Below are positions 1 through 64,000 of a stretch of 64,000 nt of DNA, in pieces (position 1 is the stretch's first letter; the number at the start of each line of letters is the position of its first letter). A program made the position numbers and the translations under genes. The notes under the pieces were generated by a model. The model was given only the letters and a program-made list of their open reading frames with translations, ran no database searches and was not told the DNA's origin. Origin of the DNA: Spongilla lacustris (lineage: Eukaryota; Porifera; Demospongiae; Spongillida; Spongillidae); the NCBI GenBank assembly GCA_949361645.1, contig OX442422.1:5765642-5829641 (forward strand), read 5' to 3'.

Positions 1-167
1 ACTTTGCCTGTAAGTAGTATTGGCAGTATTTGCGAATTACAGCCTGCATTGTCATGAATATAGACTGCCGTACGGCGTACACACAATAATATCGAAACGG
101 TTTAACAAGCACCTGTTAGGTATTCCATTTTGATTCGACCTCAATGTAAAACTCCAATTATCGATAT

Positions 168-442
168 AATCAAAAACTTCTCTATCGAGAAAGTGATTGG
201 TGGGATGTAGGATTGGTGGTGCAAAAAGCAAGGAAACAAGGTACAGTATGTTAAAGTGAGGTTTGGTAGGATCCTACAACCCTGAATTTGCAAATGAAGA
301 TGCCTATTTGCAAATGTAGGACTGTTATAGTTGTAGAATCCTACCAAACCTCACTTTAACATACTGTACCTTGTTTCCTTGCTTTTTGCACCACCAATCC
401 TACATCCCACCAATCACTTTCTCGATAGAGAAGTTTTTGATT
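168..442. repeat. Long inverted repeat (foldback/MITE-like element)
   Basis: The stretch from about 168 is nearly the reverse complement of the stretch ending near 442, with arms of about 120 bp around a short centre near 305. The left arm begins AATCAAAAACTTCTCTATCG and the right arm ends with its complement. There is no coding capacity: ORFs on both strands here are mirror images of each other. It resembles a non-autonomous foldback or MITE. Confidence 0.85.
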
Positions 443-2018
443 TACTTGTTCCCCTAATTTTTTTTTCCGTGTTCAGTCAATATAATATATGGCTTAATAG
501 TGTATTCGTTGCAATGCATAGGACACGTAGATTCCTCTTATTGGTATCGGGTACACGGCCGTAATCTGAGTATATAGGCCTCTTTTTTATTTTATTGATA
601 GGTCTACCTTTGTTCTTTGGATACCTTAAACTCAGAGTTCTCCTTGTTAACGAGCCGTTTTCTTTGGCTTGGTCACCTTTGCTGAATTAGAATCGCCTGT
701 TGTAAACGTAAACGTATCTGCAGCTGTGTGCGTAGCCTGGCAACAGTAAATAAAGCGCGTGTGTGGCGTCATAATGCATACTGCTAGGCAACGAGAAATT
801 TCACCGATAATGAATTGCACCTGCTTGGGTCATTTCACGGCATTTTATCACGAACTAACAACTTTAGGTCGTATTTGTATGAAAGGGCACGTTTGGAAAT
901 CAAATGTAACTTTTTGAAGCTAATCTAGTATTCTTACGACGTTCCTGTCGCGAGTTCTACGTGATGAACGGAAGAAGAACGAAAAATTAAATGGCGGAAT
1001 TTAGGCGCCAACTTGTAAGCTGCACTGTTTAGCGAAGCTCACTTTTTATGTGCACATCAGTCATGTTTGTGATAGATTATATACGAGCTGGCGAGTAAAG
1101 GCAACGCTTCGTTACCGTTTTAAAACGCTCGATCAAAAACCACGCCCACCAAAGCTAATCCGAAGCCAATCCTACATAGGACCCACTACCATGGGTTCTG
1201 ATACATAGTTAAATTACAGTTCTATTATATCAATCCCAGTTTTATCTCATTTCTAATTGACGGACATGATGTCAGAAAAGTAGTTTTTGCATATGACTTC
1301 ATGACGACTAGTCTAGTTATTTGCATTGGCTCAATTTAACGCTAAAGCCAGTGGTGGTCATTTCGTGGTTTGAATTTATTAGAGAAGTAGTAAGACTCTA
1401 AATGATATAGCTTTTGGATACCCACAACATTATGATTTTAATTAAGTGTTGTCAGGAATTATGAATTGTTTTGAGTTAATTCTTGTGTACAGCAGCATTT
1501 TAGCCCATATTATTAGAGCATTTGGCAACAATTATCAGTTAACTACTTGTTTGTCATCAATTTTCTGTGATTGTGGAACACCCTATAGCCTCATGTGGTT
1601 GCATATACGTCCATTTTTTCAATGTCAGATGATGTTCATAAAATAAAGCCCGGCAACAGGATGTATGTATTGCTCATCTACTGTGCCCCCATGCATTATT
1701 CAACTATAACATAAACATCTTCGTGCACTATATAATATTTGGCAGCAGGTTTAGCTTAAGCAAACATGTTTTAAAAATACTTGTTTCTCTTAGTCCTAAC
1801 TTGATTAATCCCAACCCCCCTATTATGCATGCCAAGGAGGCCTCCTATAGCTAGCTGATAAGTGTTGGTATTCATGTAGAACATATACAGTGGGTTTTTA
1901 CATACACGTGCCATGTCAGGACATGTAATACATTTGTACATGCTAGATGACATGCATGTACACTTCACTACTGACATTGGATTTATTACTGAAGTGTATA
2001 TAATGCCTAAGTGCAACT
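443..2018. other. No gene seen
   Basis: Only short chance ORFs without recognisable domains. No RNA gene or clear transposon terminus was found. Confidence 0.5.
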
Positions 2019-2234
2019 TCAGAGCCTGGCAGTTAATCGATGATTAACATAAGCTCCAGTCAGACCACCTGCTGCCAAGCCAATACCAGCTCCAATCATT
2101 GCACCAGCAATAGTACCCACTCCAGGTACGATGCTCCCTACTCCCGCTCCAATTAGAGCACCTGCACCAATGCCAGGTCCTCCACCAGCCGCCACTCCTG
2201 CCATCGTTGCTTGGCCTTGGTTGTTATTGCTCAT
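2019..2234 (-). CDS. Small glycine-zipper protein, 71 aa (hypothetical)
   Basis: A single uninterrupted ORF begins at an ATG in a good context (ACCATGA). A polar N-terminus (MSNNNQGQ) is followed by roughly 50 residues made almost only of Gly, Ala, Ile, Val and Leu, with repeated GxxxG spacing (for example GAGALIGAGVG and GAMIGAGIGLAAGG), split by a single PG turn, then a short basic tail (NHRLTARL). This is the pattern of a glycine-zipper hairpin that packs two helices in or on a membrane. Similar compositions occur in bacterial glycine-zipper lipoproteins, in bacteriocins and in assorted eukaryotic small membrane proteins, so family assignment is not possible. Neighbours give no context. 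It may be a real single-exon gene or a chance ORF, but the strongly patterned composition argues against chance. Confidence 0.45.
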   Translation of the reverse strand: MSNNNQGQATMAGVAAGGGPGIGAGALIGAGVGSIVPGVGTIAGAMIGAGIGLAAGGLTGAYVNHRLTARL

Positions 2235-5223
2235 GGTTTAATGCCTAATGATGACAGCAGAATTAAAAACCCAGCATGATTGTATGAAAGGGAAAATGGG
2301 CCCTTTGCACTGTATGTGCATATTTTGGCCGGTTCTTCACTTGCACATGCTGTAATATATAACGAAACAAAGAATTTAAGTCACCCTTTAAAAAGATATC
2401 ATGGATCAATATTTTGTTACACTGTCTGGCGTACAAACCACAATGACAACAGGTGTGTCTTGTGTGGCTCTTAAGAAACATGTTCCTATGATTATATTTT
2501 GCCTTAAAGCCAAACACGCACATCTCGTCTGCCATGAATGATAGCCCATATATTATTGTACTACATAACTGTGATACACTCATAGTATTGCAAATAACAA
2601 ACATGCAGATGCAGTGTTAATAGTGCAATTTCCCCTGACACCAAACCAGGCACCAGAAAAGGTAAACACTGAAATGATATAAAAATTTAATTGTGAACCA
2701 ATTACATGTATGAAATTATGAATATTGACCTACATATAATGTCTGTAACAAGATGACATATTACACGTAATAGAAGACCTATATACATGTACATCTATGT
2801 ACCCAAAATCTACATAAACACGGCAAATGCAATCCCCGCATGCGCTCCTGGACAATGATCCTAGGTCTAGCCTCGTCGGACAGACTTCCGTGTTTTCTTT
2901 CTTATTTTTTAAAGATCCATCAGGGGCAGCTTCAAAGTAAATTTCCTCTTACGTGGTCTTAATTCGTAGAGGGAATTCCTCTCTTTTCGGGCCACTCCCG
3001 AAGTCAACATCTCTGCCTTGTCACCTGTCTACATTGTCCATTTATCTAGGTGTCTGATTACAAATAGGAGCACACCACGAGACATCACCATGGCAGGTAG
3101 TGTGAGGTGGCCAGCCTACACGCACTGATCGGACAAGTGTATGGACACTCCAAAAAAAAAAAAAAAAACTCTCGAACTCAGCAAGCTACCATCCAACCAT
3201 GCAGAATATAAACATATCTTAATGTCTGTAATTTTATAATTGCATAATCCATAATAGCAATTGTTTCTTAATATTTTTTACACAATTGGTTCCTTACGTT
3301 ACGAACTTTCTAGTATATTAATATTTGTATTGAAATCCATACCGTGGCTCATTTGCCTAATAGAGTGCTCCCGCATATTAAGGCGAATTTTGATCTATTC
3401 CTGGTTATATGTGTTTAACTGTTTGTGCTAAAATTATAAATTTACACACAATGACGCCGTATCACAGTTGAAGCGTATGGCAAGTTCAAAGTAGTAAAGT
3501 CTTGCATTAGTTCAAATGAATACTGGAAAGAAAATGCCGATCGAATGCCATATTGCAATAATCCGCCTCTTGTGGCGACGCAACCAAGACTAATTGATTT
3601 AGAGTGTGTATACAAGCAGCCACTAAACAAACAATAATAAAAGGTCAATTGAATCTACCCCTCTCCGCCCCCACCAAAAAAAAAAAAAAAAGGGTCGTAT
3701 TTGAACGATCGTATTGTTGTAATCTCGAACGCTGCTGCGCGCCGTTCATCAAATTCTTGTAAGAGCACCATTTCTTTCCAGAAGTGTTGAAACAGGAAAG
3801 CACTAGCGTTAATGGTTACGACGATACGCTCGTTTTAATACGAGCCTTTTTATGTGGGGGCGAAGGGGCATGCAGTTAGACACAATGTGTATAACGCAAC
3901 ATCACTGGCATCAGCTAAAACTTTGGCACACTTCTAAAGACGCTTTAGCCCGCGATTCTTGAGCCAAAAAGCAGCAGTGCCTCTATCCATCATCATGAGC
4001 TCGGCCCGGGTTTCATCTTATTTTAAATATAGAAGCTATTGCAATCCTTCTGCGCTAGAACTAGCGTTTACAATTGCTTCGAACGTATAGCGCAACGCCA
4101 TTACATGTATCAATCTACAACATGCACTAGACTTTGTGGTTTGTTGTGAATTTAATTTAATACCGTTAAGTAGTTTTGCATGAAACGTTGAAGAGTTCAT
4201 GCGAAATGTTAACAACTAAGGACCAAATTTACTATATTTAGCTCGCACGCAATTAGGCAAGCTTCATAGCGATACAAGAAGTAGAATGAAAAAAGTTATG
4301 CGCCTTGAATGAGGCATAATTCTACCCGGTACCGTTATCACAACTGAAAGATAACAGTGACCTTTAACAACTATTTACATATCATGAACGGCAATGCTGT
4401 GGTTTCGTAACGTATAATGTTAGGACAGCATGTTTCGGAACTAACCCGTAGGCCAAGGGGAATAAAGCGCTCTAGCAGTGTTAGAAGAAATGAAACAAAA
4501 GTAAATTTTTGTATCGACGTGCGGTAAAGGCTAGTGCTTAGCACCCGTAACTTGCGTATATGATCCCTGATAAAAATTGAACCATTTTATAATCCTATTG
4601 CCTAATCATGCACCTACAGTCTAGAGTTGTCAGAATAGCTTAATAGCATAAGAAACGACCGTTAATTAAAAATCTGATTAGATCTCGCCACAACACCCCC
4701 TTCGCCACGAGACCCGGGAGCACTCTATACTAAAATATTGTGTGCCTGTGCACATGTGCAGTTTTTTGCCACAAATGAGGTAGCAATAAAAGCGGTCATC
4801 CACTTGTGTAGTCGTTTATCATTCATCAGCGGTTACAAACGGCAGCTGCATGTCTCACATGCAACCATGATTGCAAATTTGTAATCTGGAACCGGAATCA
4901 GATCATAGACTTGTGCCACAGAAAAAAGTGAACGCGTGTACATATCTAACGACTTACGAGTCTAGAATACCTCGACTTGCTTTACAAATTTAGCATTATG
5001 TGTGCTCAGTATAAGTTCTTGCAGCAAGCGCACTTCGTTCTATATTTGTACATGTACCAATTTGTACGGATTCTGTTGTGGTACATTCGTGGCCATATCA
5101 CACATTGGATTAACATGCGAGTACACCTTTATTAGCGCATCCAGCCCGTACATGTACTACAACATATTGCCTTACCTACGGTATAGCAGGACAGAGTCAC
5201 GTGAGCTTTAGTACTTCTGCTAG
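2235..5223. other. No gene seen
   Basis: AT-rich sequence with two poly-A runs (about 3153-3168 and 3675-3691) and only short chance ORFs. Nothing recognisable on either strand. Confidence 0.5.
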
Positions 5224-5262
5224 TCTGGGTACCCGACTAATGATATCAGTAGGGTACCCAGA
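5224..5262. repeat. Short inverted repeat
   Basis: TCTGGGTACCC is mirrored by GGGTACCCAGA about 17 bases later, and is directly followed by a second small palindrome (CCATAGATTATCTATGG). It could form a cruciform or mark an old element end. Confidence 0.6.
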
Positions 5263-5318
5263 CCATAGATTATCTATGGTTCATCACAAACCGACGGTAG
5301 ACAAAAGTCACAAAAACA

Positions 5319-5489
5319 GCAAATGGAGAGAGCAATCGAATCGTTTGGCAATGTTAATGGGCACGTTGAAATTTAACTGATAAAGGCAAAGCGCCCACTC
5401 AATTCATCTACTACGCACGCTTCTTAGCTGCTCTTCTTTCAACGTGCCCATTAACATTGCCAAACGATTCGATTGCTCTCTCCATTTGC
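5319..5489. repeat. Foldback element, about 53-bp perfect arms
   Basis: The left arm at 5319-5371 (starting GCAAATGGAGAGAGCAATCG) is repeated as its exact reverse complement at 5437-5489. The loop is about 65 bases. Near-perfect arms suggest a young foldback or snap-back element. No ORF of its own. Confidence 0.85.
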
Positions 5490-8400
5490 GTAGGCACTGC
5501 GGAATTTTTTCAGAAATGCTCAAACGATTATAATATTATTATCGTTAGAAAGAGCAAAAAAGCTGTGTTTTTCAGTATTTCATGCGTCATCGTACCATTT
5601 TTAGCACCGGAGATATGTAGCGCCAAAGTGGCAACTTTTTTAGTACAGCGGTCAATGCGTAATCGTAATAAAAACTGTGACGGTTGAGGAACAATAAAGC
5701 ACAACCTTGCTATTCCGTAAGATATTAATTCCAAACATTGCATATAAGTAGTTCTGACTTTGTTAAGACTTTTAGATGGTGTTTAACTTAAATTCATCAC
5801 ATGTATATTTTCTAATTGTGAACAAAATACTGGCTAGCATGCATACACTTGATCACAATATCATTTAGCATTGAAGAATATTATTTTCATTGGCCACAAA
5901 CACTAATTCACCAATTAAATAGTCCACGAGCATGTTAATGAGCATGCATCAAATTGTTATTCTTCAGATTCATCCATCATTCAATACTTTTGGTAACTTC
6001 TATTATGAGTTATCTGCCCATCGTATAGTACGTTGGTGAAATTTACATGCACCTTGCAGAGAAGTTAAATTAGTAAATACTCTGGAAATGAAGATTTGCT
6101 GCTCCTGTGGAATTGTCATGCATAGTACTGATATATATTTTGTAAGATGTATAGTCATCTTATGTATAACTTTAAGATTCTAACATTCACAGCTACACTT
6201 GAAAACCATAGTAGAACGTATTTTAATGGTGGTATACTATGTATAAAGGCCCTCATCTGGCTGACTATTGTTTGCAGTACCAGTGCAGCTATGGCTGTTC
6301 GGTTGACATCAACACTTTTGATTATATATGCATGTATATAATTATATTATATTATTATATTGCTGCAATCTATGTCATTAGAGTCAGCTGAAATTCTGAT
6401 TCGTTTAAACGAGTTCTACAAGCACCATGCTTGTACCTCCTCTCTGAGATCTTCCGCTAATAGACCCGTCATATGACTCATATCACACGCTTTCTGATTA
6501 GGCTCGTGGATCTTGTTCCAGAATGGTCCATTTGGGATGCCAAGCTGCATTGGTTCTGATTTCTGAAAAGAACCCGTGGTGTTTGACGCGGATAACTCGT
6601 CGTACCTGGCTATCTGTAGTACGCACACCCTCAGTGACGTCACGTAATCAAATACATTTACTGAAGAATCCTAACATTTAATACAATTCCTTAAATTTTA
6701 AGCTTTTCTGCCTTTATAGTAATGTTTAGTATGGTTAGCAAATATCCAAAAAATTATAAAAAATTATATGGTTACCTTAAGTCAAATTAATTCGGCCGTA
6801 CTGATGCTAAGCAGTACTCATATCAAAAACCTTATAAAAACAATTCTAACTTCACAACGAATTGGAGTTAAGAGTTCAAACATTCCAAATATAAAGCTAC
6901 TATAATGAGCTATTTGTGCAACAAAAAGGAGCTCTTAAGTCGAACTATTTGTTGAGTTGTAAGCCAAAAACCTTAACCTGAAGATACCTTAATGTTTTGA
7001 CCCTGAAAATTCAGTGTCAAATAGGAATTCCGACAATTTTAGTGATCCAAACCCTAAAGTTATGATCTAAGTTATAAGAAATGATGTTTCTGTAGATCCT
7101 GGTGTATATTACCATTTGATGTATCGGTCCAAAGATGTTCAGTAACTGGCGCATCGTAGAAGGTACCCTGCGCTTCGTCAAATCTTTATGAAACTTCGTA
7201 GAAATATAGAAGGATGAATTATCTAGAGGGGAGAGTACTTACCGTGGAGGGGACGCAGCGTTTTGGAGTCAAAAACCGTGGCCAGAAAACTATATTCGAT
7301 TTGAACAACACTTCATAAATACGGTGCGTGTTTTAAAACTTAAAAACTAGTCTGGTCTATTGCTCACGCATTCGGCAGTCGTTCTGAATGCATAGTAAGC
7401 CACAATGAAGCACAATGAAGCTACCAGATCGTTTTTACCAAATGGTGTCAATAAATATTTTTAAAATTGCAAACAGAAAAATTTTCTTCTGACGTCTAGG
7501 ATTTTACGGTCTAAAATCACGGATTCCGCAGTGCCTACATTTGCGTCGGTAATAATCACACGTAGCGGTGATGTAATCATCCACAGCAGTGAATATTTGG
7601 GTCTGGGTACGATGAGACGGGGGGGGGGGGAGACGGGGTACAATCCTTGATTAGTGTGATACATGTTTTTGTAACGTTACAATACCTAAAGCCTTCAATA
7701 ATTAATATACACCTTCTGCATCGCGTCCTGTTATTTAGCGTCCTTCGAATCCTTCGAGAGCTAGTACACAAATTCACAATGCATCATTGCTTAGCGGACG
7801 AAATAAAGGCTGCAAACATCGGAGGAAAGAAGGCGGGACTTCTGTTCACCATATGCACGTGATATATATCAATAGCGTGTAATATGATGCTGTAATACAC
7901 AATAAGGGCTATTATTTTAAATATCACGTGTGATGACTGCTCCACCGGACCATTAAGTTCCTGCTCCTGCTGTAACACTTGCTTCTCATAGTGACAGACA
8001 TGCAAAAATGGCACAAGTCCAAATTTTCACTCAAACATCAGACATCAGGGGCAATACCATCACCCCCAAGGTTTACTCTAATAACTCTACATGTATGGCA
8101 TATGTCTATAAAAACATCATGCAGCATTATTATGGCAGAGTACCACACCCCCCACTTCAGCTACAGCACTGCATGGTGGTGCCGGGCCCATCCAAAGCTA
8201 TATCAGGACAAAGACTGAAGACAGCAGGAGGCTCTTGTGGGGCCAAGCCCAGCCATCATGCAATAGACACTGCAGCAGAATTCACTGGGATCAGACGTGC
8301 AGGCCATGATACTCCCAAAGAAAATCACTGAGATCCATGAAGTGGCCAAGGAAGCAGGGGTCGAGAGGAGGCTAGCTTTGTGTCCAGCTTATTGGAGAGA

Positions 8401-9273
8401 GATCTCAGTGAACAAGGATTGCGAGATTAGATGGTCAACTGGTGAGATCATCTGATGGCATCTGCATGAGGTAGAGACTAAGCTGTTTAAGGTAATAACT
8501 GCATGGATGAGATGATGGCTATCTGCAGTGGCAAAACCAGATATATGGACATAGATGCAATAAAAGCAGCACTTGAGTTGTGAAAGAGAGGGGCCATGCC
8601 ACACGCTTATTTAGTTGATCTCTTAATAATCTATGATTGAGACTGGAACCAGCTATGCATCTATACATGTATGTGCCTTGTATAGTAGATCTAGAGATCT
8701 AGAGAGAGGCATTTCGCGAATCAACATCCACCTCGTGTAAACATGATGCAAATCATCCCGTATATGGTTATGAAGATATTTCTGCCATGTAGGATTTCCA
8801 ACCTTGCATGCTCACTACTGATCAAAGAGGTGAGTTCAGGAGTGGTAATGATGAAGATGTTAAGAATACCGCACAATTTGACTACACAATAGTATTAGCA
8901 CAAATGCAGGTGTTACATTTTTTGTTACATGATGTGTCTCCTGTAAACTCATATTTTTTAAAGTTCACATGTCTCTTTTAGCACAAATCTAAAAAAAAGT
9001 TACATGTACTTGCACTGAACAGATGTTGTCATTCTCTATTGTTTGTGTATGTAGGTTAATGGACATATGAAAGGCAGACATCAACGACTATGGTAAAGTA
9101 TGCAGTGTCAAAGAAAGAGCTAGCTTTGGGAGTAATGATTGGATTCTTGATGTTTTTTGCAATGAGCCATTGCAGCATTACGCAATGTTTGACCGGATAT
9201 TGCGATGACGTCACTTTATATTGGGGGGGTTTACCTAGAAATACCCCGTATAATATAGTATTTTTAAAATTAA
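5490..9273. other. No gene seen
   Basis: Holds a poly-G run (7621-7630) and scattered short ORFs without recognisable domains. The ORF at 8008-8331 (+) continues in broken frames to about 8560 and could be an old transposon piece, but I cannot name it. A TATA-like TATAATATAG (about 9249) lies upstream of the next gene. Confidence 0.4.
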
Positions 9274-9694
9274 ATGGACAGTCTTCAAACGGTCGACGTG
9301 TATGATGAGAAAAGTGAACGTAAAGTGAACGTTCAAGAACTAGAGAAATACTTGTGTCCCCTCTGTAAGTGTATACTCGCCGATCCCGTTCAAATAACCG
9401 AGTGCGGACACCGATGTTGCCGCGACTGCGTGAAGGGGGAGACACTGATAGCTTGTCCAGCGTGCCATGTGGTACTCAATGATGCTACTCAGGTACGTCG
9501 TCGAATATATTCCTATGTACGTGAACGGTGTTTTACTGATCCTTGGTGTGGGACAGGTGAGGGAGGACAGGGGATGTCTGCGGGAGATGAAAAGCCTCAA
9601 AGCCAAGTGTACCGTCTGCAGTGTCGTGGTTGAACTGTCTGGGATAAAGGTTTGGCCCAATTATTGATGTAGCCCTTGAGTGTCCGTGTGCATG

Positions 9695-9747
<53 letters not shown>

Positions 9748-12700
9748 GTGAAGAGATGTGTATCTGATTAAGTACATGTACACACATGTACATGTACCAA
9801 GTCTGTGTTCAAATGACCATTTGATGATGCATTTGTTTACAATGACATGTACATGTACATATTGCACATACATGTTGTACATGTGCGATGTGTACATGCA
9901 CACACACATGTACATGCACATGTATCCAGTCTGCGTAAGCAAGTACCATGTGTAATGATTTGTTTGTATACAGGGGTGTAGCTGTATGTATGAGGGCGTG
10001 AGTGACCAGGCATGTGACCAGGCATGTGACCAAGCGTGTGACCAGGCATGTGACCATGCAGGCATGTGACCAGGCATGTACATGTTACATGAGTGATGTC
10101 TGTGGGTGCTGAGCTTGCCTTGTTTGGTTGGAGCTAATGTACATGTAGAGTATTGTTCTGTGAAGTGTTCATATGTACTTGTAAATGTATGTTGCCATAT
10201 CTCCAGGGGCACCAGTCAATGTGCAGAGATGCGTTTACAAGTTGTGATTATTGTCAGGAAAAGATAAAGAAAGATGAGGTAGGTGTGCAGGGTTTCCGAT
10301 AACGTTTGGACACATGTCATTTTCTGATCAATGCAGCCATTTGTCCGCACATGATTAATTACATTCAAACAAAATGTTAGGACACTACTGTTCTACGTGT
10401 GTCAAAAAGGGTATAATTAGAACATTGCCCTTATGTACCGGAATAATGGCGTCAATAAGCTCATTATCTCAGTACACAGTTCGGAGTCATTTTTTAACAA
10501 CCAGGACACAAATTAGTTATAAAACAGGGCCTATTCATGTGTACATATCACTTCTACACAGAACCATACCTAAGACAATAACTGGTATAATTGTTTACGC
10601 TGATGGAGAAGTAATTTTTAATACGCTCACGCACAATCAATGGGGATACTCCCCTTCTTTGTTATCGTTGTTCTCGTGAACCGAAGTTTTTGGATGGATT
10701 CTGAAAAACGGTACATTCAGTTGGAGCCTTGTACTGTACGTTCAGGTAGGTTTCAGACTGGCTCTAATAAAATCTTCATAGTTTAACGATCCCGAAAAGC
10801 ATGAATATTCCATGACTTTAATATGATCTCTGATACGGAAGCCTATGGAGTTTTATCAGGGTTAGCTCGAAAAAATATTCCCGGCTCTGTCCATGGATGG
10901 CCATTATCACACCATTGTTTCAAATTCGCAGCTGAACTGAATTTGAGCTTTGGACTATTAAATAGACGTTTTAAAGGACGACGTGCAGATCCACCCACAA
11001 ATGTTTTGCAAGAATTGCTATGATGCGATGCAATTAACGTACACTGCGTACATGAATCAACAGTACCAGTAACCATCGTACTAAATTCCTGGGAAGCCCA
11101 CTTACCCGGCGGTGAGTGCAAGGTAAGGATGCCGATATCTGCTCATACCAAAAAAATAAACATCTGTGTTCATATCTAGGTGTCACCCATTAAGTGTAAA
11201 AACAACAAAAATTGCTTTCAGTGGAACATATAGAATGTGTTGCACCATGCATACGATGATAACATAATAAAGGAGGCACAACTAGCTACATCTCTGCACT
11301 GGAGATAGTTGAAATGTTTCATCTGCCATGCTTCCACTGATAGGCCAGTTCAGCTACCTTGCCAGGTTGTTGCATGTACAGACTGCCTGGCACAAAGGTA
11401 GTATGTTGCCACACTATGGAATGTGTGCCTAGCTCCTGCAGGACATCCTTTTGCACTGTGGTTCCTGCAATGGTGATATCAGGGCAGCACAACATTGGAG
11501 TGTAGTGCCAGCTAAGGAAAGTGTGCTTACTCCACTTCAGGGTATCACTGGTTTATGACCACACTTCATCTTGTGGTCATTTTATAAATATCATGGGCGT
11601 CACCAGGGGGGGGGGGCAGGGGGGACCATGGCCCCCCCCCTTTTGGACCGAATGGCGTCCTCTCCCTGTGATAAAAGTTAACATACATGTGCACCCCCCC
11701 CCCCCCCCCCCCCCCCCCCCCCACTGGCTGAATTGGCTGAAAGCGGACAGCCCCCCCCCCTCCCACCCACTGGTTGAATCAGCCAAAAGTGGACAGCACC
11801 CTCCCCCCCCCTCTCACTGGTTGAATCAGCCGAAAGCGGACAGCACCCTCCCCCCCAAACTGGTCAAATCAGCTGAAAGCGGGCAGTGCATTTGCGGCTG
11901 TCAAATGGCGCCCCCTTGCCCTATCCTGCCCCCCCCTTCCAGAAAAGCTGGGGGCACCCATGTATGTAATACTTGTGATAAACAACGTGCATAGCCATAT
12001 AAGGCTATACATCAGCAGTACACAGGGGTGTTTATTGTACTTCAGGGTACACTAGTTTTGACCACACCCCTTCCTGGTGTAAGATAGTCAGCCATCTTGT
12101 GGTCATTTTATAAATGTAAGGTGAAGGCATGGCTGTAGTGAAAGACACCATACACAGATATGTGGGGTTATACACCAGCAGTACACAGGTGCTTACACTA
12201 CTCAGGTTCAAGGCTTTGCCCATACCTATTCCTGGTGGAAATAGTGTGGTCCTTGCATGTATAAACCTATGTACTGCACAGGTAATACTCTCACCAATGA
12301 TTGACTTATGATATCACAAAATCTGAATAACTTATGATTTAAACTAAGGTTTTCCATTAAAATACATTGGCCAAATGCATCACGGTTACCTAGTTGCTAG
12401 GACGCGCACACATACAGTTTATTTTAAAACGTATATTAGAGCCAGCTCGAACAAACCAAAAATAGAAAGCTCTTCCTATCCACTATAAGGTACTGATCTC
12501 AGTTTAGGCACCAAAACTTCAGGAGTTTGGGCATAAGCAAATTCGTGAGACAACTACGGCAAGATATGCGCCTGCCTTTCCTCGCGTGGCGATCGAGCGG
12601 CACAAGTTAAAATCATAACACTGCTGAATCAGGTAGAGGACAGGCTAGGAACTTACAAAACTGCACAGCCGTTGCTATCCTTCGTTGTATTTAAGAGGAA

Positions 12701-15700
12701 TAGTGCACATTCCAACGTTGCTTGTATGTGGCCATTTTGTTGCTAGGCTTACGATTTCATTTCAAAATTACTGGGCGTCGGTCTTTTTGACACACGTTTC
12801 AATGGAATGAAACAGTAGTGAGGATTAAATAAAAGTGTGCACTTGTTAGGGAGGAAGGTGAGAACAATGAGAATGTAGAGGACACACCAAAATAGTGGTC
12901 ACTGATGGTTAAAACTGTAGAAAGTGGGTGGCAGAGAGTGACAAGGATTTGGATACGTACATGTACGTCACTTTGGCTGAAGTACGTGAAAGATGGACGA
13001 GACACAATTGGTTTATTGAAATGTGCGGTTTGCGTACAGTTTGACGCAAGGCTGGTTGGAATGTACATGTACAACTTTCGTAGTACATGTACATTCATTG
13101 ATGGAACACCTAATCTGCGTACTATGTGAGTTTTAAAGATCACGCACAAAGTGGGATGCATGTTTGATGTAGCCACACCATCGCGCTTACCCTCCGCAAA
13201 GCGCGAGGGTGTGGCTATGTCAAACTACGTGCATACATGTACGTGCAATGGTGCTTTTTATAAAAGAAGCAAGTGGGGTCAAGTATTGCAGTGTATTTTA
13301 AATGTAAAGTAATAATCTTCATCGAATCATGTCTGAACAATTAAACCAGACATACTGGTCAGTTTTGTTCATGTTCTGACATTTTTTCAGTACACTTTAT
13401 GCTCCTTATTGGAAACCCTGGGTGTGATCTAAGTAAGTGCATTGGCTCATATGATTTTTAGTGGTTTTGTTCATACATGTGGTAGATTGACTATGGTATT
13501 GTTACCTTAAGTTCACTGAAATTCTATTCACATGGTCTTTCAAAACTTAGTTACCTTTCATGTGGCTGATTAAGTACACTGATAGGATGGTTATAAAATC
13601 TATTAATCACAACAGGAATGTCCCCTCCTTCACTACATGTCATGGCTGTTTGCTGCCTGGACACTAAGTTGATAATTAGACAATATGGTATACGCCCCAA
13701 AACTGTAATGTTCGTACCTCATTATCAAAGTCGTTTTTAGCGAGCCAAATACCACACATGCTGTAAGTTGTTCTGTTGAAACAAATAGCTCCCGCACACA
13801 CCCTACCAGTCTAGTCAACAAAGTTATCAACGTGCAAGAGCACTTCATTTGACTAATAGTTATGCGCAGGCCGTTTTTACGCGCATATAACTTTGGAGGG
13901 TCTACTTCCAGCTCGTTGTATGGCCGAACCAACCCACTAAACAGGTCGGTAAGCAAGAACACTCAACAAAACACATGGGAGAGCATATATATGATGTTCA
14001 GAACTAGCCACCTTTTTTTTTTACCACTAAACCGGGCATCAGTATTTTATGAATAATTGGTGTGGTTTTAAATGGAGCACCACATGCCGAAAGGCAAAGA
14101 GCGTTGCAGTGTGTAGCTGGTTCTTGGTGGAGGCTAGGGAAAAGAAATCAAGGAGTTCATATACCTGCTTAGCACTGTCTTTGCTATTAACACCAGCAAT
14201 GATTGCTGGTGTTAATAGCTGAATGACAGATCTAGCATCTTGTGCTGGAAGCACAATATCAGCAGCTCACACCATTCACAAGCATAGTCCCTTTAAATTT
14301 TGAAGCAGCTACAGTGTCTCATAATCCTGAGGGGTTTACAGCTCCTGTGTAGGGCACTCATGTGCAAGGTTCAAGGTGTTCAGTTGCAGTGGGGTTATAT
14401 GTTCATGCTACTTCATAGACACTCCACTACCTGCAACACAGCTAAAGGCAGCACCACAACTGATCCACACACTTAGTAATGACATAGCACCTGAGTGTAT
14501 GAAGGATATTAGGTATGGCACACACCAGTGCAATAAAGCCTGAAGTGAGACAACATCTTGTCTGCCCCAAAGGTTGGCATTAACATGCTTTCAGCTAATT
14601 ACAATTCACTGTTTTTTTTGTGGGTTGTTTTTTTTTTTAATGAGACCTTACATTTATGCCATATCACCCAGGCCTACCAGGACAGCAAGTTGCAGAACAG
14701 AAAAACGTGCCACGGGCAAGGAAATTAAAGTGCTTTGGCCTCCTGCATGGGAAAACAGCTGGAGCTGAATCCATACATGCCAGGTTCAAAGGACCTACCA
14801 TTCAACAGACGTACCATGGCCCCCTTATTCAGTACCAGACAAAGTTCTGCAATTGGTACTTAATGCGAAGGAGCATCTACCCTCCGTGGCTCCACAAAAT
14901 GTGGCAGCGACCCTCCTCCCAACTGGACCCAAGCGAATTCAGCAATGACCATATCGCTTTTCACGCGTAACTTTGGTACTACATATCACTCGCCAAAAAA
15001 AAAGGTGGCTTTTAGCACATACCATTATCAGCTAGTACCTTCTAGCTACTTCAAGATTCAGCTTTGATTTCGACTTTCTATGGGTTGGGTACGTAGATAA
15101 CTCACTTCCAACAGGAGAGGTACATCGCGGGTTACCCGCTTTCACGAGCTATAACGCAGCGTGGCAACAAACCTGTAGCATGAGGTAAGCACTGTTAATA
15201 GAAAAACGATGCTGGATTTATTTCGTGGTTTCAAACGGCGACAATAACCAATCTGTTTTGTGCTGGCTCACGTTTTTGTTCTGCTATGTGGTTGCCATGG
15301 GCGTTGCTAAGGCACCTAGACATCCTAAACCTTCGTTTTGCTGGCTTTTCCGTTAGTACCTAATCCAACCTTAAATTTGACATTTTAATTTAGTGTGCAT
15401 GGGTACATGTGTAGTTGAATGCATGCACATAATGCTATGCCCATACATCACGGTTGTTTGCGGCCATACATTTTGTGGACACTAGGTTATTTATCCTAAA
15501 TAGTCCACAAAAAATGTATGGCCGCAAACAACCGTGATGTATGGGCATAGCATTATGTGCATGCATTCAACTACACATGTACATGTACCCATGCACACTA
15601 AATTAAAATGTCAAATTTAAGGTTGGATTACACTGTAGGTACTAACGGAAAAGCCAGCAAAACGAATAGGAAACTCAGGGGAGAATTGTAAGCATACATG

Positions 15701-18700
15701 TATATGCATCACCAATCACCGTACAAGTACATGTACATGTACATGTAGTGCAATTGTGACGTTCGTGTCTCTTTGCAGCTAAGGGCTTAATCCTCATCAA
15801 TCATACATGTATATGTAATTGTGACAATATCGGGAAAAGGTCCATCATTGTCGCATGCATGTACAGCTGTATACAAGAGGTACATGTAAGCATTAGCTTT
15901 GGTTTCAGTGATGCCAAATTTTTTTACCACAACAGGTCCTGGCTTTGCCAGGCAGTTTCCAGTTGACATCAAGCCTACATGTACATGTATATGTAGTTAG
16001 CCTTCCAGTGCTGCACACTGATAAGGCCTTTGATACTGTGACCTCATTGAATGCATATGCATGCCCATGTACATGTACATGTATGTGCAAAAACAAAGTT
16101 ACAGTGCTCACAAGTTACCTACAGTTGACTCCTTAGCAAATTAACTCTTCGACTACCACCTAGGAAACACAAAGCTCACCCTAGCCTGATATCATGCATA
16201 TATGTAGTGAATAGCTAGCTAGCTTAATACAGAAAAGTGTAGGCACCCAGGCTATTACACAAGGCTTGTAAAACTTTACCACATACATGTACTAACACTA
16301 GCACTCTACATGTATACAACAAGGGTACATTTATATAAGAGCTAACCCTTGAAAGAATGCACAAACAAATCAGAGCAAGCAGTAAACATTTACCTTACAT
16401 CATATTTCTATTGCCTTATTATGACATCATAGACCATCCTATCAGTGTACATACATGTAATCAGCCACATGAAAGGTAACTAAGTTTTGAAAGACCATAC
16501 ATGTAGGCGTTTAGCCTATGTGTAGGCGTTCTATTGCGACCTATGGTCCTCACATTCAATGGCATTAAGAACGCTGAACTTGAATAATGTAACAACACTT
16601 AAGCATAGGGCTTCATTTCAAATGAGCTCATTCAACCATCGGCTCTTTAGCAAGCCTACATGTAGGTTAACTCGCCTACATGTAGGCGACGATCTATCAT
16701 TAAGTCAGTGGACTTTTAAGTTACAATGCCGCCATCAATCTATGGTAAATGTGCGTTGCTGGTTATTGTAAAAATGCTGTGCTAGATTAATGTATGCCCA
16801 CACTTGGGATTTGTTCAATCAAGCTTGGCAATCAATTGTATTCACAATGTGGTAGTCAGCAGTGAATACATTTGATCAATAAAGGTTGATAGTGCAAATC
16901 CCAAGGCACATGTGTAATTCCCAAGATAAATCCAAGTTAGGAAAAGAGTATTTCTTTCTTGTGATGCTGGTATTTGTGTCATTCATACATGTATGTAGCA
17001 CTAGCTGTGATTGGTAGTCAGATAAAAAGTTACTCGTGTACTAAAATCCGCGATACCATTGAGGAAGTAAACATTAATGCCTTCTTAATGAATTCATGCC
17101 CACAATGTTGCTATGTTGTAAAATATATCAGCTATGAATAGTAGAAAAATGGACACCTTGTGCTGCTCAATACCTTGTAAGTATTTTCAAGTGTATTGAG
17201 GGTACTTTATTCCAATTCAAGTGTAATTTAGTTACGTATCCAAACACAAATACATGTATCATAATTGTGATTGTATCTGTAATTGAACCTCTAAATCGTA
17301 TACTACTTGCATATACATATTGTCGGTTTGGTTTTCAAAAAAAGAAACTTAACATTTTTGCCTCATTACTGGCGCCATCTTTAAACACCTCTGACTTTTG
17401 TAAACAAAACAACTCACGAAACTAACTGCAAATCCATCGTTTGTGTAGTGTTAATTGTACACCTCCGCATCCATGAGCCGTTCCTTTGTGCCTTCATTCA
17501 TGAATGTAATTAGTAGCCACATGTGCTTAGTGTTACCAATCACGAACAATTATGTCATTGTCATTATTCAACTCACTGAATATGTTTTTAAAGGAATTGG
17601 GGTACTGAAAGTAATTTATCGCAATTACTATTCGGACCCCAAATACACCAGAAATGGATAAAAAGTGCCATGTTATTCCTCAATGCTGTCATGGACTTTA
17701 AAGTCCACGACAGCATCGAGGAAGTAAAAGTTTATGGCTTCATAATGAATATCATTAAATTCATGCCCATTACACCGCTATGTTGTAAAACATGTCAGCA
17801 ATGAATGTTGTAAAAATAAACCCCTTGTGCCGCTCAAAACTATGTCAATATTTTCAAGTGTATTGGGGGCGCTTTATATTTTAGTTTCCAATTTCACTAT
17901 TATTTAGTACCTCATCCGAAAACAAAAATCTTAATTTGATTGTACGTGTAATTGTACCACTAAGCGCAAAATTTCTTGTATACTACTTACATACTGTCGG
18001 TTTGGTTTTCAAGAGCAGAATACGTTTTTGCCTCATTACTGGTGCCATCTTTAGACACCTCTTACCTTGTGTAAACAAAACCAACTCGCTATAGTAACTG
18101 TAAACCATAGTTTGCTCAGCATTTCATTGTACATCCTCCGCATCTGCGAGCCGTTCCTTTATACATTCGCTTATGAAATTGATTAATAGCCACATGCGCT
18201 TAGCGTTAACGATCGTGAATAATTATGCTGTCGTTATTATTCAACTCACTGAATTTTTGGTTAAACGAATTGGGGGACTGAAAATAATGTATTGCGCCCT
18301 TTATTCGGACCCCAAATACATTAAAAATGTAATAAAAAAAACGGCATGTTAATTATACTTCCTCATTCCTGTTGCGGACTTTAGTTAGTTGCACATATAA
18401 ATGTTGCATATCTCATGTAATGTGCCAGTGTACAACCTGCACTCTGAAAATTAGGGAATAGTGCATTTCAAATGTTAAAAACCATACATTACTCATGCCT
18501 ATAACATCACTAATCAGCAAGCAAGCATGTGTGATTGATCATTGTAGTGCTACATATCGTTCAATTTGGCACTCTGGTTGACCTATATACATGTAACATG
18601 TACATGTGTGCATACATGTATATGGGAATTGCTGGTTAATTGCATATGGGATTTAACCCTCATTATAGATGTCATTAAAAAACACAAGACTTGCGTGTAA

Positions 18701-21671
18701 CTCGTGTCCTGAGAATTAGATAGTTTAGTTCTTTGTTGCTATTATACCAGAAGGCAAAGATGATTATTTTCATGTTTTTGTTTGGGTCACTGGATCATGT
18801 GCATTTAATAGTCGTTGATATTTTCCACTAAACATAACTTTGGATAGGAACGGTTTAAAGAGCACTGATCATGCCGTTAGCTTTATAATTTATTTGCCTT
18901 GATGTCAGTCAGATGTACAGATTTACAGATTTGGATAACATGCTGCTATACATGTACGTATAGGTAATACACTGTAACTGTCAAACAAATGTTCCCCATA
19001 GCAATGTTTCATCATATGATTAGAAATGAAAGTGTGGTAACTCAGTTATTAATAAAAAGCGACAAAACAAGTGAATAAAAATCAGAATGGTGGTATATTG
19101 GGTTTGAAGGCAATGGAGGTGTAAAAAGCCAGGAAAGAAGGGTTAAATCATAAGAAATATTTAGCACACGGAAAGATGGTTTCTACAGAAGTGCTAAATA
19201 TAGGACTATTTCATTTTTATTTATGATTTAATCCTTGTTTTATACCACTTATTGCCTTGAAATCCTATATACATGCACAACCAACCTTCTCATAGAGAAT
19301 TTTACTTTATTACACCCTTTAAAATTAATATTGCCTAACATTTACCGTCACATTAGAAAATATACCAATTCTATTTTTATTTAAATGCCATACTACATGT
19401 AAATTGAGGGACACCATTGTTCTCAGAACGGTCATACATGTACATGTACTTACTTGTGTGTGGTTTTGATACATGTACATGTATATGTACTTCCATTGTT
19501 GGTGTTGGGCAAAATGTGCTTTGATTGGTAACTGCATGCACATGCTCACCCTCCTTGAAGCTCAGTGGACTATTGTGAATTTGTTTTGGTATCATACGCT
19601 AGGGGACATGTGTCTACATGTGTCTACTTTTCAGATTACAGCTCATCTGGATGATGTTTGTGTGGAATACTTAATGTCATGTCCGTGGAAACAAAATGGT
19701 TGCATGTTTGAGGTGAGTTCAAATACAATGTACATGTACATGTATGAAGTGTAACTTTACATGTTTTGATTCTATAAGCAATTATGTGTTTTTTGGCCAT
19801 TAGACAGATGGTACATGTACATGTATGTACATTTCTGTAATAATTTCATTGTACGGTTTTGATACAAGATATACATGTAGTGTTACTGTCAAAAATTATG
19901 GTTTGCTTGCACAATTTATACACTGTACATGTACATATGCATGTATGGGGCGAAATCAATTCTAGTATAATCATTTGACAGCATTTATACTGTAGGTTTT
20001 ATACAATAATTGCTTTCATTCTACATGGCTTCAATCTTGATACTTTTAGCAAATGTTAATGTACAATTATGAATATTATTTTAATAACTACATGTACATG
20101 TACATGTGCATTGTACATATAAAGGTAAAAAAAAAGTGGCACAATTAATTTTTCGCAGGGGTATCTTTCTAATGCTTAAGGCAGATTTCTGTACATCTTG
20201 CTACATGTACATGTACATATTCTTATCACTGGGCCTTTCAACACCTTAGCATATTGTTCATGTTTGCTGTGAATGCAGCAAACCTCCTGTGCACACAATG
20301 TGTGCAAATAGATGACAATTTTAAATAACTGATTAGCCTGTAAAGATTGTTCATGTGTTTACATGTACATGTATATACAAACTGTATCGGTATTCTAAAT
20401 GGTTCTGTATGGCAAGGCGTGTTGTTAAAAACAATATCTAGCAACAGCTAGTATACAGCACACACACGTGTTTTTTGGGAGCTTATATATACATGTACAT
20501 ATACAGTGTATATGTACATGAGTCACCATTTTAAATGATATACATGTACATGTACCTGTAATTTAATTTGTGGTTTTTCAGTTCTGGTGGCCTAAAGCAA
20601 AAATAATGTAATGTATAATTACTTGGTGTCCTCACCTTCCTCCAAAAGCTGCCCTAGTTATTTTGTAGGCGTGGAGTCATACGAGCATGGGGAGCTGAAG
20701 CATGCAACATGTTCTTTTTTATTGCCTCCCGGGTTGCCATAATGACTAACAAACCAAAGTCCATGATCCTGTCCAAACTTGGCATCATGATCTAATGCCA
20801 GAGAGATCCCGGATGCAGGTTACTGAACATTGAGAACATTTAATCCCACATGTGATGTATTGTAATGGTTTAATTATATATTTTTTAATTTAAATAACTA
20901 GCACACAAGAAACAACAAAACAAACAAACAAAATGTCAGCCTGTGTTGACCAATGAAGGTCCAGCTCTTGATAGCAGGGCTCTTGCACAGGGCCTCACTA
21001 AAGTGAGTCTAAGTGCTTGGTATGAACGCCTTGATTTCTTATCCCTAGGTGCCACAAGCAAGCGACCACACTACAGTGTACATGTACCTGCATCGCTAGT
21101 TTATGTGATGATGCTCCATTCAAACCGCACGTACATGTATTATTCAATACACACGCTGCGTAGAGTGGTAAAAAAAAAAGTGGCTGGTTCTAATTGTTGT
21201 AAATATGCTTCTTGATCTGTCTTGTTGATGTTTATAACTCGCTGGCTTAAATTCTACTGTCACTGTCTTTGCTACACACGATCAAGCCCCCTCTCAGTTA
21301 CCGCCTCCACCACATGGACGTATAAAAACGATGCGTCGCTATTAGAGTAATATTGTAGGCCGTGCGCATTGGTAATTTTTTTAGTGCGATGGTAGTGGGT
21401 ACGAACTATCACACGATCTCAAAGGTATGACTTGAAAAAGCATGAAATGTGGATCACGATTTAGAATGAGCTCTAAACATAAATTATTTTACACCATTCA
21501 AAAGGCATACCGTATTAGCCAATTATCTGAATCGTGTCCAGCCACAAACAGCAGTGATGTATATGTACATGTATAATCGTTCCAAGATATAACTTGTCAG
21601 TAATTTAAAGTTCCAACAACAGGCACTATTGCATTTGGCAATGGGCTATAAAATGGTAATAGGAAATATGT

Positions 21672-21704
<33 letters not shown>

Positions 21705-21795
21705 CATTTAAATGTGCCTGTCCCAGGGGTTGAAGGCATAATAGAAGCTTGTCCTGTGTGTTTGTGTGTACACGTGTGTTTGTGTGTGCATAACA

Positions 21796-21834
<39 letters not shown>

Positions 21835-23596
21835 ATAACATGTGTTTGTGTGTGTGTGTGTGTGTGTGCATAACATGTGTTTGTGTGTGTGTGTGTGTGT
21901 GCATAACATGTGTTTGTGTGTGTGTGTGTGTGTGTGCATAACATGTGTTTGTGTGTGTGTGCATAACATGTGTTTGTGTGTGTGTGCATAACATGTGTTT
22001 GTGTGTGTGTGCATAACATGTGTTTGTGTGTGTGTGTGCATAACATGTGTGTGTGTGTGCATAACATGTGTTTGTGTGTGTGTGAACGTGTTTGTGTGAG
22101 TGCATAACATGTGTTTATGTGTGGTGTGTGTGTGCATAACGTGTTTGTGTGTGTGCTTGCATGTGTGTGTGTGTGTTAAAACTGAATATTACAACTACAG
22201 TAGCAGTAAAAAAAACCATAACACATCGTCTTATCACTACTCTCTGGCGACTTATGCAGAACGATCTAAAAAGACTATTCAAAACTATTCAACAAACGGA
22301 ACTAATATCGACACCTAAAAAGTGTTAACAATGCGGAATTTAGACTTTGCAACTAGCGCTTATACCTGTGGGTTGCGCGGATAGACGTTTTTGCGCGCAC
22401 GTACATGCGTACGATAGTTTTAGTAGCTAGTCGTCGTAGCCTTTGCATAGAAGTTTCAAATAGTAACATTTTTCTAGTGGCCAAAAACTAACAACTAACA
22501 CAAAACGATGACCTTGCAATGTGCTAAATAGTCAGCCTTTAAAACCATACGGAGCCCAATAACCCTAAAAACGAAGCCATATATTTGTCAGGCGATCGTA
22601 GCACTAAGACGATGTGTGTTGTTTTTTTTGACTGCTACATGTACATGTAAGATTAAGAGTAGGCACATTAAACTTCCTTTGTTCATTCTATTGCAGAGTA
22701 AAAGACTTGAGATGATACACCACATAAGTACCAAGCACAGTATACAGCAATTGGAGCTCTTGTTACACCTGCAAGCACAAGTGGGTGTGCTCCGCGAGAA
22801 GTTGAACGGTTTGGGGATACCACCTGGCTCACAAAACCCCCTGTCACAATCCCAACCTTCTGCCATAGCAGCCTCCACAGAGGTGAGCGTGCCTTTGCTA
22901 GGCAGCGGCAAGGATTCCGAAAAAAGTGTTGAGGACCTGAAGGGTAGGAAGGAAGACGTACGAGAGGCTTCAGTGCAGGATTTAAACATCCAGGGACTGC
23001 AAGAGGGTTTTAGCAAACACCTATACAAGCTAGAAAGCAAAATTGATTCTTTAAGCAACCTGGTACAGCGCCATGACGCTGACATAAAGGACCTGTCACT
23101 TAAGTACGAAATTCTCCAAGTGAAGACCACCAATGGATTGTTCATTTGGAAAGTTACCGACATCAAGCGTAGGTACAAGGAGGCCAGAGACGGCATCACA
23201 TACAGCCTCTTTTCTCCACCCTTCCTTACCAGTCCCCACGGATATCGCATGTGTTTGAGGATGTACCTGAATGGTGATGGGGAGGGGAAGGGAACCCATG
23301 TGTCCCTGTTCCTTGTTTTGATGAAGGGTGAGCATGACAGCATCCTTCCGTGGCCATTCAGTCAGAAGGTAACCTTGAGCTTGATCAACCAGAAGGATCC
23401 AAACCTCACCAAAAAGGAGGCGTTCCTCCCCGATAAGACAAGTTCTTCGTTCCAGAAACCGCAGCAGGAGTTTAACGTTGCCATTGGTTTTCCCAAGTTT
23501 GTGCCGCAGTTGTTAATAAATGACATTGAATTTTGTCAGGATGATTGCTTCTTTGTAAAGGCTAAAGTTGAATTGACTGGGATGAGTCTGGACTGA
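9274..23596 (+). CDS. TRAF2/3-like adaptor and RING-type E3 ligase, five exons, 453 aa
   Basis: Exons are 9274-9492, 9557-9649, 10207-10278, 19635-19712 and 22697-23596. Every junction has GT-AG borders and phase 0. Residues 28-64 form a complete C3HC4 RING (C28, C31, C44, H46, C49, C52, C61, C64). Three TRAF-type zinc fingers follow: C91/C94/H106/C110, C117/C120/H132/C137 and C144/C151/H163/H168. The first two are built across exon joins with exact C-x2-C-x11-H spacing, which confirms that exon 3 joins exon 4 over a 9.4-kb intron. A coiled coil spans about 250-298 and a MATH/TRAF-C domain about 300-448, with family motifs such as YLNGDGEGKGTH and LPWPF. TRAFs of this type trimerise and couple TNF-receptor-family or Toll-like signalling to ubiquitination in the cytosol; receptor partners here are inferred. 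Vertebrate TRAF2/3 carry five zinc fingers, so this one is shorter. The ATG at 9274 starts the only frame leading into the RING. Confidence 0.92.
9698..9745. repeat. (GT)n microsatellite
   Basis: About 23 uninterrupted GT units lie in intron 2 of the TRAF-like gene. His/Thr ORFs across it are artefacts. Confidence 0.95.
10002..10078. repeat. 12-bp minisatellite (GTGACCAGGCAT)
   Basis: About six tandem copies of GTGACCAGGCAT with a few substitutions and one partial unit, in intron 2 of the TRAF-like gene. Confidence 0.85.
11600..11960. repeat. C-rich minisatellite, unit about 45-50 bp
   Basis: Four diverged copies of a unit CACTGGTTGAATCAGCCAAA...GGACAGCACC are separated by poly-C runs of 8-25 bases, at about 11721, 11768, 11816 and 11862. 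The Pro-rich ORF across it simply translates this repeat. Confidence 0.8.
14656..14950 (+). pseudogene. Fragment of a RAG1-like transposase C-terminus
   Basis: The translated stretch contains FGLLHGKTAGAESIHARFKG followed by residues resembling WYLMRRSIYPP. The complete RAG1-like gene at 31.1-34.6 kb has FGLLGEQGAESIHAKF at its catalytic-glutamate region. The shared GAESIHA-x-F core, the preceding FGLL and similar downstream spacing mark this as a diverged copy of the same family. The upstream H-x4-H segment is not recognisable, and the rest of the protein is absent. It lies inside an intron of the TRAF-like gene on the opposite strand to the complete gene, so the family has more than one copy here. 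Confidence 0.65.
15332..15665. repeat. Large foldback (MITE-like), arms about 155 bp
   Basis: The left arm starts TCGTTTTGCTGGCTTTTCCG and the right arm ends with its complement. The arms match almost throughout, apart from a few indels in an ACATGT run, around a short AT-rich centre near 15495. No coding capacity. Confidence 0.9.
17043..17699. mobile_element. Non-autonomous TIR element, copy 1
   Basis: It begins AAAATCCGCGATACCATTGA and ends with the approximate complement, TCAATGCTGTCATGGACTTT, giving imperfect TIRs of about 27 bp. The body is about 657 bp, AT-rich and non-coding, and aligns along its whole length with the next element. It is a MITE-like DNA transposon with no transposase. 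Confidence 0.75.
17700..18382. mobile_element. Non-autonomous TIR element, copy 2, abutting copy 1
   Basis: It begins AAAGTCCACGACAGCATCGA and ends with a decayed complement (CTCATTCCTGTTGCGGACTTT). The body matches copy 1 with perhaps 75-80% identity by eye. The two copies meet with no intervening base, in head-to-tail order. Confidence 0.75.
18383..19634. other. Intron sequence, no gene seen
   Basis: A degenerate inverted repeat (about 19115-19250) and ACATGT palindromes; nothing else recognised. Confidence 0.4.
21674..22175. repeat. Poly-G run followed by compound GT/GCATAACAT minisatellite
   Basis: A run of about 29 G (21674-21702) is followed by roughly 12 tandem units of GTGCATAACATGTGTTT plus a variable (GT)n, covering about 21755-22175 in intron 4 of the TRAF-like gene. 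Large Cys/Val or His/Thr ORFs over it are translation artefacts. Confidence 0.95.
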
Positions 23597-23793
23597 TGGT
23601 AGTGTAGTCATAACAAAAATTGATAAGTCATTGAATCCTATGGATGTATGCACCCCATTTTATACAACTTTTTTGTTATAAGCCAAATGCAACATGTAAT
23701 ACGGTAATACATGTATGTCATATACCCTTTCAGTTGGCTGCACTTTTATTAATTAATACCAATACATTAGGATAGCTACATGTACATATACAT

Positions 23794-23799
23794 AATAAA
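23794..23799 (+). promoter_or_regulatory. Candidate poly(A) signal of the TRAF-like gene
   Basis: AATAAA lies about 200 bases past the stop codon, the first such hexamer downstream on this strand. Confidence 0.5.
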
Positions 23800-24292
23800 G
23801 TCATTTGTTCCAAGCTGGGACAGAAAATAGCTTTTGCATTAGCATATCAGCAGCAAAGACTCTGCTGATCATCGGTTTGAACACATGGTCCCATGAAGGT
23901 GTGATATGAAGCACATCTGACAAACTGCATATATTCATCCAAATGGCATTGGATTGCAAGAATGGCGAATTCGAAGATGTATTTAAGAGAGACATATGTA
24001 CATGTATGTAGTGTTGGAGCTTTTAATTAATGGACACCTGTAATATATGAACATCTGTATTGAATTTGCATTGCATTCTTTTATGGACACTCCTATCAGT
24101 AATGATAGCAGCTACAACCTTAAAGCAATTTATAATCTATCAGTAGCACAAGATATCAATATGCATGGGTGTATTGATTTATAGACCCTATGCACACGCA
24201 TAAATTAATAAATTAGGGCGTGGCAGTCATGTGACATGACACAATATTAATGTAGTGCGACGTGGAATCCACATGCAAGTAGCTATAGCTAG

Positions 24293-25101
24293 CTAGACCA
24301 TAGATATTAGACTGGAAGGGATTGGAAACCAGACCAATTAACAAGTACAGTCCTGGCAGTTCAAGTCCCCAGGCCTTTACGGGTACAACGTTTGCACAGG
24401 AGCGAGTGGAAAAGAACGTATCCGTGGATCGTGGTAAAGGGAACACTTTTCATGAAGTTCATGGTTTTGTAGGTTGTTTTATTTCACATTCAGATGATTT
24501 TCAGGGTGCAATCGACCACATTATTGACGACGACCTGTTTTATCTCTAGGACAAAAATTGCGCGCGAATTAAAGGCTTAGCTTTTAGATTTTTTTTTTTG
24601 GTCGTAGAAAACGCACAGACGGCAAACTAACTTTCCGTTGGCACGTATTTTTCATCTGGCTATCTGGTAGTCAAGTTTTCAGAATTTTTACGACAAAGCT
24701 ACGGTCGCTATACCAGTGAGTATCACACCTAGTCAAAAGTAATTTTTATTTATTTTTATATCGAGTACGACGCATTCATGTCATGCACAAAAACTATTCT
24801 GTGGTACGTAAAACACAGTGCTCAATCTGCCTATCGTAACGCCGTACCTTTACGTCGCTTTGTTCGGGCGTAGTACCGGTGAGTTTAATTCTAGACATGG
24901 AGCGCTTTAAGTCTAATATCTTCTCTTAGGAATGGAGTATTTTTTTAAAAAATGCTTACTTCTTTGTGATCCATAGTTCGTGCGCTACCTTTTACTACTC
25001 TCCTTATTTGCCTCTTGCGTACTTGACCAAAAACTTTTGAGGGGCGTATGGCGCACGTGCGCGGTTTCCAATCCCTTCCAGTATCTAATATCTATGGCTA
25101 G
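24293..25101. mobile_element. TIR element with about 38-bp termini
   Basis: The left end (CTAGACCATAGATATTAG then CTGGAAGGGATTGGAAACC) is repeated in reverse complement at 25063-25101, with only a two-base indel and one base change between arms. The 810-bp body has no transposase. The right end sits exactly where a degenerate retrotransposon fragment begins, so either the element inserted into that sequence or the retrotransposon was truncated at this junction. Confidence 0.8.
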
Positions 25102-25103
25102 AC

Positions 25104-25750
25104 ACTGCGGGGAAGCAGCGCTGCATCAGAGCAATAAGAAACTTGACTTATTGAATTTGTCGAGCGATCCGCATCATGCTCTGATTGATACTGCCGTTTC
25201 TTCTCTTCTTCTGCTGAGGAAAGTACTGCAACTCAGTCTGTGACTGTGTTCCGATGTATGTGCGATGGTGCATCGGTGTCTACTACTCGCACATCTAGCA
25301 AGGCTACTGCCTGAGGTTCCCAAAGACCTCTAATACTGATGTCCGCAATCAAGGCAGGGGTACCATCACTGATGCTAGCCTCCTTCACAACTGGCTCCTA
25401 TATCACATTCCTGAATGCTATTGAGGCCAGATCTCCAAGTGCATCTCGATTTCATTATATGGTGTTGGATGACCAGCCCCCCCTTTCTGCAGTCTAGGGC
25501 ATACTCAAGATTGAAAGCTGCACCACATCCATCACAGGTGGCTGGCATCCTAAGCAAAGGACGCTGGTATCTCATCGCCAGTGCATCTCGGAATTCTGTT
25601 GCAGACAAATCGAAGTGGTGTGTACAGTGGCAATACTGCTAGCCATGCAAAAGTTTTACCATCAATTGAATGCCGAAATGCTCGCTTCTTCTTTGCATCC
25701 AAGATAGAAAGAATAGAGTCTTGTGTGGCCTCAGTGGTCCTGATGTCAAA
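25104..25750 (-). pseudogene. Degenerate non-LTR retrotransposon 3' coding region
   Basis: Reading the minus strand from 25750, frames that shift at least once give a conserved series: SIDGKTFAWLAVLPLYT, then SATEFRDALAMRYQRPLL, a zinc-knuckle-like CDGCGAAFNLEYALDCRKGG, and later DGTPALIADISIRGLWEPQ and LLDVRVVDTDAPSH. This order is familiar from the C-terminal part of non-LTR reverse-transcriptase polyproteins common in cnidarian and sponge genomes. Frameshifts and stops (one just after the HIHRNTVTD stretch) show that it is dead. The piece ends at the TIR element on its low-coordinate side. The reverse transcriptase itself is not present. Confidence 0.75.
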
Positions 25751-29664
<3,914 letters not shown>

Positions 29665-29925
29665 CAGCAGGCTCTGCATGCAGCTTTTGCCACAGAACAG
29701 CGAAAGATACAAGCAAATTCAAGGATTTGTGCAGAACTAGGCTGGAGCTGCATACCCCTTGTTTTTGAATCATTCGGGGCCTGGGGCCAACTTGCCTCTG
29801 ACACTTTCAAGAAACTTGCTTCCCGCCTTTCAGTCCAGGTTAACTCCTCCACTTCCACCACTCTGGACAGCATTTATTCCAGACTAAACCTTTCCCTTGT
29901 GCGCTCGAATGCCAGCTAGAGCATT
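29665..29925 (+). pseudogene. Non-LTR retrotransposon 3' coding fragment
   Basis: The plus strand reads TEQRKIQANSRICAELGW, then SCIPLVFESFGAWGQLASDT and FKKLASRLSVQ. The same block occurs in four other fragments in this window (58.98-62.4 kb). It corresponds to the end of a polyprotein of the non-LTR type, after the reverse transcriptase. A preceding Ala/Cys-rich stretch is out of frame and the 5' part is missing. Confidence 0.75.
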
Positions 29926-30148
29926 TCTTGCAAGGGCAGGTCCCCGTGCTAAAGTCTCAGACCTCTACTTAGTTAGATGGTTGACTCATACATAGTTACA
30001 TAGTTTACTAGTTAAATATTGAAATTTGTGTTTATATGAATTAATGCCTATGGCACATGAAAAATACTACATATTTAGGCAGGTTATACATTTATATACA
30101 AACATAATTAATTAGTATACAGTGACATGCAGAGTGTTTTAACAGAAT

Positions 30149-30371
30149 TCAAGGGCGGATAATAGCATCAAGTTCAAGCTTCCTTGGGTGCAAATGGGCA
30201 TAGCGTGTGACAACTTCATCTAAGTCCACGTCTATGTCATAATGTATATGCAGGAGAGCAAGGCTAGAAAGACGGCTATTTCCCATTGAGGCTCTCATGT
30301 AATTGTGCAGTCTTCGAAGAGCACTAGCACTCCGCTCGTTCACGCTCTCTTTTCTTTTGTTGGGAGCTACC
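30149..30371 (-). pseudogene. hAT transposase C-terminal (dimerisation) fragment
   Basis: The minus strand encodes NERSASALRRLHNYMRASMG followed by RLSSLALLHIHYDIDVD and HPRKLEL. ERSFSALRR-x2-NYLRSTM-x-RL-x2-LAL is the signature of the hAT-family dimerisation region, also found in zinc-finger MYM-type and TTF-type host proteins. Only about 65 residues are present, and no upstream transposase exons are recognisable. It is probably a transposon remnant, possibly a terminal exon. Confidence 0.75.
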
Positions 30372-31139
30372 CGGCATAGTCGATCGGCCCGGCGATTATT
30401 AATGCGACGGCGTAAGCGTATAGATTAATTATTAAACCGGCGCAAATTGCTTTGTAATTATTGCACGGCTGTCTACTCGCATTGAACGCGTGGAAATTAG
30501 GCCCTCCGCCCCAAAATTTTGAAATGGATTTGCTGTCCCATAGCAACGAACCGGACAACCAATGCCCTTTGGAATGCGCTATACACAAAGCACACCTTGT
30601 ACAATAAACACCTATAAGCCATACTGTGGTTAAGAAACACCTCTGACCTTCGTATGGCATATAAAATCACGTGGTCTTACCGCACAAAAAGGTGTCAGTT
30701 TTGTGTCTTGAAGTGAGGTACTTATTTCAGTGCGTACTGACCTATATACGTTCTGAAGACTATAGTGCCTCTCCTGCACATTAATTGGATACAAAACGAC
30801 GATAAATGTATGCTATGTAGATAGTTGTACTTGTTTCTACTAAAGGCGTGTGTCGACGAATTTTCTGAAGTAGTGTTCAAACGCCTTGAAAATCGCCATT
30901 TTTGTTGGTTATTTCGCGCGTACTTATTGCCTGGGGCAGAAGGTAGGGTCATATGGAAGGGTAAAAAGTTATGTTTATATATCCTGTATCATGTTTTCCT
31001 GTTCTCTGAAGGGTTTGGAGCTGCAGCAAGCAGTCAACTGCCTGCATGGCATGGCTCATGCGTACACCTAGCTAACGGATGATGACGAAGACACCTCAAT
31101 AAATGATGTGCACAGTTTGAAGACGTATGTGAGTGAGGA
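30372..31139. other. Downstream flank of the RAG1-like gene, no gene seen
   Basis: No ORF with known domains. I looked for RSS-like or Transib-like ends (CACWRTG) that could mark the 3' end of a transposon and found only a weak GCACAGTTTGAA near 31108, not convincing. Confidence 0.4.
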
Positions 31140-34100
31140 TTAAATATTTTTTTTCTTCTTTTGTGGAGGGGGGACGGCAGCTAAAACTTGTGGGGAAATG
31201 CTTATTAAGTGTTCTTTGACAATGCACAGCAAATGCTTTACTTTGTCAGTAATTGCTGTGTAGGCTAAGCCAAGTCGTGTAAACTTGGCATGGATGGACT
31301 CAGCCCCCTGTTCGCCTAGGAGGCCAAATCCAACGTGCGTAGAATTAGCCCATGTAGTAGCATGATCCTCCAGGATATGCATCTTAATGGGGACTGTTGC
31401 CTCTGGGAAGGACTTCCGGAAGTACGCCATAAACTGTTCAATGGCTTGTTCTGTACAAATCAATTGTATAGTCTTGAGTTCAAATGAAATCATAAAAAAT
31501 GATACTCACCTAGAGCAAAGGTTTGTGCTTCATCAATGAAATTCTGGTCGTATATGTTGTGGCAGCTAGCAAACATGCAAAATGTATTGACCAGAATGTC
31601 GGTACGCTGTTGTAGCTCTACAACGCGATGGGGCAATCTGTTTTGTGCAGTTTGAACCAGTGACTTGCACAGTGTCTGGATATTAGATAGCTGTAAAGTG
31701 AAGAAGTTGCATGATCACTACTTCTAAACTTAGATTTTTAGTACCTTTAGAGTCTTGTGTACATGATTGCCCACAAAGGCACCTCCAAAATATTGCTGGC
31801 GATGTACTCCTATGGACTGCAGTGCAGAGTCCAGCTCCTTAACAAAGGGGCCGTCTTTGATCGAAAATCCCTTCTTCACTGTGGCTGTGCAGTTGGCTAC
31901 ATCTGTTTCCTAGTGTGATTGGTGTGTCAATACACATTTTATACTGCATGCATGGCTTACAAGTTGTTTGAGAGATTTCATCTTGTCTTCACATTGCTTG
32001 AAGAAATCCACAGTGACTGGATCATTCTCCCCAACAACTAGTGATACATATGTTGCCATTTGCTGCGACAAATCATATGACTCCTGGGCTTGCTCCAACT
32101 CTGCTTGTAGCTTCCGAAGCCTTTGCAGCTCATGGCTGTAATTGGAGAAGCTGAAGTGGGCATCGTCTCTTGAGTGCAGAGCCAGCTCAAGGTCAAGGGT
32201 ATGACACTCGTCTTCAAGCAACCCATAAATCTTGGTAAAGATGCCCAAAGTGATGTGAAGACCAGGTGGGCATACCTAGCGTGTATGTGTGCGTGTGCAT
32301 GTGCATGATCATACAAAACAGTTTTTGGCAAATTCATTTATACTTACTTGTGAAATGGGGATGTTGAAAATAGGCTCTGAAATGCAGTTATAGAAGTGTT
32401 GTGCTTGTTTCTTGCCAACCCCTGAAGCAATGTAGTGCTGATGGTCAGCACTGATAGTTTCAAATGTTCTGGGTGGAGCTGGTCCTCTGACTGAGAGAGG
32501 TGTTACTAAGTGCTGATGGTGGGCCAAGCAATACAAACATGGGTAGCATCCTATAAGAAAGGTGCAATGTTTGTACACTTTGTTTAGCACCTATGCAAAT
32601 AGTCACATACCACTTGCTCCTGACAGCCCGTACATTCTAGTAATGAACTCGTAGTCTCCACACATGAACAGCCTGAGTGTGTATTGCCTGTAGGTTGAAT
32701 GTTCATTTTAAAAATCATTTGATATTAACTACTGTTCTTACCTCCATTTCATTCCTTGCAGATGTGCTACTTGATCTTTATAGCGGTCAAGTGCTATGTG
32801 GAGGTTGGTAACAGTGTCGCCCGCTTCAAAGCAGCAAAACACGCAGGTGTTGTGGACTGAATTAGGCGCTGGAACATTTACAATCTGAAAGTTCATCTTG
32901 AACGAACCGCCTCCTTTGTCCCCTCCTATTTTTAACCACACCTCACTGGCAGGGATGACCCCATCATGCCAGGTAAGCCGTCCTGTCCTACATAGGGTTA
33001 AAATTATTTTGCAAGGTTTATGCCTTGACCTCCTAATTAACCTTTCATTCTCTTCCAAGAGGTCAACAACCTTCTGAACCAGATCTGGAATATAAACCAG
33101 AGGAGCTCCCCTAAGCTCTTCACCACCAGAAGGATGAGGAAATGAGAATAGAGCCATCTCTCCTTTTAAGTTGTCGCCCACAATTTGCCTGCAAATGTTG
33201 CGCATCCGCTGCTCCCCAGCTAGAGATACTCCTGACACTTTCAGCCACCTAGACAAGTAATGCATATGTAGGTTATTTTTTTCGTTTTTGTGTAATGCTT
33301 TACCGTCTAAGTTGTCTCAAACCGTTCCAGGGAATAGCCATGCCGACTTTTATGGCCAATACTTGGACAGAGTCGATTGCAATGTTTGTGATGCCTGCCT
33401 TCTGCAATAGAGACATCCTCTCTTCATCACTCAGAGTGAGTACCTCCTCCTCCATCAGGGCAGATGGCTCTCCTCCACTGACGATGCTTCTGGCTGTGTG
33501 CATCTCTGCACGCCTCGTCTTCACAGTCTTGGAGCAAGCAGCTGAGGTCAGGTGGCGGGCTTTGGTCACATGCATGAATGTCATTGGCTACAAGGTATGG
33601 TTTACATGTAGTGTGTCATAACAATGTAAGTGAGATTGAATACACTTAACTGTTCCTCCTGTAGGCAGTTGTATTATGCCTGCTTGATCGGGGCTGGTGG
33701 AGATGGCCCTCTTCAGCAGTGCGGCTGCTTCTCTCTCCTCACCAGCAGTGAGATATTGTGTGCACTCGTGCCCATCGTAACAGCCAGCCTTCATATCCCT
33801 GTGGCACTCCACACATTGTACCAGTACATCCTTCAACAAGAGCAATACAGCATTTGGTGCTGGTCTTATCTCTGTGGGTACCAAGGAGCTATCCTCCGAG
33901 CAGCAAGGACACACTGGGGTTGATGCTGCTACTCGCTCCACAACACAGCTGGTACAGGCCAGCTGACGGCATGGCAGTTCAAGGGGCTGTTTGAGAATGT
34001 TTGAACACACCACACACTTCAACTCCTTCAGGACAGTGGCACTGTTTTGGCCTGCCAGTGGTGGGTATGGCTCACTTGAGAAGATTGGAGGAGGGGCAAT

Positions 34101-34559
34101 CTTCCAAAGATGGGCAATTAACATGTTCGGTGTGAGGCCAGGTTGACGACCTCTGCCAACTGTATGCTTCCTAACTGGACCTTTTGCATTGAAACTGAAA
34201 TGCTCACACACCTGTGGTATGATTTATACTGATGATGTTGCATAAAAGCATATACATGTAGTATGTACCTTACACCCTTCATTGGTATGTGCTTCCCATA
34301 CAAATGGTGTCAGGGCACACCTGTGGTGCACTCCTCCTACCCTGGCACTGATGATCCTCTGCATTGTATGTTTACAGCAATGGCAGAAGTGTTCAGGGTA
34401 CACTTGAGCATTATCAGTATTGGTGTTAATAGCAAAGGCAATTTGCAAATCAGCTGCAAATGCTTTGCATTCGTGGATCTCCTTTTTATGCTTCCTTGTC
34501 ATCAGCCTTTGTCCACATACTCTGCAGTGCAGCGGCAGTTGTTTAATGTGGTAGTCCAT
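31140..34559 (-). CDS. RAG1-like protein (Transib/RAG1 superfamily recombinase), ten exons, 964 aa
   Basis: Minus-strand exons: 34559-34269, 34211-33651, 33587-33304, 33248-32742, 32687-32611, 32550-32348, 32275-31961, 31909-31745, 31690-31510 and 31450-31140. All nine introns are 51-72 bp with GT-AG borders, and joining them leaves an open frame of 965 codons. Residues 12-99 match the RAG1 N-terminal zinc-binding region: HCRVCG, then FCHCC, W88, H91 and C96-x2-C99. A RING-like domain has C163, C166, C178, C183, C186, C198 and C201; its usual His is Gln (Q180). A second Cys/His motif follows. In the core, D489 (GGDKGGGSFKM) is the candidate first catalytic Asp and D559 (GDYEFI) the second. 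C578-x2-C581 lies 19 residues after D559, the RAG1 D708-to-C727 distance. H886-x4-H891 precedes E908 and E912 (GEQGAES). The family cuts DNA by DDE chemistry. Activity is inferred. An in-frame stop sits just before the ATG. Confidence 0.85.
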
Positions 34560-34581
34560 TCAGCTTGTAATATAACCTATG

Positions 34582-34781
34582 NNNNNNNNNNNNNNNNNNN
34601 NNNNNNNNNNNNNNNNNNNNNNNNNNNNNNNNNNNNNNNNNNNNNNNNNNNNNNNNNNNNNNNNNNNNNNNNNNNNNNNNNNNNNNNNNNNNNNNNNNNN
34701 NNNNNNNNNNNNNNNNNNNNNNNNNNNNNNNNNNNNNNNNNNNNNNNNNNNNNNNNNNNNNNNNNNNNNNNNNNNNNNNNN
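34582..34781. other. Assembly gap (200 N)
   Basis: Exactly 200 N, which suggests a nominal scaffold gap of unknown true size. It hides the end of the Ty3/gypsy element and everything between it and the 5' flank of the RAG1-like gene. Confidence 0.99.
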
Positions 34782-37700
34782 CTACTCATTAGCAATTCTG
34801 CTGGGCTGTATCCATTTTGCAAAGGTGTGGCTCTGTACGATAGCAATGCTAAACATGGATCAGATGTTTTCTTCCACATTGTCTTGATCGTTTTTACAGC
34901 TCGCTCCGCTGCTCCATTGCTTTGGGGAAATAACGGACTACTCGTTATATGGTCAAATCCATATTCCTGACTGAATTTCAGGAATGAGTGAGATGAAAAC
35001 TGTGGTCCATTGTCTGAAATGAGTTCTTCAGGAATACCATGTCTTGCAAATATTGACTTTGTTCGGCTTATCACTTCCTCTGCTGTCATATGATCCAAAT
35101 GTGCAATCTCAATAAACCTGGAATAATAATCGACAATAAGCAAGTAGTTGTCCCCATTCCAGTGGAAAATGTCTGCAGCAACTCTCTGCCATGGTAAAGA
35201 AGGTAACTGTGTTGGTATTAACGGTTCCACCTGTTGTGGTTGATGTTTAATGCACTGTGGACAATTCTTCACCAATTTCTCCAAATCTTTTGAGATGTTA
35301 GGCCACCATACACTCTGTCGAGCTCGCTCTCTACATTTAGTTATCCCTTGATGTGCACCATGGATTTTATTTAAAATTTCTGTTCGGAGTGGCTCTGGAA
35401 CAACAATCCTACTTCCTCTCAACAGTAGCCCTTTTTCAATGCTCAACTCTCCAGCAACTGAAAAATATGGTTTAACTGCTTCAGGTACATCTTTCTTTTC
35501 TGGCCACCCTCTGTAGCTGTACGCAGCTATCTGCCTACATACACTGTCAGTTTTCTGACATTGACGTATCTGGTTAAGTTTCTTGTCAGTAGCTGGGATA
35601 CCCTGGATAATCCAATGAACGAATGCCTCTATGTCATTGTGTTGAGCTTTTTCCTCATCCGACGGTTGAGTTACTGGAGCTCTTGATAGCGCATCAGCAA
35701 TAGTGAGGTTTTTGCCAGGTACATGTGATATTGAAAACTTGAAGCGCATTAGTCTCAAGCGAAAACGTTGTACCCTGATGGGAAGCTCCTCCAGATTCTT
35801 CGTACTCAACAAGGGAACCAATGGCTTGTGATCTGTTTCCAAATGGAATTTTAATCCCAGCAAATAGTCTGAGAAACGTTCACAAGCCCAGGTTAGCGCT
35901 AACGCCTCCTTTTCAATTTGTGCATATCGCTGCTCTGTTGGAGTCATAGCTCGTGAGATGTAACAGACTGGAAGTATTTTACTATCTCTCTGTTTCTGTA
36001 AGAGGACACCACCCAAACCAAATGAGGATGCATCTGCTGAAACCACTGTAGGGAGATTAGGATCATATAAAGCCAATAGTGGTGAACTACTAAGTAGCTT
36101 TTTAATTTTCTGGAAAGCTCTTTGCTGATCCGTTCCCCATACCCACGAATTTTTTTTACTAAGCAAATCTCGAAGAGGCTTTGTTTCATGGGCGATATGA
36201 GGTGAGAATTTGCTCAACTGGTTGATTATCCCAAGAAACCTTCTAATATCACCAACATCCTTCGGTTCCGGAAACAGAGTGATGGCCTTCATCTTTTCCG
36301 GGTCTGGACTGATCCCCTGATTACTCACAACATGACCCAGGAATCGTATCTCTGTCTTTGAAAATTCACACTTACCTGCATTCAGTGTAAGTCCAGCTGA
36401 AAGTAGACGTTTGAGAACTTGATCTAATCTTCTGTCATGTTCCACCCGTGTTGTTCCAAAAACCAGAATGTCATCAATCAAACATACTACTCCGTCCATA
36501 CCCCCAAGAATCGAAGACATTCTCTTCTGAAACAATTCAGGGGCTGATGTGATTCCAAATGGCAAGCGATTAAAACAGAAGCGCCCAAACGGAGTTATAA
36601 AAGTTGTCAACAAGGCTGATTCACGAGCCAATGGGATCTGCCAAAATCCTGAATTGGCATCCAATTTAGAGAACAATTGTGCCCCAGTGAGTTGTGTTAA
36701 GATTTGATCAACAACTGGCAAAGGATGATTCTCTCTACAAACATTCGCATTTAGCTTTGTAAGGTCAACGCAAATTCTGATATCCCCATTTGCTTTTGGT
36801 ACTACCACCATCCCTGCACACCAATTGGTTGGTTCTTCTACGCTTGATATCACACCAAGTTCTTCCATCCGCTTCAACTCTGCTTTGACTTTAGGCAATA
36901 AAGGTGTGGCAACCCTTCGTGGAGTTGTGATAGCGAATGGTGTGGCTCCCTCTTTCATCCGTATCTTGTATTCTGGTCCCATTATTCCTAATCCTTCAAA
37001 CACCTTAGGATATTTCTGTTGCATTGCTGTCACTCCCACAAAATCCACTCGTTGCAAGAGGCTTAAAGATTCAATAGCAGGTCTTCCAAGTAGTGGTACT
37101 TGCAGTTCAGGAAGGACATATATATCCTGCTTTACTTCTTTTCTCCCAAGTCTTAGGGTTCCTAAGAAACAACCCCTCACCAACAGTTTTTGATTTCCTG
37201 GACCATACAGGATCTTTTCTGGATAGCGAAGTGTCGTATTTTTCAACTGCTTGTACACACTTAGGGGAATTACTGTCACGTCTGCGCCAGTGTCAAGCTT
37301 GAAATGTATCTGATGTCCATTCAAACTAAGACTCTGTTTCCATGGAGATTTGTCTAAGTTGGTATCTCCAAGTGTATCGATAAACACAGCCTGGACTGAA
37401 CTTGCAGTCTTTGTGCGACACATTTCTTTCCAATGGCCACGCCTCTTACACTTGTGACATATCGACTCTCTTGCTGGACAGCGTTCATAGCTGTGTCCTG
37501 GGGTCCTTCCACAATAGGAGCATTTACCTCTGTAATCTGATCCTCCCCCTGCGCCAGGTGTGTACGCTTGTGCTTTCCTTGGTCGCACCTCTCTATCCTC
37601 AGGTTTAGCTTTAGAGTGCACTCGATCTATTCGCTCTTCCGTTTCCACTTCCCTTCTCAGTAGAACTTGCTGCTTCTTCACCATTTCTGATTGACGAACC

Positions 37701-38188
37701 ATTGTCACTGTTTTTTCTAACGTTAGATCTGGGTCCAATTGTAGCTTCTCTGAAAGAGACACGTCTCTCAGCCCTACAACAATTCTGTCTCTAATCAGTT
37801 CGTCACGCAAACTAGCAAAGCCACAATGTTCTGCAAGAGCATGCACACTGGTAACAAAATCATCGACAGATTCACCCTCCTCTTGCTTTCTCCGATTGAA
37901 TTTCGCCCGCTCAAAAATCACGTTCCTCTTCTTCCCAAAATAGGAATCAAATTTCTGTTTAACCACCTCGTATTTCTTCTTGTCCGTCTCGCTCAAGTTA
38001 AACATGTGTAGGATATCCTCCGCTAAATCTCCCATCGTATACAGAAGCATATTTACCTGTTTCTCTTCACCCTTTGAGTCCAATTCAGTCGCGAGTCGAA
38101 ACCGCTCAAACCGTCTGACCCATTTCGGCCACTCTTCCGGTTGGTTGAACGTGAAACCCTCTGGAGGTGTTACTTGGCTAGTTGCCAT
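34782..38188 (-). CDS. Ty3/gypsy gag-pol polyprotein (partial at C-terminus)
   Basis: One open frame of about 1135 real codons starts at the ATG at 38188 and runs into the gap. Order: gag region (about 1-200); zinc knuckles around 223-257, the second a classical CCHC; aspartic protease with DTG at 299-301; reverse transcriptase with IDD at 571-573; RNase H around 715-840 (SADASSFGLGG, then ETDHKPL); integrase with H943, H946, C976 and C979, and catalytic D1006, D1059 and E1095, which gives the D-x35-E spacing. Gag and pol are fused in a single frame, as in many Ty3/gypsy elements. The protein copies element RNA into DNA and integrates it. The integrase C-terminus is missing only because of the gap. 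No stop or frameshift was seen, so the copy may have been recently active. Confidence 0.93.
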
Positions 38189-38207
38189 GGCTTAAAACTA
38201 GATTAGA

Positions 38208-38225
38208 GCAACACCGCTGCCACCA
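38208..38225 (-). promoter_or_regulatory. Candidate primer-binding site
   Basis: On the minus strand TGGTGGCAGCGGTGTTG begins at the base after the LTR. TGG starts are usual for sites complementary to a tRNA 3' end. The tRNA was not identified. Confidence 0.55.
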
Positions 38226-38347
38226 TGTAGTGTGTACCAAAATATCTTATTCCAATAATAGAGCACCATGCGCATGCGCATCCTAATAATACTACTACAC
38301 ATGTTGTATGTATCATGTTGTATTGTTGTATACATATTAGCTATACA
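38226..38347 (-). repeat. Candidate short 5' LTR, about 122 bp
   Basis: On the minus strand the segment starts TGTATAGC and ends CACTACA, the expected TG...CA ends extended to TGTA...TACA. It lies directly before the primer-binding site. The second LTR is in the gap, so the outer border rests on the terminal motif only. At about 122 bp it would be unusually short. Confidence 0.5.
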
Positions 38348-38985
38348 GGCCTTTTCACGGTTTGTCATGACTACTGTATTTGTTGAGACATTTGGTCCAT
38401 GGGGATGAACAGCCCACCAATTTTAGGAATATGATTTGAAACAAGCAATTCTACTCAGTCTACCCTGGTACATTGTAAATTTCCTATGCAGCTGTCTACT
38501 CTTCATTCAAGCCAATGTGCGTGCTTTCAAGGCCTGTTCTGCTGTTGAAATGCCAACCCAGTTCAGAGCAGATGGGATCATTACATGTACATGTGCATGT
38601 GTTTTCTCTTATGTCTGCCTACATTTTCATTGTAGCTGCAGCACCTGCAAACACACCTGGTTCAGACAAAATACATGATTTAAGTGTAGAAGTGATTGAA
38701 AGATCAATGCCGGTTGTTGCAGAATATCACCAGTGGACCATTATATACAGGCATTGTTACATGTAGCTAAACCAGCATGCACTAGCTTCCTGTTTGGGGT
38801 TGAACATAGCTAATTTATGAATCTTTTATCATACTATTTAATGTACTTACATTTTACTACAACTTGGTTGCATATATGCAATGCATTGCTAAATTCTGCT
38901 AAATCGCCCTGTACTATATGCAAATGAGTTTTGTAATGTCAATTCGGTACTTTAAATTTTATGTGAGTTCTCTTATTTTTTATAG
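38348..38985. other. Upstream region of the double-MATH gene
   Basis: A 5' exon of the next gene should lie here or within the element. A stretch after a good acceptor (TTTTCATTGTAG, ending about 38635) is open to 38766, but no donor gives the right phase, so I do not call it. Confidence 0.3.
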
Positions 38986-40892
38986 AAATCTTCCATCATG
39001 TCCATGAGAAAGACAACCTTGAAGAGCAAGGTGTATATGATTTTGTTAATCCACTTTTGGATGAGTTCAAATGCCCAGTAACTGGAGGTGTGCTCACAGA
39101 ACCATACCAGACTTTATGTGGTCATTACATATCTAAAGACGCAGCCTTAAATCTTCCGAAATGTCCACTATGCACAACTGAGGAACCAAACCCTGTACCT
39201 GACCTGTGTAAGAAAAGGGAAGTTTATGCTTTACAGGTACATTGTCATTTTAGAAGCAGAGGATGTTCATGGTCTGGTGCAATGAGTGACCTAAAACAAC
39301 ATTTACAGAAATGTAATTATTTGTTAATTCAATGCAAGTGTGGCAAAGTTGTGAGGTTAGGTAGGATGGAAGATCATCGCACCAACCATTGCTTTCAGCG
39401 ACCATTCCACTGCACTTATTGTGGCCACACCAACAGTTATGAACAGATAGCAAAAACTCATCAACCTATTTGTGCCAGTGAAGACACAGAATGTCCAAAC
39501 AAGTGTAGAGAAGGAATGCACATGCAACGGCAGCATGTGTGTGATCACCTCAAGTGCTGTCCTCAAGAAATGATAGACTGTGAGTATTTATTTGCAGGAT
39601 GTGAGTTCAAATGCAAACGTTGTGACATGAATGAACATACGATATGTGGTATTAAGCATCACTTGAACTTGTTATCTTTGTACAAGCATCAAATTCTACC
39701 TAAGCTGAAAGCATTGCTTGATCAAAATGGAAATTTATTGTCTTCTGCAAATGTGCCCGAACAAATATATAGCCCTCCACCTGAAATAAAAATTGACAAC
39801 GTTGCTTCATTCTTTCATGATTGCAAACCATTGTACAGTGACCCTTTTTACTCTGACTTTGGTGGGTATAGAATGTGTCTAAAGATTTACACTAACAGAG
39901 CTGATGATAGTGTTGGTACTAGTACCCACATATATGTAAGCGTTTGTGTTATGGAAGGAGAGTTTGATAAAGACCTTAGCTTTCCATTTTGTGGGGAGGT
40001 CACTGTTCAGTTACTTGGGACAAGCCTTGGGTATGAAAGAAAGTTTGAATTCAATGGGTTAAAATGGAGAAACTATGTCGGACAAGAATTTATTGCCGAG
40101 AAGGTATTAAGACAAGGGAATGATTATTTGAAAGATGTCAAATTCCTCATTTTTCGAGTAAGCAGTATTGTAAACAATCCTGTAACAATAAAAACAGCTC
40201 CTCCCATATGGACTGGATTTTTACATGTACAGCATGAGCAGTTATTGGAACATATATCTCATTTTCCACACACTGTATACGAATGTGATCTCTGTGCAAT
40301 GGACCTTCAAATGCAACTTAAAGATGATATATACTTGCCTGCACTCTCTCAATATTCAAAGCTAATTCATGAAATGACCAGAAGATTGGAAATTCAAAAC
40401 ACTGCATTGGAAAAAAAAAAGTCTAATTCTATACTTGCCTTCAGGCCTTTTCCAGAGTTCACTATGGATAACTTCAAGAAATATCATGATAGAGATAAAT
40501 CATGGAAGAGTCTGCCATTTTATTCCCATTTCAGAGGCTATAAATTGCGTCTAAGAGTAGATGGTTATGGATATAATCAACACTTAGGAACACATCTCTG
40601 TGTTGTAGTAATCTTAATGAAAGGTCCATTTGATGATTATCTAAAGTTTCCATTTTATGGATCAATCACTGTTCAGTTGGTGGATCAATACTCTGGTAAA
40701 AACCATCATGAATCTACAATTGAATTCCAAGAAAACCATCCACAGTCAGTAGTTGGTAGGCCAAAAGGCAAAGAAAATCAAGGTCTTGGAGAATTAAATT
40801 ATTTTCCTTTAAAAAAATTATTTTCTACTGAGAGATTTTTGAAAAACAATTCACTTCATATCAGAGTTACAAGAATAGTGATAAACTCTTAA
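38986..40892 (+). CDS. TRAF-like protein with half-RING, TRAF zinc fingers and two MATH domains
   Basis: The main exon follows an acceptor (TTATTTTTTATAG) at 38985. The frame runs open through the RING, and no ATG precedes it, so at least one 5' exon is missing from this call. Numbering from the Leu at 39057, the RING-like part has C6-P-V-T9, C21-G-H23, S26 and C36-P-L-C39. That keeps the second zinc site (C21, H23, C36, C39) and loses the first. TRAF-type zinc fingers cover about 55-195. MATH domain 1 (about 245-380) contains FGGYRMCLKIYTN and SFPFCGEVTVQLL; MATH domain 2 (about 460-610) contains FRGYKLRLRVDGYG and KFPFYGSITVQLVD. The order matches the gene at 54.5-57.9 kb, a clear paralogue. 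It is likely a cytosolic adaptor, with targets unknown. MATH domains usually bind receptor tails or substrates. Confidence 0.88.
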
Positions 40893-42603
40893 CAAACAAT
40901 GCATAAAGTGAAGGCGATGAAGAATTAAATCATTTTCTTTTAAAGAATTTTCTATAAAAAATTCTCTTTGTATCAAAGTTTCAAACTCTTATGTGAAAAA
41001 TGTTATCATCTTCAGAGACTTGAAAACGTCTAGCACTAGAGTACATGTACATTTATCATGCTTGAAAGTTAATGTTAACACAAATGTACTGCACATGTCA
41101 ACATGTGATGATTATTATGTCAAATTGTGATATGTAATGTGATTATTTTCCTTTATGAATTATTTTATACTGAGAGATGTTTGAAAAACCATATCAGAGT
41201 TTTAAAAGAATAACTATGAACTCTTTTTAAAAAAACTTCATCAAAAAAATTACGAAGATAATTAATAGACCATAAGAATGATAAAGTTTTCCTTTTTTAA
41301 AGTTTCAGTAAATGTTTATCTGCAGGTACCTTAATTAAACCCATAGAGCAAACACCTCATCTCTTTGCTCGCTTTTTAATGCCAAAAGGAAATACACTAA
41401 TAAATAATCCAAATTGACTATTGTTCTATGCGCCAACATCATTACGAAGCATTACGTCTAATTAAATTTGGCGATTAAGAGAAATCCAAAATACTATTAC
41501 ATTGGCGCGAGCTGTCTTCCTGCCAATACCCAGCTGGATCGGTCACAATTTTTATCGCATATTAGGTCACCAGTTTTATGCGGAAGTGCCTATTAAACAG
41601 GCGGCGTGGTCAGACAATTTTCTAATGTGCGAAGTGATCTTCGCTTTGATAAGCTTGCCACCCGTTTGGGGTTAAAGAGTTAATTTTTTTTTAACACACA
41701 GTAGAGAGGTGTCTTCTTTGTTCGAACACAAATCATTATTTGTGCTCCACTTCAAGGGCCTATCAATCGTTTTCTGAAATAAAAATAACCCCTATCAGGC
41801 CGCATGAAATAAATGACAACCTTTTTAGTTTTGCATTGCTAATATGACTTTCCTTGTCAGATAAATGCTGTTACGTAGCCGTGCCATATGTATATATAAT
41901 ATTTGCCAGTTATAATATAACTTTTATCATGTATAATCATAACGTCGCGCGAAAAATAAAATTAATTAATACGCAAATATAGTCTTTTCAGTTGTACGGC
42001 TTTAAACACGTTGGTGTGCTCAATGGCGGGGAGAATCTCTGTGAGTGTCTGTATATTACTGTTCCTTATTCCGTTCGTAAGAGTGTGAATGTGGTGCGTC
42101 GAAGTAACAATACAAGTACGTCAACCTTTCTAACCCTCCTAGTACGCCCAAACATGTGAATGGCCAATATGTAGCGCGTGTTTAAAACGGATTAATCTGG
42201 TATATGTTTGTGTCACATCGTGGGATACGTACGTACCAGTTTGACCACATGAATTAGTTGCCGTACTGGACTACTACTACTGCATGACACTTAATATATT
42301 CATGGTGCTAGTGTATGTAATGTACTTGGGGCTATTCCATGATTTAACGTACTAACATACCCCCCCCCCCCCCCCTCCGCCCCAACTTTTTCCAGGACAA
42401 GCATATGTTGCTCCAGCCCTCCTTCTAACTAAGTGACCTCCTCCCTCCCCCCTCCCCGACACTCATCTGCAAGGGTGTACGTGTGTACGTGTATGTGCAT
42501 GTGCATGTTGTGTGTGTATGTGTGTGGGTGTGTTCGTAGAGAGCTCAAGATGATGGCTTTCTCACACCTCATCTCTCAGTTACTATAAAGATTGTACAAA
42601 ATA
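40893..42603. other. No gene seen
   Basis: 3' flank of the MATH gene, with an ATTAAA at about 40924 as a weak poly(A) candidate. A C-run (42361-42375) and a short GT-rich stretch (42476-42535) lie at the far end. The GAGAGATTTTTGAAAAA part of the gene end reappears in degraded form near 41170, perhaps a small internal duplication. Confidence 0.4.
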
Positions 42604-42816
42604 GTTCTGTTTCTGTATGAGAGATGCTACACGGCATGGAAGAACACATAGTTTTTAGCTTTGCAAATATTTGGCAATGCTGTGAATCACAGCGAGCTAT
42701 TGCATTACATTGGCTAATTCCTCCAGATGCAAAGAGAAATGTGACAATCATTTTGTCATTGACGACACATTTCATGGTCATGAACACCACCATTCTATTA
42801 CAAAGTTGTGTCTAAG

Positions 42817-42975
42817 CTATGGTTCGCCACTCAAAATGTGCATTTGGATTACACACGACCAACCCTGTTAGGAGGAGATGCATGTTGAGTTATACCATAC
42901 GTCTAATCAGCATACCTTAACTTCAACGGGTTGTTGAACGGGCTGCGGTTTCTTTTTATTGTCATTGCCATTCAT
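42817..42975 (-). CDS. CaaX micro-gene copy A (CaaX disrupted), two exons
   Basis: Exon 1 is 42975-42916, coding MNGNDNKKKPQPVQQPVEVK; a 51-bp intron (GTATGC...CCTAACAG) follows; exon 2 is 42864-42817. The second exon begins GWSCVI as in copy B, but an indel removed the Leu codon and stop, and the frame runs on through QMHILSGEP before a stop. The C-terminal Cys is therefore not four residues from the end and prenylation would be lost. It is probably a decayed paralogue, or the product has changed function. Confidence 0.5.
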
Positions 42976-43486
42976 CTTTATACCAATGTGGACATTGAAG
43001 ATAATGTATGTAATTGAACCATTGACATGTCGAGTATTTGGTTTTAGGTTTGCATATTAGTACTGAGTGCATTTTTGGATTTGATATACATGCCAATGTT
43101 TGCTGTTTGTTTGGTGATTTCAGGAACAAGGGGGGTACTTACCTTTAAAAACCGTTGCTTGAAGAGGAAATGTAAATGCTATTGTTTTAGCACAACCTTG
43201 CAGCCTTTATATACAGCTGTCGAATAATTGTGCTGCGGAAGTGGTACATACGGTGCAGATGGGTAAACAAGGGGGTTTAAGGGGAGTTTGTATTTGTGGC
43301 CTGCATGTAGGGTGCATTCTGGCCAGCGGCTAAGGATAAGATAAGCATATCTATCAGACCGTATGGTCACTCATTGGTGAAATACCAGATCTGGTGGTTT
43401 GTCATGCATGTGTGTCTAACTAAGCAAGACTGTCAAAGTGTGCATGTATATGTTAATGTATGTTCATGTTTATCTTATGTGAGATT

Positions 43487-43774
43487 TCAAGCCGCCTTGG
43501 ATATGTGATCCCCCCCCCTCACCATTGGGTGTGCAATACATGTACATGTAAATGTTCTACATGTGTATATAGTTCTATGTACGCTTGCATTTTGTTTGAT
43601 GTGAGGCATTGACTTGTCCAGCATCGACATGTAGGTCTGGCACACAAAACACCTATGATACACTGGTGCTGTGCAGCTTGAGATTTGCCCCGGATAGGTC
43701 ATCCAACATATTGCAACATGACACTGGCATGAGCGTGGCCTTGCTGCAGATACAACATTCCTCTTACATGACAA
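43487..43774 (-). CDS. Cys-rich ORF, copy 1 of a duplicated pair (95 codons, hypothetical)
   Basis: The open frame contains CQCHVAICWMTYPGQISSC followed by HRCFVCQTYMSMLDKSM. It is conserved with only a few residue changes in the second tandem unit. The Cys/His spacing could bind zinc, but no family is recognised. The last third runs into an ACATGT repeat (CTCTCIAH-like), which is unlikely to be coding. It lies between two CaaX micro-genes on the same strand and could equally be non-coding duplicated sequence. Confidence 0.25.
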   Translation of the reverse strand: MSCKRNVVSAARPRSCQCHVAICWMTYPGQISSCTAPVYHRCFVCQTYMSMLDKSMPHIKQNASVHRTIYTCRTFTCTCIAHPMVRGGDHISKAA

Positions 43775-44454
43775 AGCCTTTGAGTTATCCCCTCAGTTAA
43801 ACCCATGTGCTTTAGGCGAAAATGGGTTTATGGGCTACACAGGTCATTTGACGAACATGGGCATGATATTTTGGGAGGCGTATTTCAGACCATACTGTTG
43901 ATATCACTCTTTGCCCATTACCAAATGGTTATCAATACATCTATATAACTGGGTTTTTTCTTGTATTGGTACTGAGACGTGGTGAAGGCTGTATTCATGT
44001 GATATGTATGTGTTTAGGCTGTACATGTACAGTTTACATTTTATTAGATGTGGCAATAAATCATAAGCAACATGATTCTGAAACTAGCTATTTTAGGACA
44101 TTCAAAAACTGGGCTAATATGTTCTCCGTGGTGGAATGCTTTGTGCATACATGTAAAAGAGGTCCAAAATACAATGTACATGTTTCTGTTTCTGTATGAG
44201 AGGCGCTACACGGCATGGAAGAACACATAGTTGTTGCTTTTATAGCTTTGCAAATATTTGGCAATGCTGTGAATCACAGCGAGCAATTACATTCCGTTGG
44301 CTTATTCCTCCAGATGCAAAGAAATGTGGCAATCAAATCATTTTGTCATTGACGACCAAACTTTACATTTCATGGTCGTCATGTACACCATTCTATTACA
44401 AAGTTATGTCTAAGCTATGGTTCGCCACTCAAAATGTGGCACCACATTTATCCA

Positions 44455-44598
44455 TTAAAGGATTACACACCACCAACCCTGTTAGGAGGAGATGCAAGTT
44501 GAGTTATACCATACATTTAATCAGCATACCTTATCTTCAACAGGTTCTTGAACTGGCTTTGGTTTGTTTTTATCCTCATTTTTGTCATTGCCATTCAT
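44455..44598 (-). CDS. CaaX micro-gene copy B, 30 aa, ends in CVIL
   Basis: Exon 1 is 44598-44530 (23 codons, starting MNGNDKNEDKNKPKPV, rich in Lys, Asp, Pro and Glu). The intron is 51 bp, with donor GTATGC and a pyrimidine-rich acceptor (CATCTCCTCCTAACAG). Exon 2 is 44478-44455 and codes GWWCVIL then stop. Phase is 0. CVIL at the very C-terminus is a CaaX box, and a final Leu favours geranylgeranylation by GGTase-I. The start has AAAGATG context. Fungal lipopeptide pheromone precursors and G-protein gamma subunits also end in CaaX; the protein is far too short for a gamma subunit. The role is unknown: perhaps a membrane-tethered or secreted lipopeptide. Confidence 0.65.
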
Positions 44599-45111
44599 CT
44601 TTATACCAATGTGGACATAGAAGATAATATATGTATGTAATTGAACCATTGACATGTCGAGTATTTGGTTTTAGGTTTGCATATTAGTACAGAGTGCATT
44701 TTTGGATTTGATATACATGCCAATGTTAGATTTTTTTTGGTGATTTCAGGAACAAGGGGGGTACTTACCTTTAAAAACTGTTGCTTGAAGAGGAAATGTA
44801 AATGCTATTATTTTAGTACAACCTTGCAGCCTTTATATACAGCTGTCGAATAATTGTGCTGCGGAAGTGGTACATACGGTACTGCAGATGGGTAAACAAG
44901 GGGGTTTAAGGGGAGTTTGTATTTGTGGCCTGCATGTAGGGTGCATTCTGGCGGCTTTGGATAAGATAAGCATATCTATCAGACCGTATGGTCACTCATT
45001 GGTGAAATACCAGATCTGGTGGTTTGTCATGCATGTGTGTCTAACTAAGCAAGACTGTCAAAGTGTGCATGTGTATGTTAATGTATGTTCATGTTTATCT
45101 TATGTGAGATT

Positions 45112-45396
45112 TCAAGCCTCCTTGGATATTTGATCCTCCCTCACCACCAGGTGTGCAATACATGTACATGTAAATGTTCTACATGTGTATATAGTTCTAT
45201 GTACGCTTGCATTTTGTTTGATGTGAGGCATTGACTTGTCCAGCATCGACATGTAGGTCTGGCACACAAAACACCTATGATACACTGGTGCTGTGCAGCT
45301 TGAGATTTGCCCCGGATAGGTCATCCAACATATTGCAACATGACACTGGCATCTGCGTGGCCTTGCTGCAGATACAACATTCCTCTTACATGACAA
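45112..45396 (-). CDS. Cys-rich ORF, copy 2 of the duplicated pair (94 codons, hypothetical)
   Basis: Same reading frame and nearly the same residues as the ORF at 43487-43774, including CWMTYPGQISSC and HRCFVCQTYMSMLDKSM. One codon is lost near the end. An open frame kept in both copies is weak evidence of coding, because the copies are very similar overall. Confidence 0.25.
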   Translation of the reverse strand: MSCKRNVVSAARPRRCQCHVAICWMTYPGQISSCTAPVYHRCFVCQTYMSMLDKSMPHIKQNASVHRTIYTCRTFTCTCIAHLVVREDQISKEA

Positions 45397-46430
45397 AGCC
45401 GTTGAGGTATCCCCTCAGTTAAACCCATGTGCTTTAGGCGAAAACGGGTTTATGGGCTACACAGGTCATTTGACGAACATGGGCATGATATTTTGGGAGG
45501 CGTATTTCAGACCATACTGTTGATATCACTCTTTGCCCAATACCACATGGTTATCAATACATCTATATTTTTTTCTTGTATTTGTATTGAGATGTGGTGA
45601 AGGATGTACATATTCATGTGATAAGTATGTGTTTAAGCTGTACATGTCCTGTTTGATGTGGCAATAATTTATAAGCAACATGTTTCTCAAACTAGCTATT
45701 TTAGGACATTCAAAAGCTGGGCTAATATGTTCTACGTGATGTAATGCTTTGTGTGATAAGAGGTCCAACATACAATGTACATGTACATACATGTAAATAC
45801 TGTACATCCATGTGCCTAATAATGTGTCATCCTCATGCTGTGCATCAAGGGATTCTGTACCACATGGTCTGAAGGAGATTTACTTTTAAATACTGAAAGG
45901 TGTTTTCAGCACTCAACTGGGAAGGCACACAATTATTCTTGAATTTGGGACCTCATGATTAAGCTCGTTTAAGGAGTTGTTATGGAATAAATATTTTGCA
46001 ACAAAACGGGGTTATATTTGGCATGTACAAGGAAAGTAATCCTTAAATGCTACCAAGAGTTGCGGGATTTTTATAGCTTCACTTTATCATTTTCTGTGTT
46101 GTGTGACACAACATACATACACATCTCTGTGTATGATACAGTTGTTATTGCCAATAAATAGATACTGCCAAATTCTGGCAAAAGCTGTACCATGTACTGA
46201 GAACTTGCAAGCAACACATCACTATGCCTGTCCTTGTTTGTATTGATAAGTTTTGTTTGGCTCTAGATTTATTTTTATTTTTAATCTTCTGGATATGATA
46301 GGCATGTACATACAATGCCAAGCTACATGGGCATATGTTCTCTACAATGTCCAAACTGCTACTGGTAGAAAGGTCTGCCTACATGTACTAAAAGTTCTCT
46401 ATTGTTGCATGTTGGCACCATGTTTTCCCT

Positions 46431-46572
46431 TCAAAGGATTATGCAGTTACAGACATCCTGTAAAAAAAAGGGGGGGGGGGGGGGGGGGGGAATGCATTTG
46501 TAATTATGTCACACATGTACAGATTACCTTAGGTTTGACTGGCTCAACCTCTTTTTTGCGACCGTCTGCCAT
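46431..46572 (-). CDS. CaaX micro-gene copy C, 23 aa, ends in CIIL
   Basis: Exon 1 is 46572-46528 and codes MADGRKKEVEPVKPK. A 70-bp intron (GTAATC...) ends in a long poly-C/poly-T tract and TTACAG. Exon 2 is 46457-46431 and codes DVCNCIIL then stop. Phase is 0. The start has AAAGATGG context. The exon layout, the basic/proline-rich leader ending in Pro-Val-x-x-Lys, and the terminal CaaX match copy B although the sequences have diverged strongly, so the shared ending is unlikely to be chance. CIIL predicts geranylgeranylation. Confidence 0.65.
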
Positions 46573-47393
46573 CTTTCTGTGATACAATAGTTAATGCATT
46601 TCATTTAAATATTATTGCCTTTCATAGTGTTTTGTTACATCATGTCTTGAGTTGCATGCATGTAATTGTCTTTATCCAATTTTTATTAGGCTTAATGGTC
46701 AAACAAATGAGACTTACCACAAGAAATTGTTGTTTTTCAATGCAGCGTCCAGCTCAAGGAAATGAAAATGATATTTACGCAGGAGCATTTATACCATGCT
46801 GATGAATGATTCTACATGCATACCACCTCAAGCCGCCCATACATGGTGGAATTTATGGAGGCGTATTTCAGACCACACTATTGGCTTTTCAGCATAGTCT
46901 GCACCCAATACAGGTATGATTTTCAATACAGTAGTCATGTGCTCACGTCTTCATTGGTTAATGTACATGTATGTGTATGATGATGAATAGCAGTGTCCTC
47001 ATACACACCAACATGTACATGCTTGCACTTGTAATGCGGTGAAGTTGTATCTAAATCTTTTTATAAATGTGGTAATATCCATTGCAGATTGCTAATTTAT
47101 TATTTGTTATGAGTATAGCTGTACTTACAGTACTATAAGTACCAGTAAACATAAGTGAAAAATCAGTGTATCAAGACCTCTTTTTTTTCTGCGCTGTAGA
47201 TTTTCTGTCAGCGTTTACATTTTTTTGAGCATGCACATGCACTCCGCATCCAGAGATGCACTGTTAATAGAATGGTGTAGTTAAGGAAGGGTGTACTCAA
47301 ATGTGTACTGAAGGGCGTATTAAATGGTGAAGTGGGAGGGTACACTCAATGGTGTACAAGGTTCAGCTGAAAGAGTTGTACTGAAAGTTGTAC
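46573..47393. other. No gene seen
   Basis: Upstream flank of micro-gene C. Contains the partial third copy of the duplicated block near 46855-46930. Confidence 0.4.
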
Positions 47394-47830
47394 TGAAGGG
47401 TGCAATGGTGTTAGAATGGTGTACTGAATGTTGTGATGGTGTTAGCATAGTGTACTGTAGGGTCTAATGGTGCTAGAATTGTGTAGTTTAGGGTCAAATG
47501 GTGTTAGAATGGTGTACTGTAGGGTGTAATGGTGTTAGAATGGTGTACTTAATGTTGTAATGGTGTTAGAATGGTGTACTGAAGGTTGAAATGGTGTTAG
47601 AAGAGTGTACTGAAGGGTGTAATATTGTTAGAAGGGTGTACTATGGGGTGTGATGGTATTATAATGGTGTACTGAGGAGTGTAATTGTGTTAGAAGGGTG
47701 TACTGTAGGTATGATGGTGTTATAAGGGTGCACTGAAGAGTGTAATTGTGTTAGAAGGGTGTACTGAAGGGTATAGTGGTGTATAGGAAGGTGTACTGAT
47801 GGTGTACTGTAGAAAAGTATGATGAAGGAG
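47394..47830. repeat. 31-bp minisatellite
   Basis: About 14 imperfect tandem copies of GGTGTAATGGTGTTAGAATG + GTGTACTGAAG. The repetitive Ser-Thr-Pro ORF on the minus strand (47659-47877) is its translation. Confidence 0.9.
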
Positions 47831-50800
47831 GGCGTACTAAGCAGTGGGTGTACATTGCTATGAGTAAGTCGATTCAACCCTATATCTACAAGTAGATCGA
47901 TTGGTTATCTATAGGTTGCCCCTTGGGAGCAGTTTATCGACTGACCGCTATCTCAAAAGTAGGGCCAGGGCTTCCTGTGACCTTTGTGTATGCAGTTAGA
48001 GTGGATTCCATTGGTGGAACACAGTTGCCCAACACAACTGTAGGATATGAATTTGTCATAACAAGACTCCATTTATTGTGATTGCCTATCTGAATTCCCT
48101 CCTTTGGGTCAAGCTGAGAAACCTCAGCTGAGCCTTATGTAGACACCCCTGTTTGTGAGCATGCATCTCTCCCACAGCAGCTGCATGTTCACATTTCTAG
48201 CATGATTCTTAGCACAGTGCTATGCACAGCTGCCTTAGGTGTGGTATTGTAAATACTTGATTTATGGATGAGGGTGACTGATGTGGAGAAGAAAAATAGT
48301 ATACCGTGTCATTACCTAATATAACACGTGTACATGTACGTGTCTTACACACTGTACATGTGCTATGTACAATGTCTGTACCTTCCCCACTGATAATTAA
48401 CAAATAAAAGTTCAGCTTTTGTTTTTCTTTGGCTTCCATTTGTAAGTGATTTGTGAGCTGATGTTACGTGATGTAAGCTTTTTCTCCTCGGCCGGTGTAT
48501 CTCTAGAACTCATATTTTAAATAAATGAATAAAAATAAAAAGCGTTGATCAGCTGACGCGTATGTTTAGCTAGTACATTTGTAAACTGTTCATGTAACGT
48601 GGAATCAATGTATCTTATGTTTATTATTCGGCACAGTAGTTAGGTATTTACGCTGTGCGTGTGTGAGTAGTGAGCGCATTGGAAGAATGTACGAGTTGAA
48701 AGGGTGTGTTCCATTTCGATTACGGTACCTGTAGGCTGTACGCACATGTACGTCCACGAGGAGACGTTGTATATTATCGCTCGGACGGGCCGGGTTTATA
48801 GCGCATGTAAGCAGCAACATGGAAATTGGAATTAATCACGCGAACACAAGTGCCGTGGACCGGTGCACTTCGCGCGTTCGCAGCTGGCTATCCTCGCATG
48901 CATGCCATGGAGAAATCAACACGTTTAATTAATTATGTCACGTGATTTGAATCCTAATACGGAGCGTAGCGAGATTGAATCAGTTAAACATAAACATATT
49001 TGTCTATAGTGAGCGTGCCAAAACTCGTCTTATTTCGTAAGTGATTGAAGCCAAAAAAATCTGAATCATACATGTATATTACTTCATTGGTTTACTGTTT
49101 TAACACCTTGTTAGATAGTTTGAAATTGTTTTCAAAATGTGATTTAAGCCGCATATTATATATCGTCAAAAAAATCTACATTCCAAGATACTTTATATCA
49201 TGGTGATGCGTTTCGTTGCGAGCACCACGCTATTCGAAAGATCACAAAGGAAATGTACCTGAATTAATAGGGTACGCAAAACAAAAACTGTCCCAGTTGA
49301 GTTATAATCAGTATAGAGATATAAAGAAGTGTGCAGCCTTAACCAAAACTTTAAAATACATAGTCTTGCTGATAACATACATAGGGATGCATTGGATTTC
49401 GCTTCAATAAGCAACTAACACTTACCATTGGTCATGTTAAGAAAAAAGGTTAATAGTACACGTATAACTATATGTACTGAGTGATTAGATTATGGTACAA
49501 ACTGATATAAATCTAACTGCTAGTACAATTTCAATTTTTAATGCAAAGCTGACATAACAATACATGTACAAGCAGATTCATGTATTCAGTTCACTTATCC
49601 CCTTCTTCAACTTCATCCGTTTTCCAATAGGTTACAATGACTTTAGAAATTTGGGCTTTGTAAAAGGATTCACACAAACTACATGCCCATTATCAGAGTA
49701 CATTCTTCTACCAAAGATGTTCAGAGACCATATATCTGACAAAAGGTTTAGTACTGTAGTTATTTGATGAGGTAGGATTTAATCTTCGTTCTCTACAACT
49801 TTTTTTTTCAATACTTCTCCTAAATGTATCCTTGTTCTTCTTTCTTAACTTTTTGTCCGGCACAACTGACCTGTGTTATGCAAAAAAAATTGCTGTTAAT
49901 CTGGTGGGTGAAAGAACACAACCATAGTAGTGTTTTATTGATCTTACTTTTAACTTTACTATCTAGAATCCCACTTTCGTGCTTGTGCCTGGGCCAACTT
50001 AATCATTGCATTGTTTTTTTTTGCACTTAGCAATTTAGAACAGAGTGCTTTTTTTTCAATTTTGACTTTCTGTATCATGCTTTTTGAAGATACTGTTTGG
50101 ATTAGCATTTTAACACTAGCAAGTACTCAACCTCATTTGATGTATAAAAAGCACTTTTTCTTTCCTCATATTTAGTGTAGCTAGATCTAAGGTTTATTGG
50201 TATGGATTGGAAAGTGTCAGTTTGGCTAGTGTTGCAAGCATTGACCGATGAAAGTGGATCTTTGAATGTATTTGTTTGGCATTCATTTAAATGCAATTCA
50301 AATTTGCAGTAAGCCATTTCTTATATCAGGAGCTAGAAGGGATCCATGCTCACTCACATCCTTTTATGTATATTCATTCATGAGCCTCTTGAGATCAATA
50401 ACTATCTTCATTCTAAATAGCAACAAGCATTGGTTGTGCAATTGCGCATCAGTAATGCCCGTATATATATAATTAAACATGAATATTTGGCTTGAAAAAA
50501 ACACTGCCCCATGGGCATCATCAAATTGCAATGTTATAACGAATATCATTTACAACTTAGTTGATCGAAGAGTGGGTGTGCAATAAATAGGGTAGTCACA
50601 AAATATTTTATTGTAAGGAATGGCTATGTGCATATGTATTGTAGACAAAGAATCCAATTAAACCTACTTATTTAAAATATAAAGATTTGTGTGTTCTTTT
50701 TTCATGCAGACCAACACATAACGCCTGGGTAGTTAAAGCACCCTTTGGGCATCATACAAACGTCCTCATACTTTGTAATACGATGATTCAATATCTGATT

Positions 50801-51195
50801 AAAATAACAATATACATCCCATGATAGTTGGTTCACAATCAGAGTCAAGATTCATTCTCAAAATTATACTACGAATTGAATGCGTCAAAACAAAAATAGA
50901 TCAGGAACCAGCTTGAAATTAGGCAATGGTGTTGCATTCTACAACTAATCGGCTCACTAAATCAAGCTGCGTAGTCGGACTAACCATGCAGATAATCGAA
51001 CAAGTTTCTTCGCTTGTTTGCGACCTTTTTCCAACTTTATGAAATACGTGTCCAGTTTTCGACGTAGTTTTATATCATCGATTTACGGACCCACTTACGC
51101 GATTTATCAAAGTACCTAACCTTGCTTAAAAGGGGCATGGTGAGGGGGACCACCCCAAAGTTGTAAAGTTGTAGAGCTCATGGAAACTTCCTAAA
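47831..51195. other. No gene seen
   Basis: AT-rich with short chance ORFs. The ORF at 49216-49410 (+) has no recognisable domain. Confidence 0.4.
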
Positions 51196-51197
51196 GT

Positions 51198-51228
<31 letters not shown>
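51196..51228. repeat. Poly-G run
   Basis: About 30 uninterrupted G. Confidence 0.95.
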
Positions 51229-51229
<1 letters not shown>

Positions 51230-51930
51230 CACTATCAGACCTACATTGAATAACACTTATTCTGTGTAGCTTTTTAAAATTCTACAAAGACAGTTTGTGT
51301 TTTGGGGTAGACCTGCCCCTGTCCATGATGGAAGACCTTACATGTACATCACTCTTCCTTATCATGAGCGACCACTCACACCTTTCTAGGGCAGCACTGT
51401 CATTATTGTTCATAACTTTAAAAAAAATCCTGGACCTGCCACTGAGGATGCACTTTGTTTCTTCTCTGCATCCATGTGATGTAAGAGCAATATATATTTT
51501 TGTACATTTAAGAAGTTCAATGGCAGTAGTTTGCTGTGCTGTCTAGACTACCACATCAGTAGGCTGTTTGAAGACTAGTAATAAATCGACCGAAATGCAA
51601 AATGGATTCTTAGTCACAGCTTTGGACTACATGTACTATGGTTACATGTATTGGCAACACTTACTAATTAAATCGTGGCTCTGCTTTTGAAGTGATTATT
51701 ATCCACATCCAAGGCAAAATTGACCATATGCTGGCACACATGTTTTTAATGTGCTACTGCTTTATACATATAAGTTTGTAATAATAATATAAAGTATGGC
51801 CATGGTTTGGCAAGGTCATGGTTGGTGGTATATGGAAGTCATGGATTTATTTTCAATTGTGTGTATGTATCTGCATTGCAGTACATATACATGTATGTTT
51901 GTGACGTGCAAGTATTTTTGGCCTGAAGTT

Positions 51931-52038
51931 ATAACTTCATGGGAACAAGTATGTAAAATATTTTTATCATATGAATATAATTATATAACTTCATGGGAAC
52001 AAGTATGTAAAATATTTTTATCATATGAATATAATTAT
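51931..52038 (+). repeat. Perfect 54-bp tandem duplication
   Basis: ATAACTTCATGGGAACAAGT and the following 34 bases occur twice in tandem. The period is a multiple of three, and an ORF (51796-52218) stays open through both, giving ITSWEQVCKIFLSYEYNY twice. A donor-like AAAGTAAGT follows at about 52208. Possibly an exon, but no family is recognised. Confidence 0.75.
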
Positions 52039-52324
52039 GGAAAAGAATTACAAATTTCTAGATTCATGTGCAGTGTACGTAATGATACATCACCACACAG
52101 ATCTGTCAATGTACATGTACACATATCCCTGAGGCCATTCCACAATAAGCAAATAGCTCCACAATTTCAGTGTAAACATGGCTTGGAACTACCGGTGAAG
52201 GTAGACAAAGTAAGTTGATTTTTCTATCCTGAGAAAAATATCCATCCACAAGACTCTTAATGAAGACCTGCATAGCATATGGTTCCATGAAGAATTACAC
52301 TAGATGAATAGGAAAGTATTTAAC

Positions 52325-52879
52325 CTTTAATCCCCCGGAGAACCGCCTAACTCGTTATGCACGTTAAACCTAACCAGTTAGGCTGTGTATCGTCTCTTTT
52401 TCCTTCTCGTCATTCTCATCCACTTCCTCACATTCGCTAGCTATGGAATCTAATCGAGCTGATCTCTTTCGCTTCCTCCCCCATCGCTTAGCCTTTGCAT
52501 AACCACGTATTGCTATCCCCCACTCCGTCTCGTCCGTTCACGTGCCATCGCTCCATTTGACGTGTAATCGTCTTTGGGACCAACGCCAGTCACTTCTACC
52601 ACCTTCCTTCTGTTTGGAGTTTTTTTGCGATACATCCATCTACTTCAGCACCGTTTACCAGTGCGCCATTTTGTCCACTCGAACTTTGACACTTTATACC
52701 ACCGCATTGGTTTATGTAATCACGAACAAAGGTTGAAACCCCGACCTAGCAAGCATCTAGCTATCAAATGAATATAGGCATAATAAGAAGATATCAACCA
52801 AACAAGTGGTATCCCACATTTTAAAAATGCTAAACCGGTTAGGCATTTGCATAACCCGTTATGCATCGGGGGATTAAAG
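52325..52879. mobile_element. TIR element (MITE-like), 555 bp
   Basis: It starts CTTTAATCCCCCG and ends CGGGGGATTAAAG, perfect 13-bp TIRs. Subterminal pieces (CCTAACTCGTTATGCA and TGCATAACCCGTTATGCATC, with AACC-GGTTAGGC) are also partly inverted. No transposase. Confidence 0.75.
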
Positions 52880-54523
52880 ATTAAAGACTGAAAGGATGGG
52901 GAAGGGGGTGCAAATCAATAGGTATGTTCTATAGGCACAAGTGGGGAGGGGGGGTGGGGAAGACCTGACCTAAATATTTAAGATAGTGTGTAGTACTCTT
53001 AGCCCCACCCTCTCCCTTATGTACTGAATAATAAAAGTGAGGGGCAATCCCCCTCCCCCCCACTTTGAAACAAAATTGTGAAGGGGGGGGGGGGGGGTAT
53101 GCATATGCCCCATGGCCCCCGTGCTTCCTATGCCACTGAAGGCTACTTGAGAAAAAAAGGACTGAGTCAAGGGACACTATGCTAAACGCCTTAAGATTAT
53201 TAGCTACTCAGCCTCACTATAGAACAGAGCATGGTACACATCCTTCTAAACTTATGTGTGTATCCCACCACATGTATAGCTAATGCACGTGGTACATGCA
53301 TTCTACATACGACTTCATTTCAGTCTACCAGTGCCAAAAAAAACTAGTGTCAACAGATTGACGATACAGGTAAGAAGTACCACTTGTCTTCTTCAGTTTT
53401 CCGCTTTCATTTTGGTCTGAAAAATTGCTTTTGAGGAAGAAAGAGCCCACCTTAGTGAAGACATCCTTTGAAAAGTGGCTGCTTTCGAACACTATACATA
53501 ATAGTAAACGAAAACTAAGCCATGTGATTTAGGCCTTAAATAGAACAATGGTGCTTCTACTGTTGTATGGCTTGTAAATGACAATTGAACTTGTATCAAT
53601 CACATGTACATGTAGCTCAAGTGTAAAATGGGGACAGGGTTGCTAAGTTGTTGCTAGGGCATTACAATACTTTTGGGGAGGAGGCCTAATGTCCGAATTT
53701 CAATCACCACAAATAGCGGTGAAGTTAAAGCAAATTATGTTAATATCTAACTATTCAAGTTATAGTAACTTGAAATCCATGTTGTTTCACTGCATATTCA
53801 TATCTTGTGCACTTAGTCGTGAATAATTAGTATAATTGAGGGTTTGGAATATGTTGATTTATGAGAGTTTTGAAACAATTACAGTACTTGACCACTTAAT
53901 TAATTTGTTAGCATTTGCATAAGTATTTGGGAGTAATTATTTCAATCATGAGTTATGATGATTCAAAAGCATTGCATTCTTTTTTGGGCACCCAATAAAT
54001 AACTGAATGGTTTTGGTTACTCTGTCACTCTTCTGATTCTGCAACCAAGCTCTTTTAGAAAGATTACGAAGGGTCTCACTATCACAGATGTCACTATAGC
54101 AACTGCTTATTTACACATGTATCACATGACAAATTCAGTAGCTTGAAAATATTGAATAATTCTCAAAGCGGGGAGAGGCTAGCTTGAATGTAAATACTGG
54201 CAGTCATGAAATAATATACATACTGCATGAAAAATAGTTTGATGAAGGGTGCTGGTTATTTTTGTGCCAGGATAGTGTTATACTTGGTTGTGAAAAATGT
54301 GTGTGATATGCAACAGAAGTTCAATACAGCATGTACATTTACCCATACTGTTGATTACAACTGGGAGTAATGTTTCTGCACAAGGATGCTTTTCACTGAA
54401 TCAGCAAAGCACAATCAAAATTGTACAAATCACTACATGTAATAGTGTACAATATACATACACATGCACTGAGAATTATAAATGTTTCCTATTGTGGCTA
54501 GTTTCAGTTTCTAAGCAAAATTA
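52880..54523. other. No gene seen
   Basis: G/C runs near 52943-53100 and AT-rich sequence. ORFs in the G/C runs are artefacts. Confidence 0.4.
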
Positions 54524-57500
54524 CTATACAACTTGGATTACACTTAGACATGTGATCAAAAATACCAATAATATTGATACAATGAGGAGTAATGTTTCTG
54601 CACAGGGAGGTGAAATGCTTTTCACCGCATCTGCAATGTATACAAGTAGTAGAAGCGAAACTATTAGCTCAAGATATTTTGGTTGTTTCAGTTTCTTGGT
54701 CAGTTTCTTAACCAGTGTCTGCTTGTCTTCCTTTAAGCATTTCCTTGCCCGTTTCATTTCCTTGTTAAATACATCGGTATAGTATGACCCTGTGGTAAAA
54801 GCATTTGTTGATACATTTCAATGTGCAATGCGTATATGATCATACATTTACATTAGAACGGTTATGAAAAGGCAATGCATCTTATACCGTAGGTTCTTTT
54901 ATGTTGTGTCATATAAATCTAATTAGGCAAAATATAAACAAATGCACACATATCATTCCCTCAGGCATAGGCTGGCTACTTGGATAATGGCAAATTAAAG
55001 CCTTGCTTTGATATAGTTGAGCATAAGGTTTCAGCCACTTAGGTGCAATATACATAGCCATTCTCTTCCGAAAATGTTCAGCTTCATTACAGTTGTATGT
55101 AGAAGTCTGGATTTACTGAAGTGACCAGAGGTGTAAAGATACCTCTACAGTCTTCAATTAAGCTGGTAACATTCATTAACAAATACTCTAATATTAATGA
55201 AAACCTTCTGTAACCATTGCCAATTTAATTTGTGACATTATAAAACACTTTTCAATGTGTTTCTATGCACCTTACTAACAAATATTTTTACAAGCGTTAA
55301 AAACAGTTGTGCTTATTGTGGATTACAATTTTGTACATTAAGCCGGTTTCCTACAAAAGAAAAATATTACACTGAGAGTATTCTTGATTGGACAAGTACA
55401 TGTATGTATGTACATGTAGAAGTAAAAGGAGTATACATGTTTTTAGATAGGTAGAAATGTTTCTAGATACATTTAGATTGTTTAAACAATGTAAATATCT
55501 GCTACATGTGTACATGTGTACTTACATGTATACCTGTACTTATAATACAGCATACATTCACATTTGTATGTGCCTTTTCCTCACCTTTTTCGACTATGTA
55601 CAGCTGTTGGATAGCTAAACGCTGATCTGTAGTATCACAGGAAGCACTGCATGTATTTACTACCACTTTAGCTACTTTAAAAAGGAGGCGGTCACAATTC
55701 TTCACTTCTTCAAGTGGTACAAATCTGTCATTTTCTAAACCATTGTCTATTGCATAACAATCTTCGTGTTCATTATGTGACACTTTACTGCCAACTTTAG
55801 ATGGAACGTCAGAACTTGTAAATTCAAATCTTGACTGAAAGCAATCTAATTGTGTCTTTTGTTTAAAAAGCTGTACAGTTATTTCACCGCGGAAGGGAAA
55901 ATCCAGTCTGTCATCGAAAGCTCCTTTCATCAGAACCACTGCCACACACAGGTGACGACCCAGTTCTTTGCCACATCCATATCCGTCGACTCTAAGATGC
56001 ATTTTGTAGCCCCCAAAATGTGTGTAAAATGGTTTACTTCTGAAAACTTGACGATTTTTGTAATAATGTTGAAAATTTCTCATAGTAAATTCTGGAAGGT
56101 CATGGTACATGTATACTGCTGGTTTTGCTGCACATGTTGAATATGCTTTATCCAGAACATGTCTTTGTAATTCCAATCCTTCAATGATTTCGTGTACTTG
56201 GATTGATAGGGGGCCCAGAGTCTTTTCAATAGTTTTGCATGCATTTGGCACCAAAATTGGATCATACTCATTTATCATATAACAGTAGCTGCATTCTGCA
56301 ACTTTGTGTGATGAATGTTCTATGTGCTCTTGAAGTTGGGCATGCGCAACATTTCTGCAATACATTGGCGATGGTGTACACTTCATTACTACCCTTGCAA
56401 CCCGAAATATTAGTCTGTTATTCTTCATGTAGATTTTTTCATCCTCAAAAGTTCGATGGGTTAACAAAGCATTGCAATTCTGTGTATTTTCATCAAACTT
56501 GAAAACTGCACATGCACTCATTGTGTTTATTTTTGGCTTCTGTTTGTCTTCAATGTTTTGATCAACCAGCTGGACCACTATTTCACCACAAAAGGGAAAT
56601 TCAAGATCACTGTCAAATTCCCCTTTCATTAGTTGAACAGCTGACCTAAGCCCAATAGGTTTGCTTGCATCAAATGTGATGCACAATTTGTATCCTCTAA
56701 AATGTGTATAAAAAGGATCACTGTACCAGGGATTGCAATTCTTCTCATGTCGTAGGTAGTCTTCCATCTTTAACTCTGGACAGTTATTACAGATACGCAG
56801 TTTCTGCATTGATCCTATTTGCCTGTCCTCTGCTTGAATCTTTCTAATTTTATTAATGGTTGTATTCCAGTATGTTACTAAGAGCTTGTAGTGATGCACA
56901 GTAGAGCTTGCATTATGTGATTTCAGCAGTTTGCGCATAACTTTTATGTTGCAACCTGCATGGACGAAATCACAGTTAGTAACCTCATTTGGGCAGTGGC
57001 TGCGGTGCTCTGTGAGGCTTTGCCGCTTTAGATTTCTTTCTCCACAGTTTGCAGGACATTCAATAACATTGGATGCACAATTTGGCATGTGATTTGTCGT
57101 TATGTCATCATGACTAGATTGTGCACTATTGCAGTACGGGCAAGTAAATGGTCGCTTTGGACAGCTAGCCTTGTGTTTCTCCAATAACCCGCAGCGTATA
57201 TTTTCACCACAAGAGTAAGGACATTTAGTTTCTACATATTGGCATTCCATACAGCTCAAATGTGTTTCTAACATATTTAGTGGCCCAGTCCATGTACAAC
57301 CCTTGTTTACAAGTGGGCATTTCACTTCCAATAGATGAATTCTTCGTTGCAGAGCTCTATCACGTACTGCTTTGATTGTGCTCTCCAAAGCTGTAGATCT
57401 CTTATGACCTTCATTGCTCATGCGCACCATTTCAGTAGAGAAAGGATCTTTATCACTCTTCAGAAGTTCACACTCTGGAGCTTCATTTTTCCAGGCTTCA

Positions 57501-57946
57501 TATTTCTTCATCAAAACTTTGTTCTCCAAAGACTCACTCTTTGAGTCAAATTTCACAGCTTCATTCTTTAGCATTTCATTCTCCAAAGTGAGAGCTTCGT
57601 ACTTCAGGGCTGCATCTTCTCTTGTTTCCATTTTCAGAGCTTCATTTTGTACACTTCCATTGCACTCCATGGCTTCACTGTTTAATACTGTAACTGTTTT
57701 CTTTCTGCACAAAGGACAAGGTTTGTTCTCACTCAGGAGCTTATCAATTGCTTCTTTAGATAGATGATGGCCACATGATGTCAGGTATGGATCAGTGAGG
57801 AGATCAAGAGTCACAGGGCAAATGAAGTCCTCCGGGGGGGTTTGCACAAGAAGATCAGTCCAATACAATCCTTGCATTTCTTTGATTGCTCTTTCTGGAA
57901 CTGGAAACAGTGATACAATTTTATTCCATACAGCTGCATCATGCAA
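54524..57946 (-). CDS. TRAF-like protein with half-RING, coiled coil, two MATH domains and predicted membrane tail
   Basis: Main exon 57946-55585; proposed last exon 54789-54524. The donor AAAAAG|GTGAGG (intron from 55584) and acceptor TTTTACCACAG|GG are in matching phase (G + GG), giving about 875 codons. The start is uncertain: no ATG at 57946; the ATG at 57877 has good context. RING-like C43-P-V-T46, C58-G-H60, S63, C77-P-L-C80 keeps only the second zinc site, as in the paralogue at 39 kb. A Glu/Lys-rich coiled coil covers about 86-165 (repeated NEALK/NEMLK units), TRAF zinc fingers about 210-330, MATH 1 about 395-530 (FRGYKLCITFD) and MATH 2 about 625-760 (FGGYKMHLRVDGYG, DFPFRGEITVQLF). 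The tail exon adds a basic helix (KRARKCLKEDKQ) and two hydrophobic segments (YLELIVSLLLLVYIADAV and TLLLIVSILLVFLITCL). If this splice is used, the protein would be membrane-anchored. Without it, the frame reads into an ACATGT repeat. Confidence 0.82.
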
Positions 57947-57953
57947 TGTCCAA

Positions 57954-57979
57954 GTACATGTACATGTACATGTACATGT
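57954..57979. repeat. (ACATGT)n palindromic run
   Basis: Four tandem TACATG units just upstream of the MATH gene; the most regular of many such runs in the window. Confidence 0.9.
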
Positions 57980-58984
57980 GGATGTACATTTATCTTAGTT
58001 GTATATGTAAAGTGCATAATATTAAATTTTATGTGTCATGCACTATGAGGTATGAAAATTGCACTATGGTCCGTGTATAAAACCGCCAATCAATTTATCA
58101 ATTGTTCGATAAATTGAAAATTACTATTTTGACGTACTAGTTGCAAATTTTGGTCGATTTCCCTAAATTTTGCTAAGAGAATAATTGATTTTTGTGTGGC
58201 GTCTACAATTTTTAAATTTCAAATCAAATTAGAAAATAGTGAAATATTCAATTGGTTTCACGCAACTGTTGTCTAATTTATCATTTTTCATTATGGATTA
58301 ATTCTTTTCTCTTTGGAATGAAACCGACTCAACCGACTCTTTGACATGGAACCCTCCCCCTCTATAACGGCCGCTATTCTGGGAACAAGTATCCATTCAA
58401 GCATTCGTTTGTGCGCTTGAATGAATCTTGCTTGATTCAGATATAGTCCTCTGTCGAATCAAATCGTCCCATTAAAGATGGAGCTGCCTGATGAAAGTCC
58501 ACACATCAATGAAGTTCTCTGAGCTTCTCTCCCTTTCTCACTCTCTCTCTCTATCTCTCTCTCTCACAACACACACACATCCACACGAATGATTACGGAC
58601 TACACATGGCAATGCACCCAAACTCAAAGAGAAATACAGATACATATGTTTGGCAGACAATCGAAGGTACTCGTTTCCTTTATTACGTGGAACTTTTTCA
58701 TACCTTTGTTTGGGCCATATTTCCAGATATTTGTGTTACTTGAAAAGTCATGTCGTGGGCCTGATCTATCGCACTGCAAGGCAATTTTCTATCCGAGACA
58801 AAGATCGTCTAGCCTCTGCTCCCCAGCATCCATATGTATCAATTGCTAATGGGATGCTCATTAGTACTGAACTATTATTATTAACATAAACACCTGAAAG
58901 ACACAATAATTACATGTATTGCCCAACAATCAACCTAGAGTAACTCTGCTTAGCAAGGCCCTTGCATTGGCTCTGACCAGCATC
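57980..58984. other. No gene seen; CT microsatellite
   Basis: Includes a CT/CA-rich microsatellite at about 58523-58580. No exon recognised. Confidence 0.5.
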
Positions 58985-59230
58985 ATGTTGAGCCTCACAT
59001 ACATGTGTATATGCTAAGAGTGCTTCTGGTCTGGGTACTGAAGACTTCACAGAAAGCCTGGTGGCCAATTGAGAAAATGTACGCTGAGCCTCCTCACCCC
59101 AAGCTCCCTATACCTCCACAGACATTGGGACACGTACCCAGTTGAGCTCGGTGCACTTGTGGTCATTGTTGGCATGCTTCTTTTCTTCTGCTGAGAGGGC
59201 AGCTGACTCTGCTGTGGGTACCTGATTCAA
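58985..59230 (-). pseudogene. Non-LTR retrotransposon 3' fragment
   Basis: The minus strand reads LSAEEKKHANNDHKCTELNW, then VRVPMSVEV, a stop, GAWGEEAQRTFSQLATRLS. This is the same block as at 29.7 and 61.4 kb. Confidence 0.7.
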
Positions 59231-59814
59231 CAATGTGGGTTGAACCAAGCGGCGAGACCACAGTAAAGTCTAGAGCTGCAGGTTTGGAGCAAACCCAATT
59301 TGGCAGAAGGACATCAGTAGGTCTTGTATGCAGGTGTTAATGTCCTAGCCCACTTCCAGCTTCAATACTAGCACTGACACCTGCAAAATGGCATGTTTGA
59401 ACAAAGGTATCCCTTAGCTAATTGTGCCAAGACACAACATCCCTCCAAATTTGCAAGTAACAGCATGGTGGCCCGCCAAGGGGATCAAACATGTTGTGGG
59501 GACACATTGCACTCTGTACCTAGAAGATGTATCCATTCCTAGCCACCATTTGATAGCCACCTGGATTTCTTCAGGATCGAGATGAAGTCCTAGACCAGGA
59601 TGCCAACAACCATGAAGATGTGTGCGCAGAGGACACAGACATAAGTCTTGCTTTGTCAGCCGCAGAACTGTTGTCGATGAGCTGGTTGAACATTACAGCT
59701 TCCAATTTAGAGGCGAGAAGTTGCTGTTGATGTTGGTAGTCAACAACCTACTCAATGGACAAGGCATCGTTAGATATTACTTTAGCATTAAAGGCTGTCA
59801 GTGCATGCAATAGG

Positions 59815-60057
59815 TTAGTATTGAGAGCCAGTACTGCTGACAGAGGCAATATATGCTGCAGAGCAGTGATGGGCAACTGATCTGAAGCCTAGTCCATCAT
59901 GCTGAAGGCTCAGCTGAGCTTGTTCTCTGGCTTTGGGTGGCATCTCAATTGCCAGACACTTTGAAAACAAACCAAGGTCATCTGTTGCTATTGTTTGGGG
60001 TGTAGTGCGAGCTATGTGAGATAGTTTGCTAAAACTACCACACATACGTAACAGCAT
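59815..60057 (-). pseudogene. Non-LTR retrotransposon fragment (post-RT region)
   Basis: Encodes LLRMCGSFSKLSHIARTTP, then AREQAQLSLQHDGLGFRSVA and HHCSAAYIASVSS. This resembles the region just after the reverse transcriptase (RSCGSxxKLxHLxR...QAxLPLxxGGLGLRS...AAYxAS) in this class of non-LTR element. The 5' and 3' parts are missing. Confidence 0.75.
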
Positions 60058-60364
60058 AAGAGCTACATGTGGATCTTGCAGAGCAACCTTTTTTTTTTAT
60101 CTCCGAGCTGATAATACATGTACATGTAGGCTGGAGGCTGCAGAGCGTTTAGATGCTATATAGAATGAACAGTATTGGGCATCACCAATAGGAGGTCCCA
60201 GGATATGGAGATTGGGGCAGGTAGACGTCTTCATCTCTGGTGGAAAAAAATTGAAGTCATTGCATGTATTGAAAAGCTCACATTTTGAAGGATTGAGATG
60301 AAGACCTAGAGTAGGATATCACGAATGATGTTTAGAGCATTACTAACACTCAATGGCGATCCTG

Positions 60365-60757
60365 CTAGCACACTATCGTCCATGTACACATGTACCATTG
60401 GTTTAGGAGCAAACTAGTGTTTAGGCAGTCTGCTGAAATATATAATAATAACGCATAAGTAAAAGATAACAATGTGATCCTAGAATATGAAATTCCACAA
60501 ATGTAGAATTTAGCTGAGAAGCTACATTGTAAACGTAGGGATTGTGTTTGCTTGGCTTCCAATCCCCAGCACCCATAATGTTGTACAGCAAGGGGAATAC
60601 AAACCCAACCTAGCGCATTGCACTTGAGGTCATTTGCAATGTGTTTTCTCTGTTCTGCTGCATAAGCTGCAGACCCAGCTGTCACGCTCGCTTCAGATAA
60701 AACTTTGACATTGAGTGGTGATGTGACAGTACATGTAAGTGCATTGGTCAGTGCCAT
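60365..60757 (-). pseudogene. Non-LTR retrotransposon 3' fragment
   Basis: Encodes TCTVTSPLNVKVLSEASVT, AYAAEQRKHIANDLKCNALG and WVCIPLAVQHYGCWGLEA, then loses the frame. It carries the typical DVTVTSPL...AEERKHxxNDxKCxxLGWxCxPLAVExYG block. Confidence 0.75.
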
Positions 60758-60889
60758 TGATATGAGGAATGCGGCCTTAAACCTTGTCTACTGAGAAGCT
60801 CTTCTTTCATTCTTTCAATTTTATCCAGAACTTCTTCCTTGGGCAATGTGATGTTATGGGTCTCGCCCTCTTTTGTTTCATCCTTTAGG

Positions 60890-61145
60890 CATGATGACTG
60901 CCTTAAATTATTATACCATGCATGGTTCATGGATGATGGGGTTTTAGCTGGGACAAAGTTATCACTGCTCAGGGCACTCACCATCATTCAGGACATGGGC
61001 CCCACATTAGGTATCTTCATCAATCTGTCCAAATGTGGGTCTGACACTACTATGTTCTCAGACTCAATGAAAGCCTCTCACTCTCTCAACCTGGATATCC
61101 TTGGTGCACCTATTGAGGTGCACCAAGGATATCCAGGTTGGTAGA
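60890..61145 (+). pseudogene. Non-LTR reverse transcriptase fragment
   Basis: Reads LLYHAWFMDDGVLAGTKLSL, then IIQDMGPTLGIFINLSKCG and DILGAPI. The MDD box followed by a conserved ...GL-x-LN-x-SKC stretch is the active-site region of a non-LTR reverse transcriptase, here with M-D-D in place of the usual Y-x-D-D context (F-M-D-D). It ends in a hairpin (61085-61138) that duplicates its last codons in reverse. Confidence 0.75.
61085..61138. repeat. Perfect 25-bp inverted repeat
   Basis: CAACCTGGATATCCTTGGTG plus five more bases, a 4-base loop, then the exact complement. It lies inside the RT fragment, so it looks like a snap-back copying event or a palindromic rearrangement. Confidence 0.9.
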
Positions 61146-61399
61146 GTGCAATGTGACTATATCCACTGTGCCAAAGTAATCGGGTTGAGGCCTTAAAGTT
61201 GCTTTTCCGGGCTTGAGAACGTTGCTATCATTGACCCCCAAGTGGCTTTCAACCTACTTCGTGTGTGTGGTAGTTTTAGTAGGCTGGCTCACATACATGT
61301 ACATGTAGCTTGGTCCACTCCCCCCAGCTTGTCGTCACCCCTCTCTGTCGCATCACTGAATTAAGCATTCACTACATCAGGCTCCACAGCTCAAGCAGC

Positions 61400-61605
61400 A
61401 GAAGCCCACATACTAGCATAAGGGTAATGTCCCCAAATGCAGTGAGCAAGGGGTGTGTCCCTCTGGCAGTCGAGACCTATGGGAATTGGTGGAATGAGGC
61501 TAGGGACACATTTTCCCACCTAGCTACCCGGCTTGCCATTGGCTCATCCAAATCTACTGAAGAGCAGCCTTATCCAGCAAACTTAACCTCACCTTGACCA
61601 GGTCC
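61400..61605 (+). pseudogene. Non-LTR retrotransposon 3' fragment
   Basis: Reads SKGCVPLAVETYGNWWNEAR followed by DTFSHLATRLAIGSS, the element's last conserved block, in the same orientation as the RT fragment upstream. The two may be one deleted copy. Confidence 0.75.
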
Positions 61606-61939
61606 ATTTATGGCCCAGACTCTAGTGGCTTAAAGTATTTTTAACCTTAGATTTTTTATTTATTATACAAAAAAAAACATATTATTATCTTATAGCAGCA
61701 ATACTATTATTACAAGCATACAAGGAAAACACAACAGCAGTATTACTTATTACATATCACTAGACTAAACACCTAAATGTAGGAGAGCTCTGCATATACT
61801 TCATGTAGGCCTACAGTCCTGCTACTTAAGTTAACCTGGAACACATTTGGACAGGATTGCCCTAGCTACTGACCTCACTAATGAGATATTCAACTGCTCA
61901 TAATTTTCTGCAAAGGCCATTTGCTTTAGGGCAGTGCAG

Positions 61940-62385
61940 GAAGATTGAGAGGATGGAAGCTAGTCTAGTGAAGGTGTTCCGGGCCCCAGTTCCCATAAGA
62001 TTCCACTGCCAGAAGAACACATACATTGTACCCACCCTAACTCCTGACACTTTGGGTCATGGGATGAGTGCTTTCGTCGCTCTACTGTGTAGGCTGCAAC
62101 ATCATGCAAAGTGGCAGGAGTGAGTGGGGAGGCAGCAGTAACATCGAAGGCTTGTGGTTTTGCCCATTCCCTAGCATCAACTAGCACATCAGCTGGACAG
62201 CTAGAAAGGCCTTGACCAACCTCCACTCTTACAGATAGGTGAGCATGACGACAGAACTCTGCAAAGATTTTTCGCAGGCGATTGTGTCTGACGACAACAT
62301 CCCCCAAGAGGATCCAAAGTGATATTGGGGCAGAATGGGCACACTGATTGTGTAGAAGAGCTTATACCAAGCCACACAGCAAATA
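61940..62385 (-). pseudogene. Non-LTR retrotransposon C-terminal region, frameshifted
   Basis: Minus-strand order: SVCPFCPNITLDPLG, a gap, GDVVVRHNRLRKIFAEFCRH, ADVLVDAREWAKPQAFDVT, ERRKHSSHDPKCQELGW, and after a frameshift CVLLAVESYGNWGPE. The zinc-knuckle-like CPxC...LDPLG...RHNxLRxxF series and the DVTxxSPL block define the same family as the other fragments. Confidence 0.8.
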
Positions 62386-62824
62386 AAAAATAATGCATAT
62401 CACTAGATAAAATTAGATGTCATTTAAAAAAAGTGACAATATAACGAGTGAAGTACACTATTTATCGCTATTAAAAGTATGCCGTCATTTGAATATGTAA
62501 GAATAAGTGATAACCGTAAATACAATTGTTCACGAGTATGGAATAAATCAAACAGATACGCCCTAAGGTTTACACCATTTGTATAGAGAAAATGCTATTA
62601 TCCGTTTATGACCTAGCCAAAATACTATACACAGTCCCTGAGTTGGGTCATTCTTCTACACACAAATCATTGTAGTCATCCATCAGAGCTACATCGTGGG
62701 CGGGCTGCTCCTCAATCAACGTCCTTATCTATTGGGCCTGTTTCGGTTGTAATAGAGGTTCTGCACCCTCAAATGAAGCTTTAATCAAATCCTCATCTTT
62801 CCCGAACCCGACATATGTATGCCA

Positions 62825-63127
62825 ATGGCCATGACCCAAGTAAAAAATCATTCAGGAGTGTTTTCCCCTTATTTCTATACCATTACCAAATGTGCTGTGC
62901 ATTGTGAAAAGATTGGTACTCAGGTTAACCAGAAAGTAAGGTTTCTTGCTGGGGACGAGGCTCATCTCTGCCAATGGGTCAGGTGAGATAGCCATGACCC
63001 AAGTGAAAAATCATTCAGGTGTGTTGTCCCCTTGTTTCTAAACCATTACTACCAAATGCCCTGTGCTTTGGGAAAAGTTTGGTGGTACTGTTAACCAGAA
63101 AGCAAGGTTCTTCCTGTTGCTGACACG
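62825..63127. repeat. Tandem direct repeat, two units of about 140-160 bp
   Basis: ATGGCCATGACCCAAGTAAA and the following sequence to about 62961 is repeated with several substitutions and indels from about 62988. Confidence 0.8.
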
Positions 63128-63855
63128 GCTGTTTCAGGCCCATTCAACGTTGGACAATAAGTCATTATAAGACCTACGCCCTGAAATATTGAAACGATTA
63201 CATCATGGAACATGACCTCAACAAGGACGTTGTATCTTCGAGCTATATAAGGACTGCACTTGTAGTCCCGCCATTTAAAAACCATTTTAGCGTACACATA
63301 CCATTTTTCTATCCTTCGTGTGAATTACAAGGCACAACTCTGTACCGTCTGTTAGCTATAGCGCTCGCCACGAGAGCACCGCAATTAGATATCCTTCACG
63401 AAGATCGGAACACTAGACTACTGCCAATTTTCCTGGATGAAAACAAAACGTGGATAAATGGTGGAGAGTGGAGGCTACCTTGAAATCCAAACAACTAAGT
63501 GCGGCCTGTAGAAATGACAGCGCTACAAGTCATCAAACATAGGTGATTTGACTCATTTTATAAGTGATTTTTCATACCATGTATAGCATAGGTGATACAT
63601 ATTTGCGTCTTTTTGTTACAACTGGTATTGCTGCGATATTTTGTGATATTCCTACATTACACACTGGTAATACTGCAACTTTTCCTGTATTGATGCATAT
63701 GTCCTTGGCTGCCGGTGCATTGAATTTGACATGTATATGGATTTGTTCCTTGTTTTCCAAGGAGACCAAATCCAACATACCACTTATGTACCCAAGCAAC
63801 ATTGTGGTCGTCAAGAAAATGCATTAATACTGGGATAGTGGCTTTGGGAAATAAC
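63128..63855. other. No gene seen
   Basis: ORFs at 63205-63483 and 63564-63827 (+) have no recognisable domain. The second has hydrophobic stretches but no supporting signal. Confidence 0.3.
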
Positions 63856-63868
63856 GTGTGTGTGTGTG

Positions 63869-63914
<46 letters not shown>
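63856..63914. repeat. (GT)n microsatellite
   Basis: About 28 GT units with one interruption. Confidence 0.95.
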
Positions 63915-63919
<5 letters not shown>

Positions 63920-64000
63920 TCTTATGACTTCTCTGTATGTGATGTCATCCTGTCAGTGATAATCATGTGCACGTGCTCTTCCTTGTGTTGGACAGGTTCT

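Follow-up and report, generated by a model that had tools for sequence, protein, structure and literature searches.

A Chapaev-type transposon gene in the sponge Spongilla lacustris with a predicted RAG1-like layout and element ends of 12-RSS and 23-RSS spacing

The transposase gene and its predicted product

RAG1 is the enzyme that assembles antibody genes. A gene of RAG1-like appearance in a 64,000-nucleotide stretch of Spongilla lacustris DNA (the window) raises the question of what such a gene is in an animal of this kind, and of what it implies for the origin of the 12/23 rule. The reading that we consider probable is that it encodes the predicted transposase of a Chapaev-type (DUF1280) sponge transposon present in many copies; the protein has a RAG1-like predicted layout, and the ends of the element are spaced like a 12-RSS and a 23-RSS. 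The new part lies in the element ends, with their 12/23-spaced outer and inner blocks. The features of the gene are as follows.

34559-34269, 34211-33651, 33587-33304, 33248-32742, 32687-32611, minus strand: transposase exons 1-5, joined reading frame
32550-32348, 32275-31961, 31909-31745, 31690-31510, 31450-31140, minus strand: transposase exons 6-10, joined reading frame
34191..34559, minus strand: 'Chapa' domain (RAG1 N-terminal zinc region), residues 1 to about 104, encoded by exon 1 and the beginning of exon 2
33762..34022, minus strand: RING-like domain and next zinc finger, residues 161-247, matching RAG1 282-373
33420..33662, minus strand: nonamer-binding-like region from TGGTP, residues about 281-340, exons 2-3, from profile A1
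31140..33420, minus strand: RAG1-type catalytic core, from predicted fold and motif spacing
32918-32920 (D489), 32654-32656 (D559) and 31299-31301 (E912), minus strand: predicted active site, from predicted fold
In the catalytic core: predicted C2/H2 zinc site, C578/C581 and H886/H891, from predicted fold

The gene (31140..34559, minus strand) has ten exons that encode 964 codons and a stop, separated by nine GT-AG introns of 51-72 nt. The predicted exon chain is supported by 12 of 19 other genomic copies, which have 964 codons and identical splice sites, and by the best database match, the 820-aa Ephydatia muelleri protein model P0001, which is 95% identical and covers 87% of the window protein. 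The claim of the initial annotation that ten exons join without a frame break into 964 residues is thus confirmed, and so is its suggestion of a non-vertebrate, possibly sponge, host, the top protein matches being from Ephydatia muelleri. The variants of 11 of the 12 intact copies comprise 16 silent and 38 changing differences, where random change would give 3.45 changing differences for each silent one; this is only a weak sign of selection on the intact copies.

In sequence, the N-terminal part of the protein matches RAG1. A profile of 11 relatives with the window protein first (A4) aligned with the RAG1 N-terminal domain (21wb_A) at E 5.1e-15, and profile A1 aligned with RAG1 over a stretch that begins at the RING, passes through GGRP and ends where the core begins (E 2.3e-9 for the match as a whole); Pfam also gave a RAG1 importin-binding match below threshold (E 0.0012). 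A Foldseek search with P0001 gave a RING-like match to 1rmd (E 4.1e-4). The usual His zinc ligand is missing from this domain, which reads CRQLAC in the window, and from the same site in all 11 sponge members with a readable stretch (16 inspected); the domain does not have the eight zinc ligands, His included, of a C3HC4 RING E3 ligase.

In the core, Pfam identified DUF1280 (PF06918; E 5.3e-12, above the cut-off), which is present in 19/19 relatives checked; the RAG1 core family (PF12940) was absent from the Pfam matches of the window protein at E up to 1. Structures predicted for relatives of the window protein scored 27.0 against RAG1 and 24.9 against HzTransib, and they predict an RNase H-like RAG1/Transib core fold that includes the D489/D559/E912 site and the C2/H2 zinc site. 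A LHITLG stretch was rejected as the second aspartate site; motif spacing puts that site at GDYEF (D559). The first catalytic stretch alone, used as a profile against PDB sequences, returned three rows (E 0.21 to 1.3) with no RAG1 or Transib among them, so that the case for core homology comes from the predicted fold and from the spacing of motifs.

The proposed order of N-terminal zinc region, RING-like domain and RAG1-type core, as in RAG1, agrees with these profile matches, and the RNase H-like catalytic fold is the one that the predicted structures of the relatives give. The description of the core as Transib/RAG1-type survives for the predicted fold, but the profile match is to DUF1280, a Chapaev family (PMC3985635), and not to the RAG1 core family. 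A survey of RNase H-like proteins assigned DUF1280 to Chapaev transposases and placed these in the same clade as RAG1 (PMC3985635). Kapitonov and Koonin (2015; PMC4411706), naming lancelet and sea anemone, had described Chapaev proteins that combine the RAG1 N-terminal 'Chapa' domain, and in two subgroups also a RING, with a core that is a remote relative of Transib; the domain architecture singled out by the initial annotation is therefore not new and belongs to an already known type of transposon. More recently, EnSpm, Mirage, Chapaev and Transib were grouped with RAG1 by their C2C and H3-4H motifs, and the CMCT group was described as having CA..TG ends and 2-5 bp duplications (2025; PMC12730594).

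The element, its copies and its bipartite ends

The gene lies in a transposon copy that is interrupted in the assembly.

30464..34581, minus strand: Chapaev-type DNA transposon copy (3' end and gene), from blastn to 19 other genomic copies
34582..34781, no strand: 200-N gap, replacing the 5' end of the element
34782..38191, minus strand: Gypsy-type retroelement pol (RT, RNase H, integrase), from Pfam

The open frame of the Gypsy-type pol, of more than 1100 codons, runs into the gap. The genome contains at least 116 DUF1280 exon matches, and 19 copies close to the window copy form the set compared for borders, codons and duplications. The 3' end at 30464 is a border common to the copies, 17 of the 19 reaching it or coming within 40 bases, with L020 and L021 as the exceptions. 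The copies also share an upstream border, absent from the window copy. One of them, L022, is 100% identical to the window copy over 4118 bp and continues into a complete 4577-bp element, whose 5' end (459 bp) is the part missing from the window at the gap. What had been called a complete RAG1-like gene is indeed complete as a gene, but the transposon around it is without its 5' end; nor is it a single gene, being one member of a multi-copy transposon family.

Chapaev elements make a 4-bp target duplication and have ends starting CAC. The window family combines a DUF1280 core, a Chapa/RAG1 N-terminal domain and a RING-like domain with CAC ends and 4-bp duplications: CACGG stands at both ends of all 16 two-ended copies, 14 of which have exact 4-bp target duplications, one a 5-bp and one an imperfect duplication, L024-L026 sharing flank sequence and so not being fully independent. 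Mean divergence over 15 of the 16 is 0.8%, and this, together with the 964 codons kept in 12/19 copies, suggests that the family is likely to have moved recently.

In a tree of 29 proteins, built without a RAG1 or Transib outgroup, the 13 sponge members form one clade (100/99) whose sister is the JGI-sourced protein P0051 (99/99). The same tree contains several deep sponge subfamilies, and its pattern argues against a recent arrival. An alignment-based protein search returned three proteins, and in an IMG/VR scan 29 stretches fitted a pattern, none of them a relative.

The element ends consist of two blocks, an outer CACGGYTGT and an inner AMAYTAGG that starts at position 20 at one end and at position 31 at the other. 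The window retains one of them.

30464..30501, no strand: 23-type end, CACGGCT at 30464-30470, a 23-nt spacer and AAATTAGG at 30494-30501

In the window family both ends carry the outer and the inner block, the inner block lying 11 nt deeper at the 3' end. An end-block match as good was found in 39 of 500 shuffles and is not significant for this family alone, for which reason other subfamilies were examined. L031 has the ends CACGGCT-12-ACATTAGG and CACGGCT-23-ACATTAGG with CCAT duplications, and L036 has a like layout with CACC duplications and AAACTAAG at both ends; its 3' end also shows CACGGTGGT, which counts among the exceptions. A relaxed scan of 350,708 bases for CACGGYT with spacers of 0-40 found spacer 12 nineteen times, spacer 23 twenty times and spacer 4 once, with zero matches in five shuffles. 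When 31 spacings were allowed across the whole genome, 817 matches were obtained, against five for the reversed pattern: 501 (control 0) at spacer 12, two (control 2) at spacers 6-11, four (control 2) at spacers 24-36 and the remaining 310 pooled over spacers 13-23. Among the 100 matches listed of the 817, all on contig C1, the spacing is 12 or 23 in 97 (64 and 33, respectively), 14 in two and 15 in one.

A reading that we consider unlikely accepts the Chapaev transposon and takes the 12/23 spacing as an ordinary end asymmetry of one sponge lineage, the inner block being a subterminal motif or promoter piece without a role in pairing. It is favoured by the lack of significance for the window family taken alone, by a pairing role that would be read from sequence, and by the origin of all end families, which are related, in a single genome; pair counts are consequently not independent events, and the end statistics are not corrected for kinship. 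Against it, the spacing is mostly exactly 12 and 23 while the spacer sequence varies. Moreover, among the matches listed, the facing pairs within 8 kb span 882 to 7212 bp, and 21 of these 22 pairs unite a 12-type with a 23-type end, the remaining pair being 12/14. Ten facing pairs were fetched, and 4-bp duplications were found in seven by script and in an eighth (L050) by eye, the script having picked a second CCGTG there; two had none. Within a family, the inner blocks of the two ends also vary together (54/56; 50 of 20,000 shuffles), a pattern that gene conversion between ends could likewise produce.

We therefore return to the preferred reading, of ends with RSS-type spacing, on these terms. 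The ends have a CAC outer block and an inner A-rich block at 12 or 23, with exceptions at L029:1421 (spacer 4), L028:5838 (spacer 22) and L030, which is without the outer block at its 5' end. The conserved outer block is 9 nt or more, and in most families the inner block begins 2 nt earlier, so that '12/23' is counted here by the RSS convention; the constant features are the inner starts at 20 and 31 and their difference of 11 nt.

Some further end-like sequences were seen. A DUF1280 subfamily in tandemly repeated stretches (L032-L033) carries the inner block ACATTTAC behind a spacer of 23 at its 3' end, and no 5' end was found for it. At 13641, 21556, 53721 and 63124 in the window there are look-alikes of 12/13- and 22/23-type ends, some starting CATGG, CACTG or CACCG, for which no partners were found. 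An 88-bp near-palindrome at 15449-15536, whose left end fits a 23-type end (CACGGTTGTTTGCGGCCATACATTTTGTGGACACTAGG), may be a minimal derivative in which both ends are of one kind.

Relation to RAG and to other RAG1-like elements

It is very improbable that this sponge gene belongs to the RAGL/ProtoRAG (RAG1L) genes proper. Its domain order is as in RAG1, and the predicted-fold score is slightly higher to RAG1 than to HzTransib. A RAG2L partner, 5-bp duplications and a CTT* motif characterize RAGL elements (PMC7204232), and the end spacing of ProtoRAG is 27/31 (PMC8289069); the window element differs in each of these respects, and the core gives a DUF1280 profile with no RAG1 core profile listed. 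The duplications are of 4 bp rather than 5 bp in 14 of 16 copies, the tail motif Cx2Cx3GHx4C is found neither in the window protein nor in the last 150 residues of 31/31 aligned relatives, and the gene leaves free, inside the 4577-bp L022, only about 0.48 kb on its upstream side and 0.68 kb on its downstream side, so that a RAG2-sized partner, such as a convergent RAG2-like gene, would not fit inside the element. On the 4-bp duplications, the missing tail motif and the lack of space for RAG2, membership was rejected. The RAG2 family (PF03089) had no match in the genome in a search that recovered no control either. A domesticated host gene that has lost mobility, to which the missing 5' end of the window copy in the assembly might point, is hardly credible given 19 close copies elsewhere, most with target duplications, and complete identity over 4118 bp to an intact element.

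The Chapaev-type transposon that we favour shares with vertebrate RAG1 and its RSSs the domain order, the CAC start and an inner block at 20 and 31. It differs in being a mobile element of the DUF1280 family with a 4-bp duplication and no RAG2, in its RING-like domain without the His ligand and in its inner block, AMAYTAGG, whose likeness to the RSS nonamer ACAAAAACC (PMC8289069) is confined to the A-rich start. N-RAG-TP of Aplysia is likewise a mobile element with a RAG1-like N-terminal part, as far as its description goes (PMC8355894), but is described with that part only; the window protein also has a core. With Chapaev the window protein shares the DUF1280 core, 'Chapa' zinc domain and RING-like domain; the difference lies in the sponge host, the many intact copies and the bipartite ends spaced 12 and 23. 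Transib elements make 5-bp duplications, in contrast to the 4-bp duplications here. The window protein also adds N-terminal zinc and RING-like parts to what in Transib is a core-only transposase (PMC4411706).

According to a hypothesis paper of 2021, 12/23 asymmetry is known beyond RAG only from some Transib elements, and the ends of invertebrate RAGL elements do not follow 12/23 (PMC8355894). Bipartite 12/23 ends are not stated for Chapaev in the relevant parts of the Chapaev and CMCT papers cited above, Chapaev and end spacing not having been searched jointly. Our searches, which covered open-licence papers and not Repbase, turned up no sponge report of such a RAG1-like or Chapaev element. 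The published account of the E. muelleri genome has, in its main text, no word beginning 'transposable', 'transposon' or 'RAG1' (PMC7385117).

A possible mechanism and the age of the 12/23 arrangement

The nonamer-binding-like region, together with inner blocks at 20 and 31, corresponds in geometry to RAG1 acting on a 12-RSS and a 23-RSS, and the transposase may pair a 12-end with a 23-end. Our working hypothesis is that a pair of transposase subunits engages both element ends, the core gripping the outer CACGG block, with the DDE residues cutting beside CAC, and the nonamer-binding-like region reading the inner AMAYTAGG block. The inner blocks differ in depth by 11 nt, roughly one turn of the helix, and this would favour a complex that combines one 12-end with one 23-end; the element would for that reason be excised as a unit, and it would then be inserted elsewhere with a 4-bp staggered join.

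An abundant family with many intact copies in a sponge, a non-bilaterian, bears on the origin of the 12/23 rule. One family combines a RAG1-like full-length protein with 12/23-spaced ends and has no room for RAG2, so that two questions become testable: whether a RAG1-type enzyme without RAG2 obeys the 12/23 rule, and whether the nonamer-binding region reads the spacing. Because the RAG1-like predicted fold and the 12/23 ends occur together in a sponge element, adaptive immunity was probably not the setting in which this layout arose. The geometry may descend from an ancestor shared with Transib and RAG, or it may have evolved a second time. It is also possible, and we suggest it only tentatively, that the whole RAG1 layout and the 12/23 rule are older than RAG2, RAGL and the bilaterians, that the ancestor of Chapaev and RAG1 already acted with a RAG1-type enzyme on one end of 12 and one of 23 spacing, and that vertebrate V(D)J recombination kept the rule and did not invent it.

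Elsewhere in the window there are three TRAF-like frames with MATH domains, at 22532-23596 (plus strand), 38967-40892 (plus strand) and 55502-57994 (minus strand), the last with additional RING and TRAF zinc finger matches; together they are a possible TRAF gene cluster.
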